Shown in pieces: positions 1 through 49,931 of a stretch of 49,931 bases of DNA. The notes beneath the pieces are model-generated. The model was given only the letters and a program-made list of their open reading frames with translations. It was not told where the DNA came from and made no database searches. The stretch spans positions 1 through 49,931 of IMG/VR virus record IMGVR_UViG_3300030117_001273; one strand, 5' to 3'. The stretch's first letter is position 1. Each line of letters starts with the position of its first letter. A program made the position numbers and the translations under genes. This DNA is from a virus.

Positions 1-1
1 T

Positions 2-145
2 CCCTATACTGATAATTACTTTAAACAACAAGGTTGTAGTGATAATCAATATAAAGAAAAAGAATGGGAGTATGTTAACAAGGATTTCATAGGAACTATA
101 TATATGGAATCAACAGAAAACTATAACCCTAGAGTTTACATTTAA
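2..145 (+). CDS. Hypothetical protein, C-terminal fragment
   Basis: An open frame enters from the left edge of the window and stops at TAA 143-145. It gives 47 residues rich in Tyr, Asn and Lys, ending PRVYI. The start lies outside the window, so length and family cannot be judged and I do not recognise it. Its stop is 4 bases before the palindromic site at 149-165, so the next gene probably begins a new regulated unit. Confidence 0.45.
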   Translation, partial: PYTDNYFKQQGCSDNQYKEKEWEYVNKDFIGTIYMESTENYNPRVYI

Positions 146-148
146 CCA

Positions 149-165
149 TGTCACAAGTTGTGACA
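149..165 (+). promoter_or_regulatory. Palindromic operator or RNA hairpin, copy 1
   Basis: The core GTCACAAGTTGTGAC at 150-164 is a perfect 6-bp inverted repeat around three bases, extended by a T-A pair to 149-165. It ends 18 bases before the ATG at 183. The same GTCACA-N3-TGTGAC pattern recurs at 3970-3984, also just before a gene, and at 6021-6035. TTAACCA precedes it here and at the second copy. A weak TATAAC at 122-127 could be a -10 box, but no good -35 accompanies it. It may act as a DNA operator or, once transcribed, as a small hairpin before the ribosome site. Confidence 0.5.
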
Positions 166-182
166 CAACACAGGAGACTAAC

Positions 183-356
183 ATGAAAGAATACTTTTTT
201 AAAATACATATTGAGGGTATGAATGGCTACCTTTACTATTCAGTAATGGCAGATTCAGAACAAGAGGCAGTAGACATGGTAGATTACTACATGCAATCTG
301 CACCACACATAATAGAAAAAGATAACAACTATGTTCAAGGTAAGGAGTTAGTATAA
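183..356 (+). CDS. Hypothetical 57-aa protein
   Basis: The ATG at 183 follows AGGAGACTAAC, a good ribosome site. The 57-residue product is acidic and opens with a short beta-like stretch (KEYFFKIHIEG). A run of Asp and Glu (ADSEQEAVDMVDYY) suggests a helix. No transmembrane segment or metal motif is visible and I do not recognise the family. Its TAA shares a base with the ATG of the next gene, so the two are probably co-translated. It is the first complete gene after the palindromic site at 149-165 and may be controlled by it. Confidence 0.6.
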   Translation: MKEYFFKIHIEGMNGYLYYSVMADSEQEAVDMVDYYMQSAPHIIEKDNNYVQGKELV

Positions 357-1078
357 TGAAGATACATAAATTAGTAGACGTTCTAGGTGCAATCAACGAC
401 ACAGGCAAGTTAGCTTGTGATATGTATGACTTAGGCAAGAAGCATTATTATTCAGAAGCACGAGGATACAAAATGCCTATATCAGAAATGGACTTTCAAC
501 ATATGGTCAGAGCATTTGTTAAATTGTGTGAGCAAGAGGAGATGCTTGACAGGTCAGAGCATATGGGTACAACTAAAGACTTACAAAAGCATATTAAATG
601 CCAAGATGACATCATAAAAAGTTTACATAAGAAACTTAAAAAACTGCGAGAAGATTTAGAGGGTGGATTCAAACAATCTGTTGATGATCTAGATAGTCTT
701 GAAGCACAAGAAAAGATTATTGCAGGACTACGTAGTCAAGTAGAAACACTTAGAGGTATCATTGATGAAAAAGATGAACAACTCAACGAGTATGCTTGTA
801 AGATAACAAACAGTGTAAATATCATAAACTCTCTTCGTGAGGATACTCAAACTCAAGGACATAGATATGTATTCTCTGAGATACCTAATAACGAGTATGG
901 TAAGAAGTTGACTAGAGGTATGAAAGTATATCTTAACAATGAATCATACACCATGAGAGTAAGAGGACAACATCTCAAGCCTGAGTTACATGGACAAGGT
1001 AAAGCATCTTATGGGCAATCCATAGAGGACTCTACACATCTAAGAGTGTACATAGATACGAAAAAGGGAGATGAGTAA
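356..1078 (+). CDS. Coiled-coil hypothetical protein
   Basis: A 240-residue protein of unknown function. Residues about 85-165 are dense in Lys, Glu, Asp and Leu with heptad-like spacing (KKLKKLREDLEGG, LEAQEKIIAGLRSQVE), which predicts a coiled coil. The C-terminal 60 residues look like a small beta domain (MKVYLNNESYTMRVRGQ). It overlaps both neighbours by one base through TAATG junctions and lies directly before the DNA methyltransferase. A structural or partner role is possible, but the sequence names no function. Confidence 0.65.
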   Translation: MKIHKLVDVLGAINDTGKLACDMYDLGKKHYYSEARGYKMPISEMDFQHMVRAFVKLCEQEEMLDRSEHMGTTKDLQKHIKCQDDIIKSLHKKLKKLREDLEGGFKQSVDDLDSLEAQEKIIAGLRSQVETLRGIIDEKDEQLNEYACKITNSVNIINSLREDTQTQGHRYVFSEIPNNEYGKKLTRGMKVYLNNESYTMRVRGQHLKPELHGQGKASYGQSIEDSTHLRVYIDTKKGDE

Positions 1079-2283
1079 TGAATGTACTAAGTTTATTTGA
1101 CGGTATGTCTTGTGGACAACTTGCCTTAGAACGTGCCAATGTATCTGTAGATAATTACTTTGCTTGTGAGATAGACAAGTATGCAATGCAGATAGCTAAC
1201 AAAAATTTTCCTGACACAATACAGTTGGGAGATGTGTCAGAGTTTAGTGAAGATTATCTTAAAGCACATAATCACTTTGATGACCCACCTATAGATTTAC
1301 TTCTTGGTGGCTCACCTTGTCAGGGATTTTCTTTTGCAGGAGAACAGTTGGCATTTGATGACCCACGTTCCAAGTTATTCTTTGAGTTCATAAGAGTTAT
1401 GAATGATTTAAAACCTAGATATGTATTGCTTGAGAATGTGCGAATGAAGAAAAAGTTTGAAGATGTGATTACAGAACACATGGGGTTTCCACCACAGTTG
1501 ATAAATTCAAGCAAAGTTTCTGCACAAAACAGATGGAGAAACTATTGGTTTGGTGTGTTAATCAATGGCAAGTATGAACAGATAATGATTCCACCTTTGG
1601 AAGACAAAGGTTTGGTACTCAAAGATATATTACAGACTGACCATGACGAGCCACCTGTTCCTATCAATGAACGTAATGCTAGGCATCACAAGAACCCTAA
1701 TCAAAAAGCATTGTGTACTACTGCTACAATGTACAAGGGTGCAGGTAACAATGGCATGACGATTGTTGACAGACTCATACCTGTAGGAGAAGCAGAAGAG
1801 TATGCACACTACAATTACAGAGCAACAAAAGAGGTGTATCACATGGATGGTAAAGCACCTACGTTACTCACTATGCAAGGTGGCAACAGAGAACCAAAGA
1901 TTGCAACTTATTCGCCTAAGGGTGGTCGCATTGTAAATCGTAGGCTAGATGAGAATGGTGTACGTAAAGACTATCAACTAGAACTACCCTACACAACTCA
2001 AGTAGAAGTGAGAGATGATGACAAGACTAATTGTCTCACGACTGTACAAAAAGATAATGTTGTGGTAGAAGGTATGACATGGAGAAAGCTAACACCTATT
2101 GAGTGTGAGAGATTGCAGACACTACCTGATAATTACACAGAAGGTGTATCAAAGACACAACGATACAAGATGATTGGTAATGGTTGGACAGTTGATGTGA
2201 TTGCACATATACTCAAGGGTATGGAGATTGAGAAACAATATAAACTAAATGATCCTATATGGGATGAAAGGTGGACAAGATGA
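1078..2283 (+). CDS. DNA (cytosine-5-)-methyltransferase
   Basis: Transfers a methyl group from S-adenosylmethionine to C5 of cytosine in DNA. Motif I is LSLFDGMSCG at the N terminus. The catalytic Cys81 is in GGSPCQGFSF (motif IV), ENV is at 119-121 (motif VI), QNRWR at 150-154 (motif VIII), and GNGWTV near 367 (motif X). The VSAQNR segment resembles the DNMT3-like enzymes common in phages. At 401 residues all core motifs are present, so it should be active. No restriction enzyme lies beside it, so protection of phage DNA or an epigenetic role is more likely than a complete restriction system. The recognition site cannot be read from sequence. Confidence 0.93.
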   Translation: MNVLSLFDGMSCGQLALERANVSVDNYFACEIDKYAMQIANKNFPDTIQLGDVSEFSEDYLKAHNHFDDPPIDLLLGGSPCQGFSFAGEQLAFDDPRSKLFFEFIRVMNDLKPRYVLLENVRMKKKFEDVITEHMGFPPQLINSSKVSAQNRWRNYWFGVLINGKYEQIMIPPLEDKGLVLKDILQTDHDEPPVPINERNARHHKNPNQKALCTTATMYKGAGNNGMTIVDRLIPVGEAEEYAHYNYRATKEVYHMDGKAPTLLTMQGGNREPKIATYSPKGGRIVNRRLDENGVRKDYQLELPYTTQVEVRDDDKTNCLTTVQKDNVVVEGMTWRKLTPIECERLQTLPDNYTEGVSKTQRYKMIGNGWTVDVIAHILKGMEIEKQYKLNDPIWDERWTR

Positions 2284-2474
2284 GTGATAAGTATGTTCAA
2301 AATGTAATTACATTAAAAAGAATTAAAAATGTAGCTACAGATATTAAAAATGATTTTTATGAAGGTAATGATAGCCATTCTCGTGCAGAATACAAAGGTG
2401 CTTGTGAAAGTTTAGATATGCTTATCAGACACTTTGAAGAAGTAATTTATGGAAAGGAGAATGATAATGCATAA
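2280..2474 (+). CDS. Hypothetical 64-aa protein
   Basis: I chose the ATG at 2280, which overlaps the methyltransferase stop as ATGA and has GAAAGG about 8 bases upstream. A GTG at 2271 would add three residues. The product is helical and charged (ITLKRIKNVATDIKNDF) and ends in a Glu-rich stretch. It has no Cys motif beyond a single Cys and no membrane segment. I do not recognise it. It sits between the methyltransferase and a tiny membrane protein in a chain of overlapping genes. Confidence 0.6.
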   Translation: MSDKYVQNVITLKRIKNVATDIKNDFYEGNDSHSRAEYKGACESLDMLIRHFEEVIYGKENDNA

Positions 2475-2553
2475 CTTTGATAACACACCTTACATAATTA
2501 TGGTAGTAGCTTTAATTATGTTTGTATTTATTTATACAGGAGCATTATTATGA
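2467..2553 (+). CDS. Tiny single-span membrane protein
   Basis: A 28-residue frame starts at ATG 2467 behind a strong AAAGGAG ribosome site with about 7 bases of spacing. It overlaps the previous stop and shares ATGA with the next start. Residues 10-28 (IIMVVALIMFVFIYTGALL) form one hydrophobic helix; the first nine are polar. It lies directly before a cell wall hydrolase, so a lysis accessory or holin-like role is tempting. That is inferred from position only, and a real holin candidate exists at 47053-47445. Confidence 0.55.
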   Translation: MHNFDNTPYIIMVVALIMFVFIYTGALL

Positions 2554-2987
2554 TAATGGAATCACTAATATGTCTAGCACTTAACGTGTACCATGAAGCA
2601 AAGAACCAAAGTTTTGTGGGACAAGTGGCAGTAGCACAAGTTGTAATGAATAGGGTAGAAGATAACAGATACCCTAACAACATATGTGATGTAGTTAAAC
2701 AAGGGTTAACATACAAATGGAAACCTACATTTCCTATCAAGAATAGATGTCAATTCAGTTGGTATTGTGATGGCAAAAGTGACAAGCCAAGAGAACCAAA
2801 AGCATGGAGAGATGCTATGCACGTAGCAAATGGTGTATACAATGGACACTTAGATGATCTTGTTGAAGGTGCTACACACTACCATGCCTACTATGTTAAT
2901 CCTAGTTGGGCAGAAACTAAAACTTATGTAACAAGAATAGATGACCACATATTTTATAGGTGGGATATTGAAAGGAGTAAGAAATGA
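2550..2987 (+). CDS. Cell wall hydrolase, SleB-like (Hydrolase_2)
   Basis: A 145-residue protein matching the SleB/CwlJ hydrolase family, which cleaves peptidoglycan glycan strands. The family signature is clear near the N terminus: LNVYHEAKNQS, with probable catalytic Glu16, then GQVAVAQVVMNRV. Later come CQFSWYCDG and a C-terminal GATHYHAYYVNPSWA segment. No signal peptide is seen, so export or release would need a holin or the upstream tiny membrane protein. A second wall hydrolase, a GH24 lysozyme, sits at 46202-46657, so this early-arm enzyme may have a different timing or job. Confidence 0.85.
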   Translation: MIMESLICLALNVYHEAKNQSFVGQVAVAQVVMNRVEDNRYPNNICDVVKQGLTYKWKPTFPIKNRCQFSWYCDGKSDKPREPKAWRDAMHVANGVYNGHLDDLVEGATHYHAYYVNPSWAETKTYVTRIDDHIFYRWDIERSKK

Positions 2988-3115
2988 CACGGGAAGAGAA
3001 AATAAAATTTATTATTGCACAAGAAAAACAAGCAAACAATTCTTGGAGATGGATTAAAAAAGCAGATGATAAAACAGTAAATGATTTATATGATTATTGG
3101 ACACAGGAGTTATAA
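2984..3115 (+). CDS. Hypothetical 43-aa protein
   Basis: The frame runs from ATG 2984, overlapping the hydrolase stop as ATGA with AAAGGAG 5 bases upstream of its flank, to TAA 3113-3115. The 43 residues are strongly helical, with two Trp pairs (WRWIKKADD, YDYWTQEL). It resembles the small helical proteins often found in phage early regions, but I cannot assign a family. The overlap and ribosome site make it likely to be translated. Confidence 0.5.
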   Translation: MTREEKIKFIIAQEKQANNSWRWIKKADDKTVNDLYDYWTQEL

Positions 3116-3116
3116 G

Positions 3117-3302
3117 ATGAACTTAATAGAACTAGAGAAAAAAATAAAAGAGCATGAGGTCATACAAAAGTTTAAGGATGGTGTTACAGATGCTATGTTA
3201 CATGGCACAAGAGATGAAAATCAATCGCATCATTACTATAAACAAGGCTATGACTTTGGTATAGATTTGTTTTGTAAACAAGAGGAGTGGACACATGAAT
3301 AG
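3117..3302 (+). CDS. Hypothetical 61-aa protein
   Basis: I chose the ATG at 3117 because CAGGAG lies 8 bases upstream and the previous gene stops at 3115. A start at 3081 would lie inside that gene. The product is a charged helical protein (LIELEKKIKEHEVIQKF). A central HGTRDENQSHHYYKQGYD segment has four His residues, which could bind metal, but this is not a known motif to me. It overlaps the next gene by eight bases. Confidence 0.55.
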   Translation: MNLIELEKKIKEHEVIQKFKDGVTDAMLHGTRDENQSHHYYKQGYDFGIDLFCKQEEWTHE

Positions 3303-3804
3303 GTTTATTATAGAACGAAGTCCAATAGGTATCGCACAGTCTTTGTGTGACCAACACGTAGTCAAGATGCCATTAGAAGAGGCACAGATGTTATGTACTG
3401 CACTATGGCATCATGCACCTGACTATGCAGAGGAGCATAACTTGTACAAACCTGTACATCAAAAACATCCTTGTACTTTATGGGCAATGAAGACTAGAGA
3501 AAACTACATGTGGGCATACTGCTTATATAGAGCAATGCTTTTTGAGTATGGTGCAAGATACAATAAAACTCATGGTGCATCTAAACATTATGATTCTTTG
3601 TTTGAGGGAAGATGGCACATACCTGAGGGTAAGATGACTGCACACCCACAATGTTTTAGTGGGCATGATGACTTGAAGACAGATGAGTTTTATCCTATAG
3701 AAGCCTATCGCAAATTTTACATTGTTGACAAGTCTAGCTTTGCTAGGTACAACTATACACAGAAACCAACTTGGATGAAAGGAGAATCAAATAAGGTATC
3801 ATGA
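3295..3804 (+). CDS. Conserved phage protein of unknown function
   Basis: A 169-residue protein whose N terminus (CDQHVVKMPLEEAQMLCTA) matches a protein family I know from cyanophages and other marine phages. Members start MNxF-xxD-xPxxAAxxxCDKHVVKM. It is rich in His, Trp, Tyr and Cys, with a conserved-looking HPCTLWAMKTRENYMWA segment. This suggests a folded enzyme or nucleic-acid-binding protein, but no function is established to my knowledge. It is followed directly, through an ATGA overlap, by the ArfA-like mini-gene. Confidence 0.7.
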   Translation: MNRFIIERSPIGIAQSLCDQHVVKMPLEEAQMLCTALWHHAPDYAEEHNLYKPVHQKHPCTLWAMKTRENYMWAYCLYRAMLFEYGARYNKTHGASKHYDSLFEGRWHIPEGKMTAHPQCFSGHDDLKTDEFYPIEAYRKFYIVDKSSFARYNYTQKPTWMKGESNKVS

Positions 3805-3938
3805 AGATAAAAATTATTAATCCAATAGCACGACTATTTGCTTATGCAAGAAAGAGAAAACAAATCGTACCACCTAAAAAAGGTAAAGGTTCATACAATA
3901 GAAAGAACAAACATAGACGAGTTGACATTTCTTGTTAA
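3801..3938 (+). CDS. arfA-like: ArfA-like alternative ribosome rescue factor
   Basis: A 45-residue, very basic protein starting at ATG 3801 in an ATGA overlap. Its second half contains KKGKGSYNRKNKH. Bacterial ArfA has KKGKGSYMRKGKH in the region that enters the empty mRNA channel of a stalled ribosome and lets release factor 2 free the peptide. The preceding LFAYARKRK also resembles ArfA's hydrophobic-then-basic segment. E. coli ArfA is 72 residues with a hydrophobic tail that marks the full-length form for destruction; this one stops soon after the motif, like the active truncated form. The match is by eye over about 25 residues. A generic RNA-binding peptide is the alternative. Confidence 0.6.
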   Translation: MKIKIINPIARLFAYARKRKQIVPPKKGKGSYNRKNKHRRVDISC

Positions 3939-3950
3939 TTGTTATATAAG
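3922..3950 (+). promoter_or_regulatory. Sigma70-like promoter before the DUF932/integrase operon
   Basis: TTGACA at 3922-3927, a 17-bp spacer and TATAAG at 3945-3950 give 11 of 12 consensus bases. Transcription would begin near 3957, leaving a leader of about 50 bases that contains the palindrome at 3970-3984. The -35 box overlaps the 3' end of the ArfA-like gene. This would drive DUF932, integrase and the replication genes. Confidence 0.65.
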
Positions 3951-3969
3951 CAAGTATCACTTAACCAAA

Positions 3970-3984
3970 GTCACATGTTGTGAC
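3970..3984 (+). promoter_or_regulatory. Palindromic operator or RNA hairpin, copy 2
   Basis: GTCACATGTTGTGAC has the same 6-bp arms as the site at 150-164; only the central triplet differs (TGT instead of AGT). It lies about 13-27 bases downstream of the predicted start of the promoter at 3922-3950 and 23 bases before the ATG at 4008, with the ribosome site GAAAGGAG between. A repressor here would block elongation, or the RNA would fold into a small hairpin. Confidence 0.55.
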
Positions 3985-4007
3985 ATATTTTAGAAAGGAG
4001 CATTAAC

Positions 4008-4862
4008 ATGCCATTAGACGCACCAATAAACGAACTCTTTAATTTAGAGGGTACAAATTTAGACTTCAAAGTTAAATATCAAGACACTAAGTTTGCAGGT
4101 AAAAGATATGTAAGGAACTCTGTAACAGGAGAATACTTAGGTATAGTGGGGGACAAGTTCTCAACTGTAAATCATGTAAACTTTTTTAATGGTATCAAGA
4201 AAGTTATACAGGAGAATAGACACCCTGTTGATCTTGATGGTGCAAAGGTAGAAATAAAAACAGGAAGAAACAATGCCTTTGTATTCTTAGATATCACGTT
4301 ACCTAACGTAAAGCATACGATTACAACTGCTAAACACCAAACAGTAATCAATGAGAGGATCATTGCTCTGCATGGTATAGATGGTTTAACATCTAATCAA
4401 GTATACTTTGGTGCTATTGATAGCTACTGTTCCAACGGACAAGTTGGTGGAGAGTTTGACCTTATCAAGATGAAGAACACAAGTGGCTTCACTATGGGTA
4501 GACTAATAGCAGAAGTTAAGTTAGCTAAGAGTAACTTTGACTTACGTTGTAAGATGATGCAGAAGTGGGCAAATATACCACTCAATGTAGATGGTAAAGA
4601 TTTCTTGAGTAAGCTAATTAAGTCAGAGACTATGGCTAAGAAGATGTATAGTTTAGCTTGTCAAGAGATATCCAAGAGAGGTAAGAATGTATTTGCATTG
4701 TATTCTGCCTTCACTAACTATGCATCATATGCAGATGAAAGAAATGGTTTCAACATACGTAACACAGGTTTTGATACTAAAGCAGAGACCATGTGGAAGA
4801 GGGAACAAGAGGTCGCAAAATGGATTTCTTCACCTCACTTCAAAGAGTTGTTGGCAGCCTAA
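4008..4862 (+). CDS. DUF932 family protein
   Basis: A 284-residue protein matching DUF932 (phage/plasmid-like protein, TIGR03299 type). The GEYLGIVGDKFSTVNH region near the N terminus and the central YCSNGQVGGEFDLIKMKNT and SGFTMGRL stretches are typical. Members are common in plasmids and phages near replication genes; their biochemical role is not settled. The ATG has a strong AAAGGAG site upstream. The gene sits first in an operon behind a sigma70-like promoter and a palindromic site, and its stop overlaps the integrase start, so it is probably made early and with the integrase. Confidence 0.85.
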   Translation: MPLDAPINELFNLEGTNLDFKVKYQDTKFAGKRYVRNSVTGEYLGIVGDKFSTVNHVNFFNGIKKVIQENRHPVDLDGAKVEIKTGRNNAFVFLDITLPNVKHTITTAKHQTVINERIIALHGIDGLTSNQVYFGAIDSYCSNGQVGGEFDLIKMKNTSGFTMGRLIAEVKLAKSNFDLRCKMMQKWANIPLNVDGKDFLSKLIKSETMAKKMYSLACQEISKRGKNVFALYSAFTNYASYADERNGFNIRNTGFDTKAETMWKREQEVAKWISSPHFKELLAA

Positions 4863-5812
4863 TGCAAGTTCAAGACTTATTAAAGGAGTACTATTTATCC
4901 TTTGAATACAATAACTTACGAGAAGAAACTAAAGCACAATATAAGTATTTCTTAGGCATAGTTTCTTCAACAAGTGTGGTTGATGGCAAAAAGTTAGGCA
5001 GTTATAAACTGTCTAGCTTGACCACAAAACTTGCAAAGTTATCGTATAACAAATGGTGTGATAGAGGTGTATCCTTCGCAAATCATTTAATGTCAGTTAT
5101 AAGAGTCTTGCTTAATTACGGAATCAACATGGAGCATTGTAACATGAATCCATTTAGCAATATCAAGAAACGTGTCGTTGCACATAGAAAAATTGTTTGG
5201 ACAAAAGATGACGTTATCAGGTTTCTTGATATCGCTTACTCTGATTTTAAGACAAGGAGTTTAGGACTGATTGCACAGATGGCTTATGAATGGTGTCAAA
5301 GAATTGGCGATATGAGACTTTTAGAATGGTCTAGCCTTGATTTAGATGCACAACGTATGCAGATAGAACAGTCTAAGCGAAGAGCAGAAGTATTTTTACC
5401 CATATCAGATGAGTTAAATGAAATGTTAATACAACAAAAGAATGATTATGGGTTTCAAAAGTATGTAGCACCACGACCACGACCATATAAAGGGTCATAC
5501 AAGCCTTATTCACTTACTAAGCTACCCATACTAGCTAGAAAGGTTATGTCCTCTGCAGGACTGTCTAACGAGCTACGTTTAAGTGACTTACGTAGAACAG
5601 GCACAGTTGAAATGGTAGAAGCAGGTGTGTCAATGGGTAATATTATGTCTGTTACAGGACATGCTAACCCACAATCTGTTAAACCTTACATGAAAAATAC
5701 ATTTGCTAGTGCTAACTTAGCCTTACAAACACGTAGAGGGTTGACAGAATCAAAAAGCCATGATAAAAGCATATTAAATGCCAACAAGAAGGATGTAATA
5801 TATAATATATGA
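4862..5812 (+). CDS. int: Tyrosine recombinase / phage integrase
   Basis: A 316-residue site-specific recombinase. I set the start at ATG 4862, which overlaps the previous stop as TAATG. An N-terminal SAM-like arm (residues about 1-105) precedes the catalytic domain. Catalytic residues are Arg147 in CQRIGDMR, a probable Lys172 in the beta-hairpin, Arg244 in SDLRRTG, His267 in TGHANP and nucleophile Tyr276 in PYMKN. The usual first His of the HxxR box is Ser241, a tolerated variation in some members. It implies that the phage can integrate. No attachment site, excisionase or repressor is recognisable beside it. Confidence 0.9.
   Translation: MQVQDLLKEYYLSFEYNNLREETKAQYKYFLGIVSSTSVVDGKKLGSYKLSSLTTKLAKLSYNKWCDRGVSFANHLMSVIRVLLNYGINMEHCNMNPFSNIKKRVVAHRKIVWTKDDVIRFLDIAYSDFKTRSLGLIAQMAYEWCQRIGDMRLLEWSSLDLDAQRMQIEQSKRRAEVFLPISDELNEMLIQQKNDYGFQKYVAPRPRPYKGSYKPYSLTKLPILARKVMSSAGLSNELRLSDLRRTGTVEMVEAGVSMGNIMSVTGHANPQSVKPYMKNTFASANLALQTRRGLTESKSHDKSILNANKKDVIYNI
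5741..5769 (+). promoter_or_regulatory. Possible promoter before primase
   Basis: TTGACA at 5741-5746, a 17-bp spacer and TAAAAG at 5764-5769 (4 of 6) lie within the end of the integrase gene, about 40 bases before the primase start. The perfect -35 and exact spacing are suggestive; the -10 is weak. It would uncouple replication genes from the integrase. Confidence 0.3.
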
Positions 5813-6585
5813 TTAATATATATGAATATGTTAAACAGTTAAATGTAGAGAATGGTACATCACAAAGACTAACATGTCCCATGTGCAGATCATACAAAAC
5901 ATTTACTGTTACAAACAACATGGGTTCTTTATTGTGGAATTGTTACAAGGCATCATGTGATGTTAGAGGTACAAGTCGTGTTCATTTATCTGCAGAAGAT
6001 ATTCGTAACATGAAGAAAGTGTCACAAGTTGTGACATCATTTGAAATGCCTGAGTACATCACACCACGTAAACATCAGATCGTAGATTGGTGTAACAAGT
6101 GGGGACTAGATGTAGATGCATTGGAACTGCAATACGATGTAAAAGAGAACAGAGTTGTTTTTCCTATCAAGGATAATGGCAGAATTGTTGATGCTACAGG
6201 TAGGTCTATTCTAAAGAGATTGCCTAAGTGGAAGAGGTATGGTTCTTCGGACTTGCCTTTTTCATTTGGTTGTGGTAGTATCGCAATAGTAGTTGAGGAT
6301 TGCATTAGTGCAGGAGTGATCGGTAGTGATGTATATGTTGGGGTAGCTGTGTTGGGTACATCATTATTGGATTCTCACAAGACATTCCTGTCGCAATTCT
6401 CAACTGCAATTATAGCACTTGACCCTGATGCACTACCCAAGTCTTTTGCTTTTGCGAAAGAGTTACGTTCACATGTTAAAGATGTTAAGATACTGAGATT
6501 AAAAGATGACTTGAAATATAGAAAGAAAGAAGACTTAGATAATTTGAAACTATTAACCCCAAAGGAGACACAGTTATGGAACTAG
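5809..6585 (+). CDS. DNA primase with zinc ribbon and TOPRIM domain
   Basis: A 258-residue primase similar to the N-terminal half of T7 gp4. It should make short RNA primers for lagging-strand synthesis. A zinc-binding module is formed by Cys23, Cys26, Cys45 and Cys50. A TOPRIM fold follows, with metal-binding Glu163 in VVEDCISAG and the acidic pair Asp205/Asp207 in ALDPDALP. In T7 the primase and helicase are fused; here the helicase is the next gene, overlapping by 10 bases. The start overlaps the integrase stop as ATGA. One copy of the palindromic 15-mer lies inside the gene at 6021-6035. Confidence 0.88.
   Translation: MINIYEYVKQLNVENGTSQRLTCPMCRSYKTFTVTNNMGSLLWNCYKASCDVRGTSRVHLSAEDIRNMKKVSQVVTSFEMPEYITPRKHQIVDWCNKWGLDVDALELQYDVKENRVVFPIKDNGRIVDATGRSILKRLPKWKRYGSSDLPFSFGCGSIAIVVEDCISAGVIGSDVYVGVAVLGTSLLDSHKTFLSQFSTAIIALDPDALPKSFAFAKELRSHVKDVKILRLKDDLKYRKKEDLDNLKLLTPKETQLWN
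6021..6035 (+). promoter_or_regulatory. Palindromic site inside primase gene, copy 3
   Basis: GTCACAAGTTGTGAC here is identical over 15 bases to the copy at 150-164, although it lies in coding sequence (residues VSQVVT of the primase). No promoter or start codon is obvious nearby. It may be a secondary binding site for the same factor or a chance match; the exact identity argues for the former. Confidence 0.4.
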
Positions 6586-7799
6586 CCTTACTAAGAAGTT
6601 TGATGGAGAAATCATTTTATGATGACCATCGTGGAGCAAAATGTCCTGATAGACTCTTTGCCAAAGATAACAGAAAGATTAAACAGTCTATTGATAAAGC
6701 TATGCGAACTTATGAAAGGAGTGTGACTCCTGATGAGATTGAGGCTTTATTTATGTCTAACAATCCTACCTTTACAACTGCACAGAAACAAGCCTATGCT
6801 AGTTTGTTTAGGCAGATTAAGATGGAGCAACCTCTTGGAGAGGATGTTGCACAAGAAGTATTATCAAAATTATTCCAACAAGTTGTTGGAGAAGACATTG
6901 CCAATATTGGATTTGACTACGTGAATGGTTCACACTCTTCACTAGAACCTATACGTCAGATACTAGAACAGTATGGAGATGACTTTACACCTAACCTTAA
7001 CGTGGAGTGGGATGACATGGAGATTGACACATTATTAGCTAAGAATGATTTAGAAGCACGTTGGTCGTTTAACGTACCAAGTTTAACAAGGCAAGTTGAT
7101 GGCATAAATGCAGGACACTTGATAGAGATAGGTGCTAGACCTAACACAGGTAAGACTAGCTTTCATTCAAGTATTATTGCAGGTCCTGATGGCTTGGCAC
7201 GACAAGGTGCAAGTTGTATTATCTTGTGTAATGAAGAAGGTAGTCACAGAGTTGGTGCTAGATACCTTACTGCATCTACAGGTATGACCATGAGAGAGAT
7301 CAAACAGAATCCAAGTAAAGCAAGAGACTTGTATGCACCTGTCAAGGATAACATTAAGATTAAAGATGCAACAGGTCGTGACATGTCTTGGGTGGAGAGT
7401 GTTTGTAAATCATACAAACCTGATATAGTTGTTCTTGATATGGGAGATAAGTTTGCACGTACAGGTGGCTTTGCACGTACAGATGAAGCCTTGAAAGCAA
7501 ATGCAGTTCATGCTCGTATGATTGCTAAAGAACATAAGTGTGCAGTCTTCTATATGTCACAGTTATCTGCAGATGCAGAGGGCAAGGTATTACTTAATCA
7601 AAGTATGATGGAAGGAAGTAGGACAGGTAAAGCAGCAGAAGCAGACTTGATGATACTCATTGCAAAGAATCCACCACAACAAGGTGCAGAAGAAGAAGAT
7701 TTGCAAAGACATCTCAATGTAGTTAAGAATAAACTTACAGGATGGCATGGTGTTGTTCATTGTAATCTTAACTATCAAGTGGGTAGATATGAAGTATGA
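6576..7799 (+). CDS. Replicative DNA helicase, DnaB/RecA fold
   Basis: A 407-residue hexameric-type helicase that unwinds DNA at the fork using NTP. The C-terminal RecA-like domain begins near residue 165. Walker A is GARPNTGKTS at 186-195, the catalytic-glutamate region is LCNEEG at about 217-222, and Walker B is IVVLDMGD at 284-291. YMSQLS follows as the H3-type segment. The N-terminal 150 residues probably contact the separate primase. The start has the ribosome site AAAGGAG and overlaps the primase by 10 bases. Translation is coupled to endonuclease VII through a 4-base overlap. Confidence 0.92.
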   Translation: MELALLRSLMEKSFYDDHRGAKCPDRLFAKDNRKIKQSIDKAMRTYERSVTPDEIEALFMSNNPTFTTAQKQAYASLFRQIKMEQPLGEDVAQEVLSKLFQQVVGEDIANIGFDYVNGSHSSLEPIRQILEQYGDDFTPNLNVEWDDMEIDTLLAKNDLEARWSFNVPSLTRQVDGINAGHLIEIGARPNTGKTSFHSSIIAGPDGLARQGASCIILCNEEGSHRVGARYLTASTGMTMREIKQNPSKARDLYAPVKDNIKIKDATGRDMSWVESVCKSYKPDIVVLDMGDKFARTGGFARTDEALKANAVHARMIAKEHKCAVFYMSQLSADAEGKVLLNQSMMEGSRTGKAAEADLMILIAKNPPQQGAEEEDLQRHLNVVKNKLTGWHGVVHCNLNYQVGRYEV

Positions 7800-8239
7800 G
7801 TCAATTCAACTTATTCAAAGATTTACCTGTAAAAGAAGATCCTTTTGTTGATGGTGTTGTTTGTATCAAATGTGGTATAAGACAACCTATAACGCATTAC
7901 TCTGTAATGAAAGCAGGTGAGATCAAAAGAACCTGTAGGTCTTGCAGAAAAGGGCATAAGGATGTATTGAATAAACTGCGTAAAGAAAATGTATACCCTG
8001 ACAAAGATTACTCATGTGCCATATGTGATAGAACTTTAGAAGAATTAGGTAAACATGGACAGACAAGATTACAAAATTGGGTGCTTGACCATTGTCATGA
8101 TACAAATACTTTCAGAGGTTGGGTATGTCATAAATGTAATACAGGGTTAGGTGGATTTTCGGATGACTTGACAATTATAGAGAGAGCAGTTATATACTTA
8201 AAGAAACATAAGGAAAGATTAAATGAAACTAACGATTGA
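7796..8239 (+). CDS. Recombination endonuclease VII (Holliday junction resolvase)
   Basis: A 147-residue member of the T4 gp49 family, which cuts branched DNA such as Holliday junctions before packaging. The catalytic His-Me segment is VLDHCHDTNTFRGWVCHKCN (residues 96-115), followed by the family-typical NTGLGGF. Zinc is bound by the CAIC (74/77) and CHKC (111/114) pairs. A second CxxC pair set at 23/26 and 47/50 adds an N-terminal zinc finger not needed in the minimal family, perhaps for DNA binding. It sits between helicase and polymerase and overlaps both. A second, unrelated resolvase is at 12153-12623. Confidence 0.9.
   Translation: MSQFNLFKDLPVKEDPFVDGVVCIKCGIRQPITHYSVMKAGEIKRTCRSCRKGHKDVLNKLRKENVYPDKDYSCAICDRTLEELGKHGQTRLQNWVLDHCHDTNTFRGWVCHKCNTGLGGFSDDLTIIERAVIYLKKHKERLNETND
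8168..8196 (+). promoter_or_regulatory. Possible promoter before DNA polymerase
   Basis: TTGACA at 8168-8173, a 17-bp spacer and TATATA at 8191-8196 lie inside the end of the endonuclease VII gene, with a predicted start about 20 bases before the polymerase ATG at 8223. It would allow extra polymerase expression. Confidence 0.4.
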
Positions 8240-10250
8240 CGTAGAAAATAATGTTACAAAAAAAGATGGCAAGATGCACCTTGACCCATATGAGCCTACG
8301 AATAAGTTAGTTATGGTTGGTTGTTTAACAGATGCAGGAGATGAGTATCTTTTTAATATGGATACACACATACCACATGATACTAAAGTTCAAGCATTAC
8401 TTGATAAAGCAACCATTCTCATAGGACATAATATAGCATATGATTTAATGTGGTTGTGGGAGTGTGGTTTTAAGTATGATGGTCCTGTATTTGATACTAT
8501 GCTTACAGAATATGTATTACAGAGAGGTATTAAAAACCCATTACATTTGAAAGATTGTGCAGAACGATATGATCTAGAAACTAAAAAAGAAGATACATTG
8601 AAAGAATACTTTGCAAAAGGATATGCAACAGATGAGATACCTAGGGATGAGTTAAGTCATTATCTGTCTGCAGATTTACATGCAACACAACAATTATGTA
8701 ATGAGCAATACAAAAAACTTAATACAGTTGAGTTTGGTAGTTTAATGGATACAGTTATACTTACTAATAGAGTATGTGTGACTTTAGCTAGAACACACAG
8801 GAATGGTTTTAAGGTAGATGAAAACATATTAGAGTCTGTAAGAAAAGAGTTTGAGACAGAAAAGATTGAGATAGAAAAAAGATTATCCCAACAGGTAAGA
8901 AACTTGATGGGAGATACACCTATTAATTTGAATAGTCCTGAACAAATGTCTTGGGTTATTTACAGTAGAAAACCTAAAGATAAAACTTTATGGGCAAATC
9001 AATTTTTACCATATATGGATAAATCAAGTTACAAAGATGCAGTTTTAGAACACTCAGATATTGTGTATAAGACAGATGCAGTTAAGTGTAATCAGTGTAA
9101 TGGAGAAGGTTACTACAGAAAGACAAAGAAAGATGGTACACCTTTTGCAAAACCAAGTAGATGTGCCACATGTAATACACAAGGATACATGTTTGTACCC
9201 AATGGTAAGATAGCAGGTCTAAGGTTCTCTGCACCTACTGCAAAGTGGGTGAGTGCAAATGGTTTTACTATAAATAAAGTATACTTAGATACACTAAGTA
9301 GTGTAGCAAAGAGAAATAACATGACAGATGCTGTCAACTTTTTGACAGACCTACAAAGATTGTCTGCTTTAGATACGTACCTATCATCATTCGTAGAGGG
9401 TATTAAATCTTATGTAAAGCAAGATGGTATGTTGCATGTCAGATTATTACAACACAGAACTGCAACAGGCAGATTTAGTGGAGCAGATCCTAACATGCAG
9501 AACATGCCTAGAGGTGGCACGTTTCCTGTCAAGAAGGTATTTGTTTCACGTTGGGAAGGTGGCAAGATTCTAGAAGCAGACTTTGCACAGTTAGAATTTA
9601 GAACTGCAGCCTATTTATCACAAGATGAGGTGGCTATTGAAGAAATTAAAACAGGATTTGATGTACATGCTTATACTGCTTCAGTTATTTCAACTTCGGG
9701 TCAGGCTACAACTAGACAAGAAGCTAAAGCACATACCTTTGCTCCGTTATATGGTGCGACTGGGTTTGGCAGAACAGAAGCAGAAGCGAAATACTACAAA
9801 GACTTCACTAAAAAGTACAAAGGAATCTCATCATGGCATTCCAGATTGGCTAAAGAAGCTCTAGAAAAACGTAGTATTACTACACCTTCAGGTAGACAGT
9901 TTAGTTTTCCTGATGTAGAGAGAAGAAGGAGTGGTTCTGTATCACACTTTACACAGATAAAAAATTACCCTGTACAAAGTTTTGCAACTGCAGATATTGT
10001 TCCTTTGATACTTGTTCACATAGAGGACAGAATAAAGATGTTACAGTCGTGTATTGTAAACACAGTACATGATTCTATTGTGATTGATATTCATCCTGAT
10101 GAAGTAAATAAAGTTATTTTTATACTTAAAACTATAAATCAGGATATGACTAATATTGTCAATACTCAGTTTGGTATTGATTTTAATGTGCCACTTTTGT
10201 TAGAGTCTAAGATTGGAGATAATTGGCTTGACACAAAAGATATTGCATGA
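8223..10250 (+). CDS. polA: DNA polymerase I-type (family A) with DnaJ-like zinc insertion
   Basis: A 675-residue replicative polymerase. The 3'-5' proofreading domain has Asp6/Glu8 (TIDVE), Asp74 (GHNIAYD) and Asp151 (YLSAD). Polymerase motif A is EADFAQLEFR with Asp453. Motif B has Arg498, Lys502, Phe506 and Tyr510 in RQEAKAHTFAPLYG, and motif C is VHDS with Asp617. There is no 5'-3' nuclease domain. Between exonuclease and polymerase, residues 289-317 hold two pairs, CNQCNGEGY and CATCNTQGY, like half of the DnaJ zinc domain. This atypical insertion is known from HMO-2011-type marine phages. The gene overlaps endonuclease VII by 17 bases. Confidence 0.95.
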   Translation: MKLTIDVENNVTKKDGKMHLDPYEPTNKLVMVGCLTDAGDEYLFNMDTHIPHDTKVQALLDKATILIGHNIAYDLMWLWECGFKYDGPVFDTMLTEYVLQRGIKNPLHLKDCAERYDLETKKEDTLKEYFAKGYATDEIPRDELSHYLSADLHATQQLCNEQYKKLNTVEFGSLMDTVILTNRVCVTLARTHRNGFKVDENILESVRKEFETEKIEIEKRLSQQVRNLMGDTPINLNSPEQMSWVIYSRKPKDKTLWANQFLPYMDKSSYKDAVLEHSDIVYKTDAVKCNQCNGEGYYRKTKKDGTPFAKPSRCATCNTQGYMFVPNGKIAGLRFSAPTAKWVSANGFTINKVYLDTLSSVAKRNNMTDAVNFLTDLQRLSALDTYLSSFVEGIKSYVKQDGMLHVRLLQHRTATGRFSGADPNMQNMPRGGTFPVKKVFVSRWEGGKILEADFAQLEFRTAAYLSQDEVAIEEIKTGFDVHAYTASVISTSGQATTRQEAKAHTFAPLYGATGFGRTEAEAKYYKDFTKKYKGISSWHSRLAKEALEKRSITTPSGRQFSFPDVERRRSGSVSHFTQIKNYPVQSFATADIVPLILVHIEDRIKMLQSCIVNTVHDSIVIDIHPDEVNKVIFILKTINQDMTNIVNTQFGIDFNVPLLLESKIGDNWLDTKDIA

Positions 10251-10256
10251 TATAAC
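10228..10256 (+). promoter_or_regulatory. Sigma70-like promoter before the ssDNA-binding/nuclease genes
   Basis: TTGACA at 10228-10233, a 17-bp spacer and TATAAC at 10251-10256 match 11 of 12 consensus bases. The promoter straddles the polymerase stop. A start near 10263 gives a leader of about 25 bases with the ribosome site AAAGGAG before ATG 10288. Confidence 0.65.
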
Positions 10257-10287
10257 TAGGATTCTTTTTTGAAAGGAGTATAAATAA

Positions 10288-11199
10288 ATGAATGAAGTAG
10301 TAACAATAAATACAGAAAGTTATGCTACTATGGCAAAAGCAATGGGTTTGCCTGTTAGCACAGGGGAGAAGAAAACCAATGTTCTAAATAGGTTTAGAAT
10401 TTGGCACGACTCAAAAATGGGTCTTCGCACAATAGATGGCGAAGAAGTTAAGACTGAAGTAATAAAAGGTGGTTGTTATAGACTTGAAAAAGTTGGAGAC
10501 CCTAAGATTTATTACTTCTCAGAGAAGGCTACATTTAGACCTTTCTTGCAAAGATTTATGTATAAGAGATATCATAAGAAAGACAATCTATATGCTAATA
10601 CTATATTAGCAGATACTTTGAATATAGATTTAAAAGATGACTATGGTACTTTTAACTGTGGTAAACCTACAGGTTTTGTAAAAGACTATCAATCACTTCC
10701 TGAATCAGTTAAGACTATTATAAAGGCTACTGAAAGAATACGAGCAGTATTTGGTATTCTAGAACTAAAGAAGCCTGTTAAGTTAGTAGATGGTAGAGAA
10801 GTTAAAGAAGACTTAGAATCTTTTCCTGTAATATGGGAGATAAAAGATAGGAATACATACAAAAGTATGGGAGAAATATTCTCAAAATTATCTAGGATGG
10901 AAAAGTTACCTCTACAATACAATATTGAATTGGATCGTTCTGAAGTATTTTTTACAAATAATGCAGGTGCTCAGTTTTATAAACCAATACTAAAGGTTGA
11001 CTATACAAAAGAGGTAGAAATAACTGAGTCTGACCATAAGATATTTGGAGACTTTTTAGATTGGGTAAAATCTCATAATGATAATATCATTAAAAAATGG
11101 GATGAGAGAGTTGCAGAAAAGCAGGATGAAGTGTCTGAGGAAGACATGGAGACTGTTGAACAGTTTATTGATGTAGAACTTGAAGACGATGCTAAGTAA
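10288..11199 (+). CDS. Probable single-stranded DNA-binding protein
   Basis: A 303-residue protein without an identified family. The body alternates beta-like and charged segments. The C-terminal 40 residues are very acidic and end in ELEDDAK, like the acidic tails of T7 gp2.5 and other SSBs that recruit polymerase and helicase. It stands between DNA polymerase and a RecB-like nuclease, where phages often keep an SSB. A promoter at 10228-10256 gives it its own expression, fitting a protein needed in quantity. The assignment rests on tail, size and position. A recombination mediator is an alternative. Confidence 0.5.
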   Translation: MNEVVTINTESYATMAKAMGLPVSTGEKKTNVLNRFRIWHDSKMGLRTIDGEEVKTEVIKGGCYRLEKVGDPKIYYFSEKATFRPFLQRFMYKRYHKKDNLYANTILADTLNIDLKDDYGTFNCGKPTGFVKDYQSLPESVKTIIKATERIRAVFGILELKKPVKLVDGREVKEDLESFPVIWEIKDRNTYKSMGEIFSKLSRMEKLPLQYNIELDRSEVFFTNNAGAQFYKPILKVDYTKEVEITESDHKIFGDFLDWVKSHNDNIIKKWDERVAEKQDEVSEEDMETVEQFIDVELEDDAK

Positions 11200-11938
11200 T
11201 AATCCTTTCAAAGTACATGGTATAAACTACCTTTCTCCTAGCAGTATAAACACCTACATAAGTGATACACCTATGTGGGTGGCTAGGTACTTATTTAAAG
11301 TAAGGTCATCTAGTGGTGCAGGTGCAGTACGTGGTATTGCATCTGAGTTTGTATTAGCTAACAAGTATAAAGAAGGTAAGTTTGATTATGACCTATTGAA
11401 TATGAAATTTATGACACTTTGTACTGAATCCATGATTGATTTAGGAGATGCTAAAACAGAGAAGGAAAGAGGTTTATTAAAACGTTTTGGAGAGGTTATT
11501 GATAATAACTTTGCCTATGAGAATCTAGAAGATTACCAAGAAAAGGTTGAGGTACAATTAGATGATTTACCTGTACCTATCATGGGGTATATAGATTTCA
11601 GGTTTAAGGATAAGATAGTTGATCTGAAAACATCAACTAGAATGCCATCGCAACCAACCGAAGCACAGAAGAGACAGATGGCTTTATATTCTATGGCTTA
11701 TCCTAAGAATAGTGTAGACTTATTTTTTGCAACACCAAAAGAGCATAAAGTATTTACCCTTAAAAATTTAACTTCGTATAAAAAGCAACTTGAAAAAGTT
11801 GCCTATAGTATACAGAAGTTCTTGTCTATCAGTAATGATAAGCATGAGTTGGCTTCTTTTGTTTATCCCAATCTAGATTCTTGGATGTGGAATGGTAAGA
11901 TGAAAGAAGAAGCAAAAAAAATATGGAGTGTAAAATAA
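11189..11938 (+). CDS. PD-(D/E)XK nuclease, RecB/Cas4-like
   Basis: A 249-residue nuclease of the RecB/Cas4 exonuclease fold. The N-terminal motif LSPSSINTYI is typical. Catalytic residues appear as Asp136 in GYIDFRF, Asp145 and Lys147 in VDLKT, and the Gln/Tyr motif in QMALYSMA (Gln163, Tyr167). It probably resects DNA ends during phage recombination or degrades host DNA. I chose ATG 11189, overlapping the previous gene by 11 bases; an upstream TTG at 11180 would add three residues. Pairing with a likely SSB suggests a small recombination unit. Confidence 0.85.
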   Translation: MLSNNPFKVHGINYLSPSSINTYISDTPMWVARYLFKVRSSSGAGAVRGIASEFVLANKYKEGKFDYDLLNMKFMTLCTESMIDLGDAKTEKERGLLKRFGEVIDNNFAYENLEDYQEKVEVQLDDLPVPIMGYIDFRFKDKIVDLKTSTRMPSQPTEAQKRQMALYSMAYPKNSVDLFFATPKEHKVFTLKNLTSYKKQLEKVAYSIQKFLSISNDKHELASFVYPNLDSWMWNGKMKEEAKKIWSVK

Positions 11939-12171
11939 TGTCGGATAAAAAGATAGAAGACTTACAGAAAGATATTACTAATATGGAGAAGGAATTGGCA
12001 GAAGCTAAAAAAACTCTTCGTGAAATGAGAACGAAAGGTTTGAGAGAAGCTATGGAAGCCAAGAAACTAGCAGATGAAGCAGTCAAAGAAGAAATGAAAG
12101 CTCTTGGTGTTTCATACTCTAGTGATTCATATGAGTTTAATCCTTTTACAGGTTGGCGAAGACTACTATAG
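11938..12171 (+). CDS. Short coiled-coil protein
   Basis: A 77-residue protein starting at ATG 11938 in a TAATG overlap with the nuclease. Residues 4-57 form one long Lys/Glu-rich amphipathic helix (KKIEDLQKDITNMEKELAEA), predicting a coiled coil. The end (YEFNPFTGWRRLL) is aromatic and basic. The function is unknown; it may pair with a neighbour. An in-frame ATG at 11923 exists but lies inside the previous gene. Confidence 0.6.
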   Translation: MSDKKIEDLQKDITNMEKELAEAKKTLREMRTKGLREAMEAKKLADEAVKEEMKALGVSYSSDSYEFNPFTGWRRLL

Positions 12172-12623
12172 TGTCTCCTCATAAAGCACGTAGAGATGCT
12201 ATAAAGCATGGGTATAGGAGTGGTTTAGAACATAAACTTTCCATTGCTCTTGATACTATAAAATATAAATATCAGTACGAGAGTATTAAAATAGAATGGG
12301 AAGATTTAGCCTATCGCACTTATACCCCTGACTTTATTCTTAACAATGGCATAATAATAGAAACCAAAGGTAGATTTCTAGCATCTGATAGACGTAAACA
12401 TTTAGCAATTCAAAAGCAACATCCTAAACTTGACATAAGATTTGTTTTCACTAATAGTAGAGTCAAGTTATATAAAGGAGCTAAGTCAACGTATGCACAA
12501 TGGTGTCATAAATATAACTTCAGATATTATGACAGAATAATACCTGAGTGTTGGCTAAAAGAAAAGGGTAAAAACAGACACCCTGTATTTATAAAATTTG
12601 TAGGAAAAAAGAGAAGGAGTTAA
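12153..12623 (+). CDS. Endonuclease I, T7 gp3-type Holliday junction resolvase
   Basis: A 156-residue enzyme of the phage endonuclease I family, which cleaves four-way DNA junctions. The catalytic set of T7 gp3 (Glu20, Asp55, Glu65, Lys67) aligns with Glu26 (RSGLE), Asp60 (YTPDF), Glu70 and Lys72 (IIETKGR). Later DIRFVFTNSRVKLYKG also matches T7. The frame can start at TTG 12153 or at GTG 12171, which would form a TAGTG junction with the previous stop; the choice does not affect the domain. With endonuclease VII at 7796 this phage encodes two resolvase types. Confidence 0.88.
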   Translation: MAKTTIVSPHKARRDAIKHGYRSGLEHKLSIALDTIKYKYQYESIKIEWEDLAYRTYTPDFILNNGIIIETKGRFLASDRRKHLAIQKQHPKLDIRFVFTNSRVKLYKGAKSTYAQWCHKYNFRYYDRIIPECWLKEKGKNRHPVFIKFVGKKRRS

Positions 12624-12625
12624 TT

Positions 12626-12979
12626 ATGAAAACATTTGACAATAAAGGCAATCACTTTTTTATTGAGATAATACCTGACATAAATGATAAAGGTGCTTGG
12701 AAAGGGCAATATCAAATGGCTATTCAAGCTAGACGATTGAACTTAGATGATGATAGCTTTTTTGCTCTTGAGCAAGTTTGTCAAATGGCATGTGCATCAA
12801 TATCTTTGATGGAAGAAGACCCCACATACAGAAAAAAAATATATGATTATTTACATGAAGAGTATACAGTTGATGATAGTAGTGATGTACCTTCCAAAAG
12901 AAAAGTGAAGGTTGACAAAGTTAATGATAATGTTATAACTATAAACTTTAGTAAAGAAACTCCTAAGGGAAATGCGTAG
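12626..12979 (+). CDS. Hypothetical 117-aa protein
   Basis: Starts at ATG 12626, three bases after the previous stop, with GAAGGAG upstream. The first 80 residues look like a compact alpha/beta domain (FFIEIIPDINDKGAWKG, FFALEQVCQMACASIS). The last 30 are charged with a short beta strand (NVITINF). I do not recognise it. A candidate promoter for the next gene (12912-12939) lies within its 3' end. Confidence 0.6.
   Translation: MKTFDNKGNHFFIEIIPDINDKGAWKGQYQMAIQARRLNLDDDSFFALEQVCQMACASISLMEEDPTYRKKIYDYLHEEYTVDDSSDVPSKRKVKVDKVNDNVITINFSKETPKGNA
12912..12939 (+). promoter_or_regulatory. Sigma70-like promoter before DUF3310/ribonucleotide reductase
   Basis: TTGACA at 12912-12917, a 16-bp spacer and TATAAC at 12934-12939 give 11 of 12 consensus bases with slightly short spacing. 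The start would be near 12946, upstream of the DUF3310 gene and the nucleotide metabolism genes that follow. Confidence 0.5.
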
Positions 12980-12982
12980 CAA

Positions 12983-13333
12983 ATGTTAAGGCACATAGAA
13001 TATATGAAAAAGAAACTTAAAGAAATTGAAGATAAAACAAAGGAGCAGAAAGTGAAATATTTATCAGGTGTAAAAAAACAAGCACAAGAACAGTCAGACC
13101 ACAAACAAACTATGGATATGGTCAACCACCCACCACATTATAACAAAGCAGGTATAGAAACTATTGATGCTATTAAAGCTATGACTAATGAGGGGTTTGA
13201 GTATTACTTGCAAGGTAATATAGCAAAATATCTTTGGAGATACAGGTATAAGAATGGTGTAGAAGACTTGAACAAAGCACAATGGTATCTTTCAGAATTA
13301 ATTGATGTTGTTAAAGATGACCATAAAACTTAA
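12983..13333 (+). CDS. DUF3310 protein
   Basis: A 116-residue protein whose C-terminal 70 residues match DUF3310, a family often labelled nucleotide kinase-like in phages without firm evidence. The signature is VNHPPHYNKAGIETIDAI, then GNIAKYLWRYRYKNG and DLNKAQWYLS. The N-terminal 40 residues are a Lys/Glu-rich helix not needed by the domain, so the start could be at 13004 or later. I chose ATG 12983. It sits with ribonucleotide reductase and MazG, supporting a link to nucleotide metabolism. Confidence 0.8.
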   Translation: MLRHIEYMKKKLKEIEDKTKEQKVKYLSGVKKQAQEQSDHKQTMDMVNHPPHYNKAGIETIDAIKAMTNEGFEYYLQGNIAKYLWRYRYKNGVEDLNKAQWYLSELIDVVKDDHKT

Positions 13334-13496
13334 AATTATGATGACAATAGATGTTGATGGAGAGGAATATCATGTTCCATCAGACAATAAAGTAGACGAA
13401 GAATTTGAAGACTATATAAAAGACTTTATACATGAAATTGACGGTGTTAAAATTAGACACATTAAAATAATACAGGAGAACAAAGATGAAGAGTAA
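13317..13496 (+). CDS. Hypothetical 59-aa acidic protein
   Basis: I place the start at ATG 13317, overlapping DUF3310 by 17 bases; ATG 13338 is also possible. The protein is acidic, with MTIDVDGEEYHVPSD followed by EEFEDYIKDFIHEIDGVKI, a pattern I associate with small conserved phage proteins of unknown function. It overlaps the ribonucleotide reductase gene by 11 bases. The region before the reductase start carries an AGGAG ribosome site inside this gene. Confidence 0.55.
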   Translation: MTIKLKIMMTIDVDGEEYHVPSDNKVDEEFEDYIKDFIHEIDGVKIRHIKIIQENKDEE

Positions 13497-15417
13497 TTAC
13501 TTACCCACAGACTACCAAAATTTTATAGCTCTTTCTAGATATGCTAGATGGAGAGAGGATGAACAAAGAAGAGAAACGTGGTCGGAAACTGTGGACAGGT
13601 ATTTTAATTATATGGTAAATCATTTAAAAATTAATCATAACTATACTATAACTAAAGCATTGAAAGAAAAATTAACTGATAGTGTTATGTCTCTTGGTGT
13701 TATGCCAAGCATGAGAGCATTAATGACATCAGGGGTAGCTTTAGATAGATGTCATGTTGCAGGATATAATTGTAGTTACATACCTGTGGATAGTCCTCGT
13801 TCTTTTGATGAATGTATGTATATACTTATGAATGGCACAGGTGTAGGATTCTCTGTTGAGAGAGAAAACGTAGATAAACTACCCATAGTCAATGAACACT
13901 TTGAAGAAAGCACAACAGTAATAACTGTAGCAGATAGTAGACAAGGTTGGTGTAGAGCATTACGTGAATTAATTGCTATGTTGTATGTAGGGCAGATTCC
14001 TAAATGGGATATATCAGGAGTTAGACCTGCAGGTGCTAGACTAAAAACGTTTGGTGGTAGAGCATCAGGACCTGCTCCACTAGAAGAACTGTTTGACTTT
14101 TGTATTGAAAAATTTAAGAATGCAAGAAACAGAAGATTATTTCCGATTGAGTGCCACGATATTATGTGCAAGATAGGAGAAGTTGTAGTTGTAGGTGGTG
14201 TCAGACGTTCTGCACTTATATCTTTATCCAACTTAGGAGATGACCAAATGCGTCATGCTAAGTCAGGTCAATGGTGGGAGAATGAAGGACAAAGAGCATT
14301 AGCCAATAACTCTGTAGCATTCAAAGGTAAGCCTGAAATGGGTACATTTATGAGAGAATGGACATCCTTATATGAATCTAAATCAGGTGAACGTGGTATA
14401 TTTAATCGTAAAGCAGCTAAAGTAAAAGCGTCAGAGAATGGTAGAAGGGATACAAATTATGAATTTGGTTGTAATCCTTGTAGTGAAATTATACTTAGAC
14501 CCTATCAATTCTGTAATTTAACAGAGGTCGTGGCTCGTGCAACTGATGGAATAGAAGCACTAAAAGAAAAGGTACGTATGGCTACTATACTTGGCACATT
14601 CCAATCTACACTTACAGATTTTAAATATCTACGTAAAGTATGGAAAGAAAATACTGAAGAAGAAAGATTACTAGGAGTTTCCCTAACAGGTATTCTTGAT
14701 TGTCCTGTTCTAAATAATGTTTATTATGAATTAGAAGATGTATTAATAGAACTAAAGAAAGTAGCAGTAGAAACAAATAAAAAGATTGCTAAAGATTTAG
14801 GCATATCACAGTCAACTGCTATAACTTGTATCAAACCAAGTGGTACAGTTAGTCAATTAGTTGACAGTGCTAGTGGTATACATGCGAGACATAATCCATT
14901 CTACATTAGAACTGTACGTGGAGATAACAAAGACCCTATTACACAATTTATGACAGAAGCAGGTATTCCTGCAGAACCTGATGTTATGAAACCTGATAGC
15001 ACGACTGTCTTTAGTTTTCCTATGAAATCACCTGCAGGTGCTATAACTAGGACAAAGATGACTGCTATAGAGCAACTAAATTATTGGCTCTTGTTTCAAA
15101 GGCATTGGTGTGAGCATAAACCATCCGTTACTATTTCTGTAAAAGAAGATGAATGGATGGAAGTAGGTGCTTGGGTGTACAAAAACTTTGATGAGGTATC
15201 AGGTATATCCTTTTTACCTTTCAGTGAGCATACCTATAAACAAGCACCTTATCAAGACATAGATGAAAATCAGTATAAAAAACTTATGGATTCTATGCCA
15301 AAGTCTATTGATTGGAGTAAATTACAAGACTTTGAAAAAGAAGATACCACAAGTGGTAGCAAAGAACTTGCGTGTACTGCAGGTGCATGTGAGATAGTTG
15401 ACATTGAAGCTAGTTAA
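13486..15417 (+). CDS. nrdJ: Adenosylcobalamin-dependent (class II) ribonucleotide reductase
   Basis: Reduces ribonucleotides to deoxyribonucleotides for phage DNA, using vitamin B12 to start the radical. At 643 residues it resembles the monomeric RTPR type, which acts on triphosphates. The radical-site set is NPCSE (Asn330, Cys332, Glu334) with the disulfide partners Cys96 and Cys343. GTGVGFSVE and KPSGTVSQLVDSASG form the barrel and substrate loop. The C-terminal shuttle cysteines are Cys630 and Cys635 in ACTAGACE. No thioredoxin or glutaredoxin gene is recognised here, so host reductants are likely used. It overlaps the previous gene by 11 bases. Confidence 0.93.
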   Translation: MKSNYLPTDYQNFIALSRYARWREDEQRRETWSETVDRYFNYMVNHLKINHNYTITKALKEKLTDSVMSLGVMPSMRALMTSGVALDRCHVAGYNCSYIPVDSPRSFDECMYILMNGTGVGFSVERENVDKLPIVNEHFEESTTVITVADSRQGWCRALRELIAMLYVGQIPKWDISGVRPAGARLKTFGGRASGPAPLEELFDFCIEKFKNARNRRLFPIECHDIMCKIGEVVVVGGVRRSALISLSNLGDDQMRHAKSGQWWENEGQRALANNSVAFKGKPEMGTFMREWTSLYESKSGERGIFNRKAAKVKASENGRRDTNYEFGCNPCSEIILRPYQFCNLTEVVARATDGIEALKEKVRMATILGTFQSTLTDFKYLRKVWKENTEEERLLGVSLTGILDCPVLNNVYYELEDVLIELKKVAVETNKKIAKDLGISQSTAITCIKPSGTVSQLVDSASGIHARHNPFYIRTVRGDNKDPITQFMTEAGIPAEPDVMKPDSTTVFSFPMKSPAGAITRTKMTAIEQLNYWLLFQRHWCEHKPSVTISVKEDEWMEVGAWVYKNFDEVSGISFLPFSEHTYKQAPYQDIDENQYKKLMDSMPKSIDWSKLQDFEKEDTTSGSKELACTAGACEIVDIEAS

Positions 15418-15426
15418 CGTTATATT
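15398..15426 (+). promoter_or_regulatory. Sigma70-like promoter before the MazG operon
   Basis: TTGACA at 15398-15403, a 17-bp spacer and TATATT at 15421-15426 match 11 of 12 bases. The -35 lies in the last codons of the reductase gene. A start near 15433 gives a short leader with AAAGGAG before ATG 15456. Confidence 0.6.
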
Positions 15427-15455
15427 TTAAATTATTAATATAAAGGAGATAATGA

Positions 15456-15716
15456 ATGAGAGAAATGTTTTTAGCAGCATTAAAATCCTACTACGTAGGA
15501 AACATAAATAAACATCTAGCTAACGTAGAAGTATATATGCGTCAACCTGTGGGTGTAGGAGAACACTCAGACGTAGTAGAAACGCTAGATAAAGAGATGG
15601 ATAAAATAGCCATGAATGATGATAAATTAAACATGGTTATTAAATATCTAGAACCTAAACCAAAAACACAGGAGAGTTCTGATGAGAAAAAAGAAGCGAA
15701 GTCCCAATCTAAGTAA
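15456..15716 (+). CDS. Conserved small phage protein
   Basis: An 86-residue protein. The first 60 residues (MREMFLAALKSYYVGNINKH, then NVEVYMRQPVGVGEHSD) resemble a small family I know from marine phages and larger myoviruses, with no assigned function. The last 25 residues are a Lys/Glu/Gln tail. It follows a sigma70-like promoter and a strong AAAGGAGAT ribosome site, so it leads the MazG operon. It overlaps the next gene by 35 bases. Confidence 0.65.
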   Translation: MREMFLAALKSYYVGNINKHLANVEVYMRQPVGVGEHSDVVETLDKEMDKIAMNDDKLNMVIKYLEPKPKTQESSDEKKEAKSQSK

Positions 15717-15954
15717 ATATGATGCTCCTTTAAAAATTCAATTTGAAAGAGGAGTAAATGCTTTTAAAGGTAAGCAGTATATTAGAAATATTAATATTGT
15801 AAAAGTAATAGCTACCGTCAGTCCCTATAAAGAAAATACAATGCAACATAGGGAATGGCAAAGAGGATATAACTTTGCATATTTTAAAAATTTGGAGAGG
15901 GTAAAACGTGAAGAAGCTAGAAGAAGAAGCCAAGAAGTTCATGCAGTTGCATAA
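15682..15954 (+). CDS. Conserved small basic phage protein
   Basis: A 90-residue basic protein starting with KKKRSPN at ATG 15682, behind ACAGGAG. The central NTMQHREWQRGYNFAYFKNL segment looks like a conserved marine-phage motif, but I know no function. The basic ends suggest nucleic acid binding. It overlaps the preceding gene by 35 bases and MazG by 47 bases, showing tight packing. Confidence 0.6.
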   Translation: MRKKKRSPNLSKYDAPLKIQFERGVNAFKGKQYIRNINIVKVIATVSPYKENTMQHREWQRGYNFAYFKNLERVKREEARRRSQEVHAVA

Positions 15955-16270
15955 CAAGAGTATGATAACTGCAGATGAGTATCAAAGAAAGGCAAGGGAA
16001 ACTGCAATATATCCAAAGAAGGAAGCACTACCCTACCTTTCGCTTGGTCTTGTTAGCGAAGCAGGTGAAGTTGCAGGTAAAGTTAAAAAACTTATTCGTG
16101 ATGGAACAGAGTCAGATGTAGCATCCGAAGTAGGAGATGTATTATGGTACTGTGCCATGTTAGCCTCTGAGGTAAATGTTAGTCTTGGAAAAATAATGGA
16201 AAATAATTTGGAGAAGTTAAATGACAGAAAACGAAGAGGAAAACTACAAGGTTCAGGAGACACTCGTTAA
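15908..16270 (+). CDS. mazG: MazG-like nucleoside triphosphate pyrophosphohydrolase
   Basis: Hydrolyses NTPs or dNTPs to monophosphates and pyrophosphate. Phage MazG proteins are proposed to adjust nucleotide pools or the stress alarmone response. The metal-binding four-helix motif is ExxE (Glu51, Glu54 in SEAGEVAGKVKKL) followed by ExxD (Glu74, Asp77 in EVGDVLWYCAM). At 120 residues it is a single MazG domain. I accept the GTG start at 15908 because GGAGAGGG lies just upstream. Later ATG codons at 15941 and 15962 are alternatives. It overlaps the following membrane protein gene by 50 bases. Confidence 0.88.
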   Translation: MKKLEEEAKKFMQLHNKSMITADEYQRKARETAIYPKKEALPYLSLGLVSEAGEVAGKVKKLIRDGTESDVASEVGDVLWYCAMLASEVNVSLGKIMENNLEKLNDRKRRGKLQGSGDTR

Positions 16271-16514
16271 TAAAGTTACACCTGTACATGACTTGTCATG
16301 GTATCTGAAATGGTCAGGCTCACTCTTGATTATGTCAGGTATCATCTGCAGGTCTGCAGGTGTTTTACCTTTTTATGATTTAGTAGCATCGTGTATAGGT
16401 ACAGGACTACTAACAGGCATGGCATACCTATGGCATGATAGAGCATTGCTTACAGTGAATGGGGTAGCATGTGCTTCATTAGCCATGGGTATCATGCGTT
16501 CTTTATTTACTTAA
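16221..16514 (+). CDS. Small multi-span membrane protein
   Basis: A 97-residue protein with a polar acidic N terminus and about three hydrophobic helices from residue 27 onward (WSGSLLIMSGIICRSAGV, GTGLLTGMAYLW, NGVACASLAMGIM). The WYLKW-GS plus RSAG pattern resembles small conserved membrane proteins of marine phages (DUF6552-like, by eye). Function is unknown. It is the last gene of the plus-strand arm. Its stop at 16512-16514 lies inside the end of the opposing gene, an 8-base tail-to-tail overlap. Confidence 0.6.
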   Translation: MTENEEENYKVQETLVNKVTPVHDLSWYLKWSGSLLIMSGIICRSAGVLPFYDLVASCIGTGLLTGMAYLWHDRALLTVNGVACASLAMGIMRSLFT

Positions 16515-19500
16515 ATATATTTTGATCTTTAGATTTACCTAATTCTTGCATTATTGTAATGTCCATATTGGGAGAGCCTTTTTTATATAACACCTTACCA
16601 TCTTTATCTAATATATCTTCAGGATAAGTAGGTGTAACTACAATATCTCTATCAAATAACTTTTTAAATTGTGAGATTGCTCTACTTCTAAATAAAGGTG
16701 GTTTTCTTCTAAAAGAAGTTATTTGTTGTTCAAATAAACCCATGGACACTTCAAATCTTTTTTCTTCTGCACTTAATTCTTTTCTTACTGGAAAGAAGTA
16801 TTTAAGATCTCCAAAATATTCTTTAGCACCTTGTATATTGTCTTTTATAAAAGATCTAATGTCTTTTCTCAATTCTATTCTATTTAACTTATTAGGATCA
16901 TCATCAGACAAATTATTATTACTATCTATTTTTGATTTGACTACCTCGGCTATTGCAGGTATAGCTATTTGCAGTAATTTATTTTGTCTATCTCTTACAA
17001 ATACAGAACCTGCTTTTGAAGACAATTCAAAAGTATCAAAACCAAATTGTTTAAATATATCTGCAGGTGGTGGATCTTGTTCATAGTAGGATAAACCAAA
17101 AGCTAATTTCATACCCGGATTTATTCTTTTTTTGCCATCAGGGTCAAAGGCATATACCTTATCATTTAACTGTGCTTCATCTGCAGGTGACATTAGACCT
17201 CTTCTTCTAAAAGGTCTAGTAAATGCTTTTTTAAAAGCACCATAAAATGTTAAGTCTGTTTCTTCGGCAGTTTCTTTTGTCATATCTGTTCTAAGACCTA
17301 ATGCTCTTTCAGCATCAATGACCATTCCATAAGGAACTACATATCTTTGTATATAATTACCTAAACCAGATCCGACACCAGTTCCTATTTTTTCGTCTTT
17401 AGTTAAATCACTGTCGGAAACTATTTTAGCAAAATCTTCTATTACAGAAAACTCCCTACCTACTCTTAAATTACTACCTAAAAAAGTTTCTAATATTTCT
17501 TTTCCACTCAATAAATTTGTAGTGCCTAGCATATCAAATCCATTTTTAAATTTTTCTGAAGTTTTAGCAGATGGATCAGTAGAATACCCTTCTAAAAATA
17601 CATTAGCTAATCTAGCTAGATATCTAAATTGTCTTACAGGAAATTCAGGTGTTGAATCTATTTCTTTTCCTTCACCCATCAAGATCTTTCTATAATCTTT
17701 TGCAGAAAATTGGCTTTTATCATATTCCATCATAGCGTACAAAGCACCTAATCCTACTATATTTTTAGTTATTAAATCTCTATCTACATCATCTAACTTT
17801 GAAAATACTTTTTTTTGAGTAAGTATTCTTCTTAACGGAACACCTAAATATGCACCCCCTGCATATTTTCCCATTAATTCAAGTGAAGTAAAAAAGAATC
17901 TAGGAAAAGCAGCCATAGGCAATGCAGTAAGACCTGACCTAGCTAGTGCATTACTTATACTTCTAAAGACACCTATCTGAGGTTGTGATGCATACGTGTT
18001 TCTCAAAGCATTTTCTATGGAGTCTGTAACTAACTCTTCAAATCTTCTAGCATTTTTTGGTTTTACAGAACTAGCGTTTTCTAAAAAGTCATTAAGTTTA
18101 CCCCCTTCTAACTCTTTTATAAAATCTAAACCATACTCCTTCCTAACTAAATTTTCTAAAGTTGAATCAAAGTAAGAGGTTCGTATTAAGTGTTCTTGCC
18201 ATCTGTTAGCGAAGTTTAACATATTTACAAAGTCTTCACCTTCACTTAATAAAAAATCTATAGTTTTACCAAAGCGACTAGTAGCCTCACCTCTACCTGT
18301 TACCTTTTGAATCTCATTCAAGGTGTTATATAATTTTTCATATCCATCTGCAAACTGAGGTCGGTTTAGTAAAAATTCTGAAAACTCTCTGTAGTCACCC
18401 ATATCATCATACAAATAACGCATATGCATAAAACTATTTTTCCAATTTTTAGGACTCATAAGTTGAGCAGTGCCTTTTAGAAAAGAACCATTTCCCATTT
18501 GATATACAGCAGTATCCATAACATTTCCCAATCCTTCCATGGGAGCACGATATAGAGCAGACCTTATATTACGAGCCATGGTTGCTATCTGTGTAACCAT
18601 AGCACCTCTACCTATGTTAACAAACCTTAACCAATATTTCCAAGCTAAAGGCTTCTCGTTAATTTTTTTCATTTCCTCTGCGTGGATAAGCCTCTCACCA
18701 ACTCTTTGTGCCTTCTTCATTTGAGAGAACTTTTGAAGAACAGAACCTGCGTCTGATCCTGATCCTATAACTGATAACATATATTTTTCATAAGGTAAAT
18801 TATACTTTACTAGTAAATCAGTTAACTCAGAACTTGCCTGTAACTCCTTATTAACTGTAAGTTTAAATAAGTCATCAATTAAAGTTTGACCTTTACCAAA
18901 AGCATTAGGATTTTTCTTACTTAGATCGTGAACAATAGCAACTAATGGATCTAAAGCATCTTCGGTTAGTATAGGATTAAGTAGTGGATTTTCTTTAATT
19001 CCAAGCATTTGTAAGTCATCTACATATTCTTTATAATTAGTATTAGCTATCTCTTTAGTTTGATTCTTTCCTACAATTCTAGCTTTTGCAGGATCTAGTG
19101 TTAATCTACCAAAAGCCATTTTAGATATTAATTTATCAGGGTCAATGATATTATCAATGTCACCTGTGCTTCTAGCACCTATCTTTTGTTCAAATGCTTT
19201 AATTAAATTTTCTTTTATTTTTAAGTTTTTGTCTGCTACCTCTTTAGCTTTTTGCTTTGCTTTAGCTTCTGCAGTATAAGTTGCCTGTTTTATTTTTTGT
19301 GTGTTAAATCTTCTATCATGCAATGCTTGTGCTACAGTAGCAGTTTTTAATATTTTCTTTTGTTTTTTAATCTCTGCATTAGCTATTTCGTCTGCAGCCT
19401 TTTTTGCAGTCTTAACTGTGGCAGCTAATTTAACGAAAGGAGCAGCCTCAGTTACCTCAAGGGCAGCACCTACATCCCCTGTAAATCTTTTTGCAGCAGT

Positions 19501-20229
19501 CTTTGCATCCATATTTATGGCTTTAGTTGCACCACCATCTGTCAACTCATCAATAGTTTCATGAACAGATTGATAGGCATCTGCAGTTGCTCCTCTTACA
19601 TAATTAAATGCATTCATAAAATAACCTATGGCATCAAGACCTGTTTCACCAAAGGTATTTACATATGTCCTAAATATAGGTCGCTTTGATAAGTCTTCCT
19701 TGAGCATATTTTTTGTCTGTTCTTCAACAGACACATAATTTTTAAAACGTAAGGGGAGTTTTGCTTTTGTTACATTCTCTTTAAACTGTTCTAGTTCATC
19801 TTTAGTTCTGTAACGTAGGGAATATAGTTCAGGAGCAAGAGGAGTTCCATCTTCTGTTGTAGTCACTTCTGTGACAATACCTGCTTCCTCTGCACCTATC
19901 TTATCAATTAATTTACCGTCTTCAAAAAAGTCAGGAAACTCTTTTGAGTACATGTCTATTAATTGTAGTTGAGTCATCTTTGGTTTAAATGCAGGTAATA
20001 TTACAGGGTCTTTTTCTTGAGTTACAACTGTTTGTGTTGTATCTTTTTGACTAAAAAAATCTTCTGCACTAAGTGTATTAGAAACTCCTTGTTGCGTAAC
20101 ACTGCTTACACCTGATTTTTTTTTACCACTAAAAAACTCATCTGTAGACATAGTGTTAGAAGCAACTTTTATGGAATCATCTTTTTCAGTATCTTCACTA
20201 AAAAAGGTCTCTGCTGAAACTGCACTCAT
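16507..20229 (-). CDS. Large internal or ejected virion protein (probable)
   Basis: A 1240-residue protein at the distal end of the virion gene cluster, where T7-like phages keep their large ejected core proteins. No enzyme motif is evident. Three short repeats mark the N terminus: SAETFFS (5-11), STDEFFS (28-34) and SAEDFFS (54-60), each followed by Lys/Asp-rich linkers. A Lys/Ala-rich helical stretch follows at about 270-345. The rest is mixed helical. Length, position and repeats support an internal virion protein delivered with the DNA; this is inference. It overlaps the opposing membrane protein gene by 8 bases. Confidence 0.6.
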   Translation of the reverse strand: MSAVSAETFFSEDTEKDDSIKVASNTMSTDEFFSGKKKSGVSSVTQQGVSNTLSAEDFFSQKDTTQTVVTQEKDPVILPAFKPKMTQLQLIDMYSKEFPDFFEDGKLIDKIGAEEAGIVTEVTTTEDGTPLAPELYSLRYRTKDELEQFKENVTKAKLPLRFKNYVSVEEQTKNMLKEDLSKRPIFRTYVNTFGETGLDAIGYFMNAFNYVRGATADAYQSVHETIDELTDGGATKAINMDAKTAAKRFTGDVGAALEVTEAAPFVKLAATVKTAKKAADEIANAEIKKQKKILKTATVAQALHDRRFNTQKIKQATYTAEAKAKQKAKEVADKNLKIKENLIKAFEQKIGARSTGDIDNIIDPDKLISKMAFGRLTLDPAKARIVGKNQTKEIANTNYKEYVDDLQMLGIKENPLLNPILTEDALDPLVAIVHDLSKKNPNAFGKGQTLIDDLFKLTVNKELQASSELTDLLVKYNLPYEKYMLSVIGSGSDAGSVLQKFSQMKKAQRVGERLIHAEEMKKINEKPLAWKYWLRFVNIGRGAMVTQIATMARNIRSALYRAPMEGLGNVMDTAVYQMGNGSFLKGTAQLMSPKNWKNSFMHMRYLYDDMGDYREFSEFLLNRPQFADGYEKLYNTLNEIQKVTGRGEATSRFGKTIDFLLSEGEDFVNMLNFANRWQEHLIRTSYFDSTLENLVRKEYGLDFIKELEGGKLNDFLENASSVKPKNARRFEELVTDSIENALRNTYASQPQIGVFRSISNALARSGLTALPMAAFPRFFFTSLELMGKYAGGAYLGVPLRRILTQKKVFSKLDDVDRDLITKNIVGLGALYAMMEYDKSQFSAKDYRKILMGEGKEIDSTPEFPVRQFRYLARLANVFLEGYSTDPSAKTSEKFKNGFDMLGTTNLLSGKEILETFLGSNLRVGREFSVIEDFAKIVSDSDLTKDEKIGTGVGSGLGNYIQRYVVPYGMVIDAERALGLRTDMTKETAEETDLTFYGAFKKAFTRPFRRRGLMSPADEAQLNDKVYAFDPDGKKRINPGMKLAFGLSYYEQDPPPADIFKQFGFDTFELSSKAGSVFVRDRQNKLLQIAIPAIAEVVKSKIDSNNNLSDDDPNKLNRIELRKDIRSFIKDNIQGAKEYFGDLKYFFPVRKELSAEEKRFEVSMGLFEQQITSFRRKPPLFRSRAISQFKKLFDRDIVVTPTYPEDILDKDGKVLYKKGSPNMDITIMQELGKSKDQNIFK

Positions 20230-20234
20230 TTTAT

Positions 20235-21491
20235 CTACCTTGGTATTGGTTCAAAGACACCTTGCTTCATAGGGTCTTCAGCCTTAGGATTTGTTCTCAT
20301 GTAAATACCTCTCACGCCACCAAATTTATATACATGACCACTCAATAACATTGAATAGTTAATATTGTCTTTGGTACGAGGTCTGTTTGGATTAATTATA
20401 GGCACTTCAACAGCACTAACATTGTTAGCAAGAGGTATTGCAGTGGCTAAAAATTGAGCACTATCTTGTTGCTTTGCACTTATAGCACCTTTTACAAAGT
20501 TAGCAAAACTACTATTTAATACTGCTTGTTTAGCTTTTTCATAACCTTCTTTTTCTACACCTTGACCCATAGGTAATAAGACGCTACCATCTTGAGCAAA
20601 AGATATTGCACCAAAGTTAAAGTCAGTTTTATTTACTGCATCAGCGATAACAGTCTTGTAGTTGTTTCTCCAATCTGATACTTTCCACTTATATGGATCT
20701 AAACCAGTATTCTTTTTAATATCGGAAATATATTTACCTAACTTAGCTTCATTCAATTCATATGCTTGTACTTCTTTCATTGCATCAAGAGTGCTAATTG
20801 TTGGTTGTCTTTCAACTCTTGCAAGTTCAGGCATAGGACCTCTAAATTCCTCCATACCTGAAGGTAGAGATTCAGTAGCTACATTTCTTAAATGTGCTTC
20901 ATCAAAACCTGTACGGAAAATATTAGAACCATCATATATACTTAATGCCTTTATTATACCTTCAGGACTTTCATTAAAGTCCCCTAAGTTTGTACGTGTT
21001 GTAAATAGAGCAGCATCATCCATAGTCTCTTTTGTTTTTAAATTACCTAGATTCGCTAATCTGCTATTTACAAATGCACCTGTAGTCAATGGTATAAATT
21101 TATTTTTCTTTTTATATGCATCACTAGCTTGATTATACACTATTTGACTTAAAGCACTGCTCTGCTCATACGCTTTATCTATATTTTCTATTTTATTACC
21201 ATGATCTTTCAATAAAGCTCTACTTGCTGCAACCTTTTGACTATCAGTTAAGTTTGTATCAACAAAGTATTTATCAACAACCTGTTCTAATTGATCTTTT
21301 ATTTTTCTTCTTAATATTGTTGCTTTAGTTTTGTATTCACCTGCTCTAGGCACAGTTTTATCTACCCATGCTTTGAAGCCATCGTATATTTTATCTTGTC
21401 TTTCTTTTTCTAAAGCCTCTATTTTTTCTACTGCTGATCCTCCTGCAATAGCTAAACCTCTAAAAGTACCTAATGAACCGAATAAACTCAT
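20235..21491 (-). CDS. Hypothetical virion-arm protein, 418 aa
   Basis: A 418-residue protein of unknown function. It opens with a glycine-rich hydrophobic segment (LFGSLGTFRGLAIAGGSAVE) that could insert in a membrane. A long helical, Lys-rich domain to about residue 130 follows, then a mixed domain. Gene order in the tail/internal protein cluster, five bases upstream of the 1240-residue protein, suggests an internal or tail-tip protein acting with it. Its ATG overlaps the preceding stop by four bases. Confidence 0.55.
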   Translation of the reverse strand: MSLFGSLGTFRGLAIAGGSAVEKIEALEKERQDKIYDGFKAWVDKTVPRAGEYKTKATILRRKIKDQLEQVVDKYFVDTNLTDSQKVAASRALLKDHGNKIENIDKAYEQSSALSQIVYNQASDAYKKKNKFIPLTTGAFVNSRLANLGNLKTKETMDDAALFTTRTNLGDFNESPEGIIKALSIYDGSNIFRTGFDEAHLRNVATESLPSGMEEFRGPMPELARVERQPTISTLDAMKEVQAYELNEAKLGKYISDIKKNTGLDPYKWKVSDWRNNYKTVIADAVNKTDFNFGAISFAQDGSVLLPMGQGVEKEGYEKAKQAVLNSSFANFVKGAISAKQQDSAQFLATAIPLANNVSAVEVPIINPNRPRTKDNINYSMLLSGHVYKFGGVRGIYMRTNPKAEDPMKQGVFEPIPR

Positions 21492-22009
21492 TGCATCTCC
21501 TCCTCTATAGGTTCTCTAGACATAAGTCCTCTTTTAGGAATATCTTGAGTTACATCTTCTTTTAAATCTTCAACTACATCTTTAGTTAACATACCATCTT
21601 TGAGTAAATCTTGTTCTACTCTATTTAAGTCAGATTCAGTTATGTCCATATCTGTATAACTTTCTTGAGCATCCATCATATAATTAATACCTGCAGTATC
21701 TGCTAAACCTTTTATGTATTCTGTTATAATAGGATTCACTAAAACTGCAATATCTATAGTATGTTTTCCTTCCATAACACCTGCGAATGTTAGTGTTTCT
21801 GCTATAGTTGGTATGGCTACACCACTTTCTGCTACAGATAAAACATTATACATTAATTTATCATCTCCTATTCTAGTTAAATAAAAGTCTGCAGCTTCCT
21901 CTAATGTAGGAAACTGAGGTGGACTTTGCCAAGGTCTAGCTCCTAACTCATGTGTTAGTGCCATACCTGCTATTGGAGCATCTAATTCAGGTTCAAGTTT
22001 TATTGACAT
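21488..22009 (-). CDS. Hypothetical virion-arm protein, 173 aa
   Basis: A 173-residue protein, acidic overall. The C-terminal 50 residues are a highly charged Asp/Glu/Lys helix (LKEDVTQDIPKRG). The first half has hydrophobic stretches (GMALTHELGARPW, MYNVLSVAESGVAIP) but no clear transmembrane helix. I do not recognise the family. It overlaps both neighbours (17 bases upstream, 4 downstream), so it is translated with the internal protein group. Confidence 0.55.
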   Translation of the reverse strand: MSIKLEPELDAPIAGMALTHELGARPWQSPPQFPTLEEAADFYLTRIGDDKLMYNVLSVAESGVAIPTIAETLTFAGVMEGKHTIDIAVLVNPIITEYIKGLADTAGINYMMDAQESYTDMDITESDLNRVEQDLLKDGMLTKDVVEDLKEDVTQDIPKRGLMSREPIEEEMQ

Positions 22010-22229
22010 CTTTTTCCCCTTTTTTATTTTGAAAAGCCTCTCGTATAGCCATAACGTACTTTGAGCTAGTGTCTAAAGTATCTTCTCTACTAACCATTGT
22101 ACTTTGCCTTTTTAACAAACCTTTACCTTCAGATTTAGATGGTTTATCCATATTATTTTGTTGATACATTTTTATGTTTCTATCAGTAATAAACCAAGAT
22201 TTTCTGTTTGTGTCTATAGTTGATTTCAT
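21993..22229 (-). CDS. Hypothetical 78-aa basic protein
   Basis: A 78-residue, basic, polar protein rich in Lys, Ser, Asn and Thr, probably mostly disordered apart from a helix near YVMAIREAFQNKKG. The ATG overlaps the upstream stop by one base. It sits between the hendecad-repeat protein and the 173-residue protein. No function can be assigned; a small virion or assembly factor is possible. Confidence 0.5.
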   Translation of the reverse strand: MKSTIDTNRKSWFITDRNIKMYQQNNMDKPSKSEGKGLLKRQSTMVSREDTLDTSSKYVMAIREAFQNKKGEKDVNKT

Positions 22230-24178
22230 TAAATAAATAACCTTCCTGCAACAGTGTTCACTCCTGCACCTAGTACAGAACCTATTAAGCTACCAAGACC
22301 TGATGCTGCCTTGGCATCTGCTGTCATTTCACTTGCTTTTGTCATAGCATCTGCCGATATATTAGCAGTAGCAAGTTTATTAAGTCTATCCAACTCACCC
22401 TCTGCACTTGTCCATGCCCATTCCATAGTATCTGCGTAATATTGCCATAAATTATCATAGGCTTCTTTTGACATGCTAAGTAAAGCATTTGCATTCAACT
22501 CGTTTGCACGATTAACTGCCACCGTATCTGCTGTAGCAACCTGCCTTCTCCATGTAGCATTGCTCTGAGCTATAACAAGTTGATTCTGAGCATTAAATTG
22601 GTCTCTTTGATTATTGAGTTCTGCATTAAATCTTTCTACAGTATTAACTTGTCCTGCATTAAATTGTGCTTGTGCATTTGATTGAGTAGCATTAAATTGG
22701 GATACCTGTGTTGCTAAACTAGCAAAAAATTGATCTACTTGATTTTGTGAACTTGCATTAAACTGTCTTGCAGCATTCGTGGCAGCTTGATCTGTAAATA
22801 AGGATTGTACTCTTTGTTGAGCCTTAAACATATTAGTTTGTTGCAGGTTAGATAAGTTAGCCATTTCCATTTGTAAAAATGACTGTGCGTTCATTACTGC
22901 AGCCTGTTGTCTATTATTTAAATTAGCCATATCTAACTGTGCTAATGCACCTGCCTCTGCCATTATTAATGCTTGTGCATTTGACAAGTTAGCTAAATTC
23001 ATACTGTTTACTGCACGAGAGTTCTCCAAAGCTATTTGTTGTTCTGCAGTAAAGTTCATGTTTGCTATATCAGATATCTTTGTAGAGTTCATAACTCTAG
23101 CTTGGAATGCCTGATTAAATTCTTGTCCTATAAAGTTAGCTCTTTGTTCTGCAGCTAACATTGCTCTTTGTTGTCTATTAGACAAGTTTTGTGCTTCAAA
23201 CTTTGCAAATGTTCCTGCATCTGCCATAGCTACAGGTAAAGCAGATTCCATAGCAGCTTGTATGAGTGCTTGTCCTGCTATTGAGCTAGAAGATAGTCCT
23301 CTTGCAGACATCTGTTCTGCAACTGCTCTCATAGCACCTGATGCCCAAGCAGGGGTGTTACCACCTTCAAACTGCTTCATTAAGTCTGAAAGTTGACCTT
23401 GTACTGTAGCTTTTTCTGTTGGAGTTGCAGTGGCTGCTTGAATTTGTTCTGAAAACTTTGCTGCTTTTTCTGCATTAAATGTTGGCTCTATTAACTCACC
23501 ATCTTGTATTTCCCTTTGCATAGGGTTTTCAAGTATATGTGCTTTACCTTGAGCAGCATTTAAATTACTAACACTAGAATCTGTTTTTTCTGCTGCTAAA
23601 ACTTTTGAACGTGGATCATTAGGGTCAGTTTGAGAAGCATTCAGGGCATCTAAAGCACTGTTAATCTCTTCAGATTTAGTTTCTGCAGTCATTAGATTAG
23701 CCTGTCCACCCGGAGGTTGAGTAGCTAATGTTGTTGTCGCTGTTGCAGGATTAACATCTACACTACCTGTTAATTGCCCTGTGTCTCCACTTATTTGTTG
23801 CTCACCTGTTACTTGTGTGCCAACAGGAACTACTGTAGCACCTGCAGGTAAACCGGGATTAGTTATTTGATTTGCAGTAACATCCCCAATAGAAGCACCT
23901 TCAGGAGTATTAGCTTGAGGTATATTTTGTTGGGTTAGGGGTCTAGTTGAGGCAGGAGTGGTAGGTGTAGTATCAGGTGGAGTATCCCCACCCTCTTGCA
24001 TTTTTACAATTCCACCTTTAGCCATCTGTTGTGCTTTCATTGTAAAGTCATTCATTTTTTGTTGTCTTTTAGGATCTTGAGCTAAAAAGTCTTGGAATGA
24101 AATCATATCACCTTGATACCCCATAGAACGAGCTATTTTCTCCATTCCACTAGGTTTAAATGCTTTAAATACTGCCAT
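22229..24178 (-). CDS. Hendecad-repeat virion protein (probable ejection protein)
   Basis: A 649-residue protein. Residues 40-70 contain MAKGGIVKMQEGG, a motif shared with the 1588-residue protein. A Thr/Pro/Gln-rich disordered stretch follows to about 200. Residues 330-550 are Ala/Asn/Gln-rich helix with 22-residue units (MANLNNRQQAAVMNAQ) and then seven consecutive 11-residue units beginning QFNA at 472-548. The C terminus has a glycine-zipper hydrophobic segment (GLGSLIGSVLGAGVN) suited to membrane insertion. Hendecad helices plus a membrane tail suggest a DNA-ejection conduit protein; this is inference from sequence style and gene position. Confidence 0.6.
   Translation of the reverse strand: MAVFKAFKPSGMEKIARSMGYQGDMISFQDFLAQDPKRQQKMNDFTMKAQQMAKGGIVKMQEGGDTPPDTTPTTPASTRPLTQQNIPQANTPEGASIGDVTANQITNPGLPAGATVVPVGTQVTGEQQISGDTGQLTGSVDVNPATATTTLATQPPGGQANLMTAETKSEEINSALDALNASQTDPNDPRSKVLAAEKTDSSVSNLNAAQGKAHILENPMQREIQDGELIEPTFNAEKAAKFSEQIQAATATPTEKATVQGQLSDLMKQFEGGNTPAWASGAMRAVAEQMSARGLSSSSIAGQALIQAAMESALPVAMADAGTFAKFEAQNLSNRQQRAMLAAEQRANFIGQEFNQAFQARVMNSTKISDIANMNFTAEQQIALENSRAVNSMNLANLSNAQALIMAEAGALAQLDMANLNNRQQAAVMNAQSFLQMEMANLSNLQQTNMFKAQQRVQSLFTDQAATNAARQFNASSQNQVDQFFASLATQVSQFNATQSNAQAQFNAGQVNTVERFNAELNNQRDQFNAQNQLVIAQSNATWRRQVATADTVAVNRANELNANALLSMSKEAYDNLWQYYADTMEWAWTSAEGELDRLNKLATANISADAMTKASEMTADAKAASGLGSLIGSVLGAGVNTVAGRLFI
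22535..22765 (-). repeat. Seven 33-bp (11-residue) coding repeats
   Basis: Within the 649-residue protein, seven units of exactly 11 residues follow without gaps. They begin QFNAS, QFFAS, QFNAT, QFNAG, RFNAE, QFNAQ and QSNAT. Eleven residues make three helical turns, so Phe falls on one stripe of the helix. This is typical of hendecad coiled coils or amphipathic helices. Confidence 0.8.
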
Positions 24179-24411
24179 TATCTACTTCCCATTAAAATTT
24201 TATCTAATTTATCTTCTAGTCTTTTTAGTGCATCCATAAGGTTATGCATATCTTCTTTTACATCATCCTTACGTGCATACTCTTCTCGTGTCTTGTTTAA
24301 GAGTATTTGTATACGCTTTACTTCTTGGAACATTTTGTTAAATGCCCACCCAAATGGTACAACAACCATTGTTAAGATTATGTTCCAAAATAACATTGCG
24401 TCTATTTCCAT
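24178..24411 (-). CDS. Small membrane-anchored coiled-coil protein
   Basis: A 77-residue protein with one transmembrane helix near the N terminus (MLFWNIILTMVVVPFGWAF) and a long charged helix after it (VKRIQILLNKTREEYARK, then LMDALKRLEDKLDKIL). This layout resembles inner-membrane spanins and XhlA-type lysis accessories, and equally several phage proteins of unknown role. No outer spanin partner is seen. It ends where the hendecad-repeat gene begins (one-base overlap), so a part in DNA ejection is also possible. Confidence 0.5.
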   Translation of the reverse strand: MEIDAMLFWNIILTMVVVPFGWAFNKMFQEVKRIQILLNKTREEYARKDDVKEDMHNLMDALKRLEDKLDKILMGSR

Positions 24412-24972
24412 TTATACCTCATCAGGAAAATCATATATAGGAGCATTTGCTCCTGTTACCTCACCGTCACTATCTACAGGAGCATCAAACAAAGCTATAA
24501 ACTCGGATAGTTTAGAACAATTATTTATCTTGGTTTCTATTGTATCACAAGCAGTTCTAACTTTGTCTCGGTATGTAGATGTTGCACTAGCCATAGCAGT
24601 GCCTTTTTCTGCTTTTCTGGTAACTTCCCAATCTGATTTTGAAAGTAACTGATTAGCAGTTGCTTTTGTTCTACTTATCCAAATAGATTTAAGACCCAAT
24701 TCAACTGCTTGTTTACCTGTTCTTACATCAATAATTGCTTTCCCTTTATCATCAACTGCATTTACATCAGTCAAACTTTTTTCTTTTCCTACAGAATTAT
24801 AAAACCTATTATCAAATTTTTCTACTACAGGGTCATCTTCCCAATATAAACCATGTATTTTTTTATTTTCACTAGTCCATGAACTCCATGTAGGGGGTAT
24901 TTTTACTCCTTTTGTAGTAAACATTTTACCTACGGGAGCAACTGCATCACCATCTGTTATTTTCCAAACCAT
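24412..24972 (-). CDS. Tail fibre accessory / assembly protein-like
   Basis: A 186-residue protein directly downstream of the large fibre genes. The C-terminal half (LLSKSDWEVTRKAEKGTAM, then TYRDKVRTACDTIE) resembles the conserved part of tail fibre assembly proteins and DUF4376-type proteins, which have a SDW motif followed by a helical pair. The N-terminal half is a small beta-rich domain. A chaperone or adaptor for the fibre at 24982-28053 fits both sequence and position, though the match is by eye only. Confidence 0.55.
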   Translation of the reverse strand: MVWKITDGDAVAPVGKMFTTKGVKIPPTWSSWTSENKKIHGLYWEDDPVVEKFDNRFYNSVGKEKSLTDVNAVDDKGKAIIDVRTGKQAVELGLKSIWISRTKATANQLLSKSDWEVTRKAEKGTAMASATSTYRDKVRTACDTIETKINNCSKLSEFIALFDAPVDSDGEVTGANAPIYDFPDEV

Positions 24973-24981
24973 ATTTATCTC

Positions 24982-27900
24982 CTATCTTGCGTTTGCATAC
25001 TTAAAAGGTTGTTCAGCAAATGCCATGTATACAAAATCACCTCCTTGAGCATTTCTGTCAGTGTTAGTGTTTCTTAGTTTAAAACCATTTGAGTACATGT
25101 CAAAAATATGTCCTGCATCATTTTCACCTGTGTCACCCTCTCCATCTGTTGTATTAGCAACTAAATAATTACTATCTGGATTAAAGGGTTGAGTAGTGCT
25201 ATCGTCAATTAGCCAAGGTCCATTTGCATCATTTCTTTTATACATTAAAAAAGCTGGTCTAAATCCAGTCCAAATAAACACACCATCATCATTATCAGCA
25301 CCATTTCCATTGTAACCACCAAATTTTGAATAACCATCTACTTCTGCAAAACAATATGATACCATTTTGTCACTACTACCATTTACTCCAAGAGAATCTG
25401 CATTTGATTGATAAGTAGAATAAGTAGTCGCACCAACTGTTTTTATATATCCATTGTTAGAACCATTAGGAGCAATTTGATGATAATTTTCTGCTAAATA
25501 TAATATATAATTGTCTGGCAATTCTTGATGATGTACTCTCCATTGTTGAGCTTCATCTCTATTTTTAGTGATAATCATAGCAGGTGTTTTTGCTGTATCA
25601 TTAACTTGTACTCCATGACCAATGGTTGCATCATTTGAGCCATTCCCAGTGAACGTAACAATACTAAACCCTGCTGTTGTGTTACTTTGCACTACAGATA
25701 AAATAGAGCCATCAAAGTTAGTTGAACCATGTGTCGTGTTGGTGTTTACTTGACCCCCCATTCCACTATGATATTGACAATAGTAATATAATGTTGCAAC
25801 TCCACTAGCTACTGTAATTGTAGTTTTGTAAGCACTATCATCTTTTACAACACCCGTTGTATATTCTGAACCACTACCATGAGTTCCATCTGCTGTTAAT
25901 GAAAATCTAATAGGGTGAGATTGTGCAGTAGAATCAGACCAATCAAAAGTGTATGTACCACCCTCTTGCAAATCTAATGTAACTGCACTTTGAGCAAATG
26001 TTGCATCATCTGCACTATTTCTAAATCTATATTTATTTCCACTATCTGATACAACTACAACTTTATAGGTTTTTGATGGTGATGTTCCTCCTGCCAACCA
26101 ATTCCAAGCCACAAAATCATCAGTATTTTTATTAAATCCAGTGTGTTGACCAACAGAAAACCCTCCTGCACCACTTGTAGAAGCAGCAGTAAATGAAGTT
26201 ATACCATCTGTGCCATCAGCACCTTCGTTTTCATAATAAGAACCACCAGATATATAAAGAGTTTTTTGTGGTCCTCTGCTGCTATCAACTGTTCTATGAT
26301 CTGCATTTGTATCTCTGTTTTTGATCCATACCCAATCAGGTTTGAAGTCAAGTCCAGAAATGCTTTGGGTAGAACCACTGCTATCATTAGCACTATTACC
26401 TACATACTTGAGCACATCAAAATGGTTTTTTGGTTCTATTATAGCAGGGTCGGGCATATTGCTTGAGCATAAAGCAAGACAGTTTGTTGGCACATCGTAT
26501 AAAAATTTACCTAAGCCATTTGCATCTGTTTTAACAGGGTCAGGTGCAGTAACACTTGACGCTGCATCAAATGTTGGGTCTTGACCGAAATTAAAATGTA
26601 TTGATGTTCCACCTGAATAACCTGAATAAGGTAGCCACTTATAAGTGGTCAAATCAAGTGTATGTAAGGGGTATGCACCAGTGTTGGGATTACCAGTATT
26701 ACCACTTGAGTCTTTTAGATAAGTTCCATTTCTGTGCATAAAAACTTTACCATTAGATAAAATTGCCATTCCCCCTATATCAGTAGCACTAAAAACAGTA
26801 TTTCCAGTTCTTATGTCATCTGATGCACCAGTTTGATTTGTATTATGCAGAAAATACATTCCTCCAAGTTGAAGCATACATTTTCTTGGATATTGATAAC
26901 TAGCTACTCCTGCACCATTAGCAGAGTTGTTTTCAAAACTGCTTGTTGCAACAAGACCAAGATAACATCTTGAAGCATCTATAGCAACAACTCTAAACTC
27001 AAAATATACACCACCCTCTGATACGACATCATTTATTATATGAGTACCAAAGTGATGTGTTTGATTACTAGTGCTACCATTTTCTGTAGCTAATAATAAA
27101 CCATTAGTAGTAGTACTGGCTGCATCTTGAGTGTGTCCGTACCTTCTATCCACAGAGTTTATTACGCAAACATTGTTTTCAGGGGAATCAAAATTATTGC
27201 AATCGGCTACTACTATATTGTTTGATGTCCAATGGTTACTTCCTGCTGAGTCTGCACCTACTGTTGATGATGATGCACTTGCAACACTTTCATTATCAAA
27301 CTTTAGATGATAACCTTGAGTGCCATGAGCTCCATTATATGCTTTTGGAATCCAAATACCTTGCTTTGTTTCGCCAAATGAGTTGATGTTAAAAGAACTA
27401 TTTTCAGTTCCACTTGTATCCGAGAAAAAAGACAAACCATCAACTGAATGATACTCTGCTAAACAACCATTGATTCTGTAGTCTGAGCTTTGAGAAGCAT
27501 AGTAATCACCAATTTGTTCAATTGTTGAACCTGCATTACCTGTTTGATACCAATTCATTGCTAATAGGGCATTTGTACCCGGATAATTAGCTGAACTGCC
27601 ACTTGGGTTTGTGCCAAATGTTTGTTTCTCTCCATTTACATAAACACAAACTTTATTAGAATCAGTTGTTTGTGTTGTATCTACTGCAACAACAATATGA
27701 TACCAAGCATTAGAATCACGAAACTGTCTCACGGTAGTAAGTTCATGTGTCACACTATCACTTACGTAGCCAATAAAATATAATCTTTGGAGACTAGTTA
27801 GGCTTATATAAATTATATCTGCTACACCACCACCATTACCTTTAGAGTAAAAATAAGGATTTGGAGAACTATCTAGACCAAATTTAACCCAAAAACTCCA

Positions 27901-28053
27901 AACATTTTTTTGTCTACTTCCATCTGTGGAATTTACAAGTGTTCTTTGTAAAGTAGCATCTGACCCATTCATTCTAAGTGAGTTAGTAACAACACCATTG
28001 TAAATACCTGTGTCCGAAGGGTCACCTGAACCTATTATTGGATGTAAAGACAT
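24982..28053 (-). CDS. Tail fibre / receptor-binding protein with LamG-like and cupredoxin-like domains
   Basis: A 1023-residue extracellular-type virion protein. Residues about 1-210 look like a concanavalin/LamG fold (SFWVKFG, YHIVVAVDTTQ, VCVYVNGEKQ). A SPRY-like part follows near 345-480 (VYFEFRVVAIDASRCYLGL). PDWVWIKNRDTNADHRTVDS and the VAWNW end mark a repeated marine-phage fibre domain (DUF7483-like). Residues 662-772 form a cupredoxin-like domain with type-1 copper ligands His713, Cys759, His762 and Met765 (YYYCQYHSGMGG). A second WIKNR-like domain ends the protein. It probably binds the host surface. Confidence 0.75.
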   Translation of the reverse strand: MSLHPIIGSGDPSDTGIYNGVVTNSLRMNGSDATLQRTLVNSTDGSRQKNVWSFWVKFGLDSSPNPYFYSKGNGGGVADIIYISLTSLQRLYFIGYVSDSVTHELTTVRQFRDSNAWYHIVVAVDTTQTTDSNKVCVYVNGEKQTFGTNPSGSSANYPGTNALLAMNWYQTGNAGSTIEQIGDYYASQSSDYRINGCLAEYHSVDGLSFFSDTSGTENSSFNINSFGETKQGIWIPKAYNGAHGTQGYHLKFDNESVASASSSTVGADSAGSNHWTSNNIVVADCNNFDSPENNVCVINSVDRRYGHTQDAASTTTNGLLLATENGSTSNQTHHFGTHIINDVVSEGGVYFEFRVVAIDASRCYLGLVATSSFENNSANGAGVASYQYPRKCMLQLGGMYFLHNTNQTGASDDIRTGNTVFSATDIGGMAILSNGKVFMHRNGTYLKDSSGNTGNPNTGAYPLHTLDLTTYKWLPYSGYSGGTSIHFNFGQDPTFDAASSVTAPDPVKTDANGLGKFLYDVPTNCLALCSSNMPDPAIIEPKNHFDVLKYVGNSANDSSGSTQSISGLDFKPDWVWIKNRDTNADHRTVDSSRGPQKTLYISGGSYYENEGADGTDGITSFTAASTSGAGGFSVGQHTGFNKNTDDFVAWNWLAGGTSPSKTYKVVVVSDSGNKYRFRNSADDATFAQSAVTLDLQEGGTYTFDWSDSTAQSHPIRFSLTADGTHGSGSEYTTGVVKDDSAYKTTITVASGVATLYYYCQYHSGMGGQVNTNTTHGSTNFDGSILSVVQSNTTAGFSIVTFTGNGSNDATIGHGVQVNDTAKTPAMIITKNRDEAQQWRVHHQELPDNYILYLAENYHQIAPNGSNNGYIKTVGATTYSTYQSNADSLGVNGSSDKMVSYCFAEVDGYSKFGGYNGNGADNDDGVFIWTGFRPAFLMYKRNDANGPWLIDDSTTQPFNPDSNYLVANTTDGEGDTGENDAGHIFDMYSNGFKLRNTNTDRNAQGGDFVYMAFAEQPFKYANAR

Positions 28054-28054
28054 A

Positions 28055-30787
28055 TTATGTTAAAGCTCCTGTTGAACTAATAAATATGGTATTATCACCA
28101 CCACCTGTAGCAGTCACCAAGTATGTTAACATATATGTTCCTGCTGTTTGTAAAGCTGTTAGCGTGCTTGCATTTATGGCTACCATGTCATTAACAGCAA
28201 GAGTATGTCCTGAATTAACAAATTTAATTGTTCCTGTTTGTCCTGCAACATTATGATTACTAAAAGTTAAACTAGTAACATTACCACTTGTTGTGAGATG
28301 AAAGTTATTATTTGTTGCTAAATCAAAAGTAACTGTACCCGTTGTAGCACTTCCTGCAGAAGGTGCTGTTCCCGGAGTTGCTCTACCTGTTACTGTTACA
28401 TCATCTGCGAAGGTTACACTACCACCATCTGCAACAGTCATGGCATCATCACCATCTGTAAAAGCAATCTTAGTTGTCTGCACTTCTCCCGGAACATTTA
28501 TACCTGCTGCTGCATCTAGTATCTTCATATTAGTTGCATCACCATTATCAGTAAATACTAAATCTTTAGCATTTGTTGCAAGTTTAATTGTTACATCTCC
28601 ACTATTTCCCTCAGTGAATCTTAGTATTTCAGTTCCTGCATCTTTAAATACAAATATACCTGTGTGAGCATCTAAAGTTAAAGCGTCACCTGAATCAATA
28701 GTTATTGGGTTAGCTGCGATAGTTACACCTGTTGTGCCATCATGTGTAATAGTTGCATCAGCACCTGCACCTAAACTAATAACTGCACTATCTGAATTTA
28801 AAAGTAAATCATCTCCAACGGTTAAGTCACCTGCATTGGAAAATCCTACGTTTGCAGTTACACCTGTTGATGATATAGTAATTTGAGGTGTAGCAGTACC
28901 TGCAACCATGTTGCTAATAATAACATCACTGTCTTCATTTCCTGCAGTAGTATCTGTTATCTTTGTTTTAATCTCACCCATGATAACTGAAGCATTAGAA
29001 GCGTTATCACCTTTAAACTGCACACTTCCTATGATATCGTTGTTAGAAGCATTATCATTGTTTCTGTCAAGTACAAGGACAGGACCTGCATTAGCATCCG
29101 TGTTAACACTTGTTATTGTTAGACCTGTATCTGCTACGTGAGTAACTGTTATATCATTATGTTCACCAAAGCCTAAGATAGCACCATCACTGTCTAATTT
29201 TAAATCATGACTTACAAGAACTGCAGTGGCAGCATTAAGGTCTATTGTATTTTCACCATCTATTGTCATAACTCCATCAGCACTTTGATGAATAAATGTT
29301 GCTGTATCCCCAAATGTTAGTTTGTTAGTACTATTAAGTGTTAATCCTGTTCCATCGGTGTGGGTTAACGTAGTGTCTGTACCTGCACCAAAACCTAGCA
29401 CTGCACTATCAGACTTTAACGTTAAATTATCTGCAACAGTTACCAATACATTTTCATCTATTGATATTGCAGGTGTTGTTCCTAAAGCAGAACCTTTTCC
29501 TATTATTAGGTCGTCTGCACTGTCATCTAAACCTATATAAAAATCTTGTGCATTACCATCAAATACTATTTTAGCATCTTCTGCTCCTGCATCTCCTATA
29601 GTTAGTGTTGGTGTTGTACCACCTAATGTAAGTCCTGTATTATGTACATGAGTTAATGTTACTTCATTGTCTGCACCAAAACCCAAGATAGCACCATCGG
29701 TAGTAAACTTAACATTAGCTGCAGATAATTTAATATCTGTTCCTGCTGCAATAGTCAAGTTATCTCCATTAGAAGAAATGTGTTCATCTCCTTTGTCAAA
29801 GAAGTATAACTTTCTATCGTCTGCAATTCTTACAACTTCGTTACCATCAAACTGTTGAAATATAATTTCTTTTGAGTCTGTTAGTGGCTTAATAATTACA
29901 TCACTTGATGAGTTTGCTATGTTTAATTTGTTACCCACCAAGCCTAAACTTGCATCATCCTCAATCCTAATAACTTCTGTTCCATCACGTTGAGATATTA
30001 CTAAATCATCAGAATCTACTGCAGGTTTCATTATAACTTCACCTGATGTGGTATCTAAATCAAAAATAATTTGGTCAACTCCATCATCTTGTAATTTGAT
30101 ATCACCAGTTGTTGAGTTTAAATGTAGTTCTCCAGTAGAATCAATAGATATAGGAGTTGCAGCAATAGTTAAACCTGTAGTGCCATCATGGGTTAAAGTG
30201 GCATCATCACCATCTCCTAACGACAATATAGCAGAGTCACTGTTTAATTTAAGGTCATTACTTATAAGAACTGCAGTTGAAGCATCTATATCAACGGTAG
30301 GTGCAGTTATTTCTAATTCTGTATCTGCGTCAATATCTAATTGACCATCTCCTGATGAATGTATTTTTAAATCACCATCACGAAATTCTAATATATTATT
30401 AGTATTTGCAATACGAATATTTGCACCTGCAAATAATAATCTATCTGTGCCATCTTCGTCATATTCTATGGTAGCATCTTGAGCATCTCCAAATTGTATT
30501 TTTTTATCATCAGCTATAAAAACATCTAGTAATAAATTAGAGCTAGTTCCTAAGTTTAGAAGTTTACTACTTGAGCCTGTTAAAGCACTAGCTGTTACAA
30601 CTAATTGTCCTGCAGGTCCTACTGTTTCAATACGACCACCTTCTCCTGCTGTACCATCGTGAGAGTGTCCACTAGAGCTATCAAATGCCGATTGTAAGGC
30701 AGTGTATTCTGTAGTAAAATCTTCGGCTCTAACAATACTACCTGATTGTATATTACCACTCGTTGTAAATGTATAAGAATTTCCCAT
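28055..30787 (-). CDS. Repetitive beta-rich tail fibre protein
   Basis: A 910-residue fibre protein. The first 55 residues (IVRAEDFTTEYTALQSAF, then SGHSHDGTAG) are a probable attachment domain of a kind common in podophage fibres. The body repeats a unit of about 45 residues at least five times: LKLNSDSAILSLGDG followed by a THDGTTGLTI-type strand. It is Asp/Thr/Gly-rich, as in beta-helical shafts. The C-terminal 120 residues (LTSLTFSNHNVAG, TIKFVNSGHTL) form a distinct beta domain, perhaps the receptor end. It lies between the nozzle gene and the second fibre gene. Confidence 0.75.
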   Translation of the reverse strand: MGNSYTFTTSGNIQSGSIVRAEDFTTEYTALQSAFDSSSGHSHDGTAGEGGRIETVGPAGQLVVTASALTGSSSKLLNLGTSSNLLLDVFIADDKKIQFGDAQDATIEYDEDGTDRLLFAGANIRIANTNNILEFRDGDLKIHSSGDGQLDIDADTELEITAPTVDIDASTAVLISNDLKLNSDSAILSLGDGDDATLTHDGTTGLTIAATPISIDSTGELHLNSTTGDIKLQDDGVDQIIFDLDTTSGEVIMKPAVDSDDLVISQRDGTEVIRIEDDASLGLVGNKLNIANSSSDVIIKPLTDSKEIIFQQFDGNEVVRIADDRKLYFFDKGDEHISSNGDNLTIAAGTDIKLSAANVKFTTDGAILGFGADNEVTLTHVHNTGLTLGGTTPTLTIGDAGAEDAKIVFDGNAQDFYIGLDDSADDLIIGKGSALGTTPAISIDENVLVTVADNLTLKSDSAVLGFGAGTDTTLTHTDGTGLTLNSTNKLTFGDTATFIHQSADGVMTIDGENTIDLNAATAVLVSHDLKLDSDGAILGFGEHNDITVTHVADTGLTITSVNTDANAGPVLVLDRNNDNASNNDIIGSVQFKGDNASNASVIMGEIKTKITDTTAGNEDSDVIISNMVAGTATPQITISSTGVTANVGFSNAGDLTVGDDLLLNSDSAVISLGAGADATITHDGTTGVTIAANPITIDSGDALTLDAHTGIFVFKDAGTEILRFTEGNSGDVTIKLATNAKDLVFTDNGDATNMKILDAAAGINVPGEVQTTKIAFTDGDDAMTVADGGSVTFADDVTVTGRATPGTAPSAGSATTGTVTFDLATNNNFHLTTSGNVTSLTFSNHNVAGQTGTIKFVNSGHTLAVNDMVAINASTLTALQTAGTYMLTYLVTATGGGDNTIFISSTGALT

Positions 30788-30788
30788 G

Positions 30789-32807
30789 TTACCTTCTCTC
30801 GTTTGTTGTATATTCTAATGTTGCAGAGTCAAGTGAAAAAGCAGGATTTTTATCTTCACTAGTTATTCTTAATGCTGCAGTAAAACCTGAACCAATTAAC
30901 TGTGACTCAAATTGACTTTGTGTATTTGCCGAACCATACTTCGTAGCTCCTACCCCATCAAGTTTAGTGATAAATAATTTTGTATTATCTGCAGTTGTTG
31001 CTGCCAAACCCGGAGTAAAAACAAAAGCACTTGATGATGCACTTCCTGCAGAACCTGTTATCGTAGGTGTTGCAGTTAAAGTATGAGTTGTCGTTCCTAT
31101 TATAAATGTATCTCCTACAGTAAGTCCTGAAGCACTTGTTATTGTTAAATTATCAACTGCTATACTTGTAGCTGACGCAGAATAGCCACCCCCATTATTA
31201 ACTAAACCTGTGTGTGCAAATATACTAGAGCTATCATTATAAAAAAAAGTGCCTTCTGCTAGACTTGAGAATGTTATACTTGCAGGTTGAAAGTCTAAAT
31301 CTTTTTCAAAATCTAATTTTAAATTAACATCAGCACTTAAACCTCCTGAAGGTTCTGTATATAATATTAATTTATAAAATGTTTTTCTTATTCTTGGATC
31401 ATTTACAGGAAAAAAGGGAGATTGATATGTAGCAGATATATCACCTCCATCAAAAGAGTTTCCTGATTCTAGTCTATATACATACCCATCATTATTAGCA
31501 AAGTAAATAAACTCTGTCTCACTGTCATAGGAACTTGTGGCTACAAAAGAATTTATACCTCTTGTTTCTGCCCAAGCCATGCCCTCTCCACCTTGAGCAG
31601 CAAACTGTGTTCCTATTATGCCTAGTGCAGCGTCATCTGTAAAACCTGCATTAAATCCAAATATTCTATACTGACTTTTCTCTCTTATTGTTATACTAGA
31701 AAAAGATGTTGAATTACCAGTAAACTTTGCAAACTCAGGCTGAATAGTTTTTGACACAACTGCTAAACTAAAGTCACCAATTCTTTCAGTCGCACCAAGA
31801 AGTCTTAATCCATCTGCTGCCAAAAACATGACATCACCACCAACTTCTTGAACTGTATCAGGAGCTATTGCTCCCACATCATCTGTTATTGGTAATATGG
31901 CAAAATCACTATTAGTCTTTCCTGTTAATTTTTTAATACTATTTTGAGAAAATACAATTAATTGTTCTCGGAAAGTAATCATATCAGTTACTGTGCCATC
32001 AAACTGAAAAGATGTACTACTACTAAAATTATCACTAGTAGAACTGGCTGCACCTGAACATATAATAGTAGAACCTATTGCAACAAATAATCTATTTAAA
32101 TGAAGAGTAACAAAGTCTGCTCCTGAAAAATCACTGGCTAAACTAGTTTGTTTTGCTAATGATGTGCCTGTAAAAATATAAGGCTTATCATTTCCATCTA
32201 CTATGAAAAGTTTGTCTGTGCCTGTAAAATTATATTCTGCAAATCTTACTCTACCTGAACCTGATAAAGTAGGACTTTTTTCGGTAAATGTTAAATCTAC
32301 ATTGTCACTTAAACTTTGACTACTTGATAACACTAAATTATTTTGGTCTGTAACTGTTTGCACAGTCACTGTTCCAGTTATTCCTGTGCCTGTAACAACC
32401 ATACCTACTAAAATAGTGCCATTATTATTATCAACAACAAGGGATGTAGTGCTAGAAATTGCACCATTGACTTTAGCAGTTGCAGTTGATGCAGGAAAAG
32501 AAGTAGAATCAGTTAATTGTGTCCAACCACTTCCTGAAGAACGATATAAGTGTGTCTCTCTAGCAGCTATTATAGCTCCACCAAACCTTACAATTCCTCT
32601 TACAGTGCTTCCTTCACTTCCTGCTATTGCATTAGAATCTGCTTTAGAAAAACCTTCTATCTTTCTATAGCCACCCTCTATTGAAGGCTCAAAATTTTGT
32701 AGAACGGTAGCACTGCCCGGAGCATTAATACCTTGTTGTAAAGGACTGATGTTTTTTAGTAAGCCACCCTTAAACTCTAGGGGGAATGTTTGCCAAGAAT
32801 CTGCCAT
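30789..32807 (-). CDS. Tail tubular protein B-like (tail nozzle) protein
   Basis: A 672-residue protein, mostly beta strands, following the gp11-like connector gene as T7 gp12 does. The N terminus (GGLLKNISPLQQGIN, LQNFEPSIEGGYRKIEG) matches the style of nozzle/stabilisation proteins in marine podophages. It probably closes the short tail and guides DNA exit. No enzymatic motif is visible. A 41-base gap upstream holds candidate promoters. The assignment combines recognisable N-terminal pattern and gene order. Confidence 0.65.
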   Translation of the reverse strand: MADSWQTFPLEFKGGLLKNISPLQQGINAPGSATVLQNFEPSIEGGYRKIEGFSKADSNAIAGSEGSTVRGIVRFGGAIIAARETHLYRSSGSGWTQLTDSTSFPASTATAKVNGAISSTTSLVVDNNNGTILVGMVVTGTGITGTVTVQTVTDQNNLVLSSSQSLSDNVDLTFTEKSPTLSGSGRVRFAEYNFTGTDKLFIVDGNDKPYIFTGTSLAKQTSLASDFSGADFVTLHLNRLFVAIGSTIICSGAASSTSDNFSSSTSFQFDGTVTDMITFREQLIVFSQNSIKKLTGKTNSDFAILPITDDVGAIAPDTVQEVGGDVMFLAADGLRLLGATERIGDFSLAVVSKTIQPEFAKFTGNSTSFSSITIREKSQYRIFGFNAGFTDDAALGIIGTQFAAQGGEGMAWAETRGINSFVATSSYDSETEFIYFANNDGYVYRLESGNSFDGGDISATYQSPFFPVNDPRIRKTFYKLILYTEPSGGLSADVNLKLDFEKDLDFQPASITFSSLAEGTFFYNDSSSIFAHTGLVNNGGGYSASATSIAVDNLTITSASGLTVGDTFIIGTTTHTLTATPTITGSAGSASSSAFVFTPGLAATTADNTKLFITKLDGVGATKYGSANTQSQFESQLIGSGFTAALRITSEDKNPAFSLDSATLEYTTNERR

Positions 32808-32814
32808 TTATTTC

Positions 32815-32852
32815 CATATATATAGTTTTACATATTTTGTCAAATTTGTCAA
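32815..32852 (-). promoter_or_regulatory. Candidate tandem promoter before the nozzle gene
   Basis: On the minus strand two TTGACA boxes occur 9 bases apart (32847-32852 and 32838-32843). The second is followed after 17 bp by TATATG (32815-32820); the first is followed after 16 bp by TAAAAC (32825-32830). Starts would lie only about 0-12 bases before the ATG at 32807, so transcripts would have almost no leader. Confidence 0.35.
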
Positions 32853-33565
32853 GTATTTAACGTAGAACTCACAGAGCTTCTTGTTATCATAGTTGACCTA
32901 ACATAGTCATATCTGTTTATCAATAAAGAACGCATATTTTTTATGCCCTCTTCAAATTTTTCTTTTGCTATTAAAGCATCTTGTGAATTACCCCTAAATA
33001 AATAGGCATAGTGCATTGCACCATCTACTATAACGTGAGCAAATCGTTCAGGAATAATAGGAACATCCGTTGCATTTTCTAGATCAACAGGTATTCTGTA
33101 ATATTCATATATTAATGTATATGCTTTATCAGGGGGTGGGACAAGTCCATATTCTTGAGAAGGTGTTCTAAAAACAAAGTTAGGCACACCTGAGGTACTG
33201 TTATCTTCATCGTATTCATGATGTATATATTTTTCTAAATACTCTTCGTAACTAAGTATTGTTAATTTTTTTGTTGATACACCTAGAGTAGAGCTTTCTT
33301 TGATTCTAAAAGTGTTAACATCTAATATCTTAGAATCATCAGGTACTCCATATCTTAATGTGTTTGCAGTTAAAGTGTCTTCTTGTGTTACATGATTATA
33401 GGGCCAATTATATTCGTTTTGATTTATGTATCGTATAGATGAATTTATTGAATCTTTTGCTTGAGCATAGAAACCTGAAGCAGAGGCAAAATTACTAGAA
33501 GTTAATTCTACTTCATTTAATCTTCTATTTATTTGATTGACTAATCCTAAAAAATTGTAAGCCAT
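32849..33565 (-). CDS. Tail tubular protein A-like head-tail connector
   Basis: A 238-residue protein in the place of T7 gp11, between the capsid group and the nozzle gene. It opens with a helical LGLVNQINRRLNEVELTSSN segment, has a central beta region with VPNFVFRTPSQEYGLVPPPD, and ends in helices (MHYAYLFRGNSQDALIAKEK). This pattern is typical of podophage adaptor proteins that form the ring under the portal. Its start shares a base with the upstream stop. Confidence 0.65.
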   Translation of the reverse strand: MAYNFLGLVNQINRRLNEVELTSSNFASASGFYAQAKDSINSSIRYINQNEYNWPYNHVTQEDTLTANTLRYGVPDDSKILDVNTFRIKESSTLGVSTKKLTILSYEEYLEKYIHHEYDEDNSTSGVPNFVFRTPSQEYGLVPPPDKAYTLIYEYYRIPVDLENATDVPIIPERFAHVIVDGAMHYAYLFRGNSQDALIAKEKFEEGIKNMRSLLINRYDYVRSTMITRSSVSSTLNT

Positions 33566-33888
33566 TATTTATCCCTCACTTTTAATTTAACACTTCGTTC
33601 TGCTTGGCTTCCTGAATTATCTGTAATCGTACAAAAGAACGTATATTCTGTGTTGTTTGTTCCCGAAGCTAAATTTATTGTTGCAGTTTGATTGTCACTA
33701 CTTTGTGCTTGTGACACATTTTGTATACCATTCACTGTAGCACCACCACTTATAGTAGTCTTTACTCCACTTGAATTATTGACTGACCATACTACACTAC
33801 TTATTGTGGCAGTTCCAAGAAATCTTGACCAATCCATGCTATAATCTAATTGTTCATCAGGGTCTTTATTGGGCCATCTAAATGACAT
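33565..33888 (-). CDS. Small Ig-like structural protein
   Basis: A 107-residue protein. The start MSFRWPNKDPDEQLDYSMDW matches a conserved phage pattern (KDPDExLDYxxDW). The rest is an Ig-like beta domain (TISSVVWSVNN, EYTFFCTITDNSG, SVKLKVRDK). Such proteins decorate heads or tails in many phages. The role here is inferred from its place between the decoration protein and the connector. Confidence 0.65.
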   Translation of the reverse strand: MSFRWPNKDPDEQLDYSMDWSRFLGTATISSVVWSVNNSSGVKTTISGGATVNGIQNVSQAQSSDNQTATINLASGTNNTEYTFFCTITDNSGSQAERSVKLKVRDK

Positions 33889-33897
33889 TGTTATCTC

Positions 33898-34044
33898 CTA
33901 TGCTGCTACTCTTACTGTTCTTTCGGCACTTGTTGTTTGTCTTTCTACATATACTTTTCGGTTTTCAAAAGGTACAAGTACTGTTCTATCTGACGATGTT
34001 GTTTGTCTTTCTACATATACTGTTCTAGTTTGTGAAACTGCCAT
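33898..34044 (-). CDS. 48-aa protein with internal duplication
   Basis: A short frame from ATG 34044 to TAG 33898-33900, not part of any larger gene. Its two halves are near copies: RTVYVERQTTSSDRTV and KVYVERQTTSAERTV, separated by LVPFENR. It is basic and probably beta-stranded. Regular placement between the decoration protein and the Ig-like protein, and the protein-level repeat, support a real virion-associated peptide. It lies just after the terminator at 34062-34082 in transcription order. Confidence 0.6.
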   Translation of the reverse strand: MAVSQTRTVYVERQTTSSDRTVLVPFENRKVYVERQTTSAERTVRVAA

Positions 34045-34061
34045 GCTATTATTCCTATAGT

Positions 34062-34082
34062 AAAAAGGGGATGAGTCACCCC
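34062..34082 (-). terminator. Probable rho-independent terminator after the decoration gene
   Basis: Read on the minus strand, GGGG, eight bases (TGACTCAT) and CCCC are followed by TTTTT (plus-strand 34062-34066). The 4-bp G:C stem with a U tract sits just after the capsid-decoration gene pair. It could give high capsid mRNA with partial readthrough into tail genes. The stem is short. Confidence 0.5.
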
Positions 34083-34120
34083 ACCCCCTCTAAACGTAAA
34101 CATATACTTATATAAATAAG

Positions 34121-34678
34121 TTATGCTAAAGTGTCTCTGTCTACTTCATTTGCTCCATTAGCAGCAAAGTGAACAGTGCTTTGACTTCCTTGTGATAAAT
34201 CATCCACATCTACAAGAATTGCAAAAATACGGATTTGTCCAGTATTTGGTGCAGTTGATGTAGCCTGAAGTTCAAGGTCAATAGTATCAGCAGCTGTTGT
34301 AACAATAACAGGGTCAGCAGCAGTTGCAGCAGGAGTTAAGTAACCTACTCCTGAAGACAAGTTTGATGCATTATCATCAATGTCTATAGCAGATACATAT
34401 CCTGTTACATCTGTGCCACCTAAGTGAGTGCCACCTCCTGTAAAACCGAGGTTTACAGTATTGCCATCAGCAGCCGATTGAACAGACTCAATCATTTCTG
34501 CTCCTGCTGTTAATACCATTGTATTAGCAGGTACTTCTATTGCTTCCACAATGTCATTTGCTGAAAGAGCATCTAGATCAGCGTGTCCAAAGTCAATAGT
34601 GGTTTGAACCATATAAGGTTGTCTACCTCTATTACCTGCACCTCTAGCACTAACTTTAAAAGTTGATATGGTTGCCAT
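34121..34678 (-). CDS. Head decoration / structural protein
   Basis: A 185-residue, Ala/Thr/Gly/Asp-rich beta protein directly downstream of the major capsid gene. Features such as FKVSARGAGNRGRQPYMVQT at the start and IRIFAILVDVDDL near the end fit small beta-barrel head proteins. No Cys is present. Position after the capsid gene and before a terminator suggests abundant production, as expected of a decoration or cement protein. The identity is inferred. Confidence 0.6.
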   Translation of the reverse strand: MATISTFKVSARGAGNRGRQPYMVQTTIDFGHADLDALSANDIVEAIEVPANTMVLTAGAEMIESVQSAADGNTVNLGFTGGGTHLGGTDVTGYVSAIDIDDNASNLSSGVGYLTPAATAADPVIVTTAADTIDLELQATSTAPNTGQIRIFAILVDVDDLSQGSQSTVHFAANGANEVDRDTLA

Positions 34679-34690
34679 TAATCAATCTCC

Positions 34691-35788
34691 CTATGCTAAG
34701 TTATAAGCAGCAGTAACGATTGCCTCAGGTCTGAGAATCTTTCTGCCATACAAATGCATACCACGAACAATATCAGCAAAAGAGTCAGGGTCTCTGTATG
34801 TCTCTGTTTTGTTGATTTGCTCTGCAGTAGCTACTGCTGAACTATGTCCTGCTACAATGATACCAAAGTTTGAAGCATTTGAACCACCTACTGTCGCAGG
34901 ACCTGTGCCTAGTGACGGTAAGTTGTTAGATGAATAAACTTGGAAACCATGAAGGTTATTAAGTACAAGACCATTCTGTAATCCTGAACCACCAAAATCT
35001 GAGTTCAATAATCTTGAATCTTCATCTTTTAGTATTTCCATGAATACAGGGTCAAGAACAAGCCATCTTCCTTGAGTATCAACGTTTTGTTGATCTAAAA
35101 GTCTAGCCATACGTGCTACAACTTGTAATGGAAATGCATTACCTGTTGTACCTGATTTAGCTGCAGTAGCTCCACCTGCTCTTGGCTCAAGACCAATAGA
35201 TTGGTTGGCTGTTCCTGCAGTACCGTCAGTTTGGGTAAAATCAGAAGCGTCTATTGACATAGAGGCTAATAATTCTGCACCAACTAGGTTAGCACCACTA
35301 GAGGCAGTAGAAACTGCTTTTGCACCATTTACGGTGGTATTTACAGTATTTGCCTTACCATGTATAGCTGATTGCTTGAATCCTGACATATAACCAAGAA
35401 CATCTTGGTCAAATTGGTCAGATAGTCTGTAAGCTGCTCTGTCACTTGCTAGTGCAGAAAAGTTTACGTGAGAGTGAGCTTCTTCAATATCATCAACTTT
35501 AAAAGCAAAGTAGTTAGCTTTATCAATAGTTAATGAGAACTCCTCATCGTCAAGGTCTTGAGGTGTAATAGTTGTACCTCTAGCATATTCCTTGACTGTA
35601 ATTTCAGGTTCTTTGATAACCTTAACAGAATCGCCCATATTAGCAATTTCACCGAAATAATCGGAGTTAGTAATTGCTTCAACAATAGATGACTTACGGA
35701 ATGCAAGTTGCACCTGTTTGCTGTAAATAATAGGACTAAAATTACCGTTAGGTAGATTACCATAACCTGCTGCTGTTGAAAATGCCAT
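34691..35788 (-). CDS. Major capsid protein
   Basis: A 365-residue HK97-fold-type coat protein. The N terminus (SPIIYSKQVQLAFRKSSIVE) and middle (GDSVKVIKEPEITVKEY, FALKVDDIEEAH-like FAFKVDDIEEAH, WLVLDPVFMEIL) match podophage coat proteins. It forms the icosahedral shell. The gene follows the scaffold gene with a 234-base leader region, has a strong AAAGGAG site and is followed by the decoration gene, the usual head cassette order. Confidence 0.88.
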   Translation of the reverse strand: MAFSTAAGYGNLPNGNFSPIIYSKQVQLAFRKSSIVEAITNSDYFGEIANMGDSVKVIKEPEITVKEYARGTTITPQDLDDEEFSLTIDKANYFAFKVDDIEEAHSHVNFSALASDRAAYRLSDQFDQDVLGYMSGFKQSAIHGKANTVNTTVNGAKAVSTASSGANLVGAELLASMSIDASDFTQTDGTAGTANQSIGLEPRAGGATAAKSGTTGNAFPLQVVARMARLLDQQNVDTQGRWLVLDPVFMEILKDEDSRLLNSDFGGSGLQNGLVLNNLHGFQVYSSNNLPSLGTGPATVGGSNASNFGIIVAGHSSAVATAEQINKTETYRDPDSFADIVRGMHLYGRKILRPEAIVTAAYNLA

Positions 35789-36022
35789 TTTAAATCTCCT
35801 TTATAACATTTCACAAATGCACACAGAAGGTGTACTATTTTAGTCAAATATACTTTATAAGGACCATTCATGTTTGAGGTTGTACGTATGGTAGCTAACC
35901 ATTTGTAGGCTCACATAAGTGGGTAGTCTTTAAAGTGGGTAGTGTGTGAGTATCCTCTGATGAGGGGTCACACTAATTTATATGTATATAGTTATACCTA
36001 TAAATACTGTTTTGTCAATACT
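35789..36022 (-). promoter_or_regulatory. Non-coding leader of the capsid gene with promoter, hairpin and direct repeats
   Basis: This 234-base gap has no convincing gene. Read on the minus strand it holds TTGACA (36013-36018), a 16-bp spacer and TATAAC (35991-35996), predicting a start near 35984 and a leader of about 195 bases. A hairpin follows at 35944-35973, with outer arms GTGTGA/TCACAC and inner arms CCTC/GAGG around TGAT. Next are two 11-bp direct repeats, AAGTGGGTAGT on the plus strand (35917-35927 and 35933-35943). A 5'-proximal hairpin could stabilise capsid mRNA. Confidence 0.6.
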
Positions 36023-36898
36023 TTATCTAGCTGAACCTGATATATCATATATAAAGTTACCAGATCGTATTGCTTCCATAATCATGTCTGAATTTTTTTC
36101 ATATTCAGTTCCTGACATTTTTTGCACATCAGACTCTTTTATCTTTTTTGTGCTTTCAACTGTAGGATTTGTTTTTGATGACTTAGTTTTTACTTGAGTT
36201 GCAGCCTGTTTATCAGTCTTAGAAGGCTTATTTCCAGTTATACCTCTATCTGCTTTGTACAGATCTATAGCTCTTGCTGCAGATTTAGCATCATCTTGAT
36301 TCTCATATAATGCATTCTGAACCCATTTAGGTTGTTGTTCTGCCCAATCGTGAAAGTCATCACTATCTCTAATATCGTTAAAGTCAGGATGCAATCTCAT
36401 AAGTTCAACTTCTGCTCTTTCTTTTACAGTCTCTTCGTTGAACTGATTTATTTCTTTAATTCTACTTTCTAATGCTTCAGATTGCTCTCTAGCTTTTTTC
36501 ATGGCTATTGTTTCAACAATCTTTGCTACGTCAGGATATTCTTTTGCCCATGCTTCTATGTCTTCATCCGACTTGGGTAACTTCATTTCCTTCTTAGTAG
36601 CCTGAGACAACTGCTTTTCTAAAGCATCTAGTTTCTTCTGAAACTCTTTTTCTTTTTCTTGTGTATGTCTTCTTAAATCACCGTAGCGTTTTTTAAAAGT
36701 TTTTTCTTCTGCACTAGTAGGCTCTTCTTCTTTAACTTCTTCAGTAGGCTTTTCCTCTTCGCCTTTCTGTTCTTTAAGCAGTGTCTCTAGTTCTTCTTCG
36801 TCTTTCTTCATTCTCTCTTCTTGAGAATAGGGTCTACTCATGAATGCCTTTTTTTCAGGTGTAGCTTCTTTCACCATTTCTTGTGCTTGTTCAGCCAT
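36023..36898 (-). CDS. Capsid assembly scaffolding protein
   Basis: A 291-residue, highly charged helical protein (Glu/Lys-rich from start to about residue 160), directly upstream of the capsid gene. Segments such as KKRYGDLRRHTQEKEKEFQ and ELMRLHPDFNDIRDSDDF are typical of podophage scaffolds. The C-terminal helix carries the likely coat-binding end. It directs procapsid assembly and then leaves. There is no protease motif. The ribosome site AGGAGAAAAT precedes the ATG. Confidence 0.82.
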   Translation of the reverse strand: MAEQAQEMVKEATPEKKAFMSRPYSQEERMKKDEEELETLLKEQKGEEEKPTEEVKEEEPTSAEEKTFKKRYGDLRRHTQEKEKEFQKKLDALEKQLSQATKKEMKLPKSDEDIEAWAKEYPDVAKIVETIAMKKAREQSEALESRIKEINQFNEETVKERAEVELMRLHPDFNDIRDSDDFHDWAEQQPKWVQNALYENQDDAKSAARAIDLYKADRGITGNKPSKTDKQAATQVKTKSSKTNPTVESTKKIKESDVQKMSGTEYEKNSDMIMEAIRSGNFIYDISGSAR

Positions 36899-36960
36899 TA
36901 TTTTCTCCTAGGGTTATCGTAGCCATATCGTTGGGGGATAAGTAGCTAGTATGTGGATTA

Positions 36961-39900
36961 TTAACGTGAAGCTAATCCACCTCGCTTCATCTTTTTAGGT
37001 TTTGTTTTTCTTTTTGCAAGTCCACCTTGTTTAAAGCTAAAAGATTCATCCATGTCACTACTTGGGTCAAAGCCTTCAAAGCCACTAAAATCATCTGAAC
37101 TGTAATCATCATCTTCTTCAGGAACTTGCCCTACATCTTCTGTTATTCCTGCACTAAAATCAAATCCTTTATCAGCATCCACTTGATCTGTACCTCTTCC
37201 TGTTGCTATAACTTGTGCTCTTCCTTTTGCTTTTTCTTCTTTTCTTTCTATGTCTTTTGAAACTACATTTTTAGCTAAATTAGTAATTTTATCTTTAGAT
37301 AATATATTAGTTCCTTTAACATTAAGATCTTTTTTATTTACATCCATTCCAAAACCTTTTGCTTTGTCAACTAGATCATCTACAGTTAAAGCCTTTCCTT
37401 GAGGATCTGTCAATACATTTGTAACTATTTTAGATCGTTCCACCATAGAATTAGCTAGTTTATCTCTTTCTACGGGATCTAGGTTTACTAAATTATAATC
37501 TATACCTAAATTATTTTTTGTTTTATATTTTGTTAATAAATCTTTTTGAGACATTAAATTTACATTATTTATATCTACCTGACCCCTTACTCCTCTTGAA
37601 ATAGCACCTTTTGGATCAAATAAATTTAGTTGTCCAAATGCTATATCTTTTAATGCAGTATCTAGTTTATCCATGTTAAACATAGACTGGTATGATAACG
37701 GAGCACCTGTTAAGTCAACTGCAGATGTTGTAGGAGGATCAGAGTCATCACCACTATCAGGCACATCTGTAACTCTAGTAGTTTGTGGTTTTACGTCTGT
37801 AACTTTAGGGTCTACCACTTTTTCTTCTTCAGGGTCTACAAATGTGTAACCTTCAGGTATTGGATATATAGGCTGACCATCTTTAAATGGTATCTGTAAC
37901 CTCATACCTGCTTCGTTAACATATTCACGAAACTCATCATACTGTCCCGGAGTTCTTCCTACAAGTGTTTCAAAAGAAGGTGCAGTACCTTTAACATCTT
38001 GTTGATTATAAAACTGTGGTGTAAACCCTCCAATAGGTGCAGGGGTTACGGGTGGTATAGGGGGTGCAGTATAACTAGAAATTCCTGTAGTAGGCATGTT
38101 TGGAGTTTGTGGTTGAATTACACCTGTTCCCGGAGCTACATAAGTACCTGTTTGAGCCTTTACAATTCCACCTTGATTATACTCTGTTTCTTCTTCCATG
38201 TCAAGGTCTTCTATAGTAAAAGGTGCGTCATCAGGTATGGTAGCTTCTTCTGAATTACCCATCTGTCCCATCTCTTCCATACGTGCCAAACCTGCTTTAG
38301 CTTTTTGCCTCATTTGCATTAATTTCTCTAATCCAATATATCTAACTACATCTGCAGGGAATACAAACTCTCCCTCACTTAATCTTGCAGGTATGTCATC
38401 CCTTACTTCTTCTTGTGTAGAACCCGGTGGAACATCATTTCCTGATACAGGGTCTACTGTGCCACCCTCATCTTTCAGTCCACCTTCTTGAAATAATTCC
38501 ATTTGTTTTTTCATGTCTCCACCTTTCGCCATGTTTTTTGTATCTTTAGGAGTTTCCTTTGCTAAAGAAAAAGAACGCAAATCTCCATTTAAATTAACTA
38601 TTAATTCTCTTTCGGCATCATTACCTGCAAAAGCTATATCCTCTATATCAAAAGTTCTCTTTTCTATTTTTTTCTTTGCACCTTGATTCATGACTTCTGC
38701 ATAATTAGTTATTCTTTGTAAAGGTATTTTACCATCAGGGTACATTCTTAATAAATTAGCATCTAAGACTTCTTTGTATTGCGTATAATCAGGATCGGCA
38801 AAAGCTGTTTCTAAAGCTCTTCTATTATTTCTATCTTCATATTTAAATAATAAATCGTTTATTTGTGGATACTCTAATCTAGCTCCTTCTTCTCCCATAG
38901 CTTCAAAAAATTGTTCTTGATTAAAAATCTCACTTTTATCTACTTTTTTTATATTAAAAAAGTTTTTAACCTCATCAATATATCGTTGAGAATTTTTATC
39001 TTTTATAGGAGGCACTATGTCCTCAATACGTTTAACATCCTTAGTAAAGCTAAAACCCGGTTTATATGTCATTAAATCTTTTGGTTTATTTATATTACCT
39101 TTTATAATCTCATCTATAAACATTCTGTTCATAACATTTAAATTAAAAGGTTCTCCTTTAGCACCAAAACCCTCGGTTGTAAAAACTTCAGGTTTTATAT
39201 TTCCTACATCTGCTATAATTTCATCTTGAGCATTCATCAGAGTTTTTGTAAATTCAGATGGGTTAGTTACTGTTTCAAAACCACTAATTTTTTTTTGACC
39301 AATACCTTTTTCTTTTATTTTTTTATTAATATTTCTTTTTATTTTATCCTTATAAGCAGGTAAATATCCTAATACATTGTTTCTTGGCACGTTATATTTT
39401 AATAAGTAGGATTTGTCATCTATAGTTCTTTTCCCTGCTGTTAAATATTCATGTAATTTAAGAATTTTATTTTTGTCTAATAAACCTGATACAAGCTGTT
39501 CATTGTTAAGATTCATTGTGTCTTGCTTATTAGTTATAACCCTAAATATAGGAACAGTGTCTCCATAGCCTTTATCATCTAGAGCTTTATTACTAGCTTT
39601 TTGAAAAGCATTATCACTCTGTAGTCTAGTTGCTAACTCTGCTCTAGACACTGCTGTCTTAGTTGATGGAGCATTTGTTCCATCTGCCTTTACTAATCTA
39701 GGCTCTATAATGTAACCTGCTATTAACTCTTCTGTGTTTAAATCATCATGTAAATTTGTAGTTTCTTTTATATCAACGCTTTGAGAAACATTATTAATAT
39801 TGTCGGTTTCAGTTTCAATTTGACCTTTTTTAAAACCCCCCATTTGTCCTAAATCACTGTCTTCACCTTTTATGAAGTCTGTTTCTAAACGCATGTCTAA

Positions 39901-41727
39901 TTCTGATACTTCACCATAAAGTTCTTTGTATTTCATGCGTCTTTCAAATCTTTCTTGCACTAATTTTGCTTCTCGTTCACCATATATTCTTCTATACTTT
40001 TCTTTAGCTATGGCTTCTTCACGTAGAATAAAATCTTGAGCAATTGAATCAGATTTGTGTAACTCTAGATAATTAGTAATATATTTTAAAGATTGATCTG
40101 CTGTTTTATTAGTAGCTTTTTGAATTTTAGATTGTAAATATTTTGCAAATAATACAACTGTATTAGCTGTGGCTACAGGAGCATTTGCTTTACTTTCTTT
40201 GTAACCCGGAATTTTAGATAAAATATCATCATAGCCTTCTATAATAGCTTGAGTTATACCTTTTCTTTGTCTAGGGTCTAAGCTATATTCACTAAGTAAC
40301 ATGATTTCACCATCTATATTCTTTAAAAAATCATCTTTTTGTTTTTTATTAAATATATTAGGTTTTATTTCATTTTCTAAATTATCTTCTACATATTGTT
40401 TTCTTCTAATCTCTGAGTTTTCAACTGTTTTTTTAGCTTGTAAATAATCATTGTAGTTTGGACTTTTTATTAATTCTCCAAATGCACTACCCCCTGTTCT
40501 AAACCCCTCTCTTCTTTGTACAGCATGTTGTACTTCATGTAAAAGAGTGCTTATTATAGATTCTCTTTTTTTAACAGGATCTAAAATGTCCTTAAACGTA
40601 TGTAAATTAATTGTTATGGAGTCATCAACTTTTCTTGATAAATCAAAACCTACTGTAGGAGAATAACTAACAGTATATTCGCCTTTAAATTTTTTATTCG
40701 CATCGTCTATAAAGTTAACAGGTACATTTCTTAAAGCACTGAATACACTTATTCCTGATACGTCAGGACTAGTAACTTTTACATTTTCAAAATACTCTTT
40801 GTATAAATTATCAAACTTTAACACTTTAGATAAAGAATAACTTTCTCCTACTTCAGGCTTAAAATTTTTTACAAATTTTGCATTCCTATCATCTATTTCA
40901 TATCTTAGTTTACCATCTTGTCCTCTATATACACCTGTTTCTTGAAACAATTCTTCAGGTGTTGTATTTCCTTTTGCCTCTAACTCCTCAAACAATTTAG
41001 CTTGTTTTTTTCCTGTAGCAGTATTCATTCCTGCCATAGTAGGGTTTATTTTAGGTGCGTTGATTATTTCGTCTGCAGGTATAAAGCTAGGTATATTTGT
41101 AGTTACTGCTTTTTCTTTGTCTAGTAGTTTTTTTGTTTGGTCAAGTTCATCTACAGGTTTAGTTGCACCTGCAGTTTCTAATGCTAACCCACCATCAGGA
41201 GGTGGCATCTTATCAAAGAAATCAGTAACTCCTTTTTTCAAAGGTGCAAATACTTTTTTTAATGTTTTAACAGGAGCAAGAAAAGCACCTGTTGGTGACA
41301 ATATCTCTCCTATTAGCTGATCTACATTATCAGGTGTAGATTCTATACCTGTTGTTTTTGTGAACCATTTGTCAAAGGCTTCTCTTCCAACTTCTTTTTC
41401 TGCTTTTTGCAAAACATCTTTTAACATCATAGCAGTTGGATTATCTGAATATTTAGCTACACCACTAGCAACTGCAGAACTTAACGTAACAAGATCTGAA
41501 GGTATAGCTAATGTACCTGTTAATAAACCTGTTCCTGTAGCTTTTGCTTTGTCTATTATCTCTTCTTTAGTTCTAAACTGAGGTAATAAATTTTTCTTTA
41601 CGTTTTCAAGTGTAAATACTTCAGACATAGGTACAGGTTTCTTTTTACCTGACTTATAGTCCTCTAATATATTTTTTGTATCAGGAAATAATTCATCAGT
41701 TTGATTATTTAAATCTTCATTGAGCAT
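36961..41727 (-). CDS. Large polyvalent protein with HEVQH metallopeptidase-like motif
   Basis: A 1588-residue multidomain protein between portal and scaffold genes. The N-terminal 200 residues have hydrophobic stretches (ATGTGLLTGTLAIPSDLV). Residues 391-411 contain LLHEVQHAVQRREGF, an HExxH zinc-protease motif (His397, Glu398, His401) in the setting found in large polyvalent phage proteins. Around 1110-1140 lies DDIPARLSEGEFVFPADVVR, a conserved marine-phage domain. GG motifs flank it (MAKGGDMKKQ, NQGGIVKAQTG), and the C terminus is basic (KRKTKPKKMKRGGLASR). It may be a virion protein injected with DNA; function is inferred. Confidence 0.6.
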   Translation of the reverse strand: MLNEDLNNQTDELFPDTKNILEDYKSGKKKPVPMSEVFTLENVKKNLLPQFRTKEEIIDKAKATGTGLLTGTLAIPSDLVTLSSAVASGVAKYSDNPTAMMLKDVLQKAEKEVGREAFDKWFTKTTGIESTPDNVDQLIGEILSPTGAFLAPVKTLKKVFAPLKKGVTDFFDKMPPPDGGLALETAGATKPVDELDQTKKLLDKEKAVTTNIPSFIPADEIINAPKINPTMAGMNTATGKKQAKLFEELEAKGNTTPEELFQETGVYRGQDGKLRYEIDDRNAKFVKNFKPEVGESYSLSKVLKFDNLYKEYFENVKVTSPDVSGISVFSALRNVPVNFIDDANKKFKGEYTVSYSPTVGFDLSRKVDDSITINLHTFKDILDPVKKRESIISTLLHEVQHAVQRREGFRTGGSAFGELIKSPNYNDYLQAKKTVENSEIRRKQYVEDNLENEIKPNIFNKKQKDDFLKNIDGEIMLLSEYSLDPRQRKGITQAIIEGYDDILSKIPGYKESKANAPVATANTVVLFAKYLQSKIQKATNKTADQSLKYITNYLELHKSDSIAQDFILREEAIAKEKYRRIYGEREAKLVQERFERRMKYKELYGEVSELDMRLETDFIKGEDSDLGQMGGFKKGQIETETDNINNVSQSVDIKETTNLHDDLNTEELIAGYIIEPRLVKADGTNAPSTKTAVSRAELATRLQSDNAFQKASNKALDDKGYGDTVPIFRVITNKQDTMNLNNEQLVSGLLDKNKILKLHEYLTAGKRTIDDKSYLLKYNVPRNNVLGYLPAYKDKIKRNINKKIKEKGIGQKKISGFETVTNPSEFTKTLMNAQDEIIADVGNIKPEVFTTEGFGAKGEPFNLNVMNRMFIDEIIKGNINKPKDLMTYKPGFSFTKDVKRIEDIVPPIKDKNSQRYIDEVKNFFNIKKVDKSEIFNQEQFFEAMGEEGARLEYPQINDLLFKYEDRNNRRALETAFADPDYTQYKEVLDANLLRMYPDGKIPLQRITNYAEVMNQGAKKKIEKRTFDIEDIAFAGNDAERELIVNLNGDLRSFSLAKETPKDTKNMAKGGDMKKQMELFQEGGLKDEGGTVDPVSGNDVPPGSTQEEVRDDIPARLSEGEFVFPADVVRYIGLEKLMQMRQKAKAGLARMEEMGQMGNSEEATIPDDAPFTIEDLDMEEETEYNQGGIVKAQTGTYVAPGTGVIQPQTPNMPTTGISSYTAPPIPPVTPAPIGGFTPQFYNQQDVKGTAPSFETLVGRTPGQYDEFREYVNEAGMRLQIPFKDGQPIYPIPEGYTFVDPEEEKVVDPKVTDVKPQTTRVTDVPDSGDDSDPPTTSAVDLTGAPLSYQSMFNMDKLDTALKDIAFGQLNLFDPKGAISRGVRGQVDINNVNLMSQKDLLTKYKTKNNLGIDYNLVNLDPVERDKLANSMVERSKIVTNVLTDPQGKALTVDDLVDKAKGFGMDVNKKDLNVKGTNILSKDKITNLAKNVVSKDIERKEEKAKGRAQVIATGRGTDQVDADKGFDFSAGITEDVGQVPEEDDDYSSDDFSGFEGFDPSSDMDESFSFKQGGLAKRKTKPKKMKRGGLASR
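38176..38204 (-). promoter_or_regulatory. Perfect-consensus promoter inside the 1588-aa gene
   Basis: On the minus strand TTGACA (38199-38204), exactly 17 bp and TATAAT (38176-38181) match all 12 consensus bases, although the DNA encodes LDMEEETEYN. A transcript from about 38169 would cover the last 400 codons of this gene and the scaffold and capsid genes. Confidence 0.5.
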
Positions 41728-41932
41728 TCTTTAACACTTCATCCCTGAGTAGTTTAAGTTTCTTCAACGATGCTACTGCACCTTGAGCACGATACATAAT
41801 TGTATCATTATCTGCCTGTTCTAATATTTTATATTGATTTTCAATAAGAGCATCAATGTAATTATTAAATGCCTCCCATTGGAGGTTGTTGCTGACCATC
41901 GCCTTCAACTTGCTGAGTATTTGCTTGTCCAT
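41717..41932 (-). CDS. Conserved small helical protein after portal
   Basis: A 71-residue helical protein. The C-terminal half (YRAQGAVASLKKLKLLRDEV) has the QGAVxxLxxLxxLRDEV pattern of small proteins often found beside marine phage portal genes. The function is not known; a packaging or connector accessory is plausible. It overlaps the end of the portal gene by 68 bases in another frame and the next gene by 11 bases. Such long overlaps are unusual, but the recognisable pattern supports it. Confidence 0.6.
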   Translation of the reverse strand: MDKQILSKLKAMVSNNLQWEAFNNYIDALIENQYKILEQADNDTIMYRAQGAVASLKKLKLLRDEVLKNAQ

Positions 41933-44003
41933 CTTGAGGTGTTCCTGTAAATCCTTGTTCTCCCGGAATAGGTGCTTGTCCTGTTCCTATTGTTCCACCA
42001 CCTGCTCCTGTTGGGTCACTAGGATCTGTACCTGCAGGTGGAGATTGTTGAGCAGAAGGACCTGCAAAGTTTTTCATTAACTCTGCTTGTACTGCTGCTT
42101 CATCCATATTGTTGGTAACTTTTTCAGGGTCTAGCTCCATAGACTTTGCTATCTCACGAATAATATATTGAAACTTAGCAAATGGTGCTAGTGAAGGATT
42201 AGAAGATACTTGTAAGAATTGCATAAGTCTTTGTGACCTAACTTCATTAGCCATAAGACTTTCTGTTCCTCTTGCCTTAACTTCCAAGTCTCCTTTTATA
42301 TCAGGATTAAAATCAAATTGCATATTAAATCTAAAGAACCCTTCTGCTAAAGGTTTAAGTAAATAATCATCTACGTTCTTTATAACTGTTTTAATATTTC
42401 CTGATGCTGCGTTCATAAGCATAGATATACCTGAAGCAGTTCTACCTACACCTGTTACACCTGTTTGACCATGTGCAAATGATGGCATACCTGTACTCTC
42501 ATCTGCCAACTGTCTTGCTTTGTCAAATAGTTGTAAATTTTCATTGGATACGTTTGGAAACTTCGTGCCAAAGATTGCTTGACCCGGAGCACCCCCCTGT
42601 CTTCTAAATACTTTACCCGGATATACAGATAAGTCCTGTCCCGGAACTAAATTAGTTTCGTCTACCTCTATGAGTAGGTTTCCTGATAGAACTGCATTAT
42701 CAACTGCCATTCTCATAAAACCGTTCATAAGTGTTTGAGTATCATCCATGTTTTCTGCTAAACCAACACCAAAGAATGAATATGGATTTAATTCATATGG
42801 AACTGCCATGTAAGGTATCTTAGCAGGTTTAAATGGATTGAGAACCATTCTTAAAACTTTACCATTTGAAATCCATATGTTTGCTTGTAACTCATCAAAG
42901 TCTTCTAGCTCTTTAGGTATGTCAACTTCATTTTCAATAAGTATAGATGTATCACACATACCCCAATACTCAAGTACTTCAAATCTGTAAACATCATGTT
43001 CAGGAGCATAATCTGCTAGGTCATCTTCCCAATATTTTTTAACGTAAGATTCCCCTGACTCAATAACTTCATCAATTACATTGTCTCTAAAGTAAGGTCT
43101 CTTTTTTAAAGAACGAAGTTGTGATCTAGACATTTTATGTCTTTCAATAACATATTGTGCTTCATCCATATTGTCTGCATCAGGGTCAGGATAAAAATTC
43201 CAAACAGATACATGTGATGTAGAAGGAACAGTTTTAAATATAGGACTATAGTCTCCTTCATCGTTCCAATTAGGATACTCTTTGTCCATAGCAAAAGGAC
43301 CTTTCATAACACCTGTTCCAAATAAAGACATTTCAAAAGCTGTGCTTCTTAATTGTTTACTAGCTCCTGACTCTTGTAATTGGTCAAGTATTTTGTGTTC
43401 CATATTTTTAGCTGCGATCATGGCAGGACTAAACGTTATAGCAGTAGGTGTCTTACCTGTACCCTCTTCTAGATTTTCTATGTCACCTAATTTGTCTTTG
43501 AGAGGTCCTAGTCTATCTACTAGGGTTTGTTGGGTCGCACCTTTTGGAAAATCTTTACCATCACCTTCGTAACCATACGGAGAAATTTCTTCATTATTAT
43601 TCTGCAACTCTTCAGGCTTTTTTGGATCAAAGTTAACATTTTTAGCCACACCTTCTGGTAAAACTGTTGGCTCAACGCTAATAGGAAATTTGTTACCTGC
43701 AAATAAAACGTCAACAATTTGTCCATAAGCTGCAAGTGTTTTAGTTTTTGTAACTTTAATAAAAACCCTTGACTTCTCTGCTTCAGTAAATTTAACATCA
43801 TTTGAGTATACTCCTCTATAATTCGTGTATGAACGTAACCAACGTTCCTCGTCAGTTCTTCTATAATCTTCTGCTCTATTGTACTTATCATATATAAATC
43901 TTACAATACCATCAGCACCCTTATCAGGCTCATTAGACTCACTTACATCGTCTAATGCTATTGCTTCATCTTCAATCATAATTTCATTGTTTTCTTCTGC
44001 CAT
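41865..44003 (-). CDS. Portal (head-tail connector) protein
   Basis: The portal ring at the single packaging vertex, through which DNA enters and leaves. I set the start at ATG 44003, two bases after the terminase stop; ATG 44024 would add seven residues. The N terminus is acidic. The core carries YDKYNRAEDYRRTDEERWL, VDVLFAGNKFPISVEP, VSVWNFYPDPDADNMDEAQY and PYELNPYSFFGVGLAE, all portal-like. The C-terminal 80 residues are Gln/Pro/Gly-rich and likely disordered. Length (712 residues) suits podophage portals. Position directly after the large terminase confirms the call. Confidence 0.88.
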   Translation of the reverse strand: MAEENNEIMIEDEAIALDDVSESNEPDKGADGIVRFIYDKYNRAEDYRRTDEERWLRSYTNYRGVYSNDVKFTEAEKSRVFIKVTKTKTLAAYGQIVDVLFAGNKFPISVEPTVLPEGVAKNVNFDPKKPEELQNNNEEISPYGYEGDGKDFPKGATQQTLVDRLGPLKDKLGDIENLEEGTGKTPTAITFSPAMIAAKNMEHKILDQLQESGASKQLRSTAFEMSLFGTGVMKGPFAMDKEYPNWNDEGDYSPIFKTVPSTSHVSVWNFYPDPDADNMDEAQYVIERHKMSRSQLRSLKKRPYFRDNVIDEVIESGESYVKKYWEDDLADYAPEHDVYRFEVLEYWGMCDTSILIENEVDIPKELEDFDELQANIWISNGKVLRMVLNPFKPAKIPYMAVPYELNPYSFFGVGLAENMDDTQTLMNGFMRMAVDNAVLSGNLLIEVDETNLVPGQDLSVYPGKVFRRQGGAPGQAIFGTKFPNVSNENLQLFDKARQLADESTGMPSFAHGQTGVTGVGRTASGISMLMNAASGNIKTVIKNVDDYLLKPLAEGFFRFNMQFDFNPDIKGDLEVKARGTESLMANEVRSQRLMQFLQVSSNPSLAPFAKFQYIIREIAKSMELDPEKVTNNMDEAAVQAELMKNFAGPSAQQSPPAGTDPSDPTGAGGGTIGTGQAPIPGEQGFTGTPQDGQANTQQVEGDGQQQPPMGGI

Positions 44004-44004
44004 A

Positions 44005-45558
44005 TTAATATCCAAAGGTTGCATCTGCTACAGGCATACCTTGAGAAGGTCTACCCATAGGATCATAGTCAAATATACTAAATCTAGGTCTTGACATAAT
44101 GCCATATCTTAATGCATCATAGATATGGTCTTCTGCTCTTGTATCTACATCTTCAGGATTTCTCTTATCCAAAGGTATTGCAGGTATTTGAGACACACTA
44201 TTAGTACAAGTATTAAAGAACACTAATCTTGGTTGTTCTGTAAATTCATCTATTTGAAGTCTTCTATGTATTTCATTCTTACCTGAAACACGACTTCCTT
44301 TACTTCTATCTGATGGTCTAAAACGACATCCTCTTTGTATCATCTGTTCTGCCAAAGAAGGACCAGTATCACCACGTTTATGCCAAAGAGAGCTATCCAA
44401 AACACCATACTTAATATTTCCATCATCGGCTTCTAGCTCTAATATCATATCTGCCAAATCTGTGGCAAGGACTTTAGAAACGTATAACTCTCTATATACA
44501 ATAAGTTGCTCATCTGGACTAACAGCAAACCACAACACAGCACTATAAGAGCCATAACCATAATCGCAAGAACGAAACTTAACCCAATTTCTTGGAATGT
44601 GAAAAGGTTCAATAGCGTGAATATCCCTATTAAACTCAGTGAAAGCAGCACCTTCTTTAATATCCCAATCACCTTCAAGCAACTGTTTACGTTGTTGTTC
44701 AGGTAAGGAAAGAAGCATCGCTTCGTAGTCTCCCTGAGATGACAAGTATGGATTGTCAGATAATCTAGCAGGTATGAATCTTCTTTGAAATAATGCTTGA
44801 CCTGCTTTTTCGTGTTTACTAGGATATTGTAAAACCTGTCCTGTCTCAATGTTTGTGGCATCAAAAGTCTTTCCATATGGTGCAGGGTCAATAAACATTT
44901 TTTTGACCCACTGATGTCCCGGACCTCCGGGGTTCGTTGTTGCTCTCATATAGACAGGTAAATCAGGAGCAGTAGAACGAAGTCTTGACCTCATGTAGTT
45001 CCACGAGTAGGGTGTTGCCCATTGTGTTAGCTCATCAAAGCCTATCCAACTAAACGCTAAACCTTGATATCTTAGAACGTCATCATCTCTGTCTAGATAA
45101 GACATCCATAGTCTTGCACCTGATGGTGCTTCCCATTGCATCTTTCTTTCCGACCACTTGATACCCTTCCATATTTGAGGATACAATTCTTTTGACTTAA
45201 ATATAAGTTCTCTTAATTCTTCTGTTGTATGTCTAAGTAGCAATCCACTAAAAGAGGGATGTCCCATATATCTTAGGGGGTCTGCTAACATTGCATACGA
45301 TTTACCACCACCTGCAGAACCACCATATAATACTTCTCGTTCTGACGCTGCTAAGAACTCTGTTTGAGGACCATCATTAGGTTTAAAGATAATGTTATGT
45401 TCTTCAACAGGTATCTGTTCAACATCATCAACTACTTTAATTTTAGGCTTTTGCTCCTGTCCTACCTTCTTCAATCTCTTCTGCTTTTTGGATTGCTTTC
45501 TTGGCATACTCGGACCATTTTCTAAGAGTTCTAGCTTTGTTCTTACGTTGTCGTTCAT
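44005..45558 (-). CDS. terL: Terminase large subunit
   Basis: The ATP-driven DNA packaging motor and nuclease. Walker A is GGSAGGGKS (79-87) and Walker B with catalytic acid is WIGFDE (Asp175, Glu176). TTNPGGPGH is the coupling motif. The RNase H-like nuclease has Asp332 in SCDYGYG, Asp in VLDSSLW and the last acid in DHIYDALRY. The ATG at 45558 makes a 116-base overlap with the preceding gene; ATG 45507 or a later start is possible, because the first 45 residues are a basic linker. Together with two upstream HTH proteins it forms the packaging unit. Confidence 0.92.
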   Translation of the reverse strand: MNDNVRTKLELLENGPSMPRKQSKKQKRLKKVGQEQKPKIKVVDDVEQIPVEEHNIIFKPNDGPQTEFLAASEREVLYGGSAGGGKSYAMLADPLRYMGHPSFSGLLLRHTTEELRELIFKSKELYPQIWKGIKWSERKMQWEAPSGARLWMSYLDRDDDVLRYQGLAFSWIGFDELTQWATPYSWNYMRSRLRSTAPDLPVYMRATTNPGGPGHQWVKKMFIDPAPYGKTFDATNIETGQVLQYPSKHEKAGQALFQRRFIPARLSDNPYLSSQGDYEAMLLSLPEQQRKQLLEGDWDIKEGAAFTEFNRDIHAIEPFHIPRNWVKFRSCDYGYGSYSAVLWFAVSPDEQLIVYRELYVSKVLATDLADMILELEADDGNIKYGVLDSSLWHKRGDTGPSLAEQMIQRGCRFRPSDRSKGSRVSGKNEIHRRLQIDEFTEQPRLVFFNTCTNSVSQIPAIPLDKRNPEDVDTRAEDHIYDALRYGIMSRPRFSIFDYDPMGRPSQGMPVADATFGY

Positions 45559-45844
45559 GCATTAATCTTTTTCTTAATCCTACGTGGGATATATCTCTTC
45601 CTGTTTTTTTAGTTAGCCACTGTGCTACTTGTCTATAGGAATACTGATTTACATATTTTCTAGCTAACTCTATAGCTTCTAATTCATACGGTATTGGATC
45701 AAGTAGCTCATTATCATTTTCATTTACTTTATAACCAAAAGGCACAGTTCTTGCTATGCGAGGTATCTGTGACCATTCTTTTTGTTCTTCATCTTTTAAA
45801 TCTGTGGGTTGTGGTAACTTCCACTTACCTAAACTTCTATCCAT
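45443..45844 (-). CDS. HTH packaging-associated protein
   Basis: A 133-residue protein between small and large terminase. The middle (RTVPFGYKVNENDNELLDPI) and the helix-turn-helix-like NQYSYRQVAQWLTKKTGRDI are a conserved pair in marine phages. The C terminus is a basic helix. It probably binds DNA, perhaps as a second recognition factor for packaging. It overlaps the large terminase start by up to 116 bases and the small terminase by 8 bases. The function is inferred from fold and place. Confidence 0.65.
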   Translation of the reverse strand: MDRSLGKWKLPQPTDLKDEEQKEWSQIPRIARTVPFGYKVNENDNELLDPIPYELEAIELARKYVNQYSYRQVAQWLTKKTGRDISHVGLRKRLMHERQRKNKARTLRKWSEYAKKAIQKAEEIEEGRTGAKA

Positions 45845-46274
45845 TGTCCTTCTTTGGTGGTAATATCATAACACCACCTGATGCCTCTACCTGAACTTTC
45901 TCTGTTTTGGTTAACCCTACTCTATCAAGTAATTCTTTAGCAGCAGATAGCCTGTCTCTTAATCCGAGTTGTGTAGGGTCATCAACTCCACTAACCATAG
46001 CTACTGCTGCCTTCGGAGCATTCCTACTCATGAATATTTGAGTAGCTTCCATAATTTCATCTTTCATTGATGCAACAATAGAGGAAGTTGCAGAGTGCTC
46101 AGAATAACCTGCTAATAGTTTAGCTTGTACAACATCACCATTAGCTTCATCAAATAAAACTTCTAAAAACTTTTTTTGTCTATCTGTTAATTCTCTTTTT
46201 TTCAATGTGGTATTCCTTGTATTAAAACTCTGTCTATAAGACGTTTTGCTCTGTTGGGTGTCTGTTTGTACCAA
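45837..46274 (-). CDS. terS: Terminase small subunit
   Basis: A 145-residue DNA-recognition subunit. The core ELTDRQKKFLEVLFDEANGD, then LAGYSEHSATS, is the small-terminase helix-turn-helix, in which the motif DxxxAxxxAGYS is typical. A helical oligomerisation region follows (LRDRLSAAKELLDRVGLTK). The N-terminal 25 residues are polar and probably flexible. It marks phage DNA for the large subunit. The gene overlaps lysozyme by 73 bases, so the true start may be one of the later codons. Confidence 0.8.
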   Translation of the reverse strand: MVQTDTQQSKTSYRQSFNTRNTTLKKRELTDRQKKFLEVLFDEANGDVVQAKLLAGYSEHSATSSIVASMKDEIMEATQIFMSRNAPKAAVAMVSGVDDPTQLGLRDRLSAAKELLDRVGLTKTEKVQVEASGGVMILPPKKDNG

Positions 46275-46657
46275 CGTGAGTCTTCCATCTGATTTGCCAT
46301 CTCTTGATAGTCTTCCTTCTCTACGGCAGCAATCATCTTCTTAAATTTACTTAAACGAGGTTTGCCAAGTTGAAATGACATATTGATTAGTACGTGTTGT
46401 ATTTCGTCAGGTAGTTTATCAAAAGCACTAAATATAGTTTGGCAGTCTTGTATTGCAACTTGCACATCATTTAAAAACCAATCTTGTACTTGTTGTTCAG
46501 GTACAGGATATCCTATAGGTTTACCATAGTAATCTGCATCCCATTCTGTTATAAGATGTCCAATCCCCCCGGTCAAATGATTTTCTGAGCAATGGTACAA
46601 TTCATACTTTACACCCTCATCTGCTTCAATTTCTTCTCTGAGTGTACTGATGTTCAT
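46202..46657 (-). CDS. Endolysin, T4-type lysozyme (GH24)
   Basis: A 151-residue muramidase that cleaves the glycan chain of peptidoglycan at lysis. It aligns with T4 lysozyme: Glu14 in DEG equals Glu11, Thr29 equals Thr26, and GGIGHL follows. Asp20 of T4 is replaced by Cys23, giving the E-8-C-5-T form that is known to be active in other phage lysozymes. C-terminal elements such as LINMSFQLGKPRLSKFKKM and DSRWYKQTPNRAKRL match the family. No signal sequence is present, so the 3TM holin at 47053 probably releases it. A perfect promoter lies upstream. Confidence 0.9.
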   Translation of the reverse strand: MNISTLREEIEADEGVKYELYHCSENHLTGGIGHLITEWDADYYGKPIGYPVPEQQVQDWFLNDVQVAIQDCQTIFSAFDKLPDEIQHVLINMSFQLGKPRLSKFKKMIAAVEKEDYQEMANQMEDSRWYKQTPNRAKRLIDRVLIQGIPH

Positions 46658-46779
46658 CGCCTAAGTCCTAGCTCTAGTTGTTTTTTACGTATCTCTTTGA
46701 CATGTAAGTGCCAAAAATAATTACCTATTTTACATATTATACTTGATAATTTTAAAAATGTCAATGCTTTTATACTCAT
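46654..46779 (-). CDS. 41-aa basic amphipathic peptide
   Basis: The frame starts at ATG 46779 behind TAGGAATAAC and ends in TGA 46654-46656, overlapping the lysozyme ATG as ATGA. The product (FLKLSSIICKIGNYFWH, then KEIRKKQLELGLRR) has a hydrophobic first half and a basic second half. Ribosome site and stop-start overlap suggest translation. A perfect promoter is embedded in it, so some of its sequence may be kept for that reason. The function is unknown. Confidence 0.5.
   Translation of the reverse strand: MSIKALTFLKLSSIICKIGNYFWHLHVKEIRKKQLELGLRR
46736..46764 (-). promoter_or_regulatory. Perfect-consensus promoter for the lysozyme-terminase-portal operon
   Basis: On the minus strand TTGACA (46759-46764), exactly 17 bp and TATAAT (46736-46741) match all 12 consensus bases. 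Transcription would begin near 46729, about 70 bases before the lysozyme start, and could read through terminase and portal. The element lies inside the 41-codon gene at 46654-46779. Confidence 0.75.
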
Positions 46780-46786
46780 GTTATTC

Positions 46787-47053
46787 CTATTGATAATATG
46801 GAGTGACTGTGGAATTAGGATCTTCTATACCTTCAACTGCTAACACTTCAGGTATATAATGTTTTAACATATTTTCTATTCCCATTTTTAATGTTTGTGT
46901 TGACATGGCACATCCACTACAAGCACCACTTAAAAATATTGTAGCTACACCATCTTTAAATGATTGTAACTTAACGTGACCACCATGCATCTGAACGCTA
47001 GGTAGTATATAGTCTTCTATTATTTTATTTATTGCAGATACTGTGTCTTGCAT
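46787..47053 (-). CDS. NifU-like Fe-S cluster scaffold protein
   Basis: An 88-residue single NifU C-terminal domain, the part that holds a labile Fe-S cluster and passes it to target proteins. The helix-strand pattern IIEDYILPSVQMHGGHVKLQ and the CxxC in SGACSGCAMS (Cys45, Cys48) are the family core. Host Nfu proteins usually carry an extra domain, so this is the minimal form. It may help mature Fe-S enzymes in the infected cell. The gene overlaps the holin gene stop-to-start and precedes lysozyme. Confidence 0.88.
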   Translation of the reverse strand: MQDTVSAINKIIEDYILPSVQMHGGHVKLQSFKDGVATIFLSGACSGCAMSTQTLKMGIENMLKHYIPEVLAVEGIEDPNSTVTPYYQ

Positions 47054-47445
47054 TATCTCTTCTTTAACATCTTTGCTGCTTGACCTACACCTTTAATACC
47101 AAAGGATGCAGATATAGCTATATATAATAGGTACTGATACCAATCAGGCAAAGTTGCTAGTATTTCAAAACCACTTTTAACGTATTCTCTCATTCCGGGA
47201 ATGAAGACTAAAATTGCAGGAGCTAATAACACAACTAACGCAAATTCGTCTTTCCAAGAATCCACTGTTGCATCTGCCATCTTACCTTCCCACTCAACCT
47301 GACCTGTTGCAACCTTTTCAGCAACAGTAGCACGAGCTTTTGCCTCTGCAACTTTAGCTTGTCCATCAGCTTTTGTTTTTTCTATTTTGTTTTGAAACCA
47401 TGTTCCTGCGAGGTTTGCTATTGGTCCTATCAACGCTTGTATCAC
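47053..47445 (-). CDS. 3TM-type holin
   Basis: A 130-residue membrane protein like the GTA_holin_3TM family, which forms lesions in the inner membrane so that lysozyme reaches peptidoglycan. DSWKDEF before the first strong transmembrane helix (68-84) is the family hallmark. A second helix is at 103-120, and a hydrophobic start (residues 2-17) gives the third. An Ala/Lys helix links them. The GTG start at 47445 has CAGGAGAG upstream. Lysozyme lies two genes downstream, consistent with a lysis cassette. Confidence 0.75.
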   Translation of the reverse strand: MIQALIGPIANLAGTWFQNKIEKTKADGQAKVAEAKARATVAEKVATGQVEWEGKMADATVDSWKDEFALVVLLAPAILVFIPGMREYVKSGFEILATLPDWYQYLLYIAISASFGIKGVGQAAKMLKKR

Positions 47446-47492
47446 TGTTTATTCTCTCCTGTAATTTTTTTGTTCTTTCTATTTCTTTATTT

Positions 47493-47753
47493 TTAGCTAA
47501 ATTTACGAAATCTTGCCGTTTTCTTTGCAATCTTTTTGGGCTGTTTAGATACTTGTTTACCAGATCTACTTGCTTTGCGTTTAAGAGCCGAAGAACGGGA
47601 GTATTCACTGGGCGAAAGAGCCTTAATCGCTTTCTCAGGTAAGTAACGTTCACCAGTTGCCTTTGGTCCTTGTGTACTAGGTTTGCCAGATTTAGTTCGC
47701 CATTTTTGTTTTGTCCATGCACGTAATGATCTCTGCCCTTTTGTTAATGCCAT
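47493..47753 (-). CDS. DUF5872-like basic protein
   Basis: An 86-residue, strongly basic protein. The segment WTKQKWRTKSGKPSTQGP followed by ATGERYLPEKAIKALS matches DUF5872, a family seen in marine phages and their hosts, with no known function. The C-terminal half is almost entirely Lys/Arg/Ser/Ala (SKQPKKIAKKTARFRK), suggesting nucleic acid binding. An overlapping frame covering 47366-47722 is its shadow. It precedes the holin. Confidence 0.75.
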   Translation of the reverse strand: MALTKGQRSLRAWTKQKWRTKSGKPSTQGPKATGERYLPEKAIKALSPSEYSRSSALKRKASRSGKQVSKQPKKIAKKTARFRKFS

Positions 47754-47762
47754 GTTACCTCT

Positions 47763-47879
47763 CTACATACATAAATCTTCATACTTAGTTGTATGAAGTC
47801 TGTGTTGTGCTAATTCTCTCGCTTTAGCAATACCTATTTTATTATTATACTTTAGTAAGTTTATTAACCAATTTATCAT
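47763..47879 (-). CDS. Hypothetical 38-aa protein
   Basis: A short frame from ATG 47879 to TAG 47763-47765, overlapping the end of the DUF1289 gene by 35 bases. The first ten residues are hydrophobic (MINWLINLLKY) and the rest is a charged helix (IAKARELAQHRLHTTKYE). The pattern resembles tiny marine-phage proteins with an N-terminal WLINxLKY stretch. The ribosome site is weak, so this is a moderate call. It ends 10 bases before the DUF5872 start. Confidence 0.4.
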   Translation of the reverse strand: MINWLINLLKYNNKIGIAKARELAQHRLHTTKYEDLCM

Positions 47880-47964
47880 ATGCTTCTTTAATCTCTTCTA
47901 TAGTTCTTTTACACCCTATACAAACATTATCTTTAAGTTTGCATACTCCAATACAGGGACTCAT
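47845..47964 (-). CDS. DUF1289-like four-cysteine mini-protein
   Basis: A 39-residue frame from ATG 47964, overlapping the upstream stop as ATGA, to TAA 47845-47847. The start MSPCIGVCKLKDNVCIGCKR has the DUF1289 pattern (SPCIGVCxL, then CxGCxRT), with four Cys likely to bind zinc or an Fe-S cluster. The tail is a charged helix. DUF1289 members occur in many proteobacteria with uncertain function, and this is the minimal motif. Confidence 0.65.
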   Translation of the reverse strand: MSPCIGVCKLKDNVCIGCKRTIEEIKEAYDKLVNKLTKV

Positions 47965-48722
47965 TTTTTACCTATACTTCTTAAACTTTCCATTACATCA
48001 TCAATATTTGGCTCATCTTGTCCGGGATTATAAATACATTTATATTTTTTAGGACAGTTTGGTTCATACATTAATGTATATGTTTTATTTCCACCCTGAT
48101 ATATACAAGCCTGTTTATCCGTATACTTTGATCTAAGTATTTTTTTTAATCTACAAGTTGTATACTTCTTGTCTATTATTTTACCTTGATTACGTAACTG
48201 TTGTTTAGTTAATGGTTTAGGTACATATGTATATCCATCTGCATGTGCTCTACTTGTGAACATACTAGCTAATAATATTAAAAAGCCACCTATCGCTACC
48301 ACTAAAAGTAACCACCCAATACCTTCACTTAACTGTCTTCTTAATTGTTGTTGTTTGTATATTGTCTGTTGTCTTTGTTTTCTTATCTGACCTTCCATCT
48401 GTAGTAGTTCATCATAGGCTTGAGGACCATGAGTCAGGTTTAAAAACATTTTTAATTCATATCTTTGTTCTTCAAGTTTCTTTTTAGCTGTGTATGCAGC
48501 CATCGCTGCTTCTTCAATAGAATCAGCTTTAAAAAGTTTACCAAAAAGAGGTGGGTTCTTAGCCTGTTTTTCAGCATTGTCAATATCTGATACTGCTCCC
48601 ATCCATCTGCCTATGTCTCCTGACATTTGTTCAATATCACGACCTACAGCGAATCCCTGCTTAATCGCATTAAATGCCTTTGATGCGACACCTACAGCTA
48701 GTGATATAGTTACTGGGTCCAT
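47961..48722 (-). CDS. Membrane-anchored coiled-coil protein with exported cysteine-rich tail
   Basis: A 253-residue protein. The N-terminal 30 residues are mildly hydrophobic (VTISLAVGVASKAFNAIKQG). Residues 75-132 are a Lys/Glu/Gln-rich helix. One transmembrane helix follows at 136-154, with a signal-peptidase-like AHA at 159-161. The last 90 residues have four Cys and many Tyr (CRLKKILRSKYTDKQAC, NCPKKYKC), suited to the periplasm. It could be a lysis or envelope protein; I do not recognise the family. The ATG follows AAGGAAATAATA. Confidence 0.6.
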   Translation of the reverse strand: MDPVTISLAVGVASKAFNAIKQGFAVGRDIEQMSGDIGRWMGAVSDIDNAEKQAKNPPLFGKLFKADSIEEAAMAAYTAKKKLEEQRYELKMFLNLTHGPQAYDELLQMEGQIRKQRQQTIYKQQQLRRQLSEGIGWLLLVVAIGGFLILLASMFTSRAHADGYTYVPKPLTKQQLRNQGKIIDKKYTTCRLKKILRSKYTDKQACIYQGGNKTYTLMYEPNCPKKYKCIYNPGQDEPNIDDVMESLRSIGKK

Positions 48723-48724
48723 TA

Positions 48725-48901
48725 TTATTTCCTTATGGGTTTACAATATGCAGTTATGCGTTGACCTCCATTTTCTGTGGGTATAGTTGGTTGGTTATGC
48801 AGTCTTTCTGCAAAATAAAGACATCTATCTAAATCTTCAAATCTTTGGGTTTGGTTTATTATTCTTGTGTCTATCATAAACACGAGAAGAAATTCTATCA
48901 T
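48725..48901 (-). CDS. Conserved small marine-phage protein, 58 aa
   Basis: A 58-residue frame from ATG 48901 (TAAATG, just after the Cys-rich gene) to TAA 48725-48727. The middle RFEDLDRCLYFAERLHNQPT and the end GGQRITAYCKP match a small protein I associate with marine phages. The two Cys and aromatic residues suggest a compact fold. Function is unknown. It ends two bases before the next gene starts, so the series is one operon. Confidence 0.6.
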   Translation of the reverse strand: MIEFLLVFMIDTRIINQTQRFEDLDRCLYFAERLHNQPTIPTENGGQRITAYCKPIRK

Positions 48902-49015
48902 TTATACAGGCACACCCTGCACTTCTTGTTCCTCGTGGCAATCACAAGTACACTCGTCACAGTCACAGTCGTAACATTCACAAGTAGGACATCTATTTTT
49001 TCTTTTTTCGTTCAT
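48902..49015 (-). CDS. Eight-cysteine metallothionein-like mini-protein
   Basis: A 37-residue frame from ATG 49015 (with AAGAGAG upstream) to TAA 48902-48904. After a basic start, residues 9-27 read CPTCECYDCDCDECTCDCH: eight Cys at 9, 12, 14, 17, 19, 22, 24 and 26, with four Asp, two Glu and one His. Such density suggests binding of several metal ions. It is not a match to a family I know; an acidic Cys-rich zinc or copper sink is the natural reading. It overlaps the upstream gene by 23 bases. Confidence 0.6.
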   Translation of the reverse strand: MNEKRKNRCPTCECYDCDCDECTCDCHEEQEVQGVPV

Positions 49016-49295
49016 GTGCTCTCTTTAATTGTTCTTTAGCTTTTTTAAATATGGCAACAACTTCTGTTTTGCCCATCACTTTAGCTCTTTGTTCAGCGAC
49101 AGTAAGTATTTGTATCTTTCTCGCATATGGCTTATTAATTTTCTTAACTTTTGCAACCGTAGCTTTGGCATCTGCAACTGTAGCAAATTTAATGCTAACC
49201 GTGTCTTTAGGGTTCTCATCCGTATATAAACGTCTGCCACTTCCTTTAGGTTTTTTACCTGTGCCAACTTTAGGGTCTTTCTTTTTATTAGACAC
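48993..49295 (-). CDS. Conserved basic phage protein, 100 aa
   Basis: A 100-residue basic protein with the recognisable series DPKVGTGKKPKGSGRRLYTD, ENPKDTVSIKFATVADA and RAKVMGKTEVVAIFKKAKEQ, which I associate with marine phages. The C terminus is a poly-Lys run. It looks like a small alpha/beta domain with basic ends, so a nucleic-acid-binding or virion role is plausible, but the function is unknown. The start shares a base with the upstream stop. Confidence 0.65.
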   Translation of the reverse strand: MSNKKKDPKVGTGKKPKGSGRRLYTDENPKDTVSIKFATVADAKATVAKVKKINKPYARKIQILTVAEQRAKVMGKTEVVAIFKKAKEQLKRAHERKKKK

Positions 49296-49582
49296 TACCC
49301 TCTATAGCCTCCACCTTTTGCTTTGTATTGTTTGGCTAACATCTGTGCTTTTCTTGCACTCCATTGACCGGGTGAACCTCCCTTACCACCTGCTTTGATA
49401 CGATTGAATAAGTTTTTACGCATTGTAGGTTTAGTGTAGTTACCTGCCTTATTAACAGTGCTACCACCTTTGTTTAGCTTAATAGCAGATAAAGTTTTAG
49501 CTTGACCTGCGTGAGCTTTACTAGCTTTTCTTAATTTTCCTGCTACTTTTTTTATTGTTGCTTTTGCTTTTTTTACTGCCAC
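49295..49582 (-). CDS. Conserved very basic phage protein
   Basis: I favour GTG 49582 because GAGGATAAC lies at proper spacing; ATG 49594 would add four residues. The 95-residue product is Lys/Ala-rich at the start (VKKAKATIKKVAGKLRKA). It then has conserved pieces NKGGSTVNKAGNYTKPTMRK and AGGKGGSPGQWSARKAQMLA, ending KAKGGGYRG. It is histone-like in composition. It may bind DNA or sit in the virion; the function is not known. It overlaps the previous gene by up to 74 bases. Confidence 0.6.
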   Translation of the reverse strand: MAVKKAKATIKKVAGKLRKASKAHAGQAKTLSAIKLNKGGSTVNKAGNYTKPTMRKNLFNRIKAGGKGGSPGQWSARKAQMLAKQYKAKGGGYRG

Positions 49583-49919
49583 TGTTATCCTCATATAAAT
49601 TGTTAAATGTTGTAAAAGGGTCTAAATAGGACTCATGTGCTTCTGCAGAGTGTATCCACTGTGAAGGAGCAAAATCAGGAGCACCTTCTCCTGTAACCCA
49701 TAATGCAGGACTTGTTGCCCTGACTCTATTATTTGGTAGTGCAACTATGTTACCTGTCCATTCACCTGCATCTAACAAATACATCACATGTGATTGTTTA
49801 TGTTGTGCAGGATCGTCTGCTATATCACTCTCGGTGTAATCAACTGTAAATAAGTACTTCGCAGTATAAAATGCATTGTCTATTTTACAGAGCCATGGGG
49901 AAGAACTGACCCTATCCAT
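49521..49919 (-). CDS. Hypothetical protein near the window edge
   Basis: A protein of at least 132 residues, reading open to the window edge upstream of ATG 49919, so the true start may lie outside. Residues 1-110 form a compact domain with Trp and His (YLLDAGEWTGNIVALPNN, LWVTGEGAPDFAPSQWIHSA). The last 20 are Lys/Ser-rich. I associate its core with conserved marine-phage proteins of unknown role. It leads the visible part of the minus-strand arm. Confidence 0.55.
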   Translation of the reverse strand: MDRVSSSPWLCKIDNAFYTAKYLFTVDYTESDIADDPAQHKQSHVMYLLDAGEWTGNIVALPNNRVRATSPALWVTGEGAPDFAPSQWIHSAEAHESYLDPFTTFNNLYEDNSGSKKSKSNNKKSSRKIKKS

Positions 49920-49931
49920 AACAATGACACT

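Follow-up and report, generated by a model that had tools for sequence, protein, structure and literature searches.

Many uncultured HMO-2011-type phages share a strongly conserved, unannotated gene, down to 28 codons long, whose product is a small cysteine-rich peptide. The reading put forward here, tentatively and a little short of an even chance, is that the product is a metallothionein-like micropeptide with a metal core of seven Cys and one His, which would work with the dn58 protein, encoded by the next gene, in the phage lysis module. The narrower claim that the core binds metal seems probable. HMO-2011-type phages have been described as a marine viral group that is both dominant and widely distributed (PMC9038755).

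The peptide gene and its surroundings

The window, meaning the whole stretch of DNA that was analysed, is IMGVR_UViG_3300030117_001273, 1 to 49,931, a virus contig of 49,931 bases. Its terminase is 81% identical to that of Roseobacter phage CRP-1, 79% to that of Puniceispirillum phage HMO-2011 and 78% to that of CRP-345, and the DNA polymerase shares 64% identity with that of HMO-2011. Because of these identities, the virus was taken to be an HMO-2011-type phage. The features used below are the following.

48902..49015, minus strand: gene for the cysteine-rich micropeptide, 37 aa, ATG start and TAA stop, supported by homologues and purifying selection
48935..48991, minus strand: conserved 19-residue core of the peptide, supported by at least 166 distinct homologous DNAs and by exception scans of IMG/VR
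48993..49295, minus strand: 100-aa gene of unknown function, upstream of the peptide gene, with a 23-nt overlap
48725..48901, minus strand: dn58, the immediate downstream gene, a 58-aa beta-beta-alpha-beta protein, described from AlphaFold2, alignment and loci counts
47961..48722, minus strand: mem, a 253-aa protein and third gene of the unit (122/123 loci)
47845-47964, minus strand: DUF1289 protein, 39 aa with four Cys (PF06945, E 2.1e-11)
47053..47445, minus strand: holin-like gene without a Pfam match; the analogous gene of locus L488 is PF11351, GTA_holin_3TM
46787-47053, minus strand: NifU C-terminal-domain (NfuA-like) protein of the lysis operon (PF01106, E 1.7e-24)
46202..46657, minus strand: phage lysozyme (PF00959), in the same operon as the peptide gene
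49521-49919, minus strand: match to PHROG 3704, which carries the label 'ferredoxin' (E 1.5e-7)
13486-15417, plus strand: ribonucleotide reductase-like gene

The product of 49521-49919 has no cluster-type Cys motif, and the PHROG label is probably wrong here. The ribonucleotide reductase-like protein is probably of class II, judged by eye from a C-terminal Cys pair.

The minus strand of 48902-49015 translates to MNEKRKNRCPTCECYDCDCDECTCDCHEEQEVQGVPV, followed by a stop. A preliminary description of this DNA, which did not give the strand, had pointed to a 37-residue peptide with eight Cys, six acidic residues and one His in 19 positions, and the translation agrees: the 19-mer at 48935-48991 holds 8 Cys, 6 Asp/Glu and 1 His, and the core is acidic as described. 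It follows the pattern C-x-T-C-x-C-Y-x-C-D-(C)-x-x-C-x-C-x-C-H, and the whole peptide, with 8 Cys in 37 aa, contains CxC and CxxC motifs and alternates Glu or Asp with Cys. The placement in an operon with other small proteins was also borne out, as the peptide gene shares its first 23 nt, ATG included, with the end of the 100-aa gene upstream (48993-49295), and its stop codon abuts the dn58 ATG at 48901. The same minus-strand region holds the lysozyme, terminase, portal and structural genes, which are presumed to be late genes.

Homologues and evidence for coding

The preliminary description held this to be a genuine small gene missed by annotation, and proposed to look in marine viral metagenomes for the Cys spacing in an intact frame, to measure selection on the homologues, and to give the idea up if related phages had frameshifts or stops. 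IMG/VR was scanned by the eight-Cys spacing alone, and the acidic-core family was among the matches listed, besides low-complexity repeats. Most of the listed matches to this Cys-only viral pattern were repeats, and only the acidic family was counted. Altogether at least 166 distinct homologous DNAs and at least 89 distinct 19-residue cores were recovered from IMG/VR, and more than 100 independent marine viral contigs have homologues in the same frame. Family members are 28-60 residues long, the shortest being the 28-aa peptide of L525.

Two further sets of loci were fetched independently of the motif, 80 via the upstream gene and 80 via dn58, with a few shared, and the core was called in them by a position-weight scan. 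The core is carried by 21/80 of the loci fetched by the upstream gene and by 62/80 of those fetched by dn58, the latter count not being a population frequency, as that set was seeded from the window's own dn58. The frame is open in every one of these, and no stop or frameshift was found in the core across both 80-locus sets, so that the outcome named beforehand as a refutation did not occur. Among the motif-independent loci without the core, the gene is cleanly absent in those read; in L161 and L164, dn58 is present and the peptide is cleanly missing. In one locus, L452, the first half of the core is lost to a 39-nt in-frame deletion, which retains C14, C16, C18, H19 and the frame. The L452 deletion (around 220-381) may be real or may be an assembly slip.

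The 55 distinct cores that were fetched without use of the Cys pattern give a pN/pS of 0.09, with variation at 19/19 third codon positions and at 3/19 second positions. The ratio and the codon-position pattern together indicate that the gene codes for protein and is under strong purifying selection, so that both the search and the selection measurement came out in favour of the gene, and comparison of the homologous sequences confirms the ORF as real and coding, not a chance one. In the opposite reading there is no protein-level feature, and the ORF would only reflect an overlapping frame or an RNA element. Its appeal is that the ORF overlaps genes on both sides and that its tails are largely out-of-frame readings of those genes, but the substitutions track the Cys frame, broken copies were not found in the neighbour-fetched loci, and the core sits between the neighbouring genes, not inside them, which makes this reading extremely improbable.

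Conservation within the core

Ten residues are invariant over the 166 distinct DNAs: C1, T3, C4, C6, Y7, C9, C14, C16, C18 and H19. The fifth Cys, at core position 11, is replaced in 51/166 by T, V, I, K, P, E, A, D, M or S. Asp10 is fixed in 115/115 eight-Cys forms and is N, E or V in 9/51 seven-Cys forms. In every locus seen, the core is single and of fixed spacing. The eight-Cys cluster of the preliminary description therefore stands as to its density and falls as an invariant feature, since Cys11 is dispensable and what is strict is seven Cys and His19, together with Thr3 and Tyr7.

Since Cys, Thr, Tyr or His was fixed in some of the patterns used for fetching, all of IMG/VR was scanned directly for exceptions. 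No contig was found with codon 19 starting with A, G or T, with codon 7 starting with A, C or G, or with codon 3 starting with C, G or T, in scans that covered these codon classes only and whose patterns each still demanded most of the other core residues. The seven Cys and His19, being the invariant residues of donor type, would make up a donor set sufficient for two tetrahedral sites. This putative ligand set of 7 Cys and His is sharper than the one first described, and it is testable.

Tails and overlaps

The flanks of the core do not form conserved units. At the N-terminus, the basic stretch of the peptide comes from reading the Lys-rich 3' end of the upstream gene in a different frame (in the window, CATGAACGAAAAAAGAAAAAATAG). 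With another upstream neighbour, the N-terminus can be just M-D-K ahead of the first Cys (L201, L470). At the other end, the dn58 ATG lies 4-7 nt past the invariant His codon in 33/128 loci. The NDRV C-terminal tail was considered as a functional element and rejected, as this tail is dn58 read out of frame. The variable or acidic tails and the basic N-terminus are thus largely by-products of overlap, and since the tails are largely neighbour genes in another frame, the core is the functional unit.

In L167, L219, L220, L418 and about 29 other loci, the Cys gene extends about 50-95 nt into dn58, and one DNA there encodes two proteins. A frameshift fusion product is conceivable at these overlap loci.

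Linkage to dn58, mem and the lysis genes

The peptide is tightly linked to dn58 and to lysis genes. In 128/128 loci dn58 is the next gene, and in 157/160 once the seven-Cys forms are added, the three peptides without an adjacent dn58 being those of L488, L525 and L542. L525 does have a dn58-like gene close by (hhalign probability 94), and L488 may have one too (probability only 35). When loci with the same upstream gene are compared, dn58 is present in 14/14 of those with the Cys gene versus 2/38 of those without it (p = 7e-11). An intact core is missing from 18/80 dn58 loci, and because many dn58 loci lack the peptide, dn58 does not need it and the peptide is an accessory. In compact phage genomes, the linkage to dn58 can be a matter of inheritance and not of function.

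AlphaFold2 predicts a confident beta-beta-alpha-beta fold for dn58 (pLDDT 90), and the alignment has Cys27 and Cys53 conserved. A search with this fold gave no significant PDB match; it resembles only uncharacterised viral proteins. The third gene, mem, is found within 1.5 kb downstream of the Cys gene in 122/123 loci. It has one apparent transmembrane segment, identified by eye, a conserved N-terminal domain that is common to Roseobacter CRP phages, and a C-terminal Cys-containing domain. This last domain, about 90 aa long and containing several Cys, is optional, and many relatives lack it.

A holin-like or lysozyme gene lies on the same strand within 3 kb in 37 of the 38 loci that have 3 kb on both sides. 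The unit has two placements, one upstream of lysozyme and terminase, which is that of the window, and one between the lysozyme and tail genes, and in the more distant phages L525 and L488 the peptide gene follows a holin gene. The DUF1289 gene is downstream in about half of the loci with the Cys gene, and is also found in L525.

A general linkage to the NifU-domain gene was considered and rejected, that gene being present in 9/104 loci with the Cys gene and in 4/38 of the loci with full flanks. These counts bear on the reading in which the peptide would be an Fe-S peptide, a cluster ligand or carrier acting with the NifU-domain and DUF1289 genes. Both genes are in the operon of the window, and some genomes of HMO-2011-type phages are reported to carry iscU and erpA (PMC9038755). 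Against this, the NifU gene is rare in the family, and the peptide has neither a ferredoxin-type motif nor a match to an Fe-S family, so an Fe-S role is very unlikely.

Searches for relatives

The preliminary description knew of no family for the peptide, and the searches of Pfam, NCBIfam, PHROG and PDB likewise gave no meaningful match. Forty family members searched against Pfam at E<=10 had no match except one to Kelch_1 at 0.14, 40 members searched against PHROG had one stray match at E 4.9, the window protein had none in NCBIfam, and the peptide had none in PDB by sequence or by profile, all with short Cys-rich queries, which have low power in profile searches. In named phages, tblastn with the peptide (low-complexity filter on) returned nothing, the dn58 search found none, and a search with the 291-bp DNA gave nothing beyond a chance match of 31 nt. 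The corresponding regions of HTVC033P, HMO-2011, CRP-1, CRP-345, MEP402, HTVC034P, HTVC115P and Lederberg were read directly, and the peptide is absent from them. A search of 84,980 prokaryote genomes for the spacing with Tyr7 gave 102 matches; the ones inspected were low-complexity Cys/Tyr repeats and included no family member. Within the sampled sets, these comparisons show the peptide to be phage-restricted. In the open-licence literature, no report of a phage-encoded metallothionein was found, and none of this peptide.

AlphaFold2 gave no confident fold for the Cys peptide without ligand (pLDDT 57), which fits a metal-folded and a disordered peptide alike. This result is neutral because AlphaFold2 cannot model metal clusters.

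Possible role

In the proposed mechanism, HMO-2011-type marine phages probably produce the peptide in the late phase of infection, and the 19-residue core of the peptide would fold around metal via seven Cys and one His. The simplest arrangement would be two tetrahedral sites, C1/C4/C6/C9 and C14/C16/C18/H19, with the optional eighth Cys at position 11 as a further ligand. Zn2+ would be more likely than Cu+ because His is invariant and the surround is acidic. The structured acidic core would act with the dn58 product and probably bind it, as part of an accessory unit, Cys peptide-dn58-mem, inside the lysis module. Metal binding, the two-site stoichiometry, zinc, the contact with dn58 and the late-infection or lysis role are all things we infer, and a role in lysis or late infection is suggested by gene position alone.

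The peptide could instead be a generic metallothionein-like buffer, which takes up Zn or Cu from dismantled host metalloproteins or shields late assembly from toxic metal. The Cys density of 8/37, the CxC and CxxC motifs and the Glu/Asp-Cys alternation recall metallothioneins and phytochelatins, and one Cys, Cys11, can be lost. A buffer would however be expected to drift at non-ligand positions and in copy and length, whereas Thr3 and Tyr7 are invariant and the core is single, fixed in spacing and tied to dn58. Such a buffer is unlikely, though it is the strongest of the competing readings. The preliminary description had suggested a host-directed metal sink, and the strictness of Thr3 and Tyr7 and the pairing with dn58 argue for a specific structured partner instead of a generic sink; neither host-directed action nor the metal carrier for phage enzymes that it also proposed found any support.

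The many vicinal Cys also bring to mind a redox or thiol device, in which the cluster would switch between thiols and disulfides, for example to reduce the phage ribonucleotide reductase or to set the time of disulfide formation near lysis. The phage does encode a ribonucleotide reductase-like protein (13486-15417), and dn58 has two invariant Cys. Yet the peptide has no thioredoxin or glutaredoxin fold, no CxxC active-site context and no family match, and a redox device leaves His19 and the exact spacing unexplained, which makes it improbable.

To return to the metal core working with dn58, a specific structured partner is favoured over a generic sink by the fixed spacing, by two invariant non-ligand residues, Thr3 and Tyr7, and by a gene pairing with dn58 that is nearly obligate. 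In its fullest form, the core would be a two-metal (7 Cys and 1 His), phage-only micro-domain of 19 residues that is the specific structured partner of dn58 and acts in late infection or in the timing of lysis of dominant ocean phages; this full form is unlikely. If it is true, the core would rank among the smallest known metal-folded protein modules. Should the peptide bind metal, the family would be metallothionein-like and viral, its natural ligand set would be unusually clean, with an eighth Cys that is naturally dispensable, it could be tested cheaply with synthetic peptides, and it would tie ocean trace-metal chemistry to phage late gene function.

Comparison with known systems

The metallothioneins compared were bacterial SmtA/BmtA, mycobacterial MymT and the fungal Neurospora Cu-metallothionein. 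Like them, the peptide is very short, has about 20% or more Cys with CxC and CxxC motifs, and is not predicted to fold in the absence of metal; its 8 Cys in 37 aa agree with the metallothionein-like Cys density first noted. Metallothioneins as a class hold d10 metal ions in thiolate clusters, and the bacterial ones also use His. The peptide differs in having no match to Pfam metallothionein models or PDB chains, in a strongly acidic core with invariant Tyr and Thr and only 7 Cys strictly required, and in the lysis-operon context of its gene. Aromatics are absent or rare in the metallothionein class and an invariant one is atypical of its classical members, whereas Tyr7 is present in 166/166. 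By the tests run, the family is metallothionein-like in composition and outside the known metallothionein families.

Phytochelatins and other (Glu-Cys)n peptides also alternate acidic residues with Cys, but the phage peptide is ribosomally encoded and not gamma-linked, with fixed spacing and invariant His and Tyr. The DUF1289 protein at 47845-47964 is likewise a tiny Cys protein of the same operon, but it has another motif and its own Pfam family, PF06945, to which the peptide shows no match.

In tetrahedral zinc sites, Cys4 and Cys3His are typical sets of ligands. Zinc ribbons and knuckles therefore resemble the peptide in its putative Cys4 and Cys3His sets, and differ from it in that the peptide has no separate knuckles and no hydrophobic core, and carries all of its eight putative donors within 19 residues.
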